A program made the translations under genes and the position numbers. The notes beneath the pieces were generated by a model that worked only from the letters and a program-made list of their open reading frames with translations, was not told where the DNA came from and searched no databases. Shown here one piece after another: positions 1 through 64,000 of a DNA stretch of 64,000 nt (position 1 is the stretch's first letter; each line of letters begins with the position of its first letter). The stretch is from positions 62,001 to 126,000 of the forward strand of contig MGMF01000001.1 of assembly GCA_001796335.1 (NCBI GenBank), given 5' to 3'. Source of the DNA: Chloroflexi bacterium GWB2_49_20. GTDB lineage: Bacteria; Chloroflexota; Anaerolineae; Anaerolineales; Villigracilaceae.

Positions 1-399
1 TTCATCCAGCAGATCGGCATCCATCACTATTCTATTTTCAAGCGACAAATCTTCTTTGGGAATTCCCCGCAGGTTATGGGTCTTCACGGCTGACACAATT
101 CGATCCACGACTTGCGGTTCGACGTGCATCCCATTCAGAAATTTTTCCGCCAGGTCTGCGCTTACCACGGCGTGATTGGTGGTGTCACTCCAGCCCGCAT
201 CATGGAACATGACTGCCAGGCTGACAACAGCTATTTCACCGCCATCAACCTTCTGGATTCGTTCCGCCCAGTTCAACACACGCAGGGTATGCTCATACCG
301 GTCACGGTACAGCTGGGACCGGCGATCCTGCTTGCGGATCAAGGACTGCACTACAGGTTTGCACTGTTCAATAAGACTATGGAGATCATGACTACACAT
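1..399 (-). CDS. HD-domain hydrolase, partial (3' end cut by window edge)
   Basis: The first 133 codons of a minus-strand gene are visible; the rest lies before base 1. The start is ATG at 399-397, preceded by AAGGA at about 409-405. The protein shows the metal-binding HD pattern: H37 in YEHT, the H66-D67 pair in MFHDAGW, and D129 in MDADLLD. HD proteins are metal-dependent phosphohydrolases, often of nucleotides; the substrate here cannot be told. It follows the mntH-usp-crcB-DUF190 genes on the same strand after a gap of about 110 bases, so it may or may not share their transcript. Assignment to the HD superfamily is secure; the specific function is unknown. Confidence 0.85.
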   Translation of the reverse strand, partial: MCSHDLHSLIEQCKPVVQSLIRKQDRRSQLYRDRYEHTLRVLNWAERIQKVDGGEIAVVSLAVMFHDAGWSDTTNHAVVSADLAEKFLNGMHVEPQVVDRIVSAVKTHNLRGIPKEDLSLENRIVMDADLLDE

Positions 400-507
400 T
401 TAATATCCTTGATAATAAAAGTGACAATATCAAAACAAATAAAATGGTTTTTGTTCAAATACCTAGGAGGTTTTTTTATGAACTGAGGCTTTATCTTTAT
501 GATTGTC

Positions 508-858
508 TCAATTATCTCCATCCCCCAGGCTCCGGTAGATACGCACCTGGACTTTTTCCAAAGTCGCCATCCCGGCATGGATCTCATTGTCAATGCTGGC
601 TAGAAATTTTTCCAACTTATCGTGAGTATCCACAATTTCGATGACAACAGGCAAATCTTCCGAGAGACGTACGATTTTGAATGTTTGTATCACCTTGCTG
701 TTTGCACCGTACCCCATCACGCCGCGTAAAACGGTTGCCCCCGCCAATTCCTGCTGGTGAGCCTGCACAACGATCCATTCATACAATGGCTTGCCAGCAT
801 GCTTATCACTTTCACCTATGAAGATACGCAGTAAATAGCCTTCTTCAGGTAGATTCAT
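508..858 (-). CDS. DUF190 family protein, partner of fluoride channel
   Basis: A 116-residue soluble protein that I recognise as DUF190, a small alpha/beta family with a PII-like fold. The N-terminal segment GYLLRIFIGESDKH and the central LRGVMGYG are typical. DUF190 genes are very often found beside crcB, as here: the crcB stop lies 4 bases upstream of this ATG, and GGAG sits about 9 bases before the start. The biochemical role of the family is not established; a regulatory role toward the fluoride channel is inference from the pairing. Length is normal for the family. Confidence 0.85.
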   Translation of the reverse strand: MNLPEEGYLLRIFIGESDKHAGKPLYEWIVVQAHQQELAGATVLRGVMGYGANSKVIQTFKIVRLSEDLPVVIEIVDTHDKLEKFLASIDNEIHAGMATLEKVQVRIYRSLGDGDN

Positions 859-862
859 GACA

Positions 863-1258
863 TCATCTCCAGATCACATAAGCTAATACACGCCCCAACC
901 AGATGGCTCCAAGCCCGAACGCAATATGCGCACCCAAAGAGAGCAGGGCAGCAATGCTTTCACCTGACCTCAGTAAATTGACGCTTTCATTGCTGAAGGT
1001 GGAAAAAGTGGTAAATCCACCCAATATTCCAATGAAAATAAAAGCCCGTGTCTCGCTGGTAAAAATGCCGCGTGATTCCGCAAGCTGTATCAAAAACCCG
1101 AAGACAAAACAACCGAGCAGGTTAACAGCCAGTGTGCCGTAGGGGAATGCAACAGAATTGGAAAGCTTCTGAACATATCCGCCAAACAGGTAACGGAACA
1201 CTGAACCAATAAAGCCTCCAAAACCGATGATCAGCAATTTAACCAGGTAGGAACCCAT
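863..1258 (-). CDS. crcB: Fluoride ion channel CrcB/FluC
   Basis: About 131 residues with four predicted membrane helices. Family signatures are present: GGFIGSVFRY in the first helix, FPYGTLAVNLLGCF in the second, and GGFTTFSTFSNES in the third. Members form dual-topology dimers that export fluoride through the cytoplasmic membrane. ATG at 1258 was chosen because it leaves a normal-length N-terminus; an in-frame TTG at 1270 is an alternative, with AGGAG 14 bases upstream. Only one crcB copy is seen, so a homodimeric channel is likely. The gene sits 34 bases behind usp and directly before DUF190. No fluoride riboswitch was recognised in the short upstream gap. Confidence 0.92.
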   Translation of the reverse strand: MGSYLVKLLIIGFGGFIGSVFRYLFGGYVQKLSNSVAFPYGTLAVNLLGCFVFGFLIQLAESRGIFTSETRAFIFIGILGGFTTFSTFSNESVNLLRSGESIAALLSLGAHIAFGLGAIWLGRVLAYVIWR

Positions 1259-1292
1259 AATAATCAACAATCAATGATGATCGACTCCTATG

Positions 1293-2192
1293 CTAGTCCG
1301 TCAATGGGATGAGCAGGAGAGGGATTTGAGTCTTATGCGCCACGCTGGCTGTCACAGATCGATTCCAAAAGGCTTCCAGGCCGGCCCGCCCGTGGGTACC
1401 AAACAGGATAATATCAGACCCCAATCGTTCAGCTGTTTTGGCAATCACGGATGCCGGGTCTCCCCTGGCTATTTCCGCACTGGCAGGGATGCCTGTTTCC
1501 TCAAATTCATCAAGGTGTTCCTGGAAGTGCTCTTCTGCCATTTCTTCAGCGATATCAAGATAGGCAACCGCAGTGGCAGGCAGCAAATTCCCGGCTGCAG
1601 CATGGGCTCCCGAATCGGTCGCCAGGGTTGGGATCACGCATAACAGATCAAGTTGGGCATTGTAGGCTTTCGATAGAAATTCTGCATACGGCAGCGCCAG
1701 GTCATGGATTGATTCCGTATCCAATGGGACCAGGATGCTCTTCACCTTGAAAGGAGTCTGTACCTTTTCGGGCTTGATGAGCAGCACGGGGGTGCCTCCC
1801 GCCGCAGCCACTTGTTGGGCGATGCTGCCAAAGAATATTTCCCGCATTCCACTTTTCCCGTGGGAACACAGCAGGATCAGGCCAGGTTGGAATTCCTGGG
1901 TGGCATGTTCAATGATGCTTGCCGCAACATCTGCGACCGGGGCAGTGTGGATATGGGTTTCCACTTTTACCGTTCCGGGAAAAACGGACCTGGCAATCTC
2001 ATCCAGGTATTCCTGTGCTTCGGTCGAGTTGGTCAAATGGCGATCATGATGGATTTCGGGGGATGCATCCTGCTCGATGACATGCAGCAAAATCACCGGT
2101 GCATGCAGTACTTCCGCCAGGGATACAGCCGCCGGCAGGGAAGATTCGGCTAATTTGGAACCATCCAATGGGACCAGGAGATGTTTGAACAT
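1293..2192 (-). CDS. Universal stress protein, two UspA domains in tandem
   Basis: A 299-residue cytoplasmic protein with two UspA domains, about residues 1-145 and 150-299. Each starts with a ILVPLD-type strand (HLLVPLDGS; SILVPLDTE). The nucleotide-binding loop G-x2-G-x9-G-S is imperfect in both halves: the first half reads CSHGKSGMREIFFGS, with Cys for the first Gly, and the second reads GTHGRAGLEAFWNRS, with Arg for the third Gly. ATP binding may therefore be altered. Tandem Usp proteins usually act in stress adaptation, with unclear mechanism. The start has GGGAG upstream and lies 3 bases after the mntH stop, so the two genes are probably co-transcribed. Confidence 0.9.
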   Translation of the reverse strand: MFKHLLVPLDGSKLAESSLPAAVSLAEVLHAPVILLHVIEQDASPEIHHDRHLTNSTEAQEYLDEIARSVFPGTVKVETHIHTAPVADVAASIIEHATQEFQPGLILLCSHGKSGMREIFFGSIAQQVAAAGGTPVLLIKPEKVQTPFKVKSILVPLDTESIHDLALPYAEFLSKAYNAQLDLLCVIPTLATDSGAHAAAGNLLPATAVAYLDIAEEMAEEHFQEHLDEFEETGIPASAEIARGDPASVIAKTAERLGSDIILFGTHGRAGLEAFWNRSVTASVAHKTQIPLLLIPLTD

Positions 2193-2195
2193 AAG

Positions 2196-3503
2196 CTAAC
2201 TCCCAAAAAATATCTGGTAAAGCAGGAAGAAATTCAGGGCTATTATCAGAACAGCACACAGGCTGGCCAGCCAGGTGGTCAGGCGTTTGTTGACCAGCAC
2301 CCCCATAATATCCTTGCGGCTGGTGAACATGACCAGCGGAATAATTGCAAATGGCAACCCGAAAGATAGCACCACCTGGCTGAGAACCAGGGTACGAGTT
2401 GGGTCGAATCCGATGAAAATTACTATCAGAGAGGGCAGGATGGTGACTACGCGGCGGATCCACGGTGGAACATGAAAATGCAGGAAGCCCTGCATAATGA
2501 CCTGGCCAGCCATTGTCCCGACTGATGATGAAGACAAACCCGATGCCAGAAGTGCCACTCCAAAAACTGTCCCCGCGGCCGGACCCAGCAGAGGTTGCAA
2601 GGTCTGGTAGGCCTCTTCGAGTGTACCAACATTCAGGCCTTTACCAAAAAATGTCGCAGCTGCCGTGATGAGCATGGCAGCATTGACTGAGCTGGCAATC
2701 AGCATGGCGATCGCCACATCAATAATCTCAAAACGAAAGAGGCGCCGCAGCTGCTCCGCTTTTTTCACAACCACGCGTCCCTGCGTAAGTGCCGAATGCA
2801 GGAAGATGGCATGCGGCATGACAGTTGCACCTAATATACCTGTTGCCAGCAGAACACTTTCCTTATTGGTGAAATGGGGAACCACACTGTTATAAGCAAT
2901 TGCAGCCCAATCCGGGCGCCCAAGAAAGAGTTCGATCAGGTAACTGACCGCAATGATGACCAGAAAGCCGGTGATGACCGCCTCCAGCGCCCGGAAACCA
3001 TAGCGTTCCAACCCAAGGATGAGAAAGGTCACTACTGCAGTTAGAAGCCCAGCAAGCCACAATGGAAAACCAAACAGCAGGTTCAGCGCCACTGCGGCAC
3101 CCAGGAACTCTGCCAGGTCTGTAGCCATGGCGACCAGTTCCATCAGAACCCACATGCTCCATACCACCGGACTTGAATATTGCTCGCGGCAGTGTTCAGC
3201 CAGGTTCTTACCTGTGGCTATACCCAGTTTGGCTGAGAGAGCCTGCAGCAGCATGGCCATCAGGTTGCTGCCCAGGATCACCCACAGCAGCTCATAACCG
3301 AACTGTGCCCCACCCTGTATGTTGGTGGCAAAATTACCGGGGTCCACATATGCAATACTGGCGATGAAAGCCGGCCCCAGGAAGGGCAGCAGGTTGGCTA
3401 TACGTGATTTTTTACTGCGTCCCGAAAGGACTTCCCGGGCTGCTCGTAGCGTGGATCCGCCATCAGGCGTCTGTATGTTTGATTTATGTTTAGTGGTTGG
3501 CAT
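2196..3503 (-). CDS. mntH: Nramp-family divalent metal transporter (MntH-like)
   Basis: A polytopic protein of 435 residues. It carries both Nramp hallmarks: DPGN in the first core helix (AYVDPGNFATN) and the MPH motif of helix 6 (TVMPHAIFLHS). These residues bind Mn2+ or Fe2+ in proton-coupled uptake across the cytoplasmic membrane. ATG at 3503 was chosen because GAGGTG lies 10 bases upstream; an earlier in-frame ATG at 3521 overlaps that site. It heads a minus-strand run with usp, crcB and DUF190. The 250-base upstream gap holds a small inverted repeat (3552-3558 with 3587-3593), but no recognised metal riboswitch. Confidence 0.92.
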   Translation of the reverse strand: MPTTKHKSNIQTPDGGSTLRAAREVLSGRSKKSRIANLLPFLGPAFIASIAYVDPGNFATNIQGGAQFGYELLWVILGSNLMAMLLQALSAKLGIATGKNLAEHCREQYSSPVVWSMWVLMELVAMATDLAEFLGAAVALNLLFGFPLWLAGLLTAVVTFLILGLERYGFRALEAVITGFLVIIAVSYLIELFLGRPDWAAIAYNSVVPHFTNKESVLLATGILGATVMPHAIFLHSALTQGRVVVKKAEQLRRLFRFEIIDVAIAMLIASSVNAAMLITAAATFFGKGLNVGTLEEAYQTLQPLLGPAAGTVFGVALLASGLSSSSVGTMAGQVIMQGFLHFHVPPWIRRVVTILPSLIVIFIGFDPTRTLVLSQVVLSFGLPFAIIPLVMFTSRKDIMGVLVNKRLTTWLASLCAVLIIALNFFLLYQIFFGS

Positions 3504-3740
3504 GTTTTGCAAACACCTCATAAAAAACTAAAAATATCGCTTCACCGCAACAGATTTCCATCCAATCCCCAGATTACCATGAAACCGAAATCTCCGCTAC
3601 ATGATATTCCTGATCATTGAGGCTTCTCTCTGAGAAATATCATATCATTTATCCTTTACTGGTGCAAATTTTAGCAATTTTTCAAAATAAGGAACCAATC
3701 CTGCAGACTCATCCGCTAACAACCAACCTCCGGCCTCTGG

Positions 3741-3746
3741 TACAAT
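3741..3746 (+). promoter_or_regulatory. Extended -10 box, nearly leaderless start
   Basis: TGG followed by TACAAT forms an extended -10 element. It ends only 7 bases before the ATG at 3754, so transcription should begin at or next to the start codon. No Shine-Dalgarno sequence is present. Confidence 0.5.
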
Positions 3747-3753
3747 ACCCCAG

Positions 3754-4878
3754 ATGCTACCCAAACATCTCTTCGTACTTGTTTTTTTCATCACCTTGCT
3801 TTCCGCTTGCGGCCCGGTATTGACACAACCCGCCATGGAGACTTCCACACCTGTCAGCCCGAGTCCTTCACCCAGTAAAACTTATCTACCCAGCGAAACC
3901 CCTCTGCCTCCTGCTGCCACTATCACCCCTGAACCGCTGCCAGGACTCACGCTATGGCAGGTAAATATCCGCAGTGGACCAGGCATTTATTTCACCTTGC
4001 TCGGGCAGATCAACCAAAACCAACCTGTTCAGATCACCGGCGTGGATGCCAGCGGTGAATGGTTTGCCATTGCTTACCCCTCTGGACCGGAGGGCCGCGG
4101 CTGGGTCACCGCAGAATACATCCAGGCAACGGGCACTGATAGCCTGCCCACCCTTGGACTTATCACCCTGCCCAATGGCACCCCTGCACCCCAGGCCAGC
4201 CTGACCCAAAAATTGAATGTACGCAGCGGTCCAGGCACACACTTTGACTCTCTTGGCATCCTCCCAGCCAATGCCATCGTCTGGCTGACTGGACGCAACG
4301 AATCCGGCTCGTGGTTATTGATCGACTACCCGTCTGCACCTGGAGGTAAAGGCTGGATCATTGCTGGCTACGTGCAAGCGCAAGACATCCTGAACCTCCC
4401 CGCCGTGGATTCTTCTGGCACCCCGGTGGTTGATATCCCTGCATCCGAGCCAACCATGATTTTATCTACCCCCACCCTAACTATCGCGCCCGCCTTCCAG
4501 GATGGCGACTCGGCCGATGACCCAGGAGCATCCCAGGTATTTTCACCACTCGGCATTCGCAGTTTCAGTTTTACAAGCGACCTGTCTGCCCCGGATGGCG
4601 ACCTGGTGGATTGGATCGCCATCCGCCCCTATACATCGCAGGCGGGCATGCAAGCCTCTCTCTCCGCCAGCCTGACCTGCGCCGGAAACGGCTCATTACA
4701 GGTCCAACTCTGGCAGGGCGATCAGCAGCTCTCCAACTGGGGCAGCCTCACCTGCGGGAACAGCAACAACCAGCTTGTGCTAAACGGTGGCAGCGATTAT
4801 CTATTCCGGCTGAGCATCAACGATGGCAACGGACTTCGCTATATTTTATATGCTTTTACACTGCGCAGCATCCCCTGA
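3754..4878 (+). CDS. Lipoprotein with two SH3b domains
   Basis: A 374-residue exported lipoprotein. Residues 1-19 form a signal peptide ending in the lipobox LLSAC (Cys19). A Pro/Thr/Ser-rich linker follows to about residue 60. Two bacterial SH3 (SH3b) domains come next, about residues 66-125 and 147-210, each with N(I/V)RSGPG and a GKGW- or GRGW-type end. The C-terminal 120 residues look like a beta-rich extracellular domain of unknown type. SH3b domains usually bind cell-wall peptides or surface ligands. The stop codon directly abuts the next ATG, so the two lipoprotein genes form one transcript. Specific function unknown. Confidence 0.85.
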   Translation: MLPKHLFVLVFFITLLSACGPVLTQPAMETSTPVSPSPSPSKTYLPSETPLPPAATITPEPLPGLTLWQVNIRSGPGIYFTLLGQINQNQPVQITGVDASGEWFAIAYPSGPEGRGWVTAEYIQATGTDSLPTLGLITLPNGTPAPQASLTQKLNVRSGPGTHFDSLGILPANAIVWLTGRNESGSWLLIDYPSAPGGKGWIIAGYVQAQDILNLPAVDSSGTPVVDIPASEPTMILSTPTLTIAPAFQDGDSADDPGASQVFSPLGIRSFSFTSDLSAPDGDLVDWIAIRPYTSQAGMQASLSASLTCAGNGSLQVQLWQGDQQLSNWGSLTCGNSNNQLVLNGGSDYLFRLSINDGNGLRYILYAFTLRSIP

Positions 4879-5349
4879 ATGAAACGACCCGGCACCATCC
4901 CCATCCTGCTCTTCATCCTGACCGCCTGCACCCCGGCGCAACCAACCTTCCAATCCTGGCAGCCCTGGCTCTTGTCCGACTTGCACCTGCTTGAATCCCC
5001 AAACACAACTGACCCGACCAGTGACCTGATCGCTGTATATTCCCGGCAGCATGGAGATGATTTTCAGATCCCGCTTAACCTGCCGGACCTGGCTCAAAGC
5101 AATGCTCCCATCCAGGCTACCGATGAAGGTCTCAGCCTGGAAGTTCGCCTCCAACTCCTGACCACCGCCTTATCATCTGACCCAACTGACCTGGTCGTGC
5201 TGGGTGGCAGTTTGCCTCACAGCACATGGGGAGATTCGGTTATGGGCAAGGCCGGCATGGCATACATTGCCGCTCATCCCTGGATCCAATTCTTGAATGG
5301 GGAGAAAATTCAGGCTAATTGGGTTTTCGCCAAATGGTTGTCGATTTGA
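4879..5349 (+). CDS. Small lipoprotein of unknown function, possibly shortened
   Basis: A 156-residue protein with a signal peptide and lipobox LTAC (Cys17), so probably membrane-anchored on the outside. The rest is soluble. The segment VVLGGSLPHSTWGD followed by AHPWIQ resembles the end of larger extracellular proteins I associate with Anaerolineae, so this copy may have lost internal or flanking parts; that is an impression, not a search result. It starts on the base after the stop of the SH3b lipoprotein gene, implying translational coupling. No catalytic motif was recognised. Confidence 0.7.
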   Translation: MKRPGTIPILLFILTACTPAQPTFQSWQPWLLSDLHLLESPNTTDPTSDLIAVYSRQHGDDFQIPLNLPDLAQSNAPIQATDEGLSLEVRLQLLTTALSSDPTDLVVLGGSLPHSTWGDSVMGKAGMAYIAAHPWIQFLNGEKIQANWVFAKWLSI

Positions 5350-5433
5350 AAACCATGTTTACTTTATGGTATTTAGTTCCAAAGCGATTCAGCTTGCAAC
5401 TCTCGGTTGCGCTGAATTGCACAAAAACATCTT

Positions 5434-5452
5434 TTGTGGTAAATTTAGCCAA
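5434..5452 (+). promoter_or_regulatory. Possible Rex operator half-site upstream of rex
   Basis: The stretch starts TTGTG, like a Rex half-site, is AT-rich in the middle, and ends CCAA. Its dyad symmetry is imperfect. It lies about 30 bases before rex, where autoregulation would act. Weak evidence. Confidence 0.2.
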
Positions 5453-5479
5453 ATTAATCAAATTGAGCGGGAGCAGACC

Positions 5480-6097
5480 ATGGTAGGAAAAGAAATTCCA
5501 GATATCATTGTTGGCAGATTGCCTATATATTTGCGCGCCCTACGCCATATGCGGGAGGATGGTCAACAAACCACATCATCCCAGGAATTGGGAAAACAAG
5601 TGGGCATCTCCGCAGCCCAGATCCGAAAAGACCTCTCCCAATTTGGTGAATTTGGGAAACAAGGCACAGGTTATCTTATCTCATACCTGATCGATAAACT
5701 TTGCGAAATCCTTAAAGTTGATCGTGTTTGGGATGTAGCTGTGGTTGGAGCTGGGGACATGGGGCATGCCCTCACCCGTTACCAGGGTTTCTTTAACCGT
5801 GGTTTTCGGATTACCATGATCTTCGATAACAATCCGGATCTCCTTGGGAAAAAAATTGGTGATCTGACCATCCAATCAACGGATGCCCTGGTTTCCGCAC
5901 TCAAAGCCGGAAAAGTGTCTCTTGCTATGCTTACAGTACCAGCCACTGCTGCACAAAAAATCACTGACTTATTGGTGGAGGCCGGTGTAAAAGCAATTCT
6001 CAATTATGCACCCATCAGCCTCAATGTTCCGGAAGGTGTCATTGTCCAATACATTGATCCTTCCACACACCTTCAGCGCATGACCTATTACTTATAA
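5480..6097 (+). CDS. rex: Redox-sensing transcriptional repressor Rex
   Basis: A 205-residue regulator. The N-terminal winged helix spans about residues 1-75, with the DNA-recognition segment GISAAQIRKDLSQFGEFGKQG. A Rossmann NAD(H)-binding domain follows, with VVGAGDMGHAL and the typical FDNNP. Rex binds DNA when NAD+ is high and is released by NADH, controlling fermentation and respiratory genes. ATG at 5480 was chosen because it starts the family's usual N-terminus and has GGGAG 6 bases upstream; the reading frame stays open further upstream but that part is not Rex-like. A strong hairpin terminator follows at 6139-6167. Confidence 0.95.
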   Translation: MVGKEIPDIIVGRLPIYLRALRHMREDGQQTTSSQELGKQVGISAAQIRKDLSQFGEFGKQGTGYLISYLIDKLCEILKVDRVWDVAVVGAGDMGHALTRYQGFFNRGFRITMIFDNNPDLLGKKIGDLTIQSTDALVSALKAGKVSLAMLTVPATAAQKITDLLVEAGVKAILNYAPISLNVPEGVIVQYIDPSTHLQRMTYYL

Positions 6098-6138
6098 CAA
6101 TAAATTTTGATTTAAAGCTTAGTGACTTATAAGAACTA

Positions 6139-6167
6139 TTCAGGGCAGGAGGTTCTCCTGCTCTGAA
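6139..6167. terminator. Rho-independent terminator between convergent genes
   Basis: A 13-bp stem with one G-U pair (6139-6151 with 6155-6167) and a 3-base loop, followed by TTTCTT. It lies between rex (plus) and the convergent gene ending at 6210. Confidence 0.8.
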
Positions 6168-6209
6168 TTTCTTATGCCTGATCTATTAAGTCCACTCTAC
6201 ATCCGGTCC

Positions 6210-7034
6210 CTACCGGCTAATTTTTACTTCATGGCAGTTTGAAACCCCACACCCCTGCTCCAAAATGGATATAAGTACCCGAAAATTTGGGATGGCAGCC
6301 ACCCGTACCCGGGCATTCTTAAAAAAGCTGCCATCCTTCCTTACAATGTGCAGTACTCCCTGCCGCAGGAATACCCGCTCGACCTGGTTCCAGGCGTATT
6401 CCTTTTTCCCAATCCCGATCCCGCCTGCGTCCAAGATTACGTTTCCAAATGCCAGTTTTTTACCAGAGTTGTAGCTTTGGGATGCCTGGGAATATAAACC
6501 TGAATATATATATTCTTCAATCAACCCGGCCATCTCTTCCACTTTGTTAATGACATCGTTTAACACCAGGCACTTGCCATTCTTGTTTACAATGCTGTAT
6601 ACATGCGTGGTACCTGAATAGATCCCATTGGTGTAATGGCGGGTCACAGCCATATACAGGCTAACCACATCCTGCCAGAACCAGGTGTGCAATCCTTTGC
6701 GATTATTAAATGCAAACCCATTCTGGTAAACTGCTGCCGACAATCCCCAACGGGTATAAGCTAACCAGGCCATCCAAACAGCCAGTAAAAAGGCAGTTAG
6801 AGCAATAATTCCCGGCCAAAATAACAGGCTCCCAACCACAATCGTCCCGTGTTGGCGTATCTCCTGAGAAGACATGGTGATGCCAAAGAGAAAAGATGCC
6901 AGTGAAATTATCAGGAAAACGGTCCCGTATATTACTGGCAGCCAAAATTTGATTTTGCGTGCCGGGAAAAAATTGACTAATTCCCCAAACCCGGCCATGG
7001 AACTGAATTCTTCCGGCAATTCAGATGGTGTCAT
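6210..7034 (-). CDS. Membrane protein with PH-like repeats (DUF6585-like)
   Basis: A 274-residue protein. Two membrane helices lie at about residues 30-52 and 68-92 (FWLPVIYGTVFLIISLA and a second segment after a short loop). Around them are two soluble segments of PH-like character, with phrases such as AVYQNGFAFNNRKG and WNQVERVFLRQG that recur in DUF6585-type proteins. The family has no established biochemical role. It lies 8 bases downstream of the mreB-like gene on the same strand, so it is probably the last gene of the ATP synthase transcript. Family assignment is from memory of the pattern and only moderately sure. Confidence 0.6.
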   Translation of the reverse strand: MTPSELPEEFSSMAGFGELVNFFPARKIKFWLPVIYGTVFLIISLASFLFGITMSSQEIRQHGTIVVGSLLFWPGIIALTAFLLAVWMAWLAYTRWGLSAAVYQNGFAFNNRKGLHTWFWQDVVSLYMAVTRHYTNGIYSGTTHVYSIVNKNGKCLVLNDVINKVEEMAGLIEEYIYSGLYSQASQSYNSGKKLAFGNVILDAGGIGIGKKEYAWNQVERVFLRQGVLHIVRKDGSFFKNARVRVAAIPNFRVLISILEQGCGVSNCHEVKISR

Positions 7035-7042
7035 TTTCCAGA

Positions 7043-8050
7043 TCAGACGCTTGGCAGATTGCGCTTTAGAATTCCATACATACCGATGCCCTTGGCGGCT
7101 CCTTCAACCACACAGGAGGTAGGATTATCCACAAGGTAGGCTGGAATGCCCAGAGATTTGGTGATAAGTTTGTCAATGCCACGCAACATGGCTCCACCTC
7201 CACACAAAGCTACTCCGTGATCAATGATATCTGAGACCAGTTCCGGAGGAGTCTTTTCAAGGACGATTCTACAAGTTTCAACAATATTCTTTAATGGGTC
7301 TTGCAATGCTTCAACGATTTCACCCGTTGTCAAAGTCACGGGCCTGGGTAGACCGCTGACCTGATCCTGTCCCTGGACTTCCATGCTTTGCTCCTGATCT
7401 TGTGGAATAGCAGCTCCTATCTTGATTTTTAACTGTTCAGCAGTAACCGATCCAATGATGATGCCATATTTCCGGCGCACATAAGTGACGATGGCTTCGT
7501 CCAGATAAGTACCTCCTTGGCGCAAAGACTCAGCGGATACGACCCCGTACATGGCAACCACCGCTGCCTGGGTAATACCTCCCCCAAGGCAAATGACCAT
7601 ATTTCCCGAAGGAGATCCTATTGGAAGGTCAATGCCCAGGGCAGCAGCCAGGGGTTGTTGGATAAGGTGCACCTCTTTGCTGCCAGCCTGGAAAATAGCT
7701 TCATGAACAGCTCGCGATTCAACGCTGGTCACGCCATAAGGGACAGATACCATGACACGCGGGCGGAACAAACGCATGGGACCACTTACTTTTTGGAGTA
7801 AATGGTGCAAAAAAGCCTCAGTGACTTCATAATCTGCCACCACGCCGTTTTGCAAGGGACGTGTAACTTCGATTGTATCCGGCACACGTCCTTCCATGTT
7901 CAAAGCTGCTTGTCCAAATTCGACAAGCTTTTGCTCTGCAATGACAATAGCAACAATAGTTGGTTCTTCAATCAGAATTCCAGTATTATCGGCGATCCGG
8001 GTTTGAATAGTGCCAATGTCGATCCCCAGGTCTTTGGAAAATGAAGCCAT
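7043..8050 (-). CDS. MreB/Mbl-like actin homologue with altered catalytic residues
   Basis: A 335-residue actin-superfamily protein that aligns along its length with MreB: GIDIGTIQTRI (phosphate 1, residues 9-19), LIQQPLAAALG (about 129-139), ICLGGGIT (phosphate 2, about 153-160), and a C-terminal CGGGAMLRGID adenosine motif. In typical MreB the middle motifs read IEEPxAAAIG and VDIGGGT. Here both Glu are Gln (131-132) and the Asp is Cys (154), so nucleotide hydrolysis is probably lost or slow. MreB proteins polymerise under the membrane and guide wall synthesis. The gene sits 9 bases after atpC, away from mreC/mreD. It is likely a specialised paralogue. Confidence 0.85.
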   Translation of the reverse strand: MASFSKDLGIDIGTIQTRIADNTGILIEEPTIVAIVIAEQKLVEFGQAALNMEGRVPDTIEVTRPLQNGVVADYEVTEAFLHHLLQKVSGPMRLFRPRVMVSVPYGVTSVESRAVHEAIFQAGSKEVHLIQQPLAAALGIDLPIGSPSGNMVICLGGGITQAAVVAMYGVVSAESLRQGGTYLDEAIVTYVRRKYGIIIGSVTAEQLKIKIGAAIPQDQEQSMEVQGQDQVSGLPRPVTLTTGEIVEALQDPLKNIVETCRIVLEKTPPELVSDIIDHGVALCGGGAMLRGIDKLITKSLGIPAYLVDNPTSCVVEGAAKGIGMYGILKRNLPSV

Positions 8051-8059
8051 TAATTACCT

Positions 8060-8506
8060 CTATTCGCTGTCGTTAAACCTGGTCTGTTTGGTAGCAATCC
8101 GTCTAAAGCGTTTGACAGCATCCAGACGCAAATTTGAACGACGTAAAGCGGCTTCCAGCTTTAAGTATGAATCTGTATCCTGTGGAGTTCCTTGCGCCAG
8201 ATATTCTTCAGCTCGCATCCGGGCCGCCTCCGCCCGGGCAATATCAATTTCTTCAACGTTCTCAGCCGCGTCTGCAAGAATTGTGACAACATCAGGTTGA
8301 ACTTCAGCCACACCACCTGCAACAGTGAATATCTCTTCCCGATCCTTGGTGCGGACCTTAACAACACCGAATTTTAATGTGGTTAACAGAGGCGAGTGAT
8401 GAGGCAATATTCCCATCTCACCATCTGAGCCAGGCAGGACCACTATATCAGCATCGCCTTCATAGACCAGGCGATCTTGTGAAACAATCTCGCAACGAAT
8501 TGGCAT
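8060..8506 (-). CDS. atpC: ATP synthase F1 epsilon subunit
   Basis: A 148-residue central-stalk subunit. The N-terminal beta-sandwich (residues 1-85) has the characteristic VLPGSDGEMGILPHHSPLLT. The C-terminal helical hairpin contains EEIDIARAEAARMRAEEYL and a basic tail. Epsilon couples rotor and catalytic head and can inhibit ATP hydrolysis. GAGGAG precedes the ATG. It follows atpD by 63 bases and precedes the mreB-like gene by 9, all on the minus strand. Confidence 0.95.
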   Translation of the reverse strand: MPIRCEIVSQDRLVYEGDADIVVLPGSDGEMGILPHHSPLLTTLKFGVVKVRTKDREEIFTVAGGVAEVQPDVVTILADAAENVEEIDIARAEAARMRAEEYLAQGTPQDTDSYLKLEAALRRSNLRLDAVKRFRRIATKQTRFNDSE

Positions 8507-8569
8507 TTTATCTCCTCTGTGCTCGCTGTCTCAATAAACCAGGCGCAGCGCACATTTTAACCAGCACAA

Positions 8570-10886
<2,317 letters not shown>

Positions 10887-10898
10887 GGTCGCTCCGTT

Positions 10899-12560
10899 TT
10901 ACTGCCAGGTTGATTTAAAGGTATCCAGGGCTGCACGCAGCTTTTTATCGTTATCTTCAGTGATGCGCTTATTCTCGGTTATATCCCTGCCCACTTCAGG
11001 ATGGGAAGTCTCCATGTATCGGATTAGGGCGGTTTCCCAGGCACGCATACGCTCAATCGGCACACTATCCGCAAAACCGTTGGTACCCGCATAAATTACA
11101 ACAACCTGATTCTCAAGTGACATTGGCTCGTATTGAGGTTGCGTTAAGATCTCTTGCATCCGGCGTCCACGATTCAACTGTCCCTGAGTGGCTTTATCGA
11201 GATCGGATGCCATCAAAGCAAAAGCCGCAAGTTCCCGGTATGCAGCCATATCCAAGCGCAGTTTACCAGCCACCTGTCTCATAGCTCTAGTTTGGGCAGA
11301 GCCACCCACGCGTGATACAGATATACCTACGTTCACAGCCGGGCGTATGCCTGCATTAAAGAGGTTACCTTCCAGGTAGATCTGCCCATCCGTGATCGAA
11401 ATAACATTGGTGGGCACATAAGCAGAGACATCACCCAACAGCGTTTCAATAATTGGCAGGGCGGTCAACGATCCGCCGGAACCTCTTATTTTTACTGCCT
11501 TGAAATCATCTGGATTGGGCATGGCTTTCATGGCCTCAGCAACATCATGGGCTGAGCGCGGACCTGAATATACCTTGCCATCCACACCATCTGCATTCGC
11601 TGCCAGTGGTTCAGCATAATCTTTTTTGACAATGACGAATTTTTCAGCCACACGTGCGGCCCGTTCGAGCAAACGTGAATGCAGATAGAATACATCACCC
11701 GGATAAGCTTCCCGTCCAGGCGGACGGCGAAGCAGAAGGGATACCTGGCGGTAAGCCCAGGCATGCTTTGAAAGATCATCATATATAACCAGGGCATCGC
11801 GTCCGGTTTCAAGGAATTCCTCACCGATCGAGCAGCCCGCATAAGGAGCAATATATTGTAAAGCAGCGGCTTCGTCGGCAGCGGCAATCACTACGATGGT
11901 ATGCTCCATGGCGCCATATCGATCCAAAAGTGCAACCGTTCGGGCAATGGCAGCTTTTTTCTGTCCAATGGCCACATAGATGCAGATCAGATCCTTGCCT
12001 TTTTGATTGATGATCGTATCAATAGCAATGGCTGTTTTACCCGTCTGGCGGTCCCCAATGATCAACTCACGTTGACCGCGTCCAATAGGGATCATGGAAT
12101 CTATGGCTTTGATACCTGTTTGAACCGGTGTGTCCACGTCCTGGCGTTGAACCACGCCCGGGGCGATCCGCTCAATTGGTCTGTATCCTGTAAATTTAAG
12201 AGAACCCTTGCCATCCACGGGTTCTCCAAGAGCGTTCACAACGCGTCCTATCAGTCCATCACCAACCGGAACTGAGGCGATCCGCCCGGTGGAGCGAACC
12301 GTCATACCTTCCGCAATCCCGGCGTAATCACCCATAATAATGACCCCAACGCTGTTGCTTTCGAGGTTGAAGGCAATGCCCATCACACCATTTTGGAACT
12401 GTACAAGTTCCTGCGCCTTGACATTTGCCAGCCCAGAAACACGCGCAATCCCATCACCAGCTTCGGTAACGGTACCGATATCGCTGACGCTGACTTCGTG
12501 CTCAAAAGAATCGATTTGTTTTTTTAGATCACTTGCAATTTGCTTGATCAGGTCGGACAT
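10899..12560 (-). CDS. atpA: ATP synthase F1 alpha subunit
   Basis: A 553-residue non-catalytic subunit. It shows GDRQTGKT (Walker A), the signature [17 protein letters not shown] and the N-terminal [17 protein letters not shown]. The C-terminal extension to [14 protein letters not shown] makes it slightly longer than the usual 500-510 residues. Alpha binds regulatory nucleotide and holds the head together. In the common atpIBEFHAGDC operon, atpH would stand directly upstream; here the upstream neighbour is an M42 peptidase, so the a, b, c and delta genes must lie elsewhere in the genome. Confidence 0.97.
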
Positions 12561-12584
12561 TTTGCCTCCGGTCTTTCTAAGGTT

Positions 12585-13655
12585 TTACATCGTAAGTTTT
12601 GCAACCGTGGCAGCATCCAGGCGGGTTATCAATTCAACCACCAGTTTAACTGCACTGTCGTAGTCACTTCGATTTATGATCGAGTTATGGGAATGAATAT
12701 GGCGGGCTGGTACCGCCAGTACCACAGTTGGAACACCTGTCTTATAAAGATGTATGGCGCCTCCATCTGTTCCACCACCTTCGATAGAGGATAATTGAAG
12801 ATTTATCCCCAGGTCCACGGCTATGCTGGATACCAGGTTGCACAAATTATGGTTGGGGATCATGCGGGCATCATAAACCAGCATGCTGGGTCCACCCCCA
12901 AGCTTAATTTTGGATTCTTCTTCCTTGATGCCCGGCACATCACCAGCAATATCAGACTCAAGAATAATGGCCACATCCGGTTGAACCGCCTCTACACTGG
13001 TGGTGGCGCCACGTATGCCTACTTCTTCCATTACAGTAGCCGCGCCAAAAACCGTATTCGGGTGGTTATGCTCTTTCAAAGCCTGCAGGACAGAAACGAT
13101 TATAGCCACACCGACGCGATCATCAAATGCTTTGGACAAATAGTTTTTTCCATTTGAAAGAATTTGAAAATCAGAATCAGGTACGATCGGATCGCCTACC
13201 TGAATGCCTGCTTGTTTAAGCTCATCCTCACTACTGGCACCAATATCAATGTACATCTCCTTGCGGAGAACCACTTTGCTTCGTTCTTCGGGACTGAGCA
13301 TATGAGGTGGTTTGGCACCAATTACGCCCAATACATCGCCTTTGCCGGTCTTGACAATGACGCGTTGTCCAAGCAGAACCTGGTCAAACCAACCACCTAA
13401 TGGAAGGAATTTAATAAAACCTTCCTTGGTAAGTTGCTTAACCATAAAACCAATTTCATCCATATGGCCTGCCAGCATGACCTTCGGCGACTTTTCTGCC
13501 CCGCTCAACTTGCATATTACACTTCCCAATTTATCCTGTGTCAGTTCCCCAATTGGTTGCATGTAATTTCGCACAACTGCCCGGATGGGTGTTTCGTATC
13601 CGGGCACGCCATGTGCTTCTGTCAGGTTTTTTAATAATTGTTCAACCGAGTCCAT
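12585..13655 (-). CDS. M42 family metallo-aminopeptidase
   Basis: A 356-residue cytosolic peptidase of the M42 (FrvX/TET/glutamyl aminopeptidase) family. Visible metal and catalytic residues include His in MLAGHMDEIGFMV, Asp in SKAFDDRVG, Glu-Glu in VMEEVG, Asp in ILESD, and His in PARHIHSHN. Such enzymes form large tetrahedral dodecamers and trim peptides from the N-terminus. It starts with AGGAG upstream and precedes atpA by 24 bases, so it probably heads the F1 ATP synthase transcript. The exact substrate preference cannot be told. Confidence 0.93.
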   Translation of the reverse strand: MDSVEQLLKNLTEAHGVPGYETPIRAVVRNYMQPIGELTQDKLGSVICKLSGAEKSPKVMLAGHMDEIGFMVKQLTKEGFIKFLPLGGWFDQVLLGQRVIVKTGKGDVLGVIGAKPPHMLSPEERSKVVLRKEMYIDIGASSEDELKQAGIQVGDPIVPDSDFQILSNGKNYLSKAFDDRVGVAIIVSVLQALKEHNHPNTVFGAATVMEEVGIRGATTSVEAVQPDVAIILESDIAGDVPGIKEEESKIKLGGGPSMLVYDARMIPNHNLCNLVSSIAVDLGINLQLSSIEGGGTDGGAIHLYKTGVPTVVLAVPARHIHSHNSIINRSDYDSAVKLVVELITRLDAATVAKLTM

Positions 13656-13679
13656 TGATTTTTTCCAACTCCTAAAGCT

Positions 13680-13708
13680 CTAATAATTAAAACTTTGTAT
13701 CTTTTCAA
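13680..13708 (-). promoter_or_regulatory. Candidate promoter of M42-atpAGDC operon
   Basis: On the minus strand TTGAAA (13708-13703) is followed after 17 bases by TATTAG (13685-13680). The peptidase ATG lies about 25 bases downstream with AGGAG between. The -10 box is weak. Confidence 0.35.
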
Positions 13709-13946
13709 TAAATCGCGGGGAGATACCCAACAATTTTGAGTGAAACTATTTTTCTCAGTGTAAATATTTACTGCGCGGTGTCTTTCCGGGAAAATTCTTC
13801 CTGCGATGACCCGTCTACAGCATTGAACAGATGGATTTTAATCTATAAAAACCTGGCTGGTTCCAGAACGTGCTTATGATACCTGAAAGGATTACACTTG
13901 TCCAGTTACAAATATTACAAATCAAATATTCTTCAAAAATCACCTC

Positions 13947-13974
13947 TTGATTTATTTATATCTTACCTTATACT
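13947..13974 (+). promoter_or_regulatory. Candidate promoter of ATP-grasp gene
   Basis: TTGATT, 16-base spacer, TATACT. The start codon at 14048 lies about 70 bases downstream, behind a GAGGTG ribosome binding site. Confidence 0.45.
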
Positions 13975-14047
13975 AAACAACAAAGATGAGAGCCGGTCAT
14001 AGTCACCATTCTCTTGTTTAATTTTTTATCAAACGAGGTGTGAAACC

Positions 14048-15214
14048 ATGTCAAAAGAACAGATCGCTCCAGAAAATGATAAGCCCCCCAGTATTTGGCC
14101 CCAACCAAAACCAGTCTGGCGAATAGCCGTTCTCGCAAATATCAAGGATGAGAATGTTGAACGCCCAGCTGATGTGCCACCCGATGCTTATGCTGATTAC
14201 GACCACATCGAAACCATACATCTTATCCAGGCTGCTTTGGAGACAGATGGTCATAAAACTGAATTTATCGTGGCAGATCAATATCTGCCTTATGAATTAA
14301 AAAAATATAAACCAGATATTTGTTTTAACATTGCAGAGGGATTGGGAGGGGATGCCCGTGAAGCCCAGATCCCTGCTCTATTGGAGATGCTAAAAATCCC
14401 GTATACAGCCTCGAGAGTACTCACAAATGCCATCGCTTTGGATAAAACCCTCACTAAACGCATCTGGCGTGACCGAAATCTGCCGGTTGCCCCATTCCAG
14501 GAGTTCAATATTGGGGATGAACCCTTACGCCACGAGCTTCGTTTCCCTTTGTTCGTCAAACCAGCACGGGAAGGGACCGGTATGGGCGTGGATATGAAGG
14601 CCAAAGTTGAGAATGAAGCAGAACTTCGTGAACGGGTAAATTATGTAATCCATGCCTACAAACAACCTGCCCTGGTGGAAACCTACCTGCCAGGTCGCGA
14701 GTTTACTGTAGGTCAAATTGGTCGCCCGGATGCCGCCTTATTCAGTCGCCATCCGGAGTGGTACGCACCAGATGGATACCATCGCTTCCCAATCATGGAA
14801 GTGGAGAGTTCTCATGCGGCTACACCTGGCATTTATAGCAACGCTGCAAAATCTCATTTACTGGGAGAGGAGGGCGCCCCGGAATACATTTGCCCGGCAG
14901 ATGTCCACCCCGATCTTGCTAAAAAGCTTCATCACCTGGCTTTACGCGGTCACACAATTCTGGGAACCCTGGATGTCTCACGCGTCGACATCCGGCTGGA
15001 TGCAGAGGGTCAGCCGCGCCTGATCGAGATCAACCCGTTGCCCGGGCTGACACCAGGATACAGCGATCTGTGTATCCAGGCTGCTGCGGATGGAATCACC
15101 TACGAAGACCTGATTTTGGAAATTTTATATCTATCAGCCGGGCGTTGGGGACTCTTGCAACCAAGAGAACAACCCATAAAACCATCAAAAAGCACCAACC
15201 CTGTCGGTTTCTGA
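14048..15214 (+). CDS. ATP-grasp ligase, D-Ala-D-Ala ligase-like
   Basis: A 388-residue ATP-grasp enzyme. The N-terminal pre-ATP-grasp domain spans about residues 25-125 and includes CFNIAEGLGGDAREAQIPALLE, shared with D-alanine-D-alanine ligases. The ATP-binding part has FPLFVKPAREGTGMGV and PALVETYLPGREFTVG. The metal-binding end reads RLIEINPLPGLTPGYSD. It differs from true Ddl in the long N-terminus and in sequence detail, so the amino acids joined are uncertain; it could act in wall precursor synthesis or make another dipeptide. Start supported by GAGGTG at the normal distance. It is a single-gene unit with its own promoter and terminator. Confidence 0.85.
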   Translation: MSKEQIAPENDKPPSIWPQPKPVWRIAVLANIKDENVERPADVPPDAYADYDHIETIHLIQAALETDGHKTEFIVADQYLPYELKKYKPDICFNIAEGLGGDAREAQIPALLEMLKIPYTASRVLTNAIALDKTLTKRIWRDRNLPVAPFQEFNIGDEPLRHELRFPLFVKPAREGTGMGVDMKAKVENEAELRERVNYVIHAYKQPALVETYLPGREFTVGQIGRPDAALFSRHPEWYAPDGYHRFPIMEVESSHAATPGIYSNAAKSHLLGEEGAPEYICPADVHPDLAKKLHHLALRGHTILGTLDVSRVDIRLDAEGQPRLIEINPLPGLTPGYSDLCIQAAADGITYEDLILEILYLSAGRWGLLQPREQPIKPSKSTNPVGF

Positions 15215-15231
15215 ACCACTGACCATTCTAC

Positions 15232-15285
15232 CCCGCAGATTATCCGCCTAGAAAGTTATGGGTTGGAGAACCTGCGGGATTTTTT
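15232..15285 (+). terminator. Terminator of ATP-grasp gene
   Basis: CCCGCAG (15232-15238) pairs with CTGCGGG (15272-15278), with further inner pairs across a long loop, followed by a run of six T. Confidence 0.6.
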
Positions 15286-15325
15286 GCGTTAGTAATTTCC
15301 TCATGGATCTCAATAAAGAAGGAAA

Positions 15326-15368
15326 GTGGGGTGTGTTTGGCTGGCTCCACCAGCCAAACACACCCCAC
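15326..15368. repeat. Perfect 19-bp inverted repeat (hairpin)
   Basis: Bases 15326-15344 are the exact reverse complement of 15350-15368, with a 5-base loop. No T run follows directly on either strand. It lies between the ATP-grasp terminator and the tRNA promoter. It could be a second terminator, a processing site or a mobile palindrome. Confidence 0.8.
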
Positions 15369-15430
15369 ACTGCAGATTTTTGAGAAGTTACGAATCTTTG
15401 TCTGAATTGAGATTCATTTTCCCAATCGCA

Positions 15431-15439
15431 TGGTATAAT
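15431..15439 (+). promoter_or_regulatory. Extended -10 promoter of tRNA-Ser
   Basis: TGG directly followed by TATAAT gives a strong extended -10 box, 18 bases before the tRNA. A good -35 box at 17 bases was not seen. Confidence 0.65.
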
Positions 15440-15457
15440 TCCGCCGCTAAAAATTTT

Positions 15458-15543
15458 GGAGAGGTCGCGTAGTTGGCCTAGCGCGCACGCCTGGAATGTG
15501 TGTAACCTGAAAGGGTTCGCGGGTTCGAATCCCGCCCTCTCCG
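15458..15543 (+). tRNA. tRNA-Ser (anticodon GGA)
   Basis: An 86-base class II tRNA. The acceptor stem GGAGAGG (15458-15464) pairs with CCTCTCC (15536-15542), then discriminator G. The anticodon loop reads CTGGAAT, giving GGA for serine UCC/UCU codons. A long variable arm (AACCTGAAAGGGTT) and the T arm GGGTTCGAATCCC are visible. The 3' CCA is not encoded (next bases CCT). A short hairpin terminator follows at once. Confidence 0.96.
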
Positions 15544-15555
15544 CCTTCTGGAAAG

Positions 15556-15585
15556 AACTCTTGCTCAAATTCGCAAGAGTTTTTT
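15556..15585 (+). terminator. Terminator of tRNA-Ser
   Basis: AACTCTTGC (15556-15564) pairs with GCAAGAGTT (15573-15581) around an 8-base loop, running into TTTTTT. Confidence 0.85.
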
Positions 15586-15611
15586 CTTTGTTGGTGAAAT
15601 ATTACTCATGT

Positions 15612-15617
15612 TATACT
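15612..15617 (+). promoter_or_regulatory. Extended -10 box with very short leader
   Basis: TGT followed by TATACT forms an extended -10 box ending 10 bases before the ATG at 15628. The predicted 5' leader is only about 3-4 bases, and no Shine-Dalgarno sequence is seen. Confidence 0.45.
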
Positions 15618-15627
15618 TAAACCCACT

Positions 15628-15924
15628 ATGAAATTACCTTCAAGAATTATCTTCTTCATTTTTATTTCAGGTCTGATTTTGTTAACTGCTGGTTCCCCAC
15701 TCTCCAAAAGCCTGGCATTCCCCTCCCTGAATCCTACTCCCCTGCCAAATGTTATTCAAACATCCCTTGAGGCTACAGCCACAGTTGATCCAGCCTCCAT
15801 CGGAGACACATCCGGGGTTATTGCGTTTGGGATAATCTTGGTATTCATTATTCTGGCAGGAATCTTATGGGGTATTCTCGAATTACGACAGGAATCATAC
15901 AAAACCAGGCAAACCAAGGAGTAA
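15628..15924 (+). CDS. Small exported/membrane protein, unknown
   Basis: A 98-residue protein with an N-terminal signal or membrane helix (residues 8-26), a Pro/Ser/Thr-rich outside segment of about 40 residues, and a second helix at about 65-87 (VIAFGIILVFIILAGILWGI), ending in a charged tail. I recognise no family. Topology suggests a small two-pass or processed single-pass membrane protein. It ends one base before the GNAT start codon, so both are co-expressed. No catalytic motif is seen. Confidence 0.65.
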   Translation: MKLPSRIIFFIFISGLILLTAGSPLSKSLAFPSLNPTPLPNVIQTSLEATATVDPASIGDTSGVIAFGIILVFIILAGILWGILELRQESYKTRQTKE

Positions 15925-15925
15925 C

Positions 15926-16480
15926 ATGCTCTTCCCAATCGAAACAAGGAGATTGTTAATACGGCTATACGAAGATAAAGACCTGGAAGATATTTTCGAA
16001 TATTCCGGAACATCCGATTTTTGGTTGATGCGCACCCTGACTTGGCAGCCAACCAGGGAAGGTGTAAAGAAATTTTGGGAATCCAGGCGTTACATGGATA
16101 CAACAAAAGATCTCGATCAGCTTGATCTGGTGGTCGAGTGGAAAGAAAAAAGCAAGGTAATAGGCAATATTGGGATCTTGATTTCACAGATGAACGAAAA
16201 CAAACAAGGGACGATCGGCTGGTTACTGGGAAACAAGTTCCAAGGGCAGGGGTTTGCCAGCGAAGCTGCCAGAGCTCTCCTGACCTTTGGATTCGATAAA
16301 ATGGGATTACATCGCATCTCGGCCAGCACAAGTCGGGACAATATTCGTTCGTGGCTGTTAATGGAAAGAATCGGTATGCGTCGCGAAGCTCACTTCAAAC
16401 AAAGCTCATTTGTAAACAGTGAATGGCAGGATGAGTTTATCTACGCGATCCTGGCTGAGGAGTGGCATTCCAAACAATGA
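15926..16480 (+). CDS. GNAT-family N-acetyltransferase (RimJ/RimL type)
   Basis: A 184-residue acetyltransferase. It begins with ETRRLLIRLYEDKDLEDIFEY, typical of the RimJ/RimL branch. The acetyl-CoA loop is GWLLGNKFQGQGFASEAARALL, with the Q/R-x-x-G-x-G/A pattern, and HRISASTSRDNIRSWLLMERIGM follows. Members acetylate ribosomal protein N-termini, amino-glycosides or small amines; the target here is unknown. AAGGAG lies just before the ATG and overlaps the end of the upstream gene. A strong bidirectional terminator follows. Confidence 0.9.
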   Translation: MLFPIETRRLLIRLYEDKDLEDIFEYSGTSDFWLMRTLTWQPTREGVKKFWESRRYMDTTKDLDQLDLVVEWKEKSKVIGNIGILISQMNENKQGTIGWLLGNKFQGQGFASEAARALLTFGFDKMGLHRISASTSRDNIRSWLLMERIGMRREAHFKQSSFVNSEWQDEFIYAILAEEWHSKQ

Positions 16481-16510
16481 CCGAATGCTGGCGTTCCAGT
16501 ACTTTTGAAA

Positions 16511-16554
16511 TAATAAGTAGGATGGGATTTTACAAGTTCCCGTCCTACTTATTA
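16511..16554. terminator. Bidirectional terminator, 17-bp stem
   Basis: Bases 16511-16527 pair with 16538-16554 with a single G-U pair and a 10-base loop. It separates the convergent GNAT gene (plus) and the gene ending at 16567 (minus). Confidence 0.8.
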
Positions 16555-16566
16555 TATTAATGAGGT

Positions 16567-17046
16567 TTAATTTTCTACTGAATTGTTGCCCGGGTTTGAG
16601 GATTGTTTCTCGTCCAACACACGCATTCCATTCCGGATCTGGTTAATAAGCACTTGAACAGCACGTTCCAATTCAACCAATTTATCCATGGCGTACTGGT
16701 CAGCACCTGCCCGAATATTATCAGCTTCTATGCGACCCTGTTCAATGATCGTACTAGCCCGTTTCTGTGCATCCTGTACCACAAAGTTACTTTCCACCAA
16801 TTGATCGGCTTTTTCCTGGGCAAGACTCAATTTCCGACCTGCTTCCTCCTGGGCTTGAGCTAAAACCCGATCCCTTTGGACAAAAACCTGCTGGGCTTTC
16901 TTAACCTCTTCAGGAATGGAAATTCGCATCTGATCAATGATATCCAGCATGCGATCTTCATCTACAATTACATTATGCGTAAATGGTAAAGGCCGGCTCT
17001 GGTTAAAGAGCTCTTCCAAACGGTCAACAAGATGAAGGATGTCCAT
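16567..17046 (-). CDS. Coiled-coil protein of the coaD-recG neighbourhood
   Basis: A 159-residue protein. Residues 1-45 form a short helical start (MDILHLVDRLEELF, then DEDRMLDIIDQMRISIPEEV), and residues 45-140 form a long, Gln/Glu/Ala-rich coiled coil that resembles ATP synthase b subunits or DivIVA-like rods. I have seen such proteins beside coaD in other Chloroflexota; no function is established. No membrane segment is present. The gap to coaD is 76 bases. A structural or divisome role is only a guess. Confidence 0.7.
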   Translation of the reverse strand: MDILHLVDRLEELFNQSRPLPFTHNVIVDEDRMLDIIDQMRISIPEEVKKAQQVFVQRDRVLAQAQEEAGRKLSLAQEKADQLVESNFVVQDAQKRASTIIEQGRIEADNIRAGADQYAMDKLVELERAVQVLINQIRNGMRVLDEKQSSNPGNNSVEN

Positions 17047-17122
17047 TTTCTCCTCCGCAAAGAGATATACTAATCATGTGAGAATCATCAACCCAAGCAT
17101 TTGAATGTTAACATTATACATT

Positions 17123-17641
17123 CTAATCGCGAAGTGCGTTCGGTGGTTTTTGTTGATCACTCATGAGACTAACGCTATGGTTTAAAGCTGCTTCAACGTG
17201 AGGAGGCACCATGCTGGAAACATCCCCGCCTAGCATGGCAATTTCACGTACCGTGGTTGAAGAAAGAAATGTATGTTCCTCGTCGGTAATGAGGGCGATA
17301 CTTTCAATATCCGGCGCCAGGCGGTGGTTTGCCAGAGCCATGCGGAATTCAAATTCGAAATCAGAAAATACCCGTAAACCTCTCACAACCACTTGAACAT
17401 CGATTTCCTGGCATAGTTTTACAGTCAAACCGCTGTAACCTATTACACGGATCTTGGGATGCCCTTTAAATGTTTCATTCACCAATGCAATCCGTTGTTC
17501 AGGTGGAAAAAGCAGGGATTTTAGTGGCTTGTCATACACTGCAATAACCAATTCGTCAAATAACCGAACCGCCCTTTCAGCTATATTGATATGGCCGAAA
17601 TGGATGGGGTCAAACGTTCCAGGGAATAGGGCACGAACCAT
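17123..17641 (-). CDS. coaD: Phosphopantetheine adenylyltransferase
   Basis: A 172-residue nucleotidyltransferase for the penultimate step of coenzyme A synthesis, making dephospho-CoA from ATP and 4'-phosphopantetheine. The T/HxGH site is PGTFDPIHFGH (residues 7-17), and the second signature is TFLSSTTVREIA. Length is normal, with a short polar C-terminal tail. Its ATG comes 2 bases after the recG stop, so translation of the two is probably coupled. Confidence 0.96.
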   Translation of the reverse strand: MVRALFPGTFDPIHFGHINIAERAVRLFDELVIAVYDKPLKSLLFPPEQRIALVNETFKGHPKIRVIGYSGLTVKLCQEIDVQVVVRGLRVFSDFEFEFRMALANHRLAPDIESIALITDEEHTFLSSTTVREIAMLGGDVSSMVPPHVEAALNHSVSLMSDQQKPPNALRD

Positions 17642-17643
17642 GG

Positions 17644-20142
17644 TTAACTAATATCTCCTTTACCGGCGCCCCAGAAACGTCCCAGGGCTTCTGCCAGCAA
17701 TTGATTTTCAGGTAAACTCAAATCAGCATCGCGTTCGAACAACTCCTGTGCTTGTTTTCGCGCTTTTTCAATCATCTGGACATCAGTCAAGCTTGCCATT
17801 CGCAAGTTTGCATAACCTGCCTGGCGGGTACCCAGAAAATCTCCTGGTCCTCGCAGTTTCAAATCGGTTTCTGCCAGGATGAAACCATCGTTGGTCCTCG
17901 TCATGGCAGCCAGACGTTCATTTTCTGCTGCATCTTCATGATCTGGAATCAGCAGACAAAATGCCTGGGCATCCCCTCTCCCAACCCTTCCGCGCAATTG
18001 ATGCAGTTGAGCCAACCCAAAGTGATTGGCTGCTTCAATCAGCATCACAGTGGCGTTCGGAATATCCACGCCTACTTCCACAACCGTCGTCGCTACAAGA
18101 ATATGATAATCTCCATTACGAAATTGCAGCATGACTGCATCTTTTTCTTCAGGGCGCAATCGTCCATGCAGTAAACCCAGCTTTAATTTAGGAAAGATAT
18201 CTTTTTGAAGACGTTCATGTTCTTCCCTGGCAGCCCGCAATTCACTTTTTTCACTTTCCTCCACCAGAGGATACACGATAAATGCCTGGTGTCCGGCTTC
18301 CACCTGCGATCGGATTATTGCATAAGCACGTTCCCGTTCGCGCGGAAAGAGCACATGCGTATTGATCTCCATGCGGCCAGGAGGCAGCTCATCCATCACC
18401 GAGATGTCCAGATCCCCATAAACAGTCAATGCCAGGGAGCGCGGTATAGGCGTGGCTGTCATTACCAGCAAGTGAGGGTTGCTGCCCTTTGAGCGCAAAA
18501 TCGCTCGCTGCTCAACACCAAAACGATGCTGTTCATCAATCACCGCCAGTTGAAGATCCTTGAAAAACACAGGATCTTCAAGCAAAGCATGCGTTCCAAT
18601 GAGCACCTTGATATATCCACTGGCGAGCGCATCCCGGATTTCCTGCTTGTTTTTCTCCGAGGTATCGCTGACCAGCAATTGGACTTGGTCAGGTTTTAGG
18701 TAGTTTCCGTTTTCTATGGTTCTGGTGCATATCGCTGAGAAATTGCGGAAATGTTGTTCAGCCAGAATCGAGGTGGGTGCCATGATGGTTGCCTGCGCTC
18801 CAGCCTGGTTAATGATTGTGGCAGCAATGGCAGCCACAACTGTTTTCCCCGAACCGACATCGCCCTGAAGTAACCGATTCATGGGTGTCCCTGATTTTAA
18901 ATCCGAGCGTATATCTGCCACAGACCGATTTTGAGCACCAGTTAAAGCAAACGGCAGCGCCGCAAGCCAGGCATCCAGCCATTCATCGGTGACTTCATAC
19001 AAACGTGCTGTAGCTTGCTGCCAGTTGCGTTTCTGACGATATACTCCCATTTGCAGGAAAAAGATTTCATCAAAAGCAAGCCGTTGACGGGCTGCGTTCA
19101 ATTGATCCTGTGTATCTGGAAAGTGCGCCTGCATAAGGGCAGTCCCTAGGTCGGGCAGATCTGCCGTAGTTAGAATGGATTGTGGCATGTGATCGGTCAA
19201 TTTTGGCGCCCAATAAGAGACTACCTGCTGGATCATTTTCCGTAAAGCTTTCTGGGTCACCTGGGAGGTTAGAGAATAAACCGGTACGATCCGGTTGGTA
19301 TGCAGGCTTTCAACTTCCACTGGATCCCAATCTGGATTGCTCATGACCAGGCGCCCCAGGTATTGCTCCACTTTACCGGAAACAGAAATGGTATCTCCTT
19401 TTTTAAGCCTGTTCTCCAACCAGGGTTGGTTAAACCAGCTTAAACGCAAAGCTCCTGTGCCATCCTCTATAATGACTTCAATAATGTTCATTTTGCCCGA
19501 ACGAACCTTGCGATTGGTAACATTCTGAATCGTTCCAACCACAGTTACTTCTTCGCCATACCAAAGCTTATGGATTGGTTTTAACTTACTGTAATCATCA
19601 TACCGGCGGGGGAAAAAATAGAGCATATCTTCCAGAGTATGTAACCCAAGTTTTTCCAAGTTTTGAGCATTACGCGGACCTACTCCATTTAACACAGTGA
19701 GGGAAGCATTCAAAGCGATCGGGGTCTTGCTGGTCATTCCACCTGGTTGGCTGGCTGAACGCGGCGGGTGTTTATACGTGGCTTGTTTTGAGATTTCTGG
19801 GGAGGTCGTGTTTGTGACTGGCGCTGGTTTTATGGCAGGCTCGGGCAGCTGCCTTGCACCATTGGAATTTTCTTTTTTCTCAATTTCAGAATTATTATCG
19901 GGTTGAATTCGCCCCCACAAATCCTTCAAAGCCGCAGATCGCCTTTCCGTGTCCAGCACGTGGTAGGCATTCATACAGGTTGAAACATCTTGAATGATCT
20001 CTTCCGGTACTTTTTCGTTACGCGCTTCTGGTATCCAGAAATCCAAAATTTTGATCAATCCACCGATGACAGCTTCATCATCATAACCCCGGGAAGCTTC
20101 AAGGCGTAAAAATTTTAGTAGATTGTTTAATGAAGACTGCAT
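17644..20142 (-). CDS. recG: ATP-dependent DNA helicase RecG
   Basis: An 832-residue helicase that remodels stalled replication forks and Holliday junctions. A 150-residue N-terminal extension of low complexity in part (residues 80-140) precedes the wedge/OB domain (about 150-300). Helicase motifs are GDVGSGKT (427-434), the DEQH box (536-539), TATPIPRS (562-569), and the later GLLHGRL and QLRGRVGRG. The C-terminal TRG region includes FLGTRQAG. The typical RecG is about 690 residues; the extra N-terminus is common in some phyla. It lies between the DapA-like gene and coaD. Confidence 0.96.
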   Translation of the reverse strand: MQSSLNNLLKFLRLEASRGYDDEAVIGGLIKILDFWIPEARNEKVPEEIIQDVSTCMNAYHVLDTERRSAALKDLWGRIQPDNNSEIEKKENSNGARQLPEPAIKPAPVTNTTSPEISKQATYKHPPRSASQPGGMTSKTPIALNASLTVLNGVGPRNAQNLEKLGLHTLEDMLYFFPRRYDDYSKLKPIHKLWYGEEVTVVGTIQNVTNRKVRSGKMNIIEVIIEDGTGALRLSWFNQPWLENRLKKGDTISVSGKVEQYLGRLVMSNPDWDPVEVESLHTNRIVPVYSLTSQVTQKALRKMIQQVVSYWAPKLTDHMPQSILTTADLPDLGTALMQAHFPDTQDQLNAARQRLAFDEIFFLQMGVYRQKRNWQQATARLYEVTDEWLDAWLAALPFALTGAQNRSVADIRSDLKSGTPMNRLLQGDVGSGKTVVAAIAATIINQAGAQATIMAPTSILAEQHFRNFSAICTRTIENGNYLKPDQVQLLVSDTSEKNKQEIRDALASGYIKVLIGTHALLEDPVFFKDLQLAVIDEQHRFGVEQRAILRSKGSNPHLLVMTATPIPRSLALTVYGDLDISVMDELPPGRMEINTHVLFPRERERAYAIIRSQVEAGHQAFIVYPLVEESEKSELRAAREEHERLQKDIFPKLKLGLLHGRLRPEEKDAVMLQFRNGDYHILVATTVVEVGVDIPNATVMLIEAANHFGLAQLHQLRGRVGRGDAQAFCLLIPDHEDAAENERLAAMTRTNDGFILAETDLKLRGPGDFLGTRQAGYANLRMASLTDVQMIEKARKQAQELFERDADLSLPENQLLAEALGRFWGAGKGDIS

Positions 20143-20177
20143 GGAATTATTTTATCACGTAGATTAATGTTCGTATA

Positions 20178-21089
20178 TCAAATATTTTTTGCGGCATTGA
20201 AAAATTCACGGGCAGCCTGTTGTGAGACAGCTTTTTGTACTGGAACCAAAGGAGGGCGAACAGGCCATAATGGATAACCGTGCTGTTGAGCCATCATAGC
20301 TTTTAAAATAGCTGGATAAGGTGAATATGCATCCAAAACGGTCCGCAATGCATCGATTTTTCCTTGGGTTTCATCTGGAGAAATCAGTTGTTGGGTTTCA
20401 TCCCAAATCTTACGCAACAAGGGAGAGTACAAGTTGGCCAGAGCGGTTATACAGCCTCCCGCATGAGAGTTCAGCGCCAGCTTAAATAATCTATCGTTAC
20501 CAGTTAATACCAGCAATTCACATCCAAAACGCTCTCCCAAAGCTCTCGCAAAATTTGCATCCGCAGAAGAATCCTTGATTCCGGCAAATTTTTCCGGAAA
20601 GGCTTCCTTCAAATTTGCCAGCAAATCAAGAGAAAAGGGGATACCCGTGACTGGAGGGATATGATAGCCAAGCAAGTAGCCTCCCGGGGGAACTGCCTTA
20701 TTAATAACCTCACCAAACCAGGTCAACAATCCTCGCTCATCAACCTTGCGAAAATAATAAGGAGGCAGTACCACCACGCCGTCAAAACCCAGCGAGAAAG
20801 CAGCCTGTGTCAGATCGATCGTTTCGGTCAAGCTCGGCGTACCCGTTCCTGCCAGCAATCGAAACTGAGGGTGCAGATGCTTAAATTCCTGGGCAGCACG
20901 AAATATATCAATACGCTCACCAGACGAGAATGAAGGGCCTTCTCCTGTCGTTCCAAGTAATAAGGCACCGTGACAACCTCGCCTCTCAAGAAACTCTAGT
21001 AAACCTGGAATTGCATCCACATCTGGAGAACAATCTGTTTTCAATGGTGTCAATGCAGCCGCATACACACCTGCTAAATTATGTAACAT
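20178..21089 (-). CDS. Dihydrodipicolinate synthase (DapA) family aldolase
   Basis: A 303-residue TIM-barrel enzyme. It has the GTTGEGPS loop, the general-base Tyr in GYHIPPVTG, and the Schiff-base Lys in FAGIKDSS. The family includes dihydrodipicolinate synthase, N-acetylneuraminate lyase and 2-keto-3-deoxy-sugar aldolases. The YHIP and GIKDSS contexts fit the wider family rather than classic DapA, and no lysine genes are nearby, so I leave the substrate open. The ATG lies 36 bases upstream of recG's start region in a minus-strand run. Confidence 0.85.
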   Translation of the reverse strand: MLHNLAGVYAAALTPLKTDCSPDVDAIPGLLEFLERRGCHGALLLGTTGEGPSFSSGERIDIFRAAQEFKHLHPQFRLLAGTGTPSLTETIDLTQAAFSLGFDGVVVLPPYYFRKVDERGLLTWFGEVINKAVPPGGYLLGYHIPPVTGIPFSLDLLANLKEAFPEKFAGIKDSSADANFARALGERFGCELLVLTGNDRLFKLALNSHAGGCITALANLYSPLLRKIWDETQQLISPDETQGKIDALRTVLDAYSPYPAILKAMMAQQHGYPLWPVRPPLVPVQKAVSQQAAREFFNAAKNI

Positions 21090-21443
21090 ATAATTCCTCT
21101 CATCAAGCGATCTTTTATCACACCCGAATATTCCAGCTTAGATTATCATCAACAGATGGTATATTTAAGGCAAACATGGCATCTCAGCCTGCAGTTTACA
21201 TCTTCTTATAAGTCAACCTTTTTCAACCATTCAGCATGAACTTTCATCAATGCCAGCGAACAATGATGATGCATAAATAATAAACGTATTTTGCCTCAAA
21301 CCAAATTAATTTGCAAGATAATTAGGTGGATTTTCTAAAAGTTGACACATTAACAATCCTGAACAGGAATCTGATTTATCATTTGCAATTCCTGTCCGGG
21401 ATGGCTATAATTTATTAAGGAGTAATCCACTTAGGAGGTTAGC
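21090..21443. other. Divergent intergenic region (354 bases)
   Basis: AT-rich spacer between the DapA-like gene and the kinase operon. The right end contains the kinase promoter and an overlapping inverted repeat. The remainder shows nothing I can support. Confidence 0.6.
21383..21411 (+). promoter_or_regulatory. Promoter of the kinase-phosphatase operon
   Basis: TTGCAA (21383-21388), a 17-base spacer and TATAAT (21406-21411). An inverted repeat, ACAGGAAT (21363-21370) with ATTCCTGT (21388-21395), straddles the -35 box. The downstream ribosome binding site AGGAGG is at 21433-21438. Confidence 0.7.
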
Positions 21444-23327
21444 CTGGAAACACAAATCATCTTGCCTGACAATTTTGAAGAAACCGGCAAGGATCGTAAG
21501 AATCAACTCCAAAACGGCACTACCCTTGTCCAACGCTATGTAATTCAGGATGTGATTGGTGTGGGAGGCATGGGTTCAGTTTACCGGGCACGCGACCTGC
21601 ACTTCCCTAATGTTGTCAAACTGGTAGCTGTTAAGGAGATGATCAACCGCGCTCCGGATCCACTTGTGCGTGCCACCATAGTAAAAAACTTCGAGCGGGA
21701 AGCAAATATCCTTGCCACTCTCAATCACCCCTCAATTCCACGCATATATGATTATTTTACTGAGGATAACCGTTCTTATCTGGTCTTGGAATTCATTCAC
21801 GGGAAAGACTTGGAAACCATCATTTCCCAAAATGATGGTTTCCTATCTGAAGAACAGGCTGTCACCTGGGGTATTGAATTATGTGATGTTTTGAGCTTTC
21901 TGCACAACCATAAACCCGAACCAATTATTTTTCGGGATATGAAACCATCCAACGTAATTATCAACCAGGAAAATCATATCATACTTGTGGATTTTGGAAT
22001 TGCCAAACCATTCCAATCCGGTCAAAAAGGCACCATGATTGGCACAGAAGGTTATTCGCCTCCAGAACAATATCGAGGTGAAGCCAACCATTCTGCAGAC
22101 ATATATGCATTGGGTGCTACTTTACATCATTTATTAACTCGTCGTGACCCACGCTTGGAGCCTCCTTTTTCATATAACGAGCGACCCATCAGGAAGATAA
22201 ACCCTGCTGTGTCTTTGGAACTCGAAGCAGTCATCAATGTGGCACTGCAATATAATCCACCGGATCGTTTTGAAACTATTGCAACCATGAAAGAAGCTCT
22301 CATGGCTGCTGCCCGAAAAACCGGCTTATTAGGCCGTATCAATCAATCCACTGGCAACATCCAAACCAGCTCTTTGAAACCTCTCTGGACCTTTCAATGT
22401 GAAGACGAGATCAGGAGTTCACCATTGTATTATGAAGGGGGGATATATGTAGGATCTTGCGACAATAATATTTATTCTTTAAAAGCAGCCGACGGAGAAT
22501 TTGCCTGGAAATATGCAACTGACGGAAGTATAGTTACACGCCCGGCTGTTTACGATGGAAATATTTTTATCGGTTCTGAAGACCATCGTTTACATGTTAT
22601 TAATGCACGTTCAGGAAAAATAAACTGGACATATTACAGTGAAGGGCGAATTCGTTCCTCCCCACGTATCTCAGAGGGGCATGTGTTTTTTGGATCTGAT
22701 GATAAAGCACTTCATGCAGTGAACGTACTAACCGGCAGAGCATCCTGGAAGTTCGATGCTGCTTCCCCAGTACGTTCCACGCCATATGTCCTTAACGAAA
22801 CCATTTATATTGGCTCTGAGAGTGGGGAATTTTATGCCATCGATTTCCGGGGCAATTTGAAATGGCGCTTCAAAGCCAAACTTGCCATAACATCCTCCCC
22901 AGTGGTTCAGGATGGCATGGTCTTTTTTGGGTCACTCGATGGCAGTTTTTATGCGCTGGAAGCCAGGGGGGGGTGGGTCATTTGGAGGTTCCGCATGGGT
23001 AAAGGTTCAATTGTTTCCCCATGCTTTGCAGACAATCTCATCTTCACCGGTGCTGCGGATGGCTTGATCTATGCAATAGAAGCGCGTACATCCAAAGAGA
23101 TCTGGCATTTCCAGGCTGATCATCAAATCAGCGGCTCTCCGGTTATTTTCAAAGATTCCATTTATTGCGGTGCTGCGGATGGGCAATTGTACTGTCTTGA
23201 ATATCGTACCGGCAGATTACGCTGGAAATTTGAGACACAAGGTCCAATCACAAGTGCTCCAGTCATATTCGATGATATTGTTTATGTCGGATCCTCTGAC
23301 CACATCATCTACGCACTCTTGGCATAA
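21444..23327 (+). CDS. Ser/Thr protein kinase with PQQ-type beta-propeller
   Basis: A kinase domain spans about residues 25-285, numbering from TTG 21462: glycine loop GVGGMGSVY, Lys58 in VAVKE, FRDMKPSN (157-164, Phe for the His of HRD), DFG (177-179) and GTEGYSPPEQ. A PQQ/pyrrolo-quinoline-type propeller fills the rest, with repeats such as SPLYYEGGIYVGSCDNNIYS. No membrane helix is seen, so it is cytoplasmic. The start is not ATG: CTG at 21444 lies 5 bases after AGGAGG, while TTG at 21462 is 23 bases away; the first in-frame ATG is inside the kinase. First gene of an operon with PP2C, J-VWA and FHA genes. Confidence 0.9.
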   Translation: METQIILPDNFEETGKDRKNQLQNGTTLVQRYVIQDVIGVGGMGSVYRARDLHFPNVVKLVAVKEMINRAPDPLVRATIVKNFEREANILATLNHPSIPRIYDYFTEDNRSYLVLEFIHGKDLETIISQNDGFLSEEQAVTWGIELCDVLSFLHNHKPEPIIFRDMKPSNVIINQENHIILVDFGIAKPFQSGQKGTMIGTEGYSPPEQYRGEANHSADIYALGATLHHLLTRRDPRLEPPFSYNERPIRKINPAVSLELEAVINVALQYNPPDRFETIATMKEALMAAARKTGLLGRINQSTGNIQTSSLKPLWTFQCEDEIRSSPLYYEGGIYVGSCDNNIYSLKAADGEFAWKYATDGSIVTRPAVYDGNIFIGSEDHRLHVINARSGKINWTYYSEGRIRSSPRISEGHVFFGSDDKALHAVNVLTGRASWKFDAASPVRSTPYVLNETIYIGSESGEFYAIDFRGNLKWRFKAKLAITSSPVVQDGMVFFGSLDGSFYALEARGGWVIWRFRMGKGSIVSPCFADNLIFTGAADGLIYAIEARTSKEIWHFQADHQISGSPVIFKDSIYCGAADGQLYCLEYRTGRLRWKFETQGPITSAPVIFDDIVYVGSSDHIIYALLA

Positions 23328-23350
23328 ACAGGCTAAAGAAGGAGAGATCA

Positions 23351-24256
23351 GTGAAATCGTTTTTTAAGAACCTTGGCCGTCAGAAGAAAATCCCAACTGA
23401 GATTGGATTGGATCAGAACATAACTACAACCCCACTTTCAGGCTTGCAAATTCAGGCTGAAATCTCAAAGTATATCCATTATGAGCCATCCCAATTGGTC
23501 GTCGGATGTGGTCAATCTGTCGGAAAACAGCGAGACCACAATGAAGATAGTTTATTCACTTTTACAATTACCCTGGGGAATGGCATAAACAGCCAACCTT
23601 TTGGTTTATATATTATTGCAGACGGAATGGGAGGTCACCAATATGGAGAAGTCGCCAGCAACGTGGCAATTCGCACAGTTGCAAGTTACCTTATACGAAA
23701 ATTCCATCCAATAATTGCAGATGCATCCGTCACTCTGGACGAACCTCTTCAAGAAATTATGCAAAATGCGGTTAAAGAAGCCCAACATGCTGTCATGAAA
23801 GCCGCACCGGGTAGTGGAACTACACTTACGGCTGTCCTGATATTAGGTCAGCAAATGACAATTGCCCATATTGGTGACAGTCGGGCATACTCGGTTCAAC
23901 CGGATGGGCGTGTTTCAATCCTAACCCGTGATCATTCATTAGTTCGCAGGCTTGAAGAACTGGGCCAAATTACCTCTGATGAAGCTGCCATACATCCTCA
24001 AAGGAACGTCTTGTACCGTGCCTTGGGACAGGGTGAATTTCTCGAGGCGGATATTTTCACAGCACCTGTTCCACAACCGGGATATCTATTCCTTTGCAGC
24101 GATGGACTTTGGGGTGTTGTTTCAGATGCTGAAATCTTCCGCCATATTTCAGAAGCCAAAAACATACAATCCGCCTGTCAAAACCTTGTAGCGGCAGCCA
24201 ATGCAGCTGGAGGACCGGACAATATCAGTGTGGTTCTTGTACAATTGTTGAGTTAA
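23351..24256 (+). CDS. PP2C-type Ser/Thr protein phosphatase
   Basis: A 301-residue metal-dependent phosphatase. After a 45-residue N-terminal segment, all PP2C motifs appear in order: QRDHNEDS, IIADGMGGHQYGE, GSGTTLTAVLI, IAHIGDSRAY, LTRDHSLV, LCSDGLWGVV and GGPDNISVVLV. The Asp residues bind two Mn2+ or Mg2+ ions. It should reverse phosphorylation by the kinase encoded 23 bases upstream. The start is GTG with AAGGAG in front. Its stop is one base before the GTG of the next gene. Confidence 0.95.
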   Translation: MKSFFKNLGRQKKIPTEIGLDQNITTTPLSGLQIQAEISKYIHYEPSQLVVGCGQSVGKQRDHNEDSLFTFTITLGNGINSQPFGLYIIADGMGGHQYGEVASNVAIRTVASYLIRKFHPIIADASVTLDEPLQEIMQNAVKEAQHAVMKAAPGSGTTLTAVLILGQQMTIAHIGDSRAYSVQPDGRVSILTRDHSLVRRLEELGQITSDEAAIHPQRNVLYRALGQGEFLEADIFTAPVPQPGYLFLCSDGLWGVVSDAEIFRHISEAKNIQSACQNLVAAANAAGGPDNISVVLVQLLS

Positions 24257-24257
24257 A

Positions 24258-25736
24258 GTGGAATCATCCAATTACTATACGATTCTGGGTGTCCCGAGAG
24301 ATGCTACACCTGAGGAAATCAGAAAAGCATATTTCAGCGCGGCCCGGCGACTGCACCCAGACAAGAATATTGCACCCGGAGACACTGAATATTTCATCAG
24401 CGCCAATGAAGCCTATCAAGTGCTTTCGGATCCAATAAAACGCTCCAACTATAATGCCGGCTTACCTCCCGAAAAAATTATCAACCTGCCTGTTTCCCAA
24501 AAGATTACTTTCAGCCGCGAAAATCTTATTCAAGTGCAAGACCCTCAGCTGGTTTATGCCCTGCTGGAATATTCTCCTTCCATAAAAAACCTGGAAAGCA
24601 TCCCCTCGCCACCATTAAATCTTTGCCTTCTGATAGATCGCTCCACATCCATGAAAGGTGGGAATCTGGACATAGTCAAGGCGACTGCCATCCAGATATT
24701 GAGGCGGTTACGTCCACAGGATATTTTATCCCTGGTTGCTTTCAGCGATAGAGCTGAAACCCTTATACCTTCCACCCGGGACGGCGACCTTCTTAAAATC
24801 GAAGCACGTATTCAAATGCTGCAAACATCCGGGGCAACTGAAATATATAATGGGCTGGTTGCTGCGTTTACAGAAGTTAAAAGGGCATACAATCCAGCTT
24901 ACATTAACCACATCATTATGCTCACCGATGGACACACGTTCGGGGATGAAAATAGCTGTCTGGAATTAGCAGATGAAGCCATTAAACAAGGAATTGGCAT
25001 CAGTGGGTTGGGTATCGGGCATGAATGGAATGATGCTTTATTGGATGAAATTGCACTCCGAACCGGCGGCAGCAGCATTTATGTTTCACACCCCCAGGAT
25101 ATCCAACGTCTCTTGATGGAGAAGTTCAATAATTTGTGGCAAATTTACGCAGAAGATGTCACGATTGAATTCGGAGTATCTGAAAATGTTCAGCTTTGCT
25201 ATGCTTTTCGGTTGCAGCCTGAACTTGGGTTACTGCCAATAGAAAGCCCAATACATCTGGGTCCAATATTACGCACCGGAAATATGACCATTCTCATGGA
25301 ATTTATGGTTTCCGGCACAGAAAATGCAAACGTGATAGAATTGTTTGAAGGACAAGTCATAGTCAGCACTGCAACCCATAACACACCTATTTCAAGTTTT
25401 AACATCCGATTGGTTCGTCCTGTTAGCATGACAGCAAGTACACCTGAGCCACCTCCTTTAGCGATCATTCAGGCGTTGTCACGGCTGAGGCTATATCGGT
25501 TACAAGAGCAAGCCCGCCTGGAGGTGGATGCGGGGGCATACGATCAAGCTTCCCAGCATTTACAAAGGTTGGCTACCCATTTACTCCAACAAGGAAACCG
25601 GGGATTGGCTCGCACGGTGTTACTGGAAGCAGAAAACATAAAAGAAAAACAAACTTACTCTCTTGAGGGCAATAAACGCATCAAATATGGCACCCGGGCT
25701 TTGCTTCTGCCCGGATCAGGAGAAAATAAAACATGA
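24258..25736 (+). CDS. J-domain/VWA-domain fusion protein
   Basis: A 492-residue protein starting at GTG. Residues 4-68 form a DnaJ domain with the HPD tripeptide (33-35), so it can call on an Hsp70. Residues 120-300 form a von Willebrand A domain with an intact metal site: D127-x-S129-x-S131 in DRSTS, T194 in GATE, and D224 in LTDG. A beta-rich region follows to about 395, then a helical end with LYRLQEQARLEVDAGAYDQA. Closest known context is the TerY-P type module of VWA, PP2C, kinase and zinc ribbon. The J-domain fusion is unusual. Its stop overlaps the next ATG. Confidence 0.88.
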   Translation: MESSNYYTILGVPRDATPEEIRKAYFSAARRLHPDKNIAPGDTEYFISANEAYQVLSDPIKRSNYNAGLPPEKIINLPVSQKITFSRENLIQVQDPQLVYALLEYSPSIKNLESIPSPPLNLCLLIDRSTSMKGGNLDIVKATAIQILRRLRPQDILSLVAFSDRAETLIPSTRDGDLLKIEARIQMLQTSGATEIYNGLVAAFTEVKRAYNPAYINHIIMLTDGHTFGDENSCLELADEAIKQGIGISGLGIGHEWNDALLDEIALRTGGSSIYVSHPQDIQRLLMEKFNNLWQIYAEDVTIEFGVSENVQLCYAFRLQPELGLLPIESPIHLGPILRTGNMTILMEFMVSGTENANVIELFEGQVIVSTATHNTPISSFNIRLVRPVSMTASTPEPPPLAIIQALSRLRLYRLQEQARLEVDAGAYDQASQHLQRLATHLLQQGNRGLARTVLLEAENIKEKQTYSLEGNKRIKYGTRALLLPGSGENKT

Positions 25737-26254
25737 TTTTTTGCCCAAATTGTCAACACAAGGAAGATCCAGGTGCAGTCTTTTGTAGTAATTGTGGTAC
25801 CCAATTGGTTGTACCTAATTCCGGCAAGACCCATGAAATTCATACTTCCGAGACAAAAATTAAAGCGATACAACATGCACCCTTCCTCCCGACACCAAAG
25901 GTGCCTTTAAGTTCATGGGTCTCTCTCCATCTGATCGAGAGTGGGCAGATCATATCTCTTGCAGATCGGAATGAGTTTACACTCGGCCGAGCCAGTGAGG
26001 GCCAACCCATCATGCCAGATGTGGATCTAACAGCTTTTAATGCCCATGCCAATGGCGTTTCACGCTTGCATTGTGTCATAAAAAAAGTGAATTCCAAAAC
26101 CTTTATCATGGACCTGGGCTCTTCGAATGGCACTTATCATATTGGAGTCCGTTTATCCCCATATGCTGAAACTCCAATAAACCATGGAGATGTCATCACA
26201 CTGGGAAAATTAAAGATCCAGGTATTGATCGATCAGGATCAGGGTAAATTGTGA
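25733..26254 (+). CDS. Zinc-ribbon FHA-domain protein
   Basis: A 173-residue protein. An N-terminal zinc ribbon uses C4, C7, C18 and C21 (CPNC and CSNC). After a linker, an FHA domain spans about residues 60-170, with G85-R86, the S110-R-x-H113 phosphothreonine pocket and GSSNGT at 129-134. It should bind phosphothreonine on targets of the kinase in the same operon. The ATG overlaps the stop of the J-VWA gene by 4 bases (ATGA), giving tight translational coupling. Confidence 0.92.
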   Translation: MIFCPNCQHKEDPGAVFCSNCGTQLVVPNSGKTHEIHTSETKIKAIQHAPFLPTPKVPLSSWVSLHLIESGQIISLADRNEFTLGRASEGQPIMPDVDLTAFNAHANGVSRLHCVIKKVNSKTFIMDLGSSNGTYHIGVRLSPYAETPINHGDVITLGKLKIQVLIDQDQGKL

Positions 26255-26315
26255 AAAGAGATGGATGGAGATAATTCAGAATGACCTGTTCCCATTTACT
26301 TGCCTGCTGTTTCAT

Positions 26316-26321
26316 TATAAT
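26316..26321 (+). promoter_or_regulatory. -10 box before the 80-residue protein gene
   Basis: A TATAAT hexamer ends 11 bases before the ATG at 26333, implying a leader of about 5 bases. No good -35 box was found, and the gene may also be read through from the FHA operon. Confidence 0.35.
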
Positions 26322-26332
26322 ATGAAGAACAA

Positions 26333-26575
26333 ATGACCCATACCCTTTTGATCCATTTACAAAATGAAGATCCGATAGTTGGAGAGGTGGAAGAACTGCC
26401 CAGCACCACCGACCAACTTATTACTGTCAACAATCCACGACGCCGGGATGGTAAAGATGTGCATTACCTGGAAAGTAATGTGATGGCGATCATCCTGCCC
26501 ATTCTTCGTATCACATTCATCGAACTTATAAAAAACGAAATGGATGAAGAAATCGTCAGCTTTGTTAAGGATTAA
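26333..26575 (+). CDS. Hypothetical 80-residue protein
   Basis: A small, acidic cytoplasmic protein without membrane segments. It has a beta-rich centre (HTLLIHLQNEDPIVGEVEEL, then DQLITVNNPRRRDGKDVHYL). I recognise no family. It lies between the FHA gene and a response-regulator gene, 3 bases before the latter, so it is probably co-expressed with it. The PRRRDGK patch and beta pattern might suit nucleic acid or partner binding, but this is speculation. Confidence 0.6.
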   Translation: MTHTLLIHLQNEDPIVGEVEELPSTTDQLITVNNPRRRDGKDVHYLESNVMAIILPILRITFIELIKNEMDEEIVSFVKD

Positions 26576-26578
26576 ATT

Positions 26579-27304
26579 ATGAGTGACGAAGCACAAAAAC
26601 GACGCAAAATATTGATAGTGGATGATGAAGAACGGATGGTTCGCTTTATCCGTCTCAACCTGGAACATGATGGATTTGTGGTGGTTGAAGCCTTCAATGG
26701 TAAACAAGCCCTGCAAAGATTACGCGATTCGGTTCCGGATATCATTTTATTGGACGTAATGATGCCAGATCTGGATGGCTTTGAGGTTTTGCAAATGATC
26801 CGTGAGATCAATAATATCCCGGTCATTATGTTGACAGCCAAGGGTGAAGAAAACGACAGAGTACGTGGTCTCGAATTGGGCGCGGATGATTACATCACCA
26901 AACCCTTCAGCCCGCGTGAACTTGTCAGCCGGGTTAAAGCAGTACTACGCCGCACTGAAGGTGCCACCGGCAGCATGCACGGATTAATCGAAGTGGATGA
27001 ACGTTTAAAATTCGATTTTGACCGGCATGAGGTCTGGTTGGAAGGCAAAATCATTAAACTCCGCCCAACCGAATATCGCCTCTTGTTTCACCTGGTTCAA
27101 AATGCCGGATGGGTTATTTCACACGATCAACTTTTAGCCAAAGTCTGGGGTTATGAATATCGGGACGAGCCGCATTATGTACGCTTATACATCAACTACC
27201 TGCGCCAGAAGTTGGAAAAAGACCCTGCCAATCCCCAATACATCCTTACCGAACGTGGCGTAGGCTACCGTTTTGTGGATTTCAGACGCGAACACGTAGA
27301 ATAA
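26579..27304 (+). CDS. OmpR/PhoB-family response regulator
   Basis: A 241-residue two-component regulator. The receiver domain (residues 9-125) has acidic residues D15-D16, the phospho-acceptor D59 in LLDVMMPD, and Lys in ITKPFSP. The winged-helix effector domain includes [21 protein letters not shown] and [17 protein letters not shown], ending with GVGYRF. It should bind DNA as a dimer when phosphorylated. No histidine kinase lies in this window near it, so its partner is elsewhere or input comes another way. A terminator follows at 27320-27351. Confidence 0.95.
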
Positions 27305-27319
27305 AATTAATTCCAAATA

Positions 27320-27351
27320 CCTGGTCCTCAACTTACCTGATCAGGGTTTTT
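27320..27351 (+). terminator. Terminator after response-regulator gene
   Basis: CCTGGTC (27320-27326) pairs with GATCAGG (27339-27345) with one G-U pair, followed by GTTTTTATT. Confidence 0.55.
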
Positions 27352-27384
27352 ATTGAAATATAAAAATGGAGGCCGAGACTGCTA

Positions 27385-28044
27385 ATGACAAAACATAGAA
27401 TTATATTGGTGGATGACCACGAAGTAGTTCGGCTGGGACTTAAAGCCCTACTTGAACGCCATCCTCATTTTGAAGTGGTTGGTGAGGCTTCCTCATCGCG
27501 GGAAGCCATTGAATTGGTCTCCAACATCCAACCCGATGTTGTAGTAATGGACGTCAGGCTGCCGGGTACCTCTGGAATCGAAGCCTGCGAGGAGATCACC
27601 AGGAGGTTTCCAACCACAAAGGTCATCATGTTGACATCCTACGCTGAAGATGAAATGTTATTTTCGGCGATACGTGCCGGTGCGTCGGGCTACATTCTGA
27701 AGCAGATTGGTGGCGAAGACTTGATTCATGCACTCGAAGCGGTCAGCCGTGGCGAAGCCTTGCTGGATCCGGCTGTCACTCAAAGAGTCTTCCAGGAAGT
27801 TCGGCGCGCAGTCAAAGAAGAGGAAGCTTCAGCTTTCGCCCATCTGAGCCAACAGGAAAAACATGTCTTGTTGCTGGTCTCTGAAGGAAAAACCAATCGC
27901 GAGATTGCCAAGGCCCTTTTTCTGGGCGAAGGTACAGTTCGCAACTATGTCAGCAGTATTCTCTCAAAACTAGGGGTCAGCAATCGTGCTGAGGCTGCTG
28001 CATATGCAGTTGAACACAGTCTGCGCGAATATATCTCTGTATAA
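27385..28044 (+). CDS. NarL/LuxR-family response regulator
   Basis: A 219-residue regulator. The receiver domain (residues 4-120) has D10-D11, phospho-acceptor D56 in VMDVRLPG, and Lys in YILKQIGG. The C-terminal HTH of LuxR type includes [22 protein letters not shown] and [19 protein letters not shown], similar to DevR/LiaR regulators. It is the second regulator in a row without an adjacent histidine kinase. A GGAGG-like site (ATGGAGGCC) lies upstream of the ATG. purB follows after 8 bases. Confidence 0.94.
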
Positions 28045-28052
28045 CTTTTCAC

Positions 28053-29447
28053 ATGCCTGATTTTGAAGTATATCAATCACCCTTCTCCTGGCGTTATGGG
28101 TCAAAACCCATGCGTCAACTGTGGAGCGAAAATAATAAACGCATAACCTGGAGAAAGGTGTGGGTGATTTTGGCTGAAGTCCAGTCCGAGTTTGGGTTGG
28201 TCACACCCGAACAGGTGGCTGATCTCAAAGGGCATATGAATGATATCGATATGGTTCGCTCCACAGAGATCGAAGCCGAGATCCAGCATGACTTGATGGC
28301 TGAATTAAAAACCTTCGCAGAACAATGCCCCTTGGGTGGTCGCATCCTGCATCTGGGTGCCACATCTATGGATATTGAAGACAACGCCGATGTAATACGG
28401 CTGCGTGAAAGCTTGACTTTGATCCAGCAAGAGCTTGGTCAATTGCTGCTTGTCTTTTGTGATCTCATTGAAAAGTGGGCAGATACGCCGTTAATGGCGT
28501 TCACTCATCTCCAGCCGGCTGAACCATCCACGTTGGGATATCGTTTTGCCATGTATGCCCAGGATCTGCTGGCAGATTACCAGGCTTTGCAAACTATGCG
28601 GGATGAGTTGCGTGGTAAGGGGTTTAAAGGTGCCGTCGGCACACGTGCCAGCTATTCCGAATTGATCGGTACCGGGCGGCTGGATGAATTTGAAACCCGG
28701 CTATCTGAAAAACTTGGCATTAAATTCTTCCCCATCACCTCACAGACCTATCCACGCCGGCAGGATTATTTGGTTGTCAGCCTCCTGGCAGGGTTGGGTG
28801 CCTGCCTGTATAAAATGGCATTTGATTTTCGTTTTCTGCAAACCCCCTCTGTTGGCGAACTGTCCGAACCTTTCTCTGACAAGCAGGTTGGCTCCTCTGC
28901 CATGCCATTCAAACGAAACCCTATCCGCTCCGAAAAGATCAATTCACTGGGTCGTTATCTGGCCCAATTGCCTCGTCTGGCCTGGGATAACGCTGCTCAT
29001 TCCCTGCTGGAACGGACGCTGGATGACTCAGCCAACCGCAGGGTCATGCTTCCAGAAGCTTGCCTTGCGCTGGAAGAGATGCTGCGCAGTGCATATGCAA
29101 TCCTTAAGAAGTTGAACATCAACGAACATGCCATTGAAAGAAACCTGTCCATTTATGCTCCCTTTGCCGGGACAGAGAAGATAATGATGGCTGCCGTAAA
29201 AGCTGGAGCAGATCGCCAGGCCATGCATGAAAATCTCCGCAGCCATGCCATGCTTGCCTGGCAGGAAATACAGGCTGGCAACCCCAATCCCCTGTTGGAA
29301 TCAATTTGTCTGGATAAAGAGATCAGGCATTATTTAAACGAAACTGAGATACGCACCTTGTTGGATACGCGCGAACATATCGGAGATTCCCCCACCCGCG
29401 CTCGCTCCATGGCAATTTCGATACTGGAAATATTGAATAAGAAATGA
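28053..29447 (+). CDS. purB: Adenylosuccinate lyase
   Basis: A 464-residue enzyme of the fumarase/aspartase superfamily. It removes fumarate from SAICAR and adenylosuccinate in purine synthesis. The signature SSAMPFKRNPIRSEKI holds the flexible catalytic Ser loop, and HLGATSMDIEDNADV and THLQPAEPSTLGYR are the other two conserved regions. Size is normal. The ribosome binding site before ATG 28053 is weak, and the gene follows the LuxR regulator by 8 bases, suggesting read-through expression. A structured region and terminator lie downstream. Confidence 0.95.
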   Translation: MPDFEVYQSPFSWRYGSKPMRQLWSENNKRITWRKVWVILAEVQSEFGLVTPEQVADLKGHMNDIDMVRSTEIEAEIQHDLMAELKTFAEQCPLGGRILHLGATSMDIEDNADVIRLRESLTLIQQELGQLLLVFCDLIEKWADTPLMAFTHLQPAEPSTLGYRFAMYAQDLLADYQALQTMRDELRGKGFKGAVGTRASYSELIGTGRLDEFETRLSEKLGIKFFPITSQTYPRRQDYLVVSLLAGLGACLYKMAFDFRFLQTPSVGELSEPFSDKQVGSSAMPFKRNPIRSEKINSLGRYLAQLPRLAWDNAAHSLLERTLDDSANRRVMLPEACLALEEMLRSAYAILKKLNINEHAIERNLSIYAPFAGTEKIMMAAVKAGADRQAMHENLRSHAMLAWQEIQAGNPNPLLESICLDKEIRHYLNETEIRTLLDTREHIGDSPTRARSMAISILEILNKK

Positions 29448-29485
29448 CCTTACTGAGATCATCTCTCTTATTAATTGATTCATAG

Positions 29486-29596
29486 GCAGGTTGGTAGAGC
29501 GGGTCTGATGCTGGCATAGCCATCCTGCAACAGAACGAAACCCAACATTCTTGTGTTTCGTAGGGCTTCGGGAACCTTCGGTCAACCAACCTGCTA
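29486..29596. other. Structured element, multibranched inverted repeats
   Basis: GCAGGTTGGT (from 29486) is the exact reverse complement of ACCAACCTGC (ending 29596). Inside this closing stem lie at least two hairpins: TGGC/GCCA around ATA, and a 10-bp arm with ACGAAAC and GTTTCGT. The layout fits a structured RNA in the purB 3' region, or a small mobile palindromic element. I could not match it to a known RNA class. It lies 50 bases before a clear terminator. Confidence 0.5.
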
Positions 29597-29647
29597 AAAA
29601 TCCGATGGAACGCAGACCTGGCAAGAGAACAACTAAATAATAATAAC

Positions 29648-29678
29648 AAAAAGAGTTCATTTCTGTGAACTCTTTTTT
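29648..29678. terminator. Bidirectional terminator between purB and flavoprotein gene
   Basis: AAAAAGAGTTCA (29648-29659) pairs with TGAACTCTTTTT after a 6-base loop, with T runs on both strands. It serves purB (plus) and the convergent gene ending at 29766. Confidence 0.88.
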
Positions 29679-29765
29679 GATGTCAGTCATAAAACCGCAG
29701 ATATATTTTGAAAGCAAGCCTGGATAACTATTAATAGCTGGTTTTCTGAAAATGCGAATAAATAA

Positions 29766-31100
29766 TTACAAACCCATTGTCCGCAGCATATCCTCATTTG
29801 TTGCAAATTTAAAATCTTCCACGCCGCGAGCCTTGATTTCCTCCTGTTCTGCAGTATGCAAACGGGCCAGGTCATCCTTTGTGACTACTTGCTGCAGATG
29901 GGTATGAACCCAGTCTGTAATGGTTAACCAGGTTTTTTCCTGGTTTTGAAGAGGAGACTGTGTGTCCAAGTATTGCAGTACAGCCCTGGCAGCATTTTCT
30001 CCGTCCTTGCGGGCTACACCTACCAATCCGGTACTGGCCTGGCGAGCCCAACCTGACAGGAAAACTGCTTTTATGGGGGCATCTGCATCATTATCATAAG
30101 CCTCATACGATACCCCATCAATCGGGAAAGCTGGGTGCTCATTGATGGAATAAGCATCTCCATAAGTGGGTAAGCTGAATTCTTTATCGACTGTATCCCC
30201 AATTGCAAAGATAACCGTATCGGTTTCCATATTTCGGGTGGTTCCCAAACCTCTTGGTTTGACAATTCCATCGACTGCAACCAGGGTATTATCTTCCACT
30301 CTGAGAGCACTCACTCCCCGCGTCCAATCTCCTAGGATGCGCACAGGTGAAGCCAGGAATTCAAAGCGCAATGCTGTAGATGAAACCGGTTCAAGCGCCT
30401 TTGGCAACCCATCCAAAAAAAGCTGCCGGGCAGCCTCGACGTCCTGACCGGAAGCTTTCATAATTGGTGCCACCCGGGCAAGCTCAGCCTCCAGGGCGGG
30501 CATATCGATATTGGCAGCCACATTTTCCAGTTCCTTGCGGGTAAACTTGACTTCCCCGGGACCACGTCGCATTGCCACGGTGACTTCTTCAACTTTCTTC
30601 TCGCGGATCAGAAAATGTGCAATATCCATCATAACATTTCCAGCACCCACCAGGACTACTTTTGGTCCGATCAAATAACGGCGCACACTATAAGGCGGGA
30701 GAAGATTATAGTAAAAAACCAGGTCCTTGGCATGATAAACACCTGGCAATTGCTCACCGGGAATGCGTAACCATTTGGTTCCCTGGGCACCTGTGGCGAT
30801 CACTATGGATTGAAAACCCATTTCAGTCAGATCAGATAATAACAACGTTCCTCCGCTGCTTACTTTCACGTTGCCAAAATAATCCACCATGGGAGACTCA
30901 AGGATCTGGGCAAACTGCTTTCGCAAACCTTCCTTCATCTTGATTTTATCCGGATAGATGCCATATTCAGCCAACCCCCCCGGTTTTATATCCCGGTTAA
31001 ATAATGCCACGCGCACACCATTATTGCTTAAAAAACGAGCTGCAAACAATCCAGCCGGACCTGCGCCTATAACAGCCGCTAGGTATTTGTATTCATCCAT
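29766..31100 (-). CDS. FAD-dependent ferredoxin-NADP reductase-like protein
   Basis: A 444-residue flavoprotein of the adrenodoxin reductase/FprA and glutamate-synthase-small-subunit-like type. The FAD motif is VIGAGPAGLFAARFL near the N-terminus, and the NADPH motif is VLVGAGNVMMDIAHFL. IVIATGAQGTKWLRIPG and IFAIGDTVD are the conserved GD/ATG segments. A typical role is electron transfer between NADPH and ferredoxin. ATG at 31100 was chosen because AAGGAG lies 6 bases upstream and the frame's earlier start adds only a polar tail. It stands alone on the minus strand. Confidence 0.9.
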   Translation of the reverse strand: MDEYKYLAAVIGAGPAGLFAARFLSNNGVRVALFNRDIKPGGLAEYGIYPDKIKMKEGLRKQFAQILESPMVDYFGNVKVSSGGTLLLSDLTEMGFQSIVIATGAQGTKWLRIPGEQLPGVYHAKDLVFYYNLLPPYSVRRYLIGPKVVLVGAGNVMMDIAHFLIREKKVEEVTVAMRRGPGEVKFTRKELENVAANIDMPALEAELARVAPIMKASGQDVEAARQLFLDGLPKALEPVSSTALRFEFLASPVRILGDWTRGVSALRVEDNTLVAVDGIVKPRGLGTTRNMETDTVIFAIGDTVDKEFSLPTYGDAYSINEHPAFPIDGVSYEAYDNDADAPIKAVFLSGWARQASTGLVGVARKDGENAARAVLQYLDTQSPLQNQEKTWLTITDWVHTHLQQVVTKDDLARLHTAEQEEIKARGVEDFKFATNEDMLRTMGL

Positions 31101-31551
31101 ACCCTGCTCCTTGACTCTTTTATCCCCGGAATCGTTTCTTCTCAATAATTCGGGAAAAGGTGACTTTCTTTTTTGAGAAATTGCCCGGAACCTATCTATT
31201 ATAAATGATAATCGTAACTTCTTAATAATCTGGGGGATAGGGTGTTGTCGGCCGGTGGAATCGGATAAAACACCTCTTTCCTCCCTTTTTATTGAGATGT
31301 TACTAACAACCTACATTCTAATAGAATAATGGAGTATTATTATCTTATATATATAAACTATTTATTAATTATATACCTGGATTCACCAAATCCTGTGTAA
31401 TAAATATTTTGAAACGGGAGCACGCAGTATTCGCAGCCAAAAACATCACTCTATGCTATAGTTAAGCCATAACATTCAGGAGGAGGATGGTTTTGTAGGA
31501 TAATTTGGTGGTTCAATTAACACACCATTCTCAGCATCAAATGGAGGCTTT
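31101..31551. other. AT-rich divergent intergenic region (451 bases)
   Basis: It separates the flavoprotein gene and the M16 peptidase genes. Near 31237-31295 there is a GGTGTT/AACACC inverted pair followed by a pyrimidine-rich tract. The stretch 31320-31380 is very AT-rich. TGC-TATAGT at 31454-31462 is an extended -10 box on the plus strand. Downstream, AGGAGGAGG (31478-31486) is followed by a three-codon ORF, ATG GTT TTG TAG (31488-31499). Confidence 0.5.
31457..31462 (+). promoter_or_regulatory. Extended -10 box of M16 peptidase operon
   Basis: TGC followed by TATAGT. The first peptidase ATG lies 90 bases downstream, preceded by TGGAGG. Confidence 0.4.
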
Positions 31552-32841
31552 ATGGCAGGTGCCATCATCAAAACCAAACTTAATAATGGGTTGTCAGTCC
31601 TTCTCAAAGAGATCCATACCGCCCCACTGATCAGTTCCTGGATCTGGTACAGAGTGGGTTCCAAAGATGAACCCACCGGCCTGACCGGCATTTCCCACTG
31701 GGTGGAACATATGCAGTTCAAGGGAACACCTACCTACCCATCTGTCATCCTGGATAAATCCATCTCCCGGGAAGGAGGCATGTGGAATGCCTTCACCTAC
31801 CTGGATTGGACCACTTTCCTCGAGACTCTACCTGCTGACAAGATTGACCTGGCACTTTCCCTTGAAGCCGATCGCATGGTAAATAGTCTTTACGAACCGG
31901 GGGAAGTAGCTTCTGAAAGAACTGTCATCATCTCCGAACGTGAAGGGAGTGAGAATGAACCTCTCTTTAAGCTCAACGAAGCCATTCAATCAACTGCCTT
32001 TACTGTTCATCCATATCACCACGAGGTTATCGGTGACATGGCAGATCTTCATTCAATAACTCGTGATAACCTGTACGAGCACTACCACAGTTATTACACC
32101 CCCAACAATGCTGTTCTGGCTCTGGCTGGAGATTTCAACAGCAAAGCCATGCTGGAACGCATACGCACGCTTTACGAATCAATCCCGGCCGGGGAGGCTC
32201 CAGCCCGACTGAACCGGCCTGAACCTCCAGTACGTGGTGAACATCGCTTGAGCATTGAAGGCCCTGGAGAAACGACCTACCTTCAAATCGCATACCGGTT
32301 CCCGGCTGCCGCCGATCCAGACCTGTTTCCTTTCATGGTACTGGATAGCCTGTTGAGTGGCCCCAGCAACCCCAGCGCCTTCAGCGGAGGCGGTATTTCC
32401 AACAAAACTTCCCGTCTGTACCGCGCACTGGTAGATAAAGATCTGGCAGTAGGGGTCTCTGGAAGTGGTCAGGTGACAATTGATCCATTCCTTTATGCGA
32501 CCACCATTACTGTCCACCCGAAAAGCAATCCCGACGATTCTCTGCTCGCATTCGATGCTGAAATAAAACGCCTCCAGGATGAATTCATTCCAGAGTCTGA
32601 TATCCTGCGCGCCATAAAACAAGCCCGTGCCATATTTGCGTATGGCACAGAGAATATCACATACCAGGCAGCCTGGCTGGGCTTTTCTGAGATGTTTGCA
32701 GATTATAAGTGGTTTGAGAGTTATCTTGAAAAATTGGCGGAAGTAACACCAGGCGATATCCAACGAGTGGCCCAAACCTGGCTGCTTCCACAAAAAAGAT
32801 TGGTAGGTACCTACTTGCCAGATGGAAAGGTTTCAGAGTGA
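31552..32841 (+). CDS. M16 zinc peptidase, catalytic subunit
   Basis: A 429-residue pitrilysin-family peptidase. The inverted zinc motif HxxEH is H49-W-V-E52-H53, and the distal zinc ligand is a Glu in ERTVIISERE (about residue 129). Two M16 half-domains are present. The C-terminal half has the family's FPFMVLDSLLSG region. M16 enzymes often work as heterodimers with an inactive partner, as in mitochondrial processing peptidase; the next gene supplies one. No signal peptide is seen. The GTG of the next gene overlaps this stop by 4 bases. Confidence 0.93.
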   Translation: MAGAIIKTKLNNGLSVLLKEIHTAPLISSWIWYRVGSKDEPTGLTGISHWVEHMQFKGTPTYPSVILDKSISREGGMWNAFTYLDWTTFLETLPADKIDLALSLEADRMVNSLYEPGEVASERTVIISEREGSENEPLFKLNEAIQSTAFTVHPYHHEVIGDMADLHSITRDNLYEHYHSYYTPNNAVLALAGDFNSKAMLERIRTLYESIPAGEAPARLNRPEPPVRGEHRLSIEGPGETTYLQIAYRFPAAADPDLFPFMVLDSLLSGPSNPSAFSGGGISNKTSRLYRALVDKDLAVGVSGSGQVTIDPFLYATTITVHPKSNPDDSLLAFDAEIKRLQDEFIPESDILRAIKQARAIFAYGTENITYQAAWLGFSEMFADYKWFESYLEKLAEVTPGDIQRVAQTWLLPQKRLVGTYLPDGKVSE

Positions 32842-34118
32842 TCATGAAAACAAAACACCAACATTCCCTGCCAGGACCCGCTGATATTCACCGCTTCCAG
32901 ACATTAAACGGGATCACGATCCTGAGCCGCTCCAACTTCAACAGCCCATCTGTCGTCATTTCAGGTTACCTGCCCGCCGGTAGTTTGTTCGATTCGGATG
33001 GGCAGCTTGGTTTGGCGGATTTTACAGCCATGACACTCACGCGTGGCAGCCTGACGCGTGATTTTCAGGGCATCCATAATGCCCTGGAATCCTGTGGCGC
33101 CAATCTTGGCATGAGTGCCGGCACTCACACGGCCAGTTTTAGTGGACGCTGCCTGGCAGAAGATTTACCCCTGTTGCTCGATTTATTATCCGAGAGTCTG
33201 CGACAGCCATCATTCGATTCCGCACAGGTGGAAAAATTGCGCGCCCAGTTATTGACAGGCCTATCCATACGCGCCCAGGATACCGGTGAGATGGCTTCGC
33301 TTTCTTTCGACCAGATCCTCTTCGCAGGCCACCCGTACAGCCGCCCGGAAGATGGTTATCCGGCTACCATCAAGTCCATCACTCGGCAGGATTTAAAGGA
33401 TTTTCACCAACTCCATTACGGGCCAACCGGCTTGGTGATCTCAATCGTTGGTGCGATCAAGCCGGAGGATGCGGTCGCACAGGTACAACGCGTCCTGGCT
33501 GATTGGGAGAATCCTTTCCAACCCGAATTACCTTTATTACCAGTTTTTACTCCCCTCAAAAAAAGAAAAACTCAACGCGTGCACATCCCCGGCAAGTCTC
33601 AGAGCGACCTTGTCATGGGCTCAAGCGGTCCTAAACGTCTCGACCCCGAATTCTTGCCAGCTTCATTGGGAAATTCGGTGCTTGGACAATTTGGCATGAT
33701 GGGACGAATTGGCGATGTGGTGCGTGAAAAATCCGGGTTGGCTTACTACGCGTACAGCTCATTGAATGCAGGCATTGGTCCGGGATCATGGGAAGTAAGC
33801 GCTGGGGTTAATCCCACCAATGTACGCAAAGCCATCGATTTGATCAAGGGAGAGATTACCAGTTTTGTAACCAATGGAGTATCCCCCGATGAGCTCGCAG
33901 ACAGCCAGGCAAATTTTATCGGGCGTCTGCCTCTCTCACTCGAATCCAACGCAGGTGTTGCCGGAGCTCTCTTGAATATTGAGCGCTACGACCTCGGGCT
34001 GGACTATTACCTGCATTATCCAGACCTGGTTCGTGGGGTCACCCCCTTGGATGTCCTGGCCGCGGCGAGAAAATACCTGGATCCAGAAAAGCTGGCAATC
34101 GCCATCGCTGGACCGTAA
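32838..34118 (+). CDS. M16 peptidase-like protein, non-catalytic partner
   Basis: A 426-residue M16-fold protein. At the place of HxxEH it reads GLADFTAMTL, so zinc binding and catalysis are lost. GNSVLGQFGMMGRIGDVVREKSGLAY is the conserved R/Y-type region that binds substrate in active/inactive pairs. The GTG start at 32838 overlaps the catalytic subunit's stop and has GG 7 bases upstream; ATG 32844 is a second choice. The two proteins should form a heterodimer that degrades or processes peptides. acpS follows. Confidence 0.92.
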   Translation: MIMKTKHQHSLPGPADIHRFQTLNGITILSRSNFNSPSVVISGYLPAGSLFDSDGQLGLADFTAMTLTRGSLTRDFQGIHNALESCGANLGMSAGTHTASFSGRCLAEDLPLLLDLLSESLRQPSFDSAQVEKLRAQLLTGLSIRAQDTGEMASLSFDQILFAGHPYSRPEDGYPATIKSITRQDLKDFHQLHYGPTGLVISIVGAIKPEDAVAQVQRVLADWENPFQPELPLLPVFTPLKKRKTQRVHIPGKSQSDLVMGSSGPKRLDPEFLPASLGNSVLGQFGMMGRIGDVVREKSGLAYYAYSSLNAGIGPGSWEVSAGVNPTNVRKAIDLIKGEITSFVTNGVSPDELADSQANFIGRLPLSLESNAGVAGALLNIERYDLGLDYYLHYPDLVRGVTPLDVLAAARKYLDPEKLAIAIAGP

Positions 34119-34133
34119 TTATTGGATTGGAAT

Positions 34134-34511
34134 ATGCCTGCAATTCTCCGCTCGGGAATCGATCTTATCGAAATTGATCGCCTGGAAAATAGTATTAAAC
34201 GGCACGGTGAGCGCTTTCTAAAGCGGATCTTTACCGCGCAGGAACTGGTGGATTGTGGGGGAAACGTGGAATCTTTATCGGTGCGTTTTGCAGCCAAGGA
34301 AGCCGCATCCAAAGCACTGGGCTGCGGAATCGGTCAGGTATCCTGGCTCGAAATTGAAGTTAAACGAAACGCTGACCATCAACCTGAACTGGTCTTACAC
34401 GGCGCAGCACGAGCGCTGGCAAAAAAACTCAAGCTGACCCTCTGGTCGGTCAGCTTGAGTCATACTCACCAAAATGCGATCGCCATGGTGATTGCCTGTG
34501 GGGAGAATTAA
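34134..34511 (+). CDS. acpS: Holo-[acyl-carrier-protein] synthase
   Basis: A 125-residue phosphopantetheinyl transferase that moves 4'-phosphopantetheine from CoA to apo-ACP. Signatures are SGIDLIEIDRLE (metal-binding Asp) and RFAAKEAASKALG (catalytic Glu-Lys). LWSVSLSHTHQNAIAMVI closes the fold. ATG 34134 was preferred to the in-frame TTG at 34122. It follows the M16 pair by 15 bases and its stop overlaps by 4 bases the stop of the convergent 77-residue protein gene. Confidence 0.94.
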   Translation: MPAILRSGIDLIEIDRLENSIKRHGERFLKRIFTAQELVDCGGNVESLSVRFAAKEAASKALGCGIGQVSWLEIEVKRNADHQPELVLHGAARALAKKLKLTLWSVSLSHTHQNAIAMVIACGEN

Positions 34512-34741
34512 TTATCTTTTTCGTCCAATCCGATCCACAGATGACCGGGTAAAACCATGCTTTGCGGGCGGACAGCGATATTACCGCTCATGGATATATC
34601 TTCCGTCATGGACTTGGGGTTAACCAGGCACAGATTCGGTGTCCGCCCGTATTTGTTGCAATAAAAATCAGCCGCGCGCTCTATTTTGGCTGTCAGGGCA
34701 GTTTTTGGGTCATTATCAAACCACATCATTCCAATATTCAT
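34508..34741 (-). CDS. Conserved 77-residue hypothetical protein
   Basis: A small soluble protein, MNIGMMWFDNDPK at the N-terminus, followed by AADFYCNKYGRTPNLCLVNP and a Val/Pro-rich end (AVRPQSMVLPGHLWIGL). I have seen the YGRTPNLCLVNP-type pattern in Chloroflexota small proteins, but no function is assigned. It has an AGGAGG ribosome binding site. It lies 93 bases downstream of the ATPase gene on the same strand and is probably co-transcribed, under the LexA-like operator near 35680. Confidence 0.65.
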   Translation of the reverse strand: MNIGMMWFDNDPKTALTAKIERAADFYCNKYGRTPNLCLVNPKSMTEDISMSGNIAVRPQSMVLPGHLWIGLDEKDN

Positions 34742-34834
34742 ATCGACCTCCTGATCGAATGGAGCATGGATCAGGCATTGAATTGGTCATCCTTCATCCC
34801 AATTCGGTACCCGATCGGTTAATGTTGTTTCTCG

Positions 34835-35650
34835 TCAGCAAGTTTTTAAAGCTGGTAACCAGAAACGCAGCCAACCACCCTGCTGCTTTATATCAAATTC
34901 CAGACCCGGAACAAGGCTTTCAAAGTCTGAAAAGCTATCTGCTGTTAATGCCCGAGCCACGGACGGTTGGTGAATATACCCGAAAATATGGGTATTGAAC
35001 AGGTCAAGCCAGACACGCATGCGGATGGCGCACATACCATTCAAACTTGCCACTATCCAGACCTGATTCTTGCTTCCATTCAGCAACAACCACTTGATAT
35101 TTTCCTGAACTTCATAACTGGTATGTATCAGTGAGGATAGATCATCCAGGAATAGGATCATTACCTGCCGGCCGTGTAACGGTTGTCTGGCCCAGTCGAC
35201 CACTCGCTGGATGAATTGTCCTGCTGAAGGGTGATTTGCAGGCCAAACGCCCACACTTCCGGGCGAGACATCCACCGCCTGCCATTCATCCGGATTGTTG
35301 GATACAACTCCAAATTGAATATCCGATGGATCCTGGATCAAATCGGTTGCACACGCCAGGGTTCGCATCAGGCAGGTTTTACCACTGCCGGCATCTCCCA
35401 TCACCAGCAAAGGGGTTGGAGCAGGTTCGTACAGGTTTAGCAGTACGGGTAAACCATCGTTCGCCATGCCAAGCATGAGTGTATCCTCTGGCAGGGAAGG
35501 GTTTTGGGCAATTAATTCTTGCACCGTTATCGAAGGCGGCATCGTTATCAAACTTGATTCGTGAAAAGCTTTTTTCTTTTGTTCTTCGATCTCGGGCCTC
35601 AATTCTTGGAATGCTTGTAAAGCCGTTGAAAAGGTATTTGAAATTGTCAT
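34835..35650 (-). CDS. P-loop ATPase (FtsK/AAA-like), unknown role
   Basis: A 271-residue ATPase. Walker A is GDAGSGKT, at about residue 86, with PLLVMGDAGSGKTCLMRTLA around it; Walker B is MILFLDDL at about residue 164. The arrangement of GxxGSGKS, the strand QFGVVSNNPDEW, and VWIVASLNG resembles the FtsK/HerA branch more than classic AAA+. The N-terminal 70 residues are a helical lead with EEQKKKAF. No DNA-binding or membrane segment is evident. It heads a two-gene unit with the 77-residue protein, and the promoter overlaps a palindrome resembling a LexA box. Confidence 0.75.
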   Translation of the reverse strand: MTISNTFSTALQAFQELRPEIEEQKKKAFHESSLITMPPSITVQELIAQNPSLPEDTLMLGMANDGLPVLLNLYEPAPTPLLVMGDAGSGKTCLMRTLACATDLIQDPSDIQFGVVSNNPDEWQAVDVSPGSVGVWPANHPSAGQFIQRVVDWARQPLHGRQVMILFLDDLSSLIHTSYEVQENIKWLLLNGSKNQVWIVASLNGMCAIRMRVWLDLFNTHIFGYIHQPSVARALTADSFSDFESLVPGLEFDIKQQGGWLRFWLPALKTC

Positions 35651-35674
35651 GGGTCACCTGCCTGTATCTGGTTA

Positions 35675-35718
35675 TTAGAATATTTGTTCTAATTATAGCA
35701 CATTTTTAGCTTTGTCAA
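35675..35718 (-). promoter_or_regulatory. Promoter with LexA-like palindrome for ATPase operon
   Basis: On the minus strand TTGACA (35718-35713), 15-base spacer, extended -10 TGC-TATAAT (35697-35692). Immediately downstream, and over the expected start point, is the 18-bp palindrome TTAGAA-N6-TTCTAA (35675-35692). Its centre reads GAAC-AAAT-ATTC, one mismatch from the Gram-positive-type SOS box GAAC-N4-GTTC. A repressor bound there would block transcription. Confidence 0.5.
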
Positions 35719-35764
35719 GAGGCAATTTCTTTATTAGAAATTTATATATCCCCTTCGATACCCC

Positions 35765-35793
35765 TTGTCATGCACTGTTTCTTAAACTATAAT
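35765..35793 (+). promoter_or_regulatory. Promoter of fmdB-type gene
   Basis: TTGTCA (35765-35770), 17-base spacer, TATAAT (35788-35793). The gene's ATG lies 40 bases downstream, behind GAGG. Confidence 0.75.
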
Positions 35794-35832
35794 TACACCC
35801 GTCAATTTGAAAGGATGTTCGAGGTCAGTTCT

Positions 35833-36135
35833 ATGCCAATTTATACTTATAAATGTGAAACTTGCGGGATTCAATTTGAACGCCAGCAGAGTTTTTCAGA
35901 TCAGCCTTTAACCCGCTGCCCGGAATGCAATAAGAAGAGCTTGCGCAAGGTTTACACGCCAGTGGGTATTGTATTCAAAGGCTCAGGATTCTATGCCACC
36001 GATCACCATTCCCCCTCCGGTCAGGCACCAGTTTCCCATTCTTCCGAAGAGAAGAGTGAAAAGAAAGCTGATGAAAGCATCAAGGAACCCGCCAAAGCAG
36101 AAAAAACTGAATCCACATCCGATAAAACCTCATAA
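35833..36135 (+). CDS. FmdB-family zinc ribbon protein
   Basis: A 100-residue protein. The first 45 residues form a zinc ribbon: MPIYTYKCETCGIQFE with CxxC, and RCPECNKK with the second CxxC. This is the FmdB type of putative regulatory protein, found in many bacteria and once linked to formamidase control in Methylophilus; the general function is unknown. The C-terminal half is a Ser/Glu/Lys-rich disordered tail. ATG 35833 was chosen because it starts the domain; an upstream in-frame ATG lies in the promoter. A perfect 14-bp terminator follows. Confidence 0.9.
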   Translation: MPIYTYKCETCGIQFERQQSFSDQPLTRCPECNKKSLRKVYTPVGIVFKGSGFYATDHHSPSGQAPVSHSSEEKSEKKADESIKEPAKAEKTESTSDKTS

Positions 36136-36162
36136 CTCTTTTGGCTTGAGAATTCAAACCAC

Positions 36163-36198
36163 GAGCGGTACATGAACAATTCATGTACCGCTCTTTTT
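36163..36198 (+). terminator. Terminator of fmdB-type gene
   Basis: A perfect 14-bp stem (36163-36176 with 36180-36193) with a 3-base loop CAA, followed by TTTTT. Confidence 0.92.
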
Positions 36199-36285
36199 AT
36201 ATTCGAAATTGCTTGACCCTCATGAACAAAGTATCTATACTTTGAAGAACGGCTTTCCCATCCACTATTGAGGAGCGAATTAACC

Positions 36286-37548
36286 ATGTCTAATTTTGGT
36301 GTCCACTCGGAAGTTGGCAAACTACGCAAGGTATTGGTGCATCGACCGGAATTGAGTCTCAAACGCCTGACCCCTTCCAATCACGATGAACTACTTTTTG
36401 ATGATGTCCTGTGGGTGGAACACGCCCAGTTGGAACATGACCAATTCGTGGCAGCCATGCGTTCACGCGGAGTCGAAGTTTTTTATCTGTTGGATCTGTT
36501 GACTGAGACCTTGAAAACAAGTGATGACGCACGGCGCTTGATAATTGAGCAGGTAGCCACCGAATACACTGTTGGCTGGTCGCTGGTGGATGAGATTCAC
36601 AGCTTTCTGTGGAACCTGGACCCTGGCCTGTTGGCAACTCACCTGGTGGGTGGCCTGACGGCCGGAGAGACCAACCTGGACTGGGATAAATTCGGGCGCA
36701 TCTCGCTGCATGCGGCTGCCCTGCAAGATATGAACTACTTCCTGCTTCCGCCTCTTCCCAATACGCTCTTCACGCGCGACTCCTCCTGCTGGATATTCAA
36801 CGGTGTATCCGTTAACCCGATGTACTGGCCAGCCCGGCGGCGCGAGTCGCTTAACCTGCTGGCAATCTACCGCTACCATCCCATGTTCAAAGAAGCTGGC
36901 TTTAAATTCTGGTATCCTGAAATGTCCGGGGATGGCACCTTCAAGACCAGTGATTATGGTCGCGCCTCACTCGAAGGCGGCGACGTTCTACCCATTGGGA
37001 ATGGCACCGTCCTGATAGGTATGTCTGAGCGTACCCAGGGTGGCATGATCGAACAGATCGCCAAGACACTCTTTACCAATGAAGCAGCTGAACGTGTCAT
37101 CGCCTGCGTCATGACCAAAGACCGTGCCCATATGCATCTTGACACTGTCTTTACCCTACTTGACCGCGACAAAGTCACCACCTTCCCAAAGGTGGTCAGC
37201 CAGATCCGTCCCATCAGCCTTCGTCCTGGTAAAAAAGCCGGCGATTTTCATGTCACCATTGAAAAAGATCTGCTTTCCGCTGTGGCGGATGCGCTTGGAG
37301 TACGCAAACTTCAGGTAGTGGAAACCGGCGGAGACCAGTACCAGATGGAGCGCGAGCAGTGGGATGATGCCAACAATACCATCGCCCTGGAACCCGGCTT
37401 GGTGATCTCTTACGAGCGCAATACCCATACCATTGCCAAGATGCGCGCAGCCGGTGTGGAAGTCATCACCATCCCTGGCTTCGAACTCGGCAAAGGCCGC
37501 GGCGGTGGTCATTGCATGACCTGTCCGCTTTTGAGGGATGCAATATGA
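36286..37548 (+). CDS. arcA: Arginine deiminase
   Basis: A 420-residue guanidino-group hydrolase converting arginine to citrulline and ammonia. The catalytic Cys410 is in [10 protein letters not shown] near the C-terminus. Other family landmarks are FTRDSS, the Glu/Gly-rich [10 protein letters not shown], and [13 protein letters not shown] 36286 was chosen because GAGGAG lies upstream; an in-frame TTG earlier overlaps this site. In most bacteria arcA pairs with arcB and arcC; neither is nearby. Its stop overlaps the ATG of a metallo-beta-lactamase-fold gene. Use for ATP from arginine or for acid resistance is unproven. Confidence 0.93.
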
Positions 37549-38297
37549 AAATAAACTTTCTCAATTGCTTCACATGCATTGCACGCATCCCATCCACATG
37601 GCACACGGGTACGTTGTGCCTGCTGGTGAAAACCGAACAGGGGCTTGTGCTCATTGACACAGGTCCTGGACTGGAGGATTACATCCACCGGCCGGGCATC
37701 TTGCGCCTCTTCCAGGTTATTACGAAAGTCCCCCTGAGGTCGGAAGAAACTGCCGTGCGCCAGGTCATCCGGCTGGGATACAAGCCAGAAGATGTCCAAA
37801 ATGTGGTGCTCAGCCACATGCACTTCGACCATTGCGGTGGTTTACCTGATTTTCCCTGGGCAAGCGTCCACGTTCACCAACGCGAATATAAAGCCTTCCT
37901 AGGCTGGCCGTGGCACTTGACCCAGATGGCTTATGTTCACCGCCATATCGCTCATAACCCTAAAGTGGTCTCATATACAGATCGCGGTGAGACCTGGCTA
38001 GGCCTTCCGGCCATTCAACTACCCTTCCAGCCTGAGATGTGGCTGGTGCCTCTTTTTGGACACACCCACGGTCATTGTGGGGTGGCGATCCGTACAGGCA
38101 ACACTTGGCACTTCCACGTTGCGGATGCAGGTCCAGTCGCACTGGAGGATTATGCTCCCCGCTGGTTGATCCGGTTTGTGTTAGGGCCGCACACCGATAA
38201 TCTTCGAGTTTTTGCTGCAGCGCATCCCCAGTTACGCATCACAACCGGGCACATGTGGCTCGATTTTTTTGACACCAATAAAGCGGTCTCCATGTGA
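37545..38297 (+). CDS. Metallo-beta-lactamase-fold hydrolase
   Basis: A 250-residue metal-dependent hydrolase. The HxHxDH motif is in [15 protein letters not shown], and the other ligands include His in [12 protein letters not shown] and Asp in HVADAGP. The family acts on lactones, thioesters, phosphodiesters and other bonds. The layout resembles quorum-quenching lactonase-type members, but the substrate is unknown. ATG 37545 overlaps the arcA stop (ATGA), so translation is coupled; this suggests a linked role with arginine deiminase. It is convergent with the next gene. Confidence 0.9.
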
Positions 38298-38363
38298 CCC
38301 AAATACATATTGGTCAATGATCGTTGGCAATCGGACCGCTCGAAACCCAACCAAACTCTCTTT

Positions 38364-40349
38364 TTAATTCTCCCAATAGATCACAGCCCAATGCGCTGGG
38401 TGATCGGTGGCGGAATCAGGCGGCAGCAGGTAGACCGGGGCGCGAACCAGCAGATTCTTCGAGATGAAGATGTGGTCGATGCGGTTCCTGCCAGACATGT
38501 CCACCCCATCCGTGCTGATACCGGTTGGATATACATTCATCCATGAATTGGTGTAAACCGAGTCGATCAACTGGTAGGCTTCTTCGTAGTCCCGCAAATT
38601 AAAATCACCCAGGATGATTACATTGGCCTGGGCAATCGGGCGCTCCTGCAACATGCGGGCAAAAGCCAGCTTGGCATCATCCGAGCCATCCGGGTGAACA
38701 TTGTAAATGCTGAATAACTTGCCACCCACCTCGACCTGGGCTACGGCGGTACCGTTTTCATCCTGGTCACTGAAGGTGAAAATTGCCTGCGTATTCTTCA
38801 ACGGGAAGCGGGAGAGAATGGCAGTACCGTAACCGCCTGTGATCGTGGTAGGTCCATAATAAGAATAGTAACCCAATTTGTCAGCGTAATAACGCACATA
38901 ATCTACGTTATTGAGAGAGATGCGCGTTGAGTCGCTTTCCTGTATTGCCAGGACATCCGGCGCCACCTGCTGGATAAGAGCCAGTTGGCGCATATAGGAC
39001 TGTTCCCCGCTGTTGTCATTGGCCTGCTGAATATTGTAGGTCATAACTTTCAGAGATGAGATTGGAATATCCGCATCCACTTTAATGGTGGGGACAAACA
39101 GCCCATTGGCAGTGACTACCAGGATCGCCACCAACAACAGACCCCAGGTCCAAAATTGAGGCGAGTCCGATTCGGCCTCCTGGGATGGTGCCTCACGTCG
39201 ATGAAGCATGATCAGCACGCACAGCAGACCGCATATCAAAAGGAAAGGCAACCAGAATTTGTTCCGGAAAAAGGGGCTGATCGGCTCAACATATCCCCAC
39301 ACATTGGTAAAGATATTCATAAACACCAGCAGGACTAGAGTAAAACCTCCCAGCATCATGCCTGGCGCCATTTGCCTGGGTGATGTTTCTGCATGCTGCA
39401 ACTTGCTCCAGAATAGCTGCATATCAAAAAAGATCACCGGGAAAAGCAACAGCATGAACACCAGCGGCAACTGTTGCAAAAAAGTGGGAGATCCAACCAC
39501 AACTGCGGCAGACTCGGGGTTGGCTGGGAAAGTAACCCGATGCACAAGGGTGGTGGCAAGCAGCGCAAATGAAAAGCACAGGTTCCAGACTACCAGCATC
39601 CGGGCGGATACTTGTTTGAGCAGTGCCGGTTTGAACAGTCTAAATCCGAACCAGCCCAGCGAAAGCAGGCTGACTGTCAGCACGATCCCGGCATAATTAC
39701 CATCCGTCCAACGCGCCAGCACAGCCGGAGCAGAGAACACAAAGTACACCAGTGTCAGAACCATGAAAATACCCAGTACTGATGAAGTAACTCCCCTGCC
39801 TCTGGGGTGGGTCACATCCCTGGGCTGGGGTTGCTCCAACCCTGCCAACGCAATGCCGAATAGCACACCCAGACCCCATCCAACCCAGCTGCCTGCGGGT
39901 GTCAGGGAATAATCGATGCTTGAATTCATGGTACGCAGCATGGTTGATAATGCCACCGCCAACGCCAGACCCAGGGCCGCCCAGGTGCCTGACCTGGAAA
40001 AGACATCAGGTTTACTACGTGCTGACACCAAACTTGGGAAAAGGCATAGACTGGCGGCGGTTCCCAAACCCGAGACCAGCATTCTTCCATTGGTATCCAG
40101 ACCTGGCGTCAGGCCGCGTGCCAGGAACAGAACTCCAAAATAGCACAAGGTCAACCAACCTGGTGTCTGTCTGCGAAACGCATAGAAGACAACAGGTGCG
40201 AAGAAGAACAACACACCTAGAGCCTTGGCATCCAATGATGTATGCAACAGATCGAGTGTATAAATGGATGAGACCAGGGTTCCGGCCATTTGAATAAAAA
40301 ATAGAAATAGAAATGCATAGGAAAAAATTGGGAAAATGGTTTTCTTCAT
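38364..40349 (-). CDS. Membrane protein with C-terminal endonuclease/exonuclease/phosphatase domain
   Basis: A 661-residue protein. About residues 1-420 form ten or more membrane helices. The C-terminal 230 residues carry an EEP domain: KVMTYNIQQ, LAIQESDS, YGTAILSRFPL, IILGDFNL, NRIDHIFIS, and TDHPAHWAVI, all canonical Mg2+ and catalytic residues. EEP enzymes cleave DNA, RNA, phospholipids or inositol phosphates. The topology places the domain either in the cytoplasm or outside; a periplasmic/outside side would suit lipid or extracellular DNA. The substrate is unknown. It stands between convergent and same-strand genes. Confidence 0.85.
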   Translation of the reverse strand: MKKTIFPIFSYAFLFLFFIQMAGTLVSSIYTLDLLHTSLDAKALGVLFFFAPVVFYAFRRQTPGWLTLCYFGVLFLARGLTPGLDTNGRMLVSGLGTAASLCLFPSLVSARSKPDVFSRSGTWAALGLALAVALSTMLRTMNSSIDYSLTPAGSWVGWGLGVLFGIALAGLEQPQPRDVTHPRGRGVTSSVLGIFMVLTLVYFVFSAPAVLARWTDGNYAGIVLTVSLLSLGWFGFRLFKPALLKQVSARMLVVWNLCFSFALLATTLVHRVTFPANPESAAVVVGSPTFLQQLPLVFMLLLFPVIFFDMQLFWSKLQHAETSPRQMAPGMMLGGFTLVLLVFMNIFTNVWGYVEPISPFFRNKFWLPFLLICGLLCVLIMLHRREAPSQEAESDSPQFWTWGLLLVAILVVTANGLFVPTIKVDADIPISSLKVMTYNIQQANDNSGEQSYMRQLALIQQVAPDVLAIQESDSTRISLNNVDYVRYYADKLGYYSYYGPTTITGGYGTAILSRFPLKNTQAIFTFSDQDENGTAVAQVEVGGKLFSIYNVHPDGSDDAKLAFARMLQERPIAQANVIILGDFNLRDYEEAYQLIDSVYTNSWMNVYPTGISTDGVDMSGRNRIDHIFISKNLLVRAPVYLLPPDSATDHPAHWAVIYWEN

Positions 40350-40409
40350 GAAGATTCCTCCCGGTTGGATTATTTGGAGAAGGTATTCATAGGGTTAAAC
40401 CCCCTTAAA

Positions 40410-40444
40410 CCAGGAAAGTCGCTCTAATTCAGCGACTTTCCTGG
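40410..40444 (-). terminator. Terminator of the stress-protein operon
   Basis: A perfect 14-bp stem (40410-40423 with 40431-40444) with a 7-base loop, followed on the minus strand by TTTAAGG. It lies 35 bases after the stop at 40479. Confidence 0.8.
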
Positions 40445-40478
40445 TATTGCATTTATATGAACCTTTTATCGGCCTGGG

Positions 40479-41447
40479 TTATTTCTCGCCCAACCCACTT
40501 ACCTTGCCAAGACCACTTACGTTTTTCTGTACGTTGGGGCTGCCATAGTAATTGACTGAACCCACACCACTGATATTGGCCGTCAGGTCATTGACCACCC
40601 ATAACTTGGCGCTGCCCACCCCGCTGATGTTGGCAGAGGCAGACTTGGCTTTGAGATCTGACCCATTGAAACTGCCGGCTCCGCTGATATCCACATCGAG
40701 TAAATCTACGCTTCCACTGGCATGGGTGCTGCCAACTCCGCTTAAGTTTATTTCACATTTTCCCAGCCCAACCTCGATCAAGGACACATTCCCCGTCCCG
40801 GATACTGATAATTTCAAATGATCGCTTTGGATACCTTCGATCCATATCTCACCGGCTGACGGGAAATCCACCTCGCGCAGATCTTTGACCGTAATGGTGA
40901 TCACAATTTTATCGGAAGGGTTGACACGCTGGTTCCATGCCGTAATGGAATTCTCAATGATCAGGGTGCCATTACTGACACGTGTTCTCAACTGCGGCAT
41001 AAGATTGTCATCGGTCTCCACTGCGACAGAGTCGGTTTCGCCCTGCTTGATGGTTACATCGGCACGATAACGCACGTCCAAGCTGGTGAATGCAGAGACC
41101 TCACGCTTCTCACTTACGACCACGCCCGAGCCTGGGATTGCACCTGTGAAGTCCCGCCCGATATTGATGCGCCCGGCGTTCCAATCTTGTGGTACGTTCC
41201 ATCCAAACTGCGGAGCGTATAATATCGCCAGCACAGCTGCCAGTACGATCAGGCCGGAGAACAACATGCCTGCATGCCGCCAAAAGCTGCGTACGATCAA
41301 ACCGACACCTAGCGCCATGAGTAGGTAAGGCCAAACCTGGGTCAGTGCCCATAAGTTTTCGGTTGGGATTTTGCCCAGATTGACCATCAACCACACGAAT
41401 CCGGTGGCAATCATAACGAACGGCCAGAATAATGATCTCTCTTTCAT
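40479..41447 (-). CDS. Envelope protein with LiaF-like helices and GIN (DUF2807) domain
   Basis: A 322-residue protein. Residues 8-85 hold three or four membrane helices of the DUF5668/LiaF type. From about residue 110 there is a right-handed parallel beta-helix of the GIN (DUF2807) type, with many VSGTGNVS, ISGAGSFNGS and ISGVGSAKLW repeats. Such domains were first described in putative adhesin heads of Bacteroidetes. The domain should be outside the cell. The LiaF-like part suggests a link to envelope stress. It is encoded 75 bases downstream of a second LiaF-like gene. Confidence 0.85.
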   Translation of the reverse strand: MKERSLFWPFVMIATGFVWLMVNLGKIPTENLWALTQVWPYLLMALGVGLIVRSFWRHAGMLFSGLIVLAAVLAILYAPQFGWNVPQDWNAGRINIGRDFTGAIPGSGVVVSEKREVSAFTSLDVRYRADVTIKQGETDSVAVETDDNLMPQLRTRVSNGTLIIENSITAWNQRVNPSDKIVITITVKDLREVDFPSAGEIWIEGIQSDHLKLSVSGTGNVSLIEVGLGKCEINLSGVGSTHASGSVDLLDVDISGAGSFNGSDLKAKSASANISGVGSAKLWVVNDLTANISGVGSVNYYGSPNVQKNVSGLGKVSGLGEK

Positions 41448-41522
41448 TTTATTATCTCCAATGGTTTGATTAACCCTGGGTGGTAGCCCTCGCGAGCAGT
41501 GGAGGTTACCATCTCCAGGGAA

Positions 41523-42119
41523 TTATTTGATTTCAATATTTCCGAGATTTTCAACAACAACATGCTGATCGCTGCTTTTCGTGGTACGAGTTAGCAACAG
41601 TCCGGAGCGCTTCACAACCAGGTATATGCCCAGCAGGAGTAATCCAATCGGGAAGACATAGCCGCGCAACCCATCCGGAACGCCCAACGAGAACAGGATT
41701 TCGAAGAAGGCTCCAAAGATCACAAACAGGACTGCACCGACTTCAAATAATTTCAATCCTGCTCTGCGGCGTGATTTATCTCCCTGCCAGGCACCCATAA
41801 TAAAGATGCCCACACCGATGGACATCAGAATGACTGTCCAGCTATAAGACCAGGTTTCCCAGCGCCCGGTCAGGTTTTGCAGGAAAAGCATCACGCCGTT
41901 GGCGGCGATAATGCTGCCCGGGATGGCCAACCAGGCAAACGACTTACCTGCCACGAACATGCCCACAAAGAACAAGACACCACAGCCAATAATGATCAAA
42001 GGCCACGCCATCTCCCAGAATTTTGTGCCCTGGAATATACGGTCAAGGAGTGCCAATGCACCCATGCAGATCAAGACTACACCGGCTACAAGGGCTCCAT
42101 AATTTCGTTTTTCAGACAT
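41523..42119 (-). CDS. LiaF-like membrane protein (DUF5668 type)
   Basis: A 198-residue protein with about five membrane helices, including YGALVAGVVLICMGALALLD and AWPLIIIGCGVLFFVGMFV. The repeated LIIIG/GVLF pattern is typical of DUF5668 and of LiaF/LiaI envelope-stress proteins. The C-terminal 25 residues are polar. ATG 42119 was chosen because AAGGAG lies 8 bases upstream; the frame runs 28 codons further upstream without a ribosome binding site. It forms a probable operon with the GIN-domain gene. Expression may respond to envelope stress, by analogy only. Confidence 0.75.
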   Translation of the reverse strand: MSEKRNYGALVAGVVLICMGALALLDRIFQGTKFWEMAWPLIIIGCGVLFFVGMFVAGKSFAWLAIPGSIIAANGVMLFLQNLTGRWETWSYSWTVILMSIGVGIFIMGAWQGDKSRRRAGLKLFEVGAVLFVIFGAFFEILFSLGVPDGLRGYVFPIGLLLLGIYLVVKRSGLLLTRTTKSSDQHVVVENLGNIEIK

Positions 42120-42306
42120 AATCTTTCTCCTTAAATTTTTGAAATAAATTATTAAGTTAAAATCCATGACTGCCAGAAGGCGATCATTAATACTTGATAA
42201 CAAGATTTATCGTTCCATTACTCACAATTTATTTACGAATCTGGTTCACGGAAGTTGCACAACGAAATTGGTTCTCAATTTTATCAATTCCAGGCGCGCA
42301 AATAGG

Positions 42307-42333
42307 CTTCGGGGATTCAGAGTTGAATCCGAA
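42307..42333 (-). terminator. Hairpin after cold-shock gene
   Basis: TTCGG..ATTCA pairs with TGAATCCGAA with a two-base bulge, 25 bases after the cspA-type stop on the minus strand. The T run is weak. Confidence 0.4.
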
Positions 42334-42358
42334 GTCTGTTTGCAGGTTGTGGATTTAT

Positions 42359-42559
42359 TTAGAGTTTTTTAACGTTGGCAGCCTGAGGACCTTTGGGTCC
42401 TTCGACCACATCAAATTCCACCTCGTCACCTTCGTCGAGCACTTTGAAGCCCTCCGCCTGGATGGCGCTAAAATGGACGAAGACATCGCCACCGGACTCG
42501 CGCTCAATAAAACCGAATCCTTTTGTTCTGTTGAACCACTTAACTTTTCCGTTTTCCAT
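42359..42559 (-). CDS. Cold-shock protein, CspA family
   Basis: A 66-residue single cold-shock domain. RNP1 is KGFGFIER and RNP2 is [23 protein letters not shown] and [10 protein letters not shown] are typical ends. It binds single-stranded RNA or DNA and acts as an RNA chaperone. GGAG lies 10-12 bases before the ATG. The promoter at 42629-42657 leaves a leader of about 65 bases, shorter than the 150-base leaders of enteric csp genes. Whether it is cold-induced cannot be told. Confidence 0.96.
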
Positions 42560-42628
42560 CTTGTTGCTTCTCCACTTTTTACTTCACGCAAACCAGTATA
42601 AGGTTTTCATTTAGTTTGCGATGCAATA

Positions 42629-42657
42629 ATTATATAGCAAATACCTTTTCGATACAA
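42629..42657 (-). promoter_or_regulatory. Promoter of cold-shock gene
   Basis: TTGTAT (42657-42652), 17-base spacer, TATAAT (42634-42629) on the minus strand. Confidence 0.75.
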
Positions 42658-42808
42658 TCAGGTAAATTTACATAAATTTAATTAGGTCGGAATAAATTAT
42701 TGAAGCCTTCTGACGATATCTCGGATTTGTTTTCCTCCATAGGGCGTCTTGATGATGGTCTTTTAGGCAGTATTGAAATCGTAGTAGAATCTCTGTGAGA
42801 AAATACAC

Positions 42809-43582
42809 ATGTTCATCAATCCAAAATCCGTTATCTCAACAAACCCGCAATCACACCCTGCACAAAACCCACTGGTGGAACTGCGCGATGTATTTAAGGT
42901 ATATCAGACCGCAGCCGGAGATTTCCCGGCTTTAAATAATATTTCGACCCAGGTATACCCGGGCGAATTCCTGGGAGTTATCGGCAAATCAGGCGCCGGC
43001 AAGTCCACCCTGTTGAACATGATCACCGGTGTGGATGACGTAACCTCCGGTCAGGTGCTGGTACACGCTGCCTCCGGCACTGTTTCCATTCACGACATGA
43101 GCGAAGATGACCTGGCGCTCTGGCGGGGACGCAACATGGGGGTGGTGTATCAATCCTTCCAATTGCTGTCCATGTTGAGTTTGCTTGAAAATATCATGCT
43201 GCCCATGGATTTGTGCGGCTTATACCGTCGCACTGAAAGCCGGGAACGCGCCATGGATTTGTTACGCCTGGTGGAATTGGAAGAACACGCCTTTAAAACC
43301 CCCAATCTCATTTCAGGCGGTCAGCAGCAACGTGTGGCAATTGCCCGCGCCATTGCCAATGACCCGCCCATCCTTGTGGCGGATGAGCCTACCGGCAGCC
43401 TTGATTCGGTCACTGCTGACCATATCTTTGCCGTCTTCGAGCGGCTGATCGCAAAAGGCATGACCATCATCATGGTCACCCACGACAACAATCTGGGGCC
43501 TCGCTTTTCCCGCCACCTGCAGATCGCGGATGGCAAGTTGATCAATGGGAATAATCCGCTCCTGAACGGGGAGCAGCCATGA
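42809..43582 (+). CDS. ABC transporter ATP-binding protein (MacB/LolD type)
   Basis: A 257-residue ATPase. Walker A is GKSGAGKST (59-67), the signature is ISGGQQQR, and Walker B is LVADEPTGSLD. The PTGSLD and MLSLLENIMLP phrases place it with MacB/LolD/FtsE-like ATPases that drive FtsX-type permeases. It starts the exporter operon 42.8-49 kb. Its stop overlaps the ATG of the second ATPase gene (ATGA), so the two are translated together and may form a heterodimer. Confidence 0.94.
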   Translation: MFINPKSVISTNPQSHPAQNPLVELRDVFKVYQTAAGDFPALNNISTQVYPGEFLGVIGKSGAGKSTLLNMITGVDDVTSGQVLVHAASGTVSIHDMSEDDLALWRGRNMGVVYQSFQLLSMLSLLENIMLPMDLCGLYRRTESRERAMDLLRLVELEEHAFKTPNLISGGQQQRVAIARAIANDPPILVADEPTGSLDSVTADHIFAVFERLIAKGMTIIMVTHDNNLGPRFSRHLQIADGKLINGNNPLLNGEQP

Positions 43583-44757
43583 GACCCACAATGGTTACGT
43601 CTGCAGCTTCGCAAGATATTCCACTGGATTCTTTGCAGGGTATGATCCAGATGCGCCAGGTGATCAAAACCTTTAAAAATGCTGCCGGTGAATTCCGGGT
43701 TCTGAAAGGGTTGAACCTATCCATAAAAGGCGGGGAATTCGTTGCCATTGTTGGAAAATCCGGCAGCGGAAAATCCACCTTGCTCAACATGATCACCGGG
43801 ATTGATTTTCCCACTTCAGGTCAGGTCATCGTCAACGGGGTGGATATTCATAAAATGAATGAAAGCCAAAGAGCCCTGTGGCGCGGCCGCAACCTTGGAA
43901 TTGTCTTCCAATTCTTCCAGCTTCTACCCATGCTGAGCTTGCTGGAAAATGTCATGCTTCCCATGGATTACGTGGAGATGTATGATTTCGATCAGCGACC
44001 CAAACGCGCCATGGAGCTGCTAAAAATAGTTGGCCTGGAGAAACAGGCCAATAAGCTGCCAGTTGCAGTTTCCACCGGGCAGCAGCAGAGTGCAGCCATT
44101 GCGCGTGCCCTGGCGACTGACCCCCCCATTATTGTGGCCGATGAACCGACAGGCAACCTGGATTCACGCTCGGCATCTTACATCATCGACTTGTTTGACC
44201 AATTGGTGCACCAGGGAAAAACGATTGCCATGGTGACCCACGACCCCTCCCTGACCGAACGCACTTCACGCACAATCGTCATTTCGGATGGTGAGCTGAT
44301 TGATGAAACCCTGGCTCACGCCCTGCCTCTATTAAAACATCACCAGATGCTGGAGGCCACCCGTTTACTGGAGCATCTTAGTTTTCAACCCAACACCAAC
44401 ATCATCCATAAAGATACCCATGTGGATTATTTTTACATGATTACCAGCGGTGAGGTGGAAGTGGTTCTGTGTGGCAAAAAGAAAAGGGATGTCAGTGTTG
44501 CTAGGTTAAGCGCAGGGCAGTTTTTTGGAGAAGTTGAGTTGCTGCGCGGTGGCAAATCGATTGCCTGTGTACGGGCTGCCCCGGAAGGTCCGGTGGAACT
44601 GGTCGCCCTGCCAAGGCAGCAATTCATTTCCCTGTTGGGCGAATCTCCTCTAACAGCCGATACCATCGCCTACCTGGTACAACAACGCATCGAAGAGAAC
44701 CGCTCTGCTGACCGGCGTTCCCGCCGATGGTTTGGAAAAGAAGTGGATTCAGAATGA
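43579..44757 (+). CDS. ABC ATPase fused to a cyclic-nucleotide-binding domain
   Basis: A 392-residue protein. The N-terminal MacB-type ATPase has Walker [10 protein letters not shown] (59-67), Walker [13 protein letters not shown], and a changed signature, VSTGQQQS (164-171) instead of LSGGQQQR. Residues about 255-375 form a cyclic-nucleotide-binding (CAP/CRP-like) beta-roll, with [16 protein letters not shown] and [11 protein letters not shown]. This fusion is unusual; it suggests that transport may be gated by a second messenger or another ligand. The degenerate signature fits an asymmetric pair with the first ATPase. It overlaps the genes on both sides by 4 bases. Confidence 0.9.
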
Positions 44758-47189
44758 TGCGACCACGTTGGCGCAAGATCTTTCATGATCTGATCGATAA
44801 TAAGATGCGCACGCTGCTCGTGGTATTCTCCATCGCCGTGGGTGTCTTTTCGATTGGAGTGATCGCCGGAACTTATGTCATCATATCAAATGATATGAGT
44901 GCCAGTTATGCTGCCAACCAACCCATGAATGTTGAACTGCGAACCGGCTCTTTCGATTCCACCCTTGTGGATACCCTCCAGAATTTGCGCACTGTTCAAG
45001 CCGCTGAAGGCCGGAGGGTGTTTAACCTGCGGGTACGCATACCTGGCAATAAATTATGGACAACATTCGACCTGGTTGCCATCCAGGATTACAGCAACAT
45101 TGAGATCAACTTGTTGCGTCCGTTGCAAGGAAGCAGCATCCCCGCTTCAAAACAGGTTCTGCTTGAAAAAAAAGCCCTGGAAAATTTAAATGTGCCCATT
45201 GGAAGCGAACTTGAATTTCAGCTTGCAAATGGTACACTAAAGAAAATGACGGTGGCTGGTATCGTCCAAGACCAGACCTCAGGTGCAGGTGATTTTCTGG
45301 CTCCACCTCTTGCGTTCATTTCCATGGATACTCTGAAATACCTGGCTCAACCAGAGAGCTTTAATCGCATGTATGTCATTCTGGCGCAGAATGGAGATGA
45401 TCCTTCCTACCTTAATGAGTTGGCAGCCAACTTAAAGGATAAAGTTGAAAAGAACAATGTGGTGGTTTACCGCACCCGCACAGCCCGCAGCGACCGTCAC
45501 CCAATGGCTTCCATTGTGGAAGCAGTGATCGGCATTCTGGGAGCCATGGGCGTGCTCATCCTGTTCCTGAGCAGTTCACTGATCGCCAACACCCTGAGCG
45601 CTCTGCTTAACCAGCACAAACGCCATATAGGGGTTATGAAGCTGGTGGGAGGCAGCCAGGGGCAGGTGTTTGGCATGTATATTGTCCTGATCCTGGCATT
45701 TGGCCTGATCGCTCTCCTGCTGGCAGTTCCCCTCGGAGGTCAGGGTGCTTATGCTTTGTCAGCCTTTATTGCGGATAAGTTGAACTTTAACCTGACCGGT
45801 TACCGTATAGTGCCTTTTGCCTTGTTGATCCAGGTCGTGATCGGGTTGGCAGTTCCGCTGCTGGTGGGTCTGCTGCCGGTGCTGAACGGCTCACGTGTCA
45901 CTGTGCAGCGTGCTCTCAGCAATGATCTGACCCAGGATACAGGTACCAAGCGCGAAGTTTCACCCAGACCCGAATCAGCCTTTGAAAAATTCCGCCAGCG
46001 TTTGATGGCCGGGTTGGCGCGGCGCGGCATCCACTTGCCTCGTCCCCTGCTTATCTCCCTGCGCAATACTTTTCGACGCAAGGGACGGTTGGCGCTGACT
46101 CTTTTCACGCTGACAATGGGCGGAGCCATATTCATTGCTGTTTTTAATGTGCAATTCAGCCTGAACCAGTATATCGAGCAGATCGGCAAGTACTTCATTG
46201 CTGATGTAACCCTGGATTTTGATACGCCTTATCGTCTCAAAGATGTGGAACTGGCTGGATTGCGCGTACCTGGCGTGCAGGCAGTCGAGGGCTGGGCTTA
46301 TGCCAGCGCCGAGGTATTCAACAACGACCATACCGCCGCCGGGAATGTGACCATCCTGGCTCCTCCGGTGGAGAGCAGGCTGGTGGAACCGATCCTTGTC
46401 TCCGGTCGTTGGCTGCAACCTGGAGATGAAAGGGCAATTGCCGTCAGTGAGAGTATCCTGGGTTTGTTCCCGGATCTCAAACCTGGAGACAACCTGCACC
46501 TGAAGATTAACGGCAAGGAAGCCGACTGGATAGTGGTAGGGCTTTTCCAATTTGTCAACCAGGAAGGCACTATTGCTTATGGGACTTATGAATACATCTC
46601 CCGGTTGACACATATGGCCAATCGCTCATTCTCTTTCAGGGTGGTCACAACAGATCACTCCCCGGAGTATCAGCAAGCCATAAGCGAGGAACTGGATGCC
46701 TATTATCGCAGCCAGGGATTTCATCTTCGTGAAGCCCGTACCGGCTTGTCCACATTAAAAACCGCATCTGAGAGCCTGAATATATTGGTGATCTTCTTGC
46801 TCATCATGGCTGTGCTGACAGCTTTGGTCGGAAGCATGGGGCTGGCCGGCTCCATGAGCATGAATGTACTCGAACGCACACGCGAGATCGGTATCATGCG
46901 CTCGATTGGAGCCGGAAACCGTGCCATCACAAGCATGGTAATTGTGGAAGGTGTGCTCATCGGCAGCATTTCCTGGTTGATTGGAGTACTGGTTTCCTTC
47001 CCAATCACTTACATGCTATCCAGCATCATCAGTGTGGCGATTTTCCAATCACCCATTCCAGTGCATTTCACTTTTGAGGGCTTTGGCATGTGGCTGCTTT
47101 TGGTATTGGCACTTTCAGTTGTAGCCAGCCTGCTGCCTGCCCGTAATGCTGCCCGTCTTACAATTCGCGAAGTACTGGCTTATGAGTAA
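44754..47189 (+). CDS. FtsX-family ABC permease (MacB/LolCE-like)
   Basis: An 811-residue permease. It has an N-terminal helix (KMRTLLVVFSIAVGVFSIGV), a first extracellular MacB-type domain (about 45-240), three helices, a second helix-domain-helix set from about 440, and a C-terminal FtsX domain with GSMSMNVLERTREIGIMRSIGA and a last helical pair. It is thus a two-FtsX-domain permease, similar to those that export lipoproteins or lipids or act as mechanotransmitters. ATG 44754 overlaps the ATPase stop. The two ATPases upstream and the fusion lipoprotein downstream complete the system. Confidence 0.93.
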   Translation: MMRPRWRKIFHDLIDNKMRTLLVVFSIAVGVFSIGVIAGTYVIISNDMSASYAANQPMNVELRTGSFDSTLVDTLQNLRTVQAAEGRRVFNLRVRIPGNKLWTTFDLVAIQDYSNIEINLLRPLQGSSIPASKQVLLEKKALENLNVPIGSELEFQLANGTLKKMTVAGIVQDQTSGAGDFLAPPLAFISMDTLKYLAQPESFNRMYVILAQNGDDPSYLNELAANLKDKVEKNNVVVYRTRTARSDRHPMASIVEAVIGILGAMGVLILFLSSSLIANTLSALLNQHKRHIGVMKLVGGSQGQVFGMYIVLILAFGLIALLLAVPLGGQGAYALSAFIADKLNFNLTGYRIVPFALLIQVVIGLAVPLLVGLLPVLNGSRVTVQRALSNDLTQDTGTKREVSPRPESAFEKFRQRLMAGLARRGIHLPRPLLISLRNTFRRKGRLALTLFTLTMGGAIFIAVFNVQFSLNQYIEQIGKYFIADVTLDFDTPYRLKDVELAGLRVPGVQAVEGWAYASAEVFNNDHTAAGNVTILAPPVESRLVEPILVSGRWLQPGDERAIAVSESILGLFPDLKPGDNLHLKINGKEADWIVVGLFQFVNQEGTIAYGTYEYISRLTHMANRSFSFRVVTTDHSPEYQQAISEELDAYYRSQGFHLREARTGLSTLKTASESLNILVIFLLIMAVLTALVGSMGLAGSMSMNVLERTREIGIMRSIGAGNRAITSMVIVEGVLIGSISWLIGVLVSFPITYMLSSIISVAIFQSPIPVHFTFEGFGMWLLLVLALSVVASLLPARNAARLTIREVLAYE

Positions 47190-47225
47190 GCCATATTGTG
47201 TATTAGAAATCAAGGAGAATACCCC

Positions 47226-48377
47226 ATGAAGAGATTATCCATCCTTATAGTAATCCTGGTGGCCAATATTGCACTGGCAGCTTGTGGCGCCGGTACAGAA
47301 ACCGCCACCAGCTCCACAACCACTCCCATGCCGCAGATCTTTGTAGCCGAAGGGCACCTCGTTCCGCAAAGCAACCTGACCTTGGCGATTTTGGTACGCG
47401 GCAAAGTGGCAGAGATCCTGGTATCCAAGGGGGAAGAAGTCAAGGCAGGCCAGGTACTGGTAAGTCTTGCAGATCGGGAACAAGCCCAGGCTTCCCTGGA
47501 AGGAGCAAAATTGGAACAATTGGTTGCCAACCAGGCTTATGATCAATTGCTTCGCACCACCAACCTGGCGCATGCCCAGGCTTGGCAGGCGTATATCAAT
47601 GCCCAACAATTCCGCGCCGCGTCTGAACGAGCCTGGGAAAAACTGGATTTGACCACCATCAAAGATGCAATATCCGCCTCCCAGGCTGATGTCAATGCCA
47701 GGAAGGTAGATCTCGAGGATGCCCAAAAAGAATTTAATAAATACAAGGACCTCGAAGAGAACAACACCACCCGCAAGGATGCGGAAGACAAGCTGACCAT
47801 TGCCCGGAACAACTACAATGAAGCCTTGCGCAAACTCGATGAAGCCACCAACAAGCGCGATGTGCTTCGCGCTGCGCTGGATACCGCCCTGGCTGTCGAA
47901 GCCGAAGCCAAACGCAGTTATGAAAACACACAATCCGGCGCGGATCCGGATGCATTGGCTTTACTCGAAGCGCGCCTGGGTGCAACCGATGCACTTGTAG
48001 CAGCCTCCCAATCCCTGCTGGACAGTTATGAACTAAAAGCTCCCATGGATGGTAGCATTGCTGAAATTAACCTGACGGTTGGACAACAGACTGGCCCGGA
48101 AACCTGGGCTGTTATATTGGCAGATTTCAGCCAATGGTATGTGGATACCAGCGATTTGAGCGAGCTGGACGTGGTCAAGGTGGAAGTCGGGCAGCAGGTG
48201 GAGGTGACTGCCGACGCTCTGCCAGGTCAGACCATGACCGGAATAGTTGAAGAGATCTCCAATACACCCAAGAATCAGGCCGGGGATATTCTGTATACCA
48301 TTCACATCCGCTTGCAGGAGGTGGATGCCCGTTTGCGTTGGGGCATGACCGTGGAGGTGACTTTCCCGGAGAAGTAA
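47226..48377 (+). CDS. Membrane-fusion lipoprotein (HlyD/MacA-like)
   Basis: A 383-residue exported lipoprotein. The signal peptide ends in the lipobox LAAC (Cys20). A lipoyl-like hairpin (VAEGHLVPQSNLTLAILVRGKVAEI) is followed by a long coiled coil (about residues 90-240, rich in Ala/Gln/Glu) and a second lipoyl half (LKAPMDGSIAEINLTVGQ), then a beta-barrel. In Gram-negatives such proteins bridge to an outer-membrane channel; in this apparently monoderm-type cell it may instead stimulate the permease outside. ATG 47226 has AAGGAG upstream. It closes the ABC exporter set. Confidence 0.92.
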   Translation: MKRLSILIVILVANIALAACGAGTETATSSTTTPMPQIFVAEGHLVPQSNLTLAILVRGKVAEILVSKGEEVKAGQVLVSLADREQAQASLEGAKLEQLVANQAYDQLLRTTNLAHAQAWQAYINAQQFRAASERAWEKLDLTTIKDAISASQADVNARKVDLEDAQKEFNKYKDLEENNTTRKDAEDKLTIARNNYNEALRKLDEATNKRDVLRAALDTALAVEAEAKRSYENTQSGADPDALALLEARLGATDALVAASQSLLDSYELKAPMDGSIAEINLTVGQQTGPETWAVILADFSQWYVDTSDLSELDVVKVEVGQQVEVTADALPGQTMTGIVEEISNTPKNQAGDILYTIHIRLQEVDARLRWGMTVEVTFPEK

Positions 48378-48409
48378 GTTGAGGGGATTGCGAGACAAGG
48401 AGATTACAC

Positions 48410-49015
48410 ATGCTGGGCATGCCACATTCCCGACGCTGGAATAAACTGCTGGCTGATTCCCACGGCAGGCAGGCGGCTTCAACGATCATGCTTAATGCAC
48501 AAGGGGAGTACCAGCAGTTGATGGCTGTCGTCCCATCCATCCCTGCCCGCACCCACGCGTTGAGAAATTGCCTGAAAACGCGTATATATCCCGGGTTGGC
48601 GTTGTACAGGGCTTTACTTGAAGACAGCCCGGATACTGCTCAGACGCTGAATTTAGTCGAAAGATTGTTAAGAGCGGATTTTTTCAGCGGAATCAGTCGG
48701 GGCATACGCCTCATGAACTCTTTACCAGACCCATTCCCGCTCATCCGGCCTGTTCTCAAAATGATGACGCGCCAGCAGTATCTGCCAGGCTCTCAAATGG
48801 TGATTGAAGACAGTCCGGATTGCTTTGCCATTAACACAACCCACTGCTTTACCCTGGATGTTCTCACAGCCCTGAATGCCAGGGAACTGACAACCCTGTA
48901 CTGCAAAACGGATGATTGGCTGTCGGAAGCGCTTCCAAAGGTTCACTGGCTGCGCACCAAAACCCTGGCGCGCGGCGATAAACTATGCGACTTCCGTTGG
49001 TGCCGGTATGTTTGA
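48410..49015 (+). CDS. L-2-amino-thiazoline-4-carboxylate hydrolase-like protein
   Basis: A 201-residue protein. The C-terminal half matches the ATC-hydrolase family pattern: CFAINTTHCFTLDVLTALNA, followed by LYCKTDDWLSEALPKVHW, then RTKTLARGDKLCDFRWCR. The original ATC hydrolase takes part in conversion of thiazoline carboxylate to cysteine in Pseudomonas, but most family members have unknown roles. No signal peptide is seen. AAGGAG precedes the ATG. It lies 32 bases behind the membrane-fusion lipoprotein and ends the exporter operon, so a link to export or to modification of the cargo is possible. Confidence 0.8.
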   Translation: MLGMPHSRRWNKLLADSHGRQAASTIMLNAQGEYQQLMAVVPSIPARTHALRNCLKTRIYPGLALYRALLEDSPDTAQTLNLVERLLRADFFSGISRGIRLMNSLPDPFPLIRPVLKMMTRQQYLPGSQMVIEDSPDCFAINTTHCFTLDVLTALNARELTTLYCKTDDWLSEALPKVHWLRTKTLARGDKLCDFRWCRYV

Positions 49016-49034
49016 TCGAAATAAGAATTTACTT

Positions 49035-49060
49035 CAAGGTGTTGAGAATTCAACACCTTG
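49035..49060 (+). terminator. Hairpin after exporter operon
   Basis: An 11-bp stem (49035-49045 with 49050-49060) around GAAT lies 20 bases after the stop at 49015. No T run follows, so termination strength is uncertain. Confidence 0.5.
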
Positions 49061-49065
49061 TATCA

Positions 49066-49221
49066 TTAATAACCAAGCTTGAAGGGCTTAAACGGGGATA
49101 GCTCTGCTTGGATATAGTCATCCACCACCTGCTCAAGCAGCGAAAGAGGGAAGGCACCATTCTGCAGAATTACCTCAAAAAAATCCATCCATTCTTTATA
49201 TAGAAAAAAAGGTATGATCAC
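49066..49221 (-). pseudogene. Short coding-like remnant (51 codons)
   Basis: A minus-strand frame runs from GTG at 49221 to TAA at 49066. Its translation has protein-like composition (EWMDFFEVILQNGAFPLSLL, then VVDDYIQAELSPFKPFKLGY). There is no convincing ribosome binding site, and an in-frame stop lies just upstream of the GTG. It could be the end of a gene whose front was lost, or a small real gene. I recognise no family. Confidence 0.3.
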
Positions 49222-49300
49222 AATAAATCAGGTGGCATCCCTTACTTATTGAGAAGATACGAAAACGGGTCTGAAATACAACGGTCGTAGTGTTTGGGTG

Positions 49301-49328
49301 TTATCGCTATTGTGTTATCGAATTATCG
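49301..49328. repeat. Three TTATCG repeats upstream of MFS gene
   Basis: TTATCG occurs at 49301-49306, 49315-49320 and 49323-49328. The spacing is uneven. They lie about 80-100 bases before the MFS start, where a regulator could bind. Low evidence. Confidence 0.3.
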
Positions 49329-49404
49329 TATATGGTCAAGGTGATATAAGATCGGCAATTAATACTCATCAACTGACTCAAATAAATCATAAGGAGATAT
49401 CAAC

Positions 49405-50625
49405 ATGACTGACAACAAAGGATTCAAAGTATACGGATATCGCTGGGTGGTGCTGGGGGTATTCATGTTCATTAACATCACCATCCAGATGCTGTGGATC
49501 GCGTACGCACCCATCACCGGCCCCGCGGCAGCTTTTTACGGCGTCTCTGACTTGCAGATTGGTTTCCTGGCGATGACCTTCATGATCGCTTTTATCCCAC
49601 TTTCCATACCCGTCTCCTGGTTGATCGATACATATGGTTTTAGATTATCAGTTGGCATTGGTGCGGTCATGATGGGTCTGTTTGGCATCCTGCGTGGTCT
49701 GGCCGGGCAGAATTACAATCTGGTTTTGTGGTCCACGATCGGGATTGCAGTGGCGCAACCTTTTTTGCTGAATGCCTGGACAACTGTCCCAGCCAAATGG
49801 TTTGGAATGGAAGAACGCGCAACCGCGGTGGGATTGGTGACCCTGGCCAGCATTCTGGGTACGGCCCTGGGCATGCTGCTGACCCCCATGCTGGCGGATT
49901 CCTATTCCATACCAACCGTCCAATTGATCTACGGTGGCATTGCTGCCTTCTCTGCCGTACTGTTTGTGATCTTTGCCCGTGAAAAACCTGCCACACCACC
50001 CTGCCCGGAAGGGATGGAAACACGCGCTCTTATGTTGGATGGTTTGAAGCATGCGGTCACGGTCAAGGCTTTCTGGTTCTTCCTGGCAATCTCCTTCATT
50101 GGACTGGGCATATTCAACGGGATCACCACCTGGGTGGAAAATATTATCCGGCCACGCGGTTTTACTCCCAACGATGCTGGTACTGTGGGCGCCTTAATGC
50201 TGGTGGGTGGCTTGATAGGCGCAGTTGTGATTCCCTCTCTTTCAGACAAACAGCACAAACGCCAGCGCTACCTTTACCTGGGCTTTGCCCTGGCGATCCC
50301 TGGCTTGCTCGGGCTGACATTTGCCACATCCAGTTGGTTTTTACTTTTATCCTCTTTCTGGTTGGGATTCTTCCTGGTCAGCACTTTTCCGGTGGGTATG
50401 CAGTATGCGGCTGAGATCACCCACCCAACCCCGGAAGGCACTTCCAATGGCATGGTGCAGCTTTTCGGCCAGGCTGCGGTGGTGTTTGTGTATATAATGG
50501 AAGCCATGAAAAGTGCAGATGGCTCTTTCACACCCTCGTTGTTGTTTGCAACTGGTTTGCTGGTGTTGAGTGTATTTCTCATCACCCGGATGAAGGATCC
50601 AGTGGAAATTGTGAAGAAATCCTAA
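49405..50625 (+). CDS. Major facilitator superfamily transporter
   Basis: A 406-residue protein with 12 predicted membrane helices in two halves, separated by a loop at about residues 195-225. It shows the MFS helix 2-3 pattern around SWLIDTYGFRLSVGIGAVMMG and the second-half SLSDKQHKRQRYLYLG. Overall it resembles the FLVCR/oxalate-formate type rather than sugar-specific members. Substrate unknown; the neighbouring FGGY kinase suggests a sugar or polyol, though this is only context. AAGGAG lies before the ATG. The kinase gene follows after 78 bases. Confidence 0.9.
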   Translation: MTDNKGFKVYGYRWVVLGVFMFINITIQMLWIAYAPITGPAAAFYGVSDLQIGFLAMTFMIAFIPLSIPVSWLIDTYGFRLSVGIGAVMMGLFGILRGLAGQNYNLVLWSTIGIAVAQPFLLNAWTTVPAKWFGMEERATAVGLVTLASILGTALGMLLTPMLADSYSIPTVQLIYGGIAAFSAVLFVIFAREKPATPPCPEGMETRALMLDGLKHAVTVKAFWFFLAISFIGLGIFNGITTWVENIIRPRGFTPNDAGTVGALMLVGGLIGAVVIPSLSDKQHKRQRYLYLGFALAIPGLLGLTFATSSWFLLLSSFWLGFFLVSTFPVGMQYAAEITHPTPEGTSNGMVQLFGQAAVVFVYIMEAMKSADGSFTPSLLFATGLLVLSVFLITRMKDPVEIVKKS

Positions 50626-50703
50626 TCGCGTCTTCTCAGAAGATGAGGTGCCTGCCTCTCCGTTAATGAGAAGCTTTTTCTGATGGTTGCAAGGGAGATT
50701 AAC

Positions 50704-52281
50704 ATGGCAAAGAAAGAACCCTATATCCTGGCAATCGACCTGGGCACATCCGGCTGTAAAACTGCCCTCATTTCCATTTCCGGGCAGGTGGCAGGCTGGG
50801 AATACCAGGAAATACCGCTACTTATCCCCTCCCCTGGAGCAGCCGAGCAAAGGCCGGAAGATTGGTGGCAGGCTTTATTGAGCACCTCCAAAAAGCTGAT
50901 TGGTAAAAACCTGGTACCTGTGGAGGATATCATTGCGGTATGCTGTTCCACCCAGGGGGAGGTCACCGTACCTGTCGACCAACAAGGCAATGCACTCATG
51001 AATGCAATGGGCTCGATGGATATGCGCGGCGCAGAAAGCCTAAAGCAGTTAACCGAAGGTAGAATCAACATCGAAGGCTACCATCCGCTTAAATTAATTC
51101 GCTGGATAAATCTCACTGGGGGCGCTCCAAGTTTAAGGGGTGGAGATCCTTCTGCCCACATGCTCTATATCCGGGATAATTTCCCCGAGATTTACTCTAA
51201 GACATACAAATTTCTGAATGTCCTGGATTATCTGAACCTACTTCTGACCGGTCGCTTCGTTACGACACCTGACTTAATCATGACCTCATGGGTTACAGAC
51301 AATCGTGATGCATCACACGTAGTTTACCACCCTGGTCTGGTGCGAGGCAGTGGAATTGAAGCAGATAAATTCCCCGAAATTATAGCTTGCGACGCGGTGG
51401 TGGGCGAACTTAAACCGGAAGTAGCTTCCATCCTGGGTCTGAAAGCCGGGGTCAAAGTCGTAGCCGGTTCGATCGATGTGACTGCTGCAGCCATAGGCTC
51501 GGGTGCTGTGAAGGATTTTGAGACTCACCTTTACATTGGCACATCTTCCTGGCTGGCCGCACATGTACCATTTAAAAAAACCGACATCACCACTAACATG
51601 GCATCCTTGCCGTGTGCCATCACTGGAAAATACCTGCTGATCGCCACACAAACCACCGCCGGAGGCACGCTGAACTATCTACGCGATAACATCCTGTACC
51701 ACAAGGATGAATTACTTATGGAAGAACAAGTACCGGATGTCTTCCAGATCATGGATCGTATTGCCGGGCGTGTACCTGCCGGCAGCAATGGGGTCATGTT
51801 CGCCCCTTGGATCTATGGCGAACGTGCCCCTGTGGATGACCGCTTTGTACGTGCAGCCCTCTTCAACCTTTCTCTGGAAAACTCACGTGAAGATATCATC
51901 CGTGCTGTGATGGAGGGTGTGGCTTTCAATACACGTTGGTTGCTGGCTCCTGTAGAGAAATTCCTTGGTCGCAAACTAAGCGTGTTGAATTATGTGGGTG
52001 GAGGCGCCAAGTCCAACATTTGGTGTCAGATACTTGCTGATGTGCTCAACCTGACCATCCGCCAGGTGCGTGACCCCATCCAGGCCAATGCACGTGGTGC
52101 GGCCTTCATCGCAGCTGTCGGATTGGGATATTTAAAATATGAGGATATCCCTGGCATGATCGAATACAATGCCAGCTATGCTCCTAATTCACAAAATAGG
52201 GATATCTACGATAAGATGTTCGATGTGTTTGTGAAGTTTTACAAGCAGAATAAGGCTTTATACAAGCGTTTGAATGGGTAA
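50704..52281 (+). CDS. FGGY-family carbohydrate kinase (xylulokinase-like)
   Basis: A 525-residue sugar kinase of the actin/hexokinase fold. The phosphate loop is ILAIDLGTSGCKTALIS, with CCSTQGEVTVPVD following. The C-terminal half has YVGGGAKSNIWCQILADVLN, the FGGY signature region that binds ATP. Xylulose, ribulose, gluconate, glycerol and others are possible substrates; I do not choose. ATG 50704 has AAGGGAG upstream. It is paired with the MFS transporter and ends 2 bases before the convergent hydrolase gene. Confidence 0.9.
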   Translation: MAKKEPYILAIDLGTSGCKTALISISGQVAGWEYQEIPLLIPSPGAAEQRPEDWWQALLSTSKKLIGKNLVPVEDIIAVCCSTQGEVTVPVDQQGNALMNAMGSMDMRGAESLKQLTEGRINIEGYHPLKLIRWINLTGGAPSLRGGDPSAHMLYIRDNFPEIYSKTYKFLNVLDYLNLLLTGRFVTTPDLIMTSWVTDNRDASHVVYHPGLVRGSGIEADKFPEIIACDAVVGELKPEVASILGLKAGVKVVAGSIDVTAAAIGSGAVKDFETHLYIGTSSWLAAHVPFKKTDITTNMASLPCAITGKYLLIATQTTAGGTLNYLRDNILYHKDELLMEEQVPDVFQIMDRIAGRVPAGSNGVMFAPWIYGERAPVDDRFVRAALFNLSLENSREDIIRAVMEGVAFNTRWLLAPVEKFLGRKLSVLNYVGGGAKSNIWCQILADVLNLTIRQVRDPIQANARGAAFIAAVGLGYLKYEDIPGMIEYNASYAPNSQNRDIYDKMFDVFVKFYKQNKALYKRLNG

Positions 52282-52283
52282 GG

Positions 52284-53687
52284 TTACGGGATCACTACTT
52301 CCGGGTAATCCGGTGAGGGTCCATTCAGGAGAGTGGTGGGGATGCCATAAAGGACCTGGTTGAAGAAAGCCAACGGATAATCACTTGTGATCTTTATAAC
52401 CCGGTCTCCGCTAAGTGGTCCTTTAAGACCCATCTGTGCTGCAATGGGTGAAAGTATGGGCAGGTCACTGAAATCATAATGGGAAGTCCCAATTATTGAC
52501 AGGACTTTGGCGTTGTCCGAATTTAGATACAGCTCATTGAACAAATCCCAATTCTTCTCACTGGGCCAGGTTTCACTGAACATGAAGAGGAAGGGCTGAC
52601 GCAGACCCACTTCCAGGATCGTTTCCGAAACGGGTTTGAGATAAGCATCCAATCCCAGGCCAGCCTTGCAGCGCGGATCTCGGCCACAAAACTCCACAGT
52701 CGCGCCACCCCCGGTGGAGTGACCAAAGACACCCACTTTTTCCAGGTCCAGGATACCGGTCAGACCATGCTCGGGGTCATTTTCATTCATTGTTTGAAGT
52801 GTATCCAGCACAAAACCCAAGTCGCCTGCCCACTGGTTGGCAAGTTTATTCGCAATCGGGATGTACTGCTGGTCAGACATATTGCTTGGTAAAGCTTGTG
52901 GGTTGTTATATGCCAACTCGCCATCAGGGAATACGGTTAACACCGCTCCATAGGTATGGTCAATCGCAACCACCACGAACCCATTGCTTGCAAAATTAAT
53001 GGCTTGATAGGTATTCTGAGCACGGAATCCATTCCAACCATGCGAGAACAACAGCACCGGATAAGCAGTCTGTGCATGGGATACAGGAGAGTTTAGAAAA
53101 GCGCCTGAATGCACATATTTCAAATGATCCAGAAAGAAAGTGGGAAGATCAAGAAAGCGGGAGATGGCTGGCCCAATTAAGTCAGCCCGATCCATCCACG
53201 GGGCAGCCTGGTCTTCCGGAAGCGGTTCAGCCGGATACCAGACCTGGATCATAATGCGGCGCGGGTCAGATGGATTTTCAGAATACAATTCCTTGCGGGC
53301 ATTGTCTATTAACATCATGGAGAAAGTTCCCACCTGGTAAGGGCCCGAAGCTTTTGATAGTTGCGGAATGGGCAGCAGGATGGGCAGTTCGGTGGCACCC
53401 ACAAACAATAACAGACCGATGCATAGCCCAACCAACCTGCGCCAGAGAGCACCGGCAGGTTTGCGGACAGGTTTGATTAGAGATGGCATCGAGAACAGGA
53501 ATAGCACCGTCGAGAAGGTATAAATTGGGACCATCTGCCAACGGTATCCTTCGATAAATATTTGTAGAAGGGATACAACCAACGTTGCAGCAGGTAAAAG
53601 CTCCAACCAACGTGGTCGGTTGGGAATAACGTATCGAAGAATTGATAAGAGCAGGAAAAGGGCTGTCAGTATTTCAAGAGTTCTCAC
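52284..53687 (-). CDS. Alpha/beta hydrolase, PAF-acetylhydrolase-like, with membrane helices
   Basis: A 467-residue protein. The first about 130 residues hold three or four membrane helices. The hydrolase domain then has PVLLFSHGWNGFRAQ (oxyanion hole), the nucleophile elbow GHSTGGG, a catalytic Asp in LGLDAY, and His in GTSHYDFSD. This arrangement matches the platelet-activating-factor acetylhydrolase type of dienelactone-like hydrolases. Expected to act on short-chain esters or phospholipids at the outer membrane face; the substrate is unknown. It ends 2 bases from the convergent FGGY kinase stop. Confidence 0.87.
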   Translation of the reverse strand: MRTLEILTALFLLLSILRYVIPNRPRWLELLPAATLVVSLLQIFIEGYRWQMVPIYTFSTVLFLFSMPSLIKPVRKPAGALWRRLVGLCIGLLLFVGATELPILLPIPQLSKASGPYQVGTFSMMLIDNARKELYSENPSDPRRIMIQVWYPAEPLPEDQAAPWMDRADLIGPAISRFLDLPTFFLDHLKYVHSGAFLNSPVSHAQTAYPVLLFSHGWNGFRAQNTYQAINFASNGFVVVAIDHTYGAVLTVFPDGELAYNNPQALPSNMSDQQYIPIANKLANQWAGDLGFVLDTLQTMNENDPEHGLTGILDLEKVGVFGHSTGGGATVEFCGRDPRCKAGLGLDAYLKPVSETILEVGLRQPFLFMFSETWPSEKNWDLFNELYLNSDNAKVLSIIGTSHYDFSDLPILSPIAAQMGLKGPLSGDRVIKITSDYPLAFFNQVLYGIPTTLLNGPSPDYPEVVIP

Positions 53688-53801
53688 TGTTACCTCTCAA
53701 ATAATATGGGGCAATTTCAAGCAATTTTACCCCTGATTCTACTTTAAGAACCTACCGTAATTGGCAACTGCTCAGTCTTTGTCGTTGCTGACAAACCCTA
53801 A

Positions 53802-54118
53802 GAGCCCCTAACAAAACCCTAAATTTTGGAAAGATAGGGGCATGACAAAACCTTTGGTAACAGACGAATTATGGCAAATCATCGAACCGCTACTTCCAGC
53901 AGAACCACCCACACCCAAGCCAAAGGGTGGACGACGCATTGACCAGGGTTTGCGCTTGGGAACGCATCGCTGGGTTGTTGAATGCACTCTTTCCTGGCTG
54001 ACGATGTCGCCGTTTGCATGTCCGTTATGAGCGTCAAGGTGATACTCATCAAGCCTTTCTATCTATTGGTTGTGCCTTGATTTGCTGGAAGTTCGTTCAA
54101 AAGTTTTGTTAGGCGGTC
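53802..54118. mobile_element. Internally deleted IS5-type element (MITE-like, 317 bases)
   Basis: Terminal inverted repeats: left GAGCCCCTAACAAAAC (53802-53817) and right, read on the minus strand, GACCGCCTAACAAAAC (54118-54103), 14 of 16 identical. A TAA trinucleotide flanks both ends (53799-53801 and 54119-54121), consistent with a 3-base target duplication. Between them lies a transposase reduced to its first and last parts. The element looks immobile on its own, but its ends might still be used by a related transposase. Confidence 0.75.
53842..54112 (+). pseudogene. IS5-family transposase remnant, deleted and frameshifted
   Basis: The N-terminal part reads MTKPLVTDELWQIIEPLLPA, typical of IS5/IS427 transposases, and runs to about PKGGRR. 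It then jumps directly to the C-terminal segment GTHRWVVECTLSWL; about 200 internal residues, including most of the DDE catalytic core, are missing. A further frameshift follows, after which another frame gives VRYERQGDTHQAFLSIGCAL and ends FVQKFC with TAG at 54110-54112. No active enzyme can be made. Confidence 0.8.
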
Positions 54119-54253
54119 TAAAGGTTTTCTGGAAGATAACAAACCAGTACTCATGCTTGTCAAGCACCTTTTCAGCAAAGAAAAATTTAGGTTCTTTCTT
54201 TAGAGTTGCCTGGGCAAATACCTAAACTTTAATAAAATTGCCTTATTTAACAA

Positions 54254-54285
54254 AGTTGCATGGAGGTTAAGTCCTCCATGCAACT
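54254..54285 (-). terminator. Terminator of DUF4173 gene
   Basis: A perfect 13-bp stem (54254-54266 with 54273-54285) with a 6-base loop. On the minus strand it follows the stop at 54325 by 40 bases and is followed by TTTG. Confidence 0.75.
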
Positions 54286-54324
54286 CTCAGTCTAAGGTAA
54301 ATTACAGGCTGATCTACCTGAACC

Positions 54325-55905
54325 TCAATCCATCATGCCATACCCCCGACAATCCATTTTCTTGCCAGAAGGATTCGTCACAAACGTCTGGTATTCCACC
54401 TCACTTATTTTATAGGCTTTCAAGTCTGTTTCATGCGCATCAAGCATTTTATGACCGTTGTAAACCGAAAGGTTATAAGCGCGCCAGTCGCTATCCATTC
54501 GCTCAGGAGCCAGGGCCGACATGCATGCCAGGGATGCACCTATCTGTTCATGGATATCCTTCGAGAGAGTAGTGTCATTGAACTCCTCAACCAAGGCAGG
54601 GATGGAATCAGCTGTCAACGAGGCCAGGTATGCCGCGTCCAGTTCCTGACCCTGAACCGCCCGCTCCACATTCTGACGAACGATAAAACCATCCACATTC
54701 AACAATGCCAGGCTGCCAGCAAAACCGATGCCAGCCAGAAGAACAGCCAGGGCAAATTTGCGTTCCTTGCGCAGAATCTCGAGTACGACCACCGCGGACA
54801 GGAGCAGTCCAAGCCAGATCATGAATACATGGGTATAGGTTCGCAGTTGCGAGAATCCATATGCAGTTTCATATAGAACCAGGCGCTGGAAAGCTGAAAC
54901 CAGCATAATGCCCACCAGGACCACAACTGTAATACCCAATCCAGAGAAAATATTGCGTTGGGTGGAGTTTTCCCGGCGTGTGATCCCACTCAAACCCAGG
55001 AACAGCAACAAGCTGAATACAGCCACCATGATCAATTCACCAAAGCCTTTGCGGGCATATTCAGCATAGGTATATCCATCAATGTGTATGTTGGCCTGCC
55101 CACCAAAGAAATACTGAAATTGGATGACCACGAAAAGAGCAAATAAAATTGCCACACTTCCCAGGATAATGCTGGATTCAATAAAACCCAGGAAAGGTGA
55201 GACCAGCGGTTTTTCTTCTCCGATCAATTTTTCATTATGGCTGCTGATGGCTGCGTGCAAGAATACTCCTACCAGCAAATAAGCACCAATGAGAATGTAG
55301 ATCACACGGAAAATATATTCCGGCAGCTTCTCCAGGCGGAATAGGGATACGAACGCGTCCAGGCGTTGGGCAAATACCAGGTCTGCGGATGACAGCAGGG
55401 CTGAAAAAACCACCAGGATGGGGATGGCGATCAGGATGCCACGTACCACGGGCCAGGCATTCTTTTTTCTTGGTTTTCCTACAGTTTCTTCCTGCTGTTG
55501 GCGTTTAACATTAAGGAGCATAAAAGGCTTGGTTAAAACACCCCCGGTCAGGCGCAAGTAAGCAGCCAGATAATCCGCTAAACCAAACGAACCCCAACGT
55601 CCACCGACAAAAGTAGTCACCAACAACCCCATTAAGAAAAGGGTTAAGGCATAAGCCAGGAACAGGCTGAGTGGTTCCTGCCGAACGAAGGTGATGACAG
55701 CAAAGAAAAAGATGGGGATCATCAGGAACTGTGAGCGGGCGGCAGGTTTAATGCCATCCATACGCAGTCCATAGAGACCCCCGGCCAGGCACAAAATAAC
55801 GTATATGGCGAAGTTAATCCCAGGGGATTGTTTCCAGAAAAGAAAATCAAATAACCACCCCAACACCAGGGCTACGATCCAAAATCGATTCGAACGTTTT
55901 TGCAT
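54325..55905 (-). CDS. DUF4173-type polytopic membrane protein
   Basis: A 526-residue protein with about 11-12 membrane helices in the first 420 residues, followed by a 100-residue soluble tail (DIHEQIGASLACMSALAPE, then WRAYNLSVYNG). The DUF4173/DUF4153 pattern includes FTKPFMLL and the Ala-Tyr-rich loop ANIHIDGYTYAEYARKGFGEL. The last is a conserved feature of the family. No function is established. ATG 55905 was chosen for its GGAGG ribosome binding site. A good promoter lies 60-90 bases upstream. Confidence 0.82.
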   Translation of the reverse strand: MQKRSNRFWIVALVLGWLFDFLFWKQSPGINFAIYVILCLAGGLYGLRMDGIKPAARSQFLMIPIFFFAVITFVRQEPLSLFLAYALTLFLMGLLVTTFVGGRWGSFGLADYLAAYLRLTGGVLTKPFMLLNVKRQQQEETVGKPRKKNAWPVVRGILIAIPILVVFSALLSSADLVFAQRLDAFVSLFRLEKLPEYIFRVIYILIGAYLLVGVFLHAAISSHNEKLIGEEKPLVSPFLGFIESSIILGSVAILFALFVVIQFQYFFGGQANIHIDGYTYAEYARKGFGELIMVAVFSLLLFLGLSGITRRENSTQRNIFSGLGITVVVLVGIMLVSAFQRLVLYETAYGFSQLRTYTHVFMIWLGLLLSAVVVLEILRKERKFALAVLLAGIGFAGSLALLNVDGFIVRQNVERAVQGQELDAAYLASLTADSIPALVEEFNDTTLSKDIHEQIGASLACMSALAPERMDSDWRAYNLSVYNGHKMLDAHETDLKAYKISEVEYQTFVTNPSGKKMDCRGYGMMD

Positions 55906-55967
55906 AACGTGCCTCCTCCAAATTTTCGTAAAGCATAGCCAGTCATCACTGCCGGAAACTATCAAAA

Positions 55968-55996
55968 AGTATCAGATCATCTCAAGTCTTTGTCAA
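55968..55996 (-). promoter_or_regulatory. Promoter of DUF4173 gene
   Basis: TTGACA (55996-55991), 17-base spacer, GATACT (55973-55968) on the minus strand. The same two hexamers and spacing recur at 56827-56855 on the plus strand. Confidence 0.65.
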
Positions 55997-56180
55997 CAGG
56001 CAATGCTTGGTTATTCTACTTTATTCTGATACGTTGGACACAAAGTAAGGACTTAACCCAAAATTTGGATTGTTAAGCGATCAATTTTATTAATCACTCT
56101 AAATTTAATCGATTCGTCAGTTGGGAGTACAATATGGCTCGATAGTTTTTATTCCGGGACAAGTCCTGCCCGGTTACAGA

Positions 56181-56199
56181 TAATGGCAGCCTGCCATTA
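56181..56199. repeat. 19-base palindrome before membrane protein gene
   Basis: TAATGGCAG-C-CTGCCATTA is a perfect palindrome about one base across its centre, 24 bases before the ATG at 56223. It may be an operator or a hairpin in the leader. Confidence 0.5.
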
Positions 56200-56222
56200 T
56201 TGTCTTGTCTGAAAGGGTTAAT

Positions 56223-56810
56223 ATGTCCTTCTTGACGGTATTGGTTGTTTTATTTAGTTTCATTATTGCTGGGTTAATTGGAATATTGATCGCCTTTGTG
56301 CTTATGCGCCCGGCAAGGCGCAAACTCTTCCGAAAAAATCCACCAGTCCGAATCAGCACGCTCGTTATCATAAGTCTGATCATATTTACTTTGATCTTTG
56401 GTGTAAGTACACATTATTGGGCAACTGCTTATTATCGGGTAGTGTCAAATAGATTTGAAGACGTTCTGCCAAATATTCAGGCAGGCTCAGTGATCATCCA
56501 ACAAGGAGATAGCTGGAATAATAACAAACCAGCCATAATCAAGGAAATATGGTGGCAGCAAATGATGGTACCCAGGAACGACTCTCGCTGCTATGCTGGA
56601 GACCAGGTAATATGCAACCTGATTAAGGATGTCGGGCTATCTGGAGCATCCAACTGGAAATCCTACGTGGTCTACCTGGGGTTGGGGTTGGCAGGCGTTT
56701 TGTCTTTTATGTTTTATTCGATTTGGATCCTCAAACTAAACTTTGAGGTAGATTCCAAACCGGAGGAAAAAATACGGTCCAGGCCCAAATCCAAAGCCAG
56801 GCATATCTAA
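56223..56810 (+). CDS. Membrane protein of unknown function
   Basis: A 195-residue protein with two N-terminal helices (about residues 3-28 and 45-66), a soluble loop of about 75 residues (ERFEDVLPNIQAG-like region to about 150 with two Cys), and a third helix near 155-175 (YVVYLGLGLAGVLSFMFYSI), ending in a Lys/Arg-rich tail. I recognise no family. ATG 56223 was preferred to a TTG six codons earlier because AAAGGG lies upstream. It stands alone between a palindrome and the RNA locus downstream. Confidence 0.7.
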   Translation: MSFLTVLVVLFSFIIAGLIGILIAFVLMRPARRKLFRKNPPVRISTLVIISLIIFTLIFGVSTHYWATAYYRVVSNRFEDVLPNIQAGSVIIQQGDSWNNNKPAIIKEIWWQQMMVPRNDSRCYAGDQVICNLIKDVGLSGASNWKSYVVYLGLGLAGVLSFMFYSIWILKLNFEVDSKPEEKIRSRPKSKARHI

Positions 56811-56826
56811 CCGCCACATCAAGGTA

Positions 56827-56855
56827 TTGACATCCAAATATTTTTATGTGATACT
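56827..56855 (+). promoter_or_regulatory. Promoter of small RNA/peptide locus
   Basis: TTGACA (56827-56832), 17-base spacer, TGT-GATACT (-10 at 56850-56855, extended by TG). Transcription should start near 56862. Confidence 0.65.
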
Positions 56856-56861
56856 AAATTT

Positions 56862-57021
56862 GATCAGGCCAAGGTCTGCATAATACCGCCATCCTATGAA
56901 AGAGGAGGTGATGCCCATTATGGATAGAAGTAATAGACGAAGCGCTGCGGCATCCCTCCTCGCTCTGCGATAAAAGATGCCGTAGCGCGCACCGGAAGAC
57001 CGTCCGAAAGGGCGGTCTTCC
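56862..57021 (+). ncRNA. Candidate structured small RNA with embedded 20-codon ORF
   Basis: About 160 bases downstream of a strong promoter. Stem 1: 56942-56954 with 56976-56988, 13 bp with one G-U. Stem 2: 56994-57005 with 57010-57021, 12 bp around a GAAA tetraloop. The loop of stem 1 contains CCTCCTC (56955-56961), the exact complement of GAGGAGG (56902-56908), which is the ribosome binding site of the embedded ORF. The RNA could thus close its own ribosome site. No T run follows stem 2. Confidence 0.5.
56911..56973 (+). CDS. Possible 20-residue peptide
   Basis: ATG at 56911 has GAGGAGG directly upstream (56902-56908). The frame gives MPIMDRSNRRSAAASLLALR and stops at TAA 56971-56973. The peptide is basic and partly hydrophobic. 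The same frame is open from an ATG at 56894, but that one lies before the ribosome site. It could be a signalling or toxic peptide, or a leader peptide that controls RNA folding. No known family. The reading frame runs through the first arm of stem 1, so translation and folding should compete. Confidence 0.4.
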   Translation: MPIMDRSNRRSAAASLLALR

Positions 57022-57055
57022 ACTTTAAACGGGGTGAAAACAAATCCGGACGACC

Positions 57056-58228
57056 TCAGGGGATATGAAAAACAAAACGCCAGCCCTGTTCATTCTGGCT
57101 TTGTTCCGAGGTGGAACCGATCACCTCAAACCAGGTATTTCCTGGTTTAAACGGAAAGGGTGCGCCATTCTCGTACGCCAATGAGACCATCGAATCCTGT
57201 GTGGGGCGCTGCCAGCGAACCTTGTACATTTGCCCATCCCGAAACGCATAAGCCAACCCTGAGCCGACAAATGGGATCTCGATCTGTTCAGGCTCCCGCC
57301 GGTAAAATTGGTAAGGAACTTCAATGAAGACCACGTTGTCAGAAGCCACCGGATCATCGGTAAGCTTGTCAGTAAGAGGGGCGTAAGCTTCATTTTTCCC
57401 CCCATTGGCATCTTCAACCGTATCTGAAGATCGCAGATACCTGCCGAAAGATGCATCGTAATCCCACTTGTTATAGATGGAAATGGAAAAACGAACCGAG
57501 ACATGCTCCGCAGGTTGACCGTTTGCAGGGGGTTCGATCTGGAAGAACATCCCATCTAGATCCTGCCTGCCATTTTCAATTCCCTTATCACTAATATATT
57601 TACTCAGGGCACTGGTATCCACCATCAGATGATTGTAGCCATTTGGGTCATATCGAAACATTGGGGTCCAGTTTGATTCCAGGACCAGTCTGTCTGCAAA
57701 ATCAGCTTCAAACAGACGGTTTAACACCAGGATGTCAGCAGACCCAAAAGCAAATACAGCCTTGTATGCCTGGATGATGTTTTCATCGAAAAAGCGTGCC
57801 GAACGGATGGGTCCCACCTGGGAGGCATCCTGACCCAAATAAATAGCGATAAACCGGGTTGTGCCATATTCGGTGTAGTATTCATACACATGATCTGCAA
57901 GGGTTAATCCCCATTGCGGACGGACATAGCGCGGCAGGTTGGAAATCTTGATCATCAATGGACGACGATCCAGAAGAGATGGGTCGCGAACAACCAACCC
58001 CGTCAATGGATCCACGTTCTGCGGAAAATTATCTGGACCCAATCCCTCGGATGGATAAGCCAGGGTGGCAATTGGTTCCAGAGTGGTGGTGGGAGTCGGA
58101 GCTAAGGCAGTCGGTGCGATTGTTGAGGTGGGATCAAGCTCCTCTGTAGGTGTGGCCGCCGCGACACCTGGCCCACACGAGGTTAAAAAGAAAAGGAACA
58201 TGACTATGCTAAAGTAAATTTTCTTCAT
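57056..58228 (-). CDS. DUF3048-domain lipoprotein (YerB-like)
   Basis: A 390-residue exported lipoprotein. The lipobox is LTSC (Cys18), followed by a Thr/Pro/Ala-rich linker to about residue 65. The DUF3048 domain has NVDPLTGLVVRDPSLLDRRP, ISNLPRYVRPQWGLTLAD and QVGPIRSARF, and a C-terminal domain with FVGSGLAYAFRDGQMYKVRW. The family includes Bacillus YerB; its biochemical role is unknown. The ATG is at 58228. The hairpins of the small RNA locus lie 35-60 bases after the stop on the other strand. Confidence 0.9.
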   Translation of the reverse strand: MKKIYFSIVMFLFFLTSCGPGVAAATPTEELDPTSTIAPTALAPTPTTTLEPIATLAYPSEGLGPDNFPQNVDPLTGLVVRDPSLLDRRPLMIKISNLPRYVRPQWGLTLADHVYEYYTEYGTTRFIAIYLGQDASQVGPIRSARFFDENIIQAYKAVFAFGSADILVLNRLFEADFADRLVLESNWTPMFRYDPNGYNHLMVDTSALSKYISDKGIENGRQDLDGMFFQIEPPANGQPAEHVSVRFSISIYNKWDYDASFGRYLRSSDTVEDANGGKNEAYAPLTDKLTDDPVASDNVVFIEVPYQFYRREPEQIEIPFVGSGLAYAFRDGQMYKVRWQRPTQDSMVSLAYENGAPFPFKPGNTWFEVIGSTSEQSQNEQGWRFVFHIP

Positions 58229-58385
58229 ATTAAAAATTATTCTCCTGTGTTAAGAAGCAATCATACTCCAATTATTCCAGTTCTGAAAAGAATGCGCTTG
58301 CCCAAGCAGGGTAACAATCTAGGTGTTTCAGGTTGATTATCTAATTCCAATCATACAAGGACCCCGGTTGCATTTATATTCATGC

Positions 58386-58414
58386 TTGCTTTTCAAAGTG
58401 GAAATACCTATAAT
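58386..58414 (+). promoter_or_regulatory. Promoter with leaderless start for DUF2085 gene
   Basis: TTGCTT (58386-58391), 17-base spacer, TATAAT (58409-58414). The ATG at 58424 begins 9 bases after the -10 box, so the mRNA should start at or within about 3 bases of the start codon; no Shine-Dalgarno sequence is present. Confidence 0.65.
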
Positions 58415-58423
58415 TGAACCATT

Positions 58424-59260
58424 ATGCAACCACCCACAATAACCCGCTTTGCTGTTGCATCAAAGGCATTGGTAATACTGACTGCTGTTCTGGTTTTTAT
58501 TGGCTGGATGATGACAACACCCCCGGGCTTTTTTGAAAAAGCAGATGCAATCGGTTACGCTGTCTGCCACCGTATCCCCGAGAGATCTTTTCATATTGGA
58601 GATTATCAACTGCCCCTGTGCGCACGTTGTAGCGGTATGTACTTGGGCGCAATGATTGGCCTCGTATTTCAAGCCATAATCTCAAAGCGCCGCTCCGGCA
58701 TGCCTCCCTGGCGGGTGATCATTCCCCTGGCGCTGCTCGTGCTCGCTTTTGGTGTGGATGGCAGCAATTCCTATCTATACCTTATCAAAGAAACCTATCC
58801 GGGGGCACTTGCGAATATTCCCAACTTGTATACCCCCAACAATGTTTTTCGACTGCTGACTGGCAGTGGTATGGGACTGGTCATTTCTGCTGCCATGTTC
58901 CCGGCTTTCAATCAGACTGTATGGAGAGTTCAGGATCCCAAGCCAGCCCTGACTGGCATCAAGAGCTTATCGCTTCTGCTGGCAATAACCCTGTTATTCG
59001 ACCTGTTGGTGCTGACTGAAAATGCCTTTGTCCTTTACCCTCTGGCTCTCATCAGCGCCGCGGGGGTTCTCGTGCTGCTGACCATGATCTATGGCATTTT
59101 ATGGCTGATACTCTTTCGCCAGGAGAATATGTTTGACTGGTTGTCCCAGATCTGGCAGGCGCTCCTGGCCGGGTTAACGATTGGGATCCTTCAAATTGCC
59201 CTGATCGATGCGCTGCGCTTCTGGTTGACCGGTACCTGGGGAGGTTTCCCCCTGGGTTAA
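58424..59260 (+). CDS. DUF2085 membrane protein
   Basis: A 278-residue protein with about seven membrane helices. The hallmark is GYAVCHRIPERSFHIG followed by LPLCARCSGMYLG, a Cys/His set that could bind metal or heme near the membrane surface. Function is unknown for the family. It is the first of a row of membrane genes (DUF4126, DUF5362 and two microproteins) on the plus strand. It begins at the ATG directly after its promoter, consistent with leaderless translation. Confidence 0.9.
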   Translation: MQPPTITRFAVASKALVILTAVLVFIGWMMTTPPGFFEKADAIGYAVCHRIPERSFHIGDYQLPLCARCSGMYLGAMIGLVFQAIISKRRSGMPPWRVIIPLALLVLAFGVDGSNSYLYLIKETYPGALANIPNLYTPNNVFRLLTGSGMGLVISAAMFPAFNQTVWRVQDPKPALTGIKSLSLLLAITLLFDLLVLTENAFVLYPLALISAAGVLVLLTMIYGILWLILFRQENMFDWLSQIWQALLAGLTIGILQIALIDALRFWLTGTWGGFPLG

Positions 59261-59270
59261 AGGAATTCGC

Positions 59271-59840
59271 ATGGATATATTATCCGGTATATTATCTGCT
59301 TTTGGGCTTTCAGCCAGCGCTGGTTTAAACGCCTACATTCCTCTCCTGGTGATAGGAGTTACCGCGCATTACACCGATCTTATCAAGTTGAACTCACCAT
59401 GGGATACACTGGCAAACCCATGGATCTTGATCCTGCTGGGAGTGTTGGTTATCATTGAAATGGTGGCTGACAAGATCCCTGCTGTCAATCACATCAATGA
59501 CATCATCCAATCTGTCGTTCGACCGGTTGCCGGTGCCATTGTCTTTGCTGCCAGCGCCAGAGTCGTAAGCGACATCCACCCTATAGTGGCCATGGCTTGT
59601 GGTTTGCTGATCGCCGGCAGCGTGCACATTGTAAAAGCAGCCGCGATCCGTCCTGCTGTAACTGTTACTACAGGAGGCACAGCCAATGTGCCGGTCAGTA
59701 TTGCCGAAGACATCCTGGCCACATTCACATCCCTCCTTTCGGTCTTAATCCCGATCCTGGTAGGTGTATTTATTTGCATTGTGGCAGCCGTGATCATCTG
59801 GTGGTTCATAAGTCGCACCAATAAACATAAATTGGTGTAG
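59271..59840 (+). CDS. DUF4126 membrane protein
   Basis: A 189-residue protein with about five membrane helices. The conserved N-terminal region GLSASAGLNAYIPLLVIG and the central ADKIPAVNHINDIIQSVVRP are typical of DUF4126. The latter segment with its Asp, Lys and Pro residues is the family's conserved loop. No function is known. It starts 10 bases after the DUF2085 stop, so the two are co-transcribed. Confidence 0.88.
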   Translation: MDILSGILSAFGLSASAGLNAYIPLLVIGVTAHYTDLIKLNSPWDTLANPWILILLGVLVIIEMVADKIPAVNHINDIIQSVVRPVAGAIVFAASARVVSDIHPIVAMACGLLIAGSVHIVKAAAIRPAVTVTTGGTANVPVSIAEDILATFTSLLSVLIPILVGVFICIVAAVIIWWFISRTNKHKLV

Positions 59841-59890
59841 AATAATTCAAAATTATTTATTAGTATTTCTCGCCACACTCGGAGGTCAGT

Positions 59891-60307
59891 ATGTCGAATT
59901 ATCCCGGATCAGTTCCACCCAATGTAATTATCGCCAATAACGGGGAAAATGAGTTCGTGCGCGAAGCAAGTCTTCCTTTATACCAGGCCAGGGGCTGGCT
60001 GAAATTTGTTGGGATCATGCTGATCCTGGGAGGTATCCCCAGTGCGCTTGCCCTGGTCGGCATCATCCCCATCTGGCAGGGTGTCTTACTCATGCAGGCT
60101 GCATCCTCCATCGAAACAGCCGCAAACACTGGTCAGAAATATGCCTTTAATTCTGCCATGAGCAATATCAAGACCTTCTTTGTGGTAAATGGCATTTTAT
60201 TTCTGATCGGCATTATTATTGCTCTGCTCATGATCTGCCTGTCGATTGTCCTGCCTTTGGTGGGTATCTCTCTGATTTCTATCTTTGATCCCTCCACCTT
60301 TAAATAG
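59891..60307 (+). CDS. DUF5362 membrane protein
   Basis: A 138-residue protein. Two membrane helices lie at about residues 35-60 and 95-125. Between them is the helical segment EAAANTGQKYAFNSAMSNIK-like region that typifies DUF5362. The N-terminal 35 residues are soluble. GGAGG precedes the ATG by 7 bases. Function unknown; part of the same run of small membrane proteins. Confidence 0.82.
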   Translation: MSNYPGSVPPNVIIANNGENEFVREASLPLYQARGWLKFVGIMLILGGIPSALALVGIIPIWQGVLLMQAASSIETAANTGQKYAFNSAMSNIKTFFVVNGILFLIGIIIALLMICLSIVLPLVGISLISIFDPSTFK

Positions 60308-60397
60308 ATCATTTGGTTTTTTAGACACGCCCTTTCTAAATAGCGCATCTTTAACCCTATAGTTTTTATTCAATTTTCGATCGAAAAGGAGAAAATC

Positions 60398-60565
60398 ATG
60401 TCTGAAGAATTCAACCCCATGCCCGAAGCCCCGGTGGAAAAGAAAAGTAAAAAGACCATGATCATAATCATCGCGGTGGCAGTAATTGTTCTTTGCTGCT
60501 GCTGTGTTACCTTAATTGCGTTTTATAACTATGGCGATTCGATCCTTCAAGCTTTGAATTTGTAA
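60398..60565 (+). CDS. Cysteine-rich single-pass membrane microprotein 1
   Basis: A 55-residue protein: MSEEFNPMPEAPVEKKSKK as a polar N-terminus, one membrane helix (about residues 21-42) carrying four Cys in a row (VLCCCCVTL), and a short end closing with ILQALNL. AAGGAG lies 5 bases before the ATG. The Cys cluster inside the helix could be palmitoylated, bind metal, or be a Cys-rich contact. It is related to the second microprotein 235 bases downstream. No family is known to me. Confidence 0.75.
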   Translation: MSEEFNPMPEAPVEKKSKKTMIIIIAVAVIVLCCCCVTLIAFYNYGDSILQALNL

Positions 60566-60593
60566 TTTAAAGCAGGTTTTATACTTTTTTAAA

Positions 60594-60625
60594 AAGTAGA
60601 CTCTGGTCGATACTGGAGTCTACTT
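60594..60625 (+). terminator. Hairpin between the two microprotein genes
   Basis: AAGTAGACTC (60594-60603) pairs with GAGTCTACTT (60616-60625) around a 12-base loop, followed by an AT-rich tract. Confidence 0.6.
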
Positions 60626-60799
60626 GAATAATTAAACCCTCAAAACGAATTTTAGAATTAATAATTCTTAAGAAACCTTATCGTCCAATTGGAAGCCATC
60701 GTCATGGCCCGATAGAGGTGGGTGGGGTTTTTGTTCACGCGAACAGTTTTGTTGTTATTTTTCCAACCAAGAGATCGCTCATAAAAATAGTTTTTAAAG

Positions 60800-60934
60800 A
60801 TGGACCAAAAGAACAATCGGACTATTATTCTTACCGTTGCAGCTCTGGTTTATTGCTGCTGTTTGTGTTTGGGTTTTCTAGGCTTGGCAATTGCCTTTGC
60901 AGACCCCATAATTCAAGCTTTAAATTTACAATAA
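60800..60934 (+). CDS. Cysteine-rich membrane microprotein 2
   Basis: A 44-residue protein, MDQKNNRTIILTVAALV, then YCCCLCLGFLG in the membrane helix, then a short end IIQALNLQ. The ending and the Cys cluster match microprotein 1 (ILQALNL; CCCC), so the two are diverged duplicates. There is no clear Shine-Dalgarno site, so expression is less certain than for the first. Its 3' end overlaps by 22 bases the end of the convergent DUF402 gene. Confidence 0.55.
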   Translation: MDQKNNRTIILTVAALVYCCCLCLGFLGLAIAFADPIIQALNLQ

Positions 60935-61371
60935 AAAAATTCCTGTACTTGTGCCAATCCTGCCAGGGCCTGTGCTTGGGTGTCATTATCCAACTTAAGC
61001 GCATAAAACTCATCCTCATCCAAAACTTGCTGGGTGCCATCGGGTGTCACCCACAGGTCAAGCGCCAAGTCTTCATAAAACAATCCCGATTTTCCTTTTA
61101 ATTCTGCTGGGCGTCCAATATTGCAGTACCAACCCTTGATGTGCCCATCTTCCCGGTCATGGATCTCAAACATGTTATACCAGCGGTCCGTATAGAATGT
61201 CTCAATAAACCGATCATTGGTTTTAAACACAATACCCTGGAAAGGTGTATCTTCCCGGTTAAAGTAAGAAATAACCACAATAATGCTTCCCTCACGGCTT
61301 GACACCTGGCCTTGATATTGCCAGATCACCTTTCCATGCGCATCGCATTTGTAAATAGTTAATTCATTCAT
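60913..61371 (-). CDS. DUF402 family protein
   Basis: A 152-residue soluble protein. The DUF402 fold is shown by ISYFNREDTPFQGIVFKTND, YTDRWYNMFEIHDREDG and KGWYCNIGRPAEL with LDLWVTPDG; the Asp/Glu cluster can bind divalent metal. Members include nucleoside diphosphatase-like enzymes and FomD. ATG 61371 was chosen because it overlaps the stop of the upstream ABC ATPase (ATGA); an ATG three codons earlier is an alternative. Why it is coupled to an importer is unclear. Confidence 0.88.
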   Translation of the reverse strand: MNELTIYKCDAHGKVIWQYQGQVSSREGSIIVVISYFNREDTPFQGIVFKTNDRFIETFYTDRWYNMFEIHDREDGHIKGWYCNIGRPAELKGKSGLFYEDLALDLWVTPDGTQQVLDEDEFYALKLDNDTQAQALAGLAQVQEFFYCKFKA

Positions 61372-62381
61372 CCCAGGCATTGTACCGCATGGTCAGGCAG
61401 GTTTAGCCTCAGCCTCTCACCCACCACGGGGGCATAAGAAAGAAAAAAATATAGATCCTCCTGGATGGTTACCCGGTATCCATCCTTGTAAAAATGAACA
61501 TCCTGCACAATCCCCTCCAGGTGGTTATCGCTGGCAGAGGTCGGATCAATTTCCGGACGGATCAATAAAGATACAGTCTCGCCGGGGTGATGACTGTGCT
61601 GGCAGATAAGTGGGCGAAAACTCCCGAAAGAGGTCTGCACTTGTCCGTCCGGAAGAAATTGACCTGACAGAACGTTTCCCAATCCTAGAAAACGTACCAC
61701 CCAGGCTGAACCGGGCTGATTCCATAGCTCTGCCGGGCTGCCTGAACAACAAATCTGACCATCATGCAATAACAAGATGCGATCCGCGAGTGCAAAAGCT
61801 TCCTCCTGGTCATGGGTTACATAAATGACAGGAACCCGGCTTTTTCGCAGGATACGACGTAATTCTTCCAGCAGGCTCTCGCGCAGGCTGCGATCCAGGG
61901 CGCCCAGGGGTTCATCAAACATCAGCAAACGCGGCCGGGGAGCCAGGACACGCGCAAGGGCAACCCTCTGCTGTTCACCCCCCGAAAGTTCCGTCACACG
62001 ACGGCTGGTAAACCCGAGTAGATCCACCTGTTCCAATAATTCGTTTACTCGCAAATTTATTTCCGCCTGAGGTAAATGCTGCATTTTCAAACCAAAAGCC
62101 ACATTCCCGCCCACATTCAGAAATGGAAAGAGGGCATAATCCTGGAACATCAATCCGAAATTTCGAATATGCGCGGGGACAAGAGCCAGGTCTTCCCCGG
62201 CCCACAACACCTGGCCTGACTCAGGTGGTTCCAAGCCTGCCACAATGCGAAGCAACGTTGATTTGCCGCTGCCAGATGCACCCAGCAGGCAAACAATTTC
62301 TGATTCCCCCACCGAAAATGAGATCCCATTCAGCAAAGGCGCATCCTGATAAGATTTGTGAATGTCTATAAGTTCCAGCAT
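61368..62381 (-). CDS. ABC transporter ATP-binding protein, iron/thiamine/polyamine type
   Basis: A 337-residue importer ATPase. Walker A is GASGSGKST, the signature is LSGGEQQR, and Walker B is LLMFDEPLGALD, with the H-loop in VTHDQEEAFALAD. The C-terminal 100 residues form a TOBE-like regulatory domain. The PLGALD and HDQEEA phrases place it with the FbpC/PotA/ThiQ branch. It couples with the permease encoded 15 bases upstream. The substrate-binding protein is not in the window. Confidence 0.94.
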   Translation of the reverse strand: MLELIDIHKSYQDAPLLNGISFSVGESEIVCLLGASGSGKSTLLRIVAGLEPPESGQVLWAGEDLALVPAHIRNFGLMFQDYALFPFLNVGGNVAFGLKMQHLPQAEINLRVNELLEQVDLLGFTSRRVTELSGGEQQRVALARVLAPRPRLLMFDEPLGALDRSLRESLLEELRRILRKSRVPVIYVTHDQEEAFALADRILLLHDGQICCSGSPAELWNQPGSAWVVRFLGLGNVLSGQFLPDGQVQTSFGSFRPLICQHSHHPGETVSLLIRPEIDPTSASDNHLEGIVQDVHFYKDGYRVTIQEDLYFFLSYAPVVGERLRLNLPDHAVQCLG

Positions 62382-62396
62382 GAAATGCTCCTATCC

Positions 62397-64000
62397 TTAA
62401 AAACTTCCGCTGCCGGGCAGGCGCATCCGTTCGATCAACAATATGGCCAGTGTGGCAACCAACATAAGCAAACTTGCCATGGCCATGGCCTGACCATAGT
62501 TCAATCCGCCAGGCTGGGAGAGGAAACGATAAATGGCCAGGGGCAAAGTCGGGCTCTCCGGCCGGGCCAATATGGAAGTGGCGCCAAATTCCCCGAGCGA
62601 AACTGTGAAAGCGAAAGTCCCCGCGGCCAGGGTTGCGCGCCCAACCAGCGGCCAATTAACTGCAAACCATGCCCGCAGCGGAGGGGCACCCAGCACAGCT
62701 GCCGCCTTTCGGTAGTCGTCCGGGATGGCAGCCAGGGCTGGCTGCAAGCTGCGGATGACGAATGGCAGGGCAATGGTGCTGTGCGCCAGTGGCACCAGCC
62801 ATGAGGATGTCAGAAAATTAAGTGGCGACTGGTTGAATGAAATGATATAACCCAGACCCAGGGTGACAGCAGAAGCCCCCAGAGGTAACATGAGAAATGG
62901 ATCCAGGGCACGTTCAACGCGCCCTGGTCGTACCAGCGCCGAAGCTACCGGAAAGCCAAGTGCCAGTGAGATCAAGACGGTCATGCCAGCATAACTGAGC
63001 GAGTTGACTAAAGCTTGAATGGGAGGCACATAAAAAAGCGATCCGCTCCTGTTGATAAATAATTCCCGGTAATAATCCAGGGTTAAATGGGCTGTAAAGA
63101 CGGTGCGCTGCCCCATGGCTGGGTCGAGGCTGGCAAACGAACGCAGGGGCAGGGCCGCCATTGGCAAAATGAACAGGCTTATTAGCAGAATGAGCATGCC
63201 TGATACGAATATGCGTGCCGGCCAGGTGTTCACTTTTCGCATGGGATTCATGAATGGAGTGCTGGGCACATTTACCCTGCCCACCACCCGGCTGTATAGC
63301 ACGGAAAAAACCAGCGTACACAGCAATTGGAGGATGGATAACAGAGCAGCCACAGGTAAATTGAGCATCTGCATGCTTTGAATAAATATCTCCACCTCCA
63401 GGGTGGCAAAATGCGGGCCGCCCAGCAGCAGGATCACCCCAAAACTGGTGAAATCAAATAGAAATACCAGCAAACCAGCTGCCAGAATTGCCGGACGCAA
63501 TAAAGGGAGACTCACTTTCCAAAATACTTCCCCCGGCTTTGAACCCAGCATTCGGGCTGCCTGACCCAAGCGTGGATCCAGCCGCATCCAGGCATTGCCC
63601 ACCAGCCTCAAAACGATCGTGGTGTTGTAGAAAACGTGTGCCAAAAGGATGGCGCTCATCGTGTTCACAAAAAGGATCGGTGCAGTTTCCAGGTGAAAAA
63701 GGTTCATCAGAACTACATTGACCCAGCCGCGTGAACCCAGCAGGGCATTGAAACCGGCCGCCACTACCACGGTTGGCAACATGAATGGTACTGCTGTGAG
63801 CGCTTTTACCAACTTTTTTCCAGCGAAGTCATAGTGGGCAAATAGATATGCCCCCGGCAGCCCTACCAGCAAGGTCAGGAGAGTGGAGAGAATTGCCTGG
63901 TAAAAAGTAAACCAGAGTGTTGTGCCAGCCAGCCGGGCAACCTGATCCCAATTTCCCTCCAGTCCACTCCAATCCAATCCCAGCCACAATATACGCAGCA
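62397..64000 (-). CDS. ABC permease, two-module (ThiP/FbpB-like), partial
   Basis: At least 534 codons; the 5' end lies beyond base 64000, and the frame is open to the edge. It has two binding-protein-dependent permease modules, each with six helices and an EAA loop: AARMLGSKPGEVFWKVSLPL and AAAVLGAPPLRAWFAVNWPL. SLGEFGATSILARPE followed by LPLAIYRFL resembles ThiP more than FbpB, so thiamine or ferric iron are the leading substrates. It is the first visible gene of the importer operon; the binding-protein gene may lie further upstream, outside the window. Confidence 0.9.
   Translation of the reverse strand, partial: LRILWLGLDWSGLEGNWDQVARLAGTTLWFTFYQAILSTLLTLLVGLPGAYLFAHYDFAGKKLVKALTAVPFMLPTVVVAAGFNALLGSRGWVNVVLMNLFHLETAPILFVNTMSAILLAHVFYNTTIVLRLVGNAWMRLDPRLGQAARMLGSKPGEVFWKVSLPLLRPAILAAGLLVFLFDFTSFGVILLLGGPHFATLEVEIFIQSMQMLNLPVAALLSILQLLCTLVFSVLYSRVVGRVNVPSTPFMNPMRKVNTWPARIFVSGMLILLISLFILPMAALPLRSFASLDPAMGQRTVFTAHLTLDYYRELFINRSGSLFYVPPIQALVNSLSYAGMTVLISLALGFPVASALVRPGRVERALDPFLMLPLGASAVTLGLGYIISFNQSPLNFLTSSWLVPLAHSTIALPFVIRSLQPALAAIPDDYRKAAAVLGAPPLRAWFAVNWPLVGRATLAAGTFAFTVSLGEFGATSILARPESPTLPLAIYRFLSQPGGLNYGQAMAMASLLMLVATLAILLIERMRLPGSGSF

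Follow-up and report, generated by a model that had tools for sequence, protein, structure and literature searches.

A Conserved Operon of Chloroflexota as a Likely Arn-Like Phospho-Switch

For a tight run of four genes that encode a Ser/Thr kinase, a phosphatase, a J-domain/VWA protein, and an FHA protein, the question is whether the products work as one module and, if so, which known system they resemble. The window (the whole stretch of DNA analyzed) comprises 64,000 nt of Chloroflexi bacterium GWB2_49_20 (assembly GCA_001796335.1, contig MGMF01000001.1, positions 62,001–126,000, forward strand). The GTDB lineage is Bacteria; Chloroflexota; Anaerolineae; Anaerolineales; Villigracilaceae, and "class" and "phylum" below refer to Anaerolineae and Chloroflexota, respectively.

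All genes described here are on the + strand. The first (21462–23327; 621 amino acids from TTG) encodes a Ser/Thr kinase with a C-terminal PQQ/BamB-like propeller and is followed by genes for a PP2C-type Ser/Thr phosphatase (23351–24256; 301 amino acids), a J-VWA protein (24258–25736; 492 amino acids), and a protein composed of a zinc ribbon, a linker, and an FHA domain (25733–26254; 173 amino acids). The coordinates and open reading frames bear out the spacing given in the first-pass annotation (23 and 1 bases, then an overlap of 4 bases), and Pfam agrees with its domain calls for all four proteins. Its kinase start at 21444 is compatible with an alternative in-frame CTG five bases past AGGAGG (21433–21438). 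The promoter-like site upstream of the kinase gene (TTGCAA-17-TATAAT; 21383–21411) is a consensus match only, and the region holds 10 such sites versus 13.1 expected by chance. An Rfam scan of the window found tRNA only. Two further genes were not part of the earlier description, namely a conserved fifth gene for an 80-amino-acid protein (26333–26575) and an often linked gene for an OmpR-type response regulator (26579–27304).

Co-occurrence of the four genes was checked among Chloroflexota relatives. Among 70 J-VWA loci (69 distinct, as L045 duplicates L035), genes for the kinase-propeller, PP2C, zinc-ribbon-FHA, and small proteins jointly flank the J-VWA gene at 59 loci, or 58 of the 69 distinct ones, with gene order kept. 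Individually, these genes are present at 68, 62, 67, and 69 of the 70 loci, respectively, and the response regulator gene adjoins the cassette at 53. These counts used stop-to-stop frames for FHA (E <= 0.1) and PP2C (E <= 0.01) and a distance of 1600 bases for the kinase, beyond which the existing kinase of L090 lies. By these criteria, PP2C was not seen at eight loci (L064, L084, L095, L096, L097, L101, L102, and L103), FHA at L084, L099, and L104, and the small protein at L084; with stricter labels, FHA is found at 64 of the 70 loci and unseen at L035/L045, L084, L092, L099, and L104. Several J-VWA loci reach contig ends. Among 39 loci read around the small-protein gene, 18 have the kinase-propeller, PP2C, VWA, and zinc-ribbon-FHA genes (four with a J-domain) and three are partial. 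Since gene order and tight spacing recur across the class, the co-location is not a product of chance, and this bacterial operon is real and widely conserved. In the available portions of the open-licence literature, no description of the cassette was found; bacterial ArnAB-like pairs were outside the scope of this search.

The kinase matches Pkinase (5e-40) and a PQQ_2/BamB-type propeller (5e-44) with eight repeats as counted by eye, and its catalytic residues are conserved across the family. No membrane-length hydrophobic stretch was found in this protein (top 19-residue hydropathy of 1.2). The phosphatase matches PP2C_2 (3.8e-14), belongs to a family in which the metal-site aspartates are kept, and is the only PF13672 match in the genome, PF13672 being the one model searched. 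Against the Stp1/IreP-type model NF033484, it scores 219.7 bits and narrowly misses the cut-off of 230.

The archaeal proteins ArnA and ArnB, together with the kinases ArnC and ArnD and the phosphatase PP2A, form the regulatory network of the archaellum (motility) in Sulfolobus. This is the closest worked-out system, and it was not mentioned in the first-pass annotation. The zinc-ribbon-FHA protein (Pfam Zn_Ribbon_1, 3e-6; FHA, 5e-14) has the ArnA architecture, i.e., an N-terminal four-Cys zinc finger, a linker, and a C-terminal FHA domain with the phospho-threonine-binding residues. Each of the 83 sequences has the G/R/S/R/H/N set in its FHA domain and all four Cys in its zinc ribbon. In a search of the family profile against the PDB, the top match is ArnA (5a8i; 3e-10) with the zinc ribbon also aligned, followed by the next other protein at 1.2e-8. 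The score against the NCBIfam model VI_FHA (TagH/Fha type) is 33.9 bits versus a cut-off of 120.25.

The J-VWA protein (Pfam DnaJ, 1.6e-21; VWA, 9e-19) starts with a J-domain (24270–24455; HPD motif at 24354–24362), and the remainder resembles ArnB. The top PDB match of the VWA-core profile (49 sequences) is ArnB (8s05_A; E = 1.8e-23), and the alignment covers profile positions 39–381 of 409, which takes in the VWA domain, the beta-sandwich, and the larger part of the helical bundle. In the AF2 model, the three-domain architecture of ArnB (a VWA domain inserted in a beta-sandwich, then a helical bundle) is present, and residues 77–485 align with ArnB by VIA (Z = 28.7, rmsd 5.4, 359 aligned). 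The lead of ArnB among PDB matches is thin, such that it is best described as best or tied-best; 4fx5 (2.4e-23) and ITIH4 (3.7e-23, VWA part only) follow closely in the profile search, and 4fx5 ties with ArnB structurally (VIA Z = 29.6). With a threshold of E <= 1, only two of the 49 cores match the Pfam family ArnB_C (PF18677), the better at 0.2, and six match the vWA-TerF-like model. The MIDAS residues of the VWA domain are largely kept.

A near-invariant T-R-x-L motif is found in the tail of the VWA protein, encoded in the window within the K-Y-G-T-R-A-L codons (25683–25703). In the tail alignment (n = 110), Thr is found in 109 sequences, Arg in 108, and Leu in 106, while intervening positions vary. 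For the longer form Y-x-T-R, the exceptions are L118, L122, L123, and L173, among which L118 and L173 still have T-R-x-L. Eight of 10 further kinase or FHA cassettes also have the tail motif, and it is absent from all 11 VWA proteins examined outside cassettes, these controls being distant relatives. Judging from this conservation, Thr479 (25692–25694) is put forward as the phospho-threonine ligand of the FHA domain. It is placed in a helix with fair confidence in the AF2 model, so access would need opening. Alternatively, the motif could serve as a structural or phosphate-independent contact.

Taken together, we consider it likely that these genes specify a cytosolic phospho-switch of the Arn-like type that is complete in itself, with a writer, an eraser, a target, a reader, and a small protein. 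Writing by the kinase, erasing by PP2C, and reading by FHA are sound proposals given that the MIDAS, kinase, PP2C, FHA, and zinc residues are largely kept; the earlier suggestion that the FHA domain reads the kinase output thus holds as a sequence-based inference. The propeller-kinase, providing input and scaffold, would phosphorylate the VWA protein at one or more threonines of its helical bundle and tail, with Thr479 of Y-G-T-R-x-L as the most likely site. The zinc ribbon would hold the FHA protein loosely on the VWA protein until contact between FHA and phospho-threonine gives a tight clamp, and PP2C would undo both the phosphorylation and the clamp. Where the J-domain is intact, it may recruit DnaK, which would open or re-fold the VWA/FHA complex. 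Output may run through the zinc-ribbon-FHA protein, the Sm-like small protein, and, in many class members, the downstream OmpR-type regulator.

The comparison with ArnA/ArnB shows both likenesses and differences. Both systems combine VWA, beta-sandwich, and helical bundle in one protein and zinc ribbon, linker, and FHA in another, with an opposed Ser/Thr kinase and phosphatase. However, the system described here is bacterial, is encoded in a single operon, and uses a propeller-kinase where the archaeal one has ArnC/ArnD and PP2C in place of PP2A; in addition, it has an added J-domain and an Sm-like protein and does not match Pfam ArnB_C. In the available parts of the Arn reports, ArnA attaches to ArnB at the helical bundle in its phosphorylated state (PMC6509490), the phospho-sites being located in that bundle (PMC6509490; PMC12852372), and the pair switches between loose zinc-finger and tight FHA contacts (PMC12852372). 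The same portion of the latter source describes several redundant threonines in ArnB and pairwise alanine mutants that kept binding ArnA after long phosphorylation, whereas the proteins here share one near-invariant T-R-x-L. Its authors also regard the ArnB blueprint as widespread, mostly without a role in multi-phosphorylation (PMC12852372, available part).

The fifth protein is a conserved family that is nameless in the libraries searched. It is found in 129 of 400 Chloroflexota genomes scanned, with one copy per positive genome, and has no match in Pfam, PHROGs, NCBIfam, or PDB sequence searches (two PDB entries, with E values of 3.5 and 4.2, were disregarded). The predicted Sm-like small beta-barrel is a likeness at the level of fold and not of sequence (Foldseek, best E = 5.3e-3; VIA, best Z = 8.1). 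No relatives were found in plasmids or viruses; 57 viral stretches were pattern-matched and none was confirmed. With J-VWA as the query, the plasmid search gave nothing beyond partial matches to the VWA part, in two plasmids of Picosynechococcus.

Whether the J-domain is the working end deserves consideration, in that the VWA protein may deliver clients to Hsp70 while the kinase, PP2C, and FHA proteins regulate delivery. The HPD motif is kept at 59 of the 70 J-loci over many families, including the window, and the genome has two full-length Hsp70 genes. Nonetheless, HPD is lost at the other 11, 13 of 14 full cassettes outside the class were read without a J-domain, and nine J-less loci within the class retain the bulk of the operon, the small-protein gene included. 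In a tree built by a quick method with SH-aLRT as its only support, J-less rows turn up at scattered points within the J-bearing cluster (SH-aLRT support of 82, or 96 without L157); the tree omits the short L193 and L155 and the duplicate L045. The tree needs at least eight changes between J and no J, which alone cannot separate gain from loss, and a gain/loss reading assumes that J-less cassettes are the outside. With the domain decayed or absent in many loci, we reject it as a core component and consider the chaperone-centered explanation unlikely. The J-domain looks like an optional addition that some relatives lost, and we propose that one large lineage has it as an accessory. Accordingly, the first-pass idea that it brings in Hsp70 remains plausible where HPD is kept but does not extend to the cassette as a whole. 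J-VWA could also have a client role independent of the phospho-switch.

Other known systems share parts with this operon. A TerY-P triad groups genes for a VWA protein, a PP2C, and a Ser/Thr kinase (PMC11090510, in the part available), and such genes are also grouped here. In the window, the VWA and PP2C genes are neighbors, and the kinase domain matches the PADLOC PD-T4-6 models. However, the kinase here ends in a propeller rather than a zinc ribbon or OB-fold, and the zinc ribbon is on the separate FHA protein; with the wrong partner domain on the kinase, the TerY-P-type membership raised in the first-pass annotation is rejected. Moreover, PD-T4-6 coverage is of the kinase domain among the matches listed, and the phylum-wide, single-copy small protein has no plasmid or viral relative found, which together disfavor a defence island. 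A TerY-P-like defence or metal-stress module is therefore very improbable. The GAP1-N2-associated set (eLife 52696) likewise links an active kinase, PP2C, and a standalone vWA, and has a separate theme with a DnaJ fusion and HSP70, but in the available part of that source it is GTPase-centered and actinobacterial, with a zinc ribbon fused to the kinase and no FHA partner. A stand-alone Thr-phosphorylation pathway like T6SS PpkA/PppA/Fha, with the response regulator as main kinase substrate as in AfsK-AfsR, also seems rather unlikely. Part types agree (kinase, PP2C, VWA, and an FHA substrate or reader), the OmpR-type regulator is next to the cassette at 53 of 70 J-loci, and AfsK, with an N-terminal kinase and C-terminal PQQ-type repeats, acts on a trans_reg-domain regulator (PMC1262709, as far as available). 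In contrast, the excerpted account of T6SS PpkA describes a transmembrane protein with an extracellular VWA (PMC3224232), whereas the four proteins here are predicted to be cytosolic and the VWA is on a separate chain from the propeller-bearing kinase. No secretion gene was found among flanking window genes scanned with Pfam, and a labelled response regulator does not come directly after the small gene in any of the 14 full cassettes read beyond the class. We regard the regulator as a candidate output outside the core. The kinase scores 214.5 bits against the AfsK model NF053615, far below the equivalog cut-off of 1300, and its operon differs from that of AfsK.

In this cassette, counterparts of ArnA and ArnB share a bacterial operon with the kinase and phosphatase that probably act on them; the arrangement spans many families of the phylum and offers a predicted phospho-site testable by one mutation. 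More tentatively, and with some doubt on our part, the ArnAB-type switch may be old and general in bacteria, with a one-operon form in Chloroflexota that phospho-Thr479 and FHA would close, DnaK recruited by the J-domain would open, and the Sm-like protein, perhaps binding RNA or peptides, would serve as a dedicated output. The J-domain fusion would be a way of coupling a phospho-switch to Hsp70, for which the loci that lost HPD or the entire domain may represent natural knock-outs.

The four genes lie on the + strand where the first-pass annotation had placed them, with gaps of 23, 1, and −4 bases. Pfam bears out the domain content assigned there: a kinase with a PQQ/BamB-like propeller (21462–23327), a PP2C (23351–24256), a DnaJ-VWA protein (J-VWA; 24258–25736), and a zinc-ribbon-FHA protein (25733–26254). 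The kinase may start at TTG 21462 or CTG 21444, the latter 5 bases past AGGAGG, and eight propeller repeats were counted by eye. All four proteins lack a hydrophobic stretch long enough to cross a membrane (top 19-residue mean hydropathy, 1.3), and the set is therefore predicted to be cytosolic. Genes for a small protein (26333–26575) and an OmpR-type response regulator (26579–27304) follow. Farther along are a second, LuxR-type response regulator (27385–28044) and two neighboring M16 peptidase genes (31552–34118).

The genome (3.37 Mb, 28 contigs) encodes a single full J-VWA protein. Relatives at E ≤ 1e-20 occur in 130 of the 249 genomes sampled from the class Anaerolineae; among the matches listed, those of 86 genomes, including this one, start at query residue 6 or earlier, within the J-domain. 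Among the relatives with names are Levilinea, Anaerolinea, and Anaerolineales records, which belong to class Anaerolineae, phylum Chloroflexota. Seventy loci with J-VWA were compared, namely 60 class genomes with a J-domain match (25 more were left out), nine named loci, and the present one; L035 and L045 are identical, leaving 69 distinct loci. The partners found were kinase-propeller (68), PP2C (62), FHA (67, or 64 under stricter ORF labels), the small protein (69), and the response regulator (53). The first-pass annotation had proposed a search for co-occurrence in relatives, and kinase-propeller, PP2C, FHA, and small protein indeed all accompany J-VWA at 59 of the 70 loci (58 of 69 distinct). 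Median intergenic gaps are 15, 9, and −4 bases (61, 61, and 64 adjacent pairs). At one locus (L084), J-VWA lies close to a kinase-FHA fusion, and a separate FHA gene, PP2C, and small protein were not found.

The J-domain looks like an add-on to this cassette. Its HPD motif is kept at 59 of the 70 loci and lost at 11, eight of which fall in a single clade that also includes J-less members. In the 108-row tree of VWA cores, the J-bearing proteins group into one cluster that has J-less ones dispersed within it, requiring at least eight changes between J and no J. We read this as one gain followed by repeated decay, a direction not provable from the tree alone. Nine J-less class loci retain the small protein; the kinase-propeller is in view at seven, one of which (L109) lacks PP2C. 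An intact J-domain could recruit either of the two full-length Hsp70s in the genome.

The small protein (80 residues) is conserved across the class, occurring at 78 of 90 loci examined, usually directly behind the FHA gene. It has no match in Pfam, NCBIfam, or PHROGs and no credible PDB match by sequence. A model from 10 sequences is a five-strand barrel (mean pLDDT 82); Sm/LSm proteins lead in Foldseek at a best E of only 5.3e-3, and VIA Z reaches 8.1, near the level that the tool rates as common. We therefore describe the protein as Sm-like in predicted fold only. Of 400 phylum genomes, 129 are hit by its profile, at one copy per genome. Among 39 loci inspected, 18 have kinase-propeller, PP2C, VWA, and zinc-ribbon-FHA (four with J), three are partial, six have FHA only, five have kinase-propeller or propeller only, and seven have none of these. 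Fourteen of the full cassettes lie outside the class (13 J-less; one, L157, with J), indicating a phylum-wide distribution. The FHA-only and kinase-only loci indicate that the small protein can adjoin either gene alone. Minimal kinase-propeller and small-protein pairs occur at L169, L170, L185, and L186, with no labelled PP2C, VWA, or FHA. At L167 and L168, judged by eye from translations, zinc-ribbon-FHA and the small protein follow a recN-looking gene, and L168 also has an NAD-kinase-like gene. Weaker matches at L161, L162, L181–L184, and L188 have no labelled kinase, PP2C, VWA, or FHA neighbor.

Sequence and model comparisons suggest that the operon may work like the archaeal ArnA/ArnB pair. 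A VWA-core profile built from 49 sequences has as its top PDB match 8s05_A (E 1.8e-23), which we take to be ArnB given its size and its VWA match. The alignment runs through VWA and sandwich and covers most of the helical bundle. Close behind are 4fx5 (2.4e-23) and, over the VWA part, ITIH4 (3.7e-23). The J-VWA model ranks 8s05_A first in Foldseek, and by VIA Z 8s05_B (28.7) ties with actinobacterial 4fx5 (29.6), with ArnE 5a8j at 23.5. The top PDB match of zinc-ribbon-FHA is ArnA 5a8i (1.6e-5 by single sequence, 3e-10 by profile), and the zinc ribbon also aligns weakly. The VWA cores do not match Pfam ArnB_C, which limits the claim to similar working rather than identity. In Sulfolobus, the C-terminal bundle of ArnB holds phospho-sites and is bound by ArnA, with reported phosphopeptides RMELIET*T*RR, ISESIET*T*RR, and IGTVEQT*R (PMC6509490); the complex is loose via the zinc finger when unphosphorylated and tight via FHA when phosphorylated, with no site essential singly (PMC12852372), and PP2A dephosphorylation dissociates the complexes (PMC7472852).

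The C-terminal tail of the VWA protein carries the motif K-Y-G-T-R-x-L, where Thr is present in 109 of 110 rows, Arg in 108, and Leu in 106, with variable positions between. The motif is common to J-bearing and J-less proteins and to a related second cassette of the class (L113, L114, L116, and L119). This second cassette has no propeller, J-domain, or small protein and is made up of kinase-FHA, zinc-ribbon-PP2C, VWA, and zinc-ribbon-FHA; a zinc-ribbon kinase is next at three of these four loci. The tail motif also occurs in eight of 10 further VWA proteins from kinase or FHA cassettes, and in the last 70 residues of none of 11 class VWA proteins lacking labelled kinase, PP2C, or FHA neighbors (L195–L205), distant relatives for which shared ancestry accounts for part of the contrast. 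Model residues 77–485 align with ArnB 2–378, placing Thr479 (codon 25692–25694), within a predicted helix, near the end of ArnB's bundle by alignment range. ArnB T371–T375, also near the bundle end, are phosphorylated (PMC12852372). Thr479 is a candidate site for phosphorylation and FHA reading.

In such a scheme, the kinase-propeller would write a phospho-mark carried by the VWA C-terminus, zinc-ribbon-FHA would read it, and PP2C would erase it. PP2C is the only PF13672 match in the genome, whereas there are four kinases and seven FHA domains; counted by this family, it may serve other kinases too. From linkage, the small protein and response regulator are guessed to be outputs. The operon is real, conserved, and interesting, but its interest lies elsewhere than in the chaperone recruitment proposed in the first-pass annotation: in a bacterial module that resembles Arn, a family of small proteins that has no name, and a testable site.
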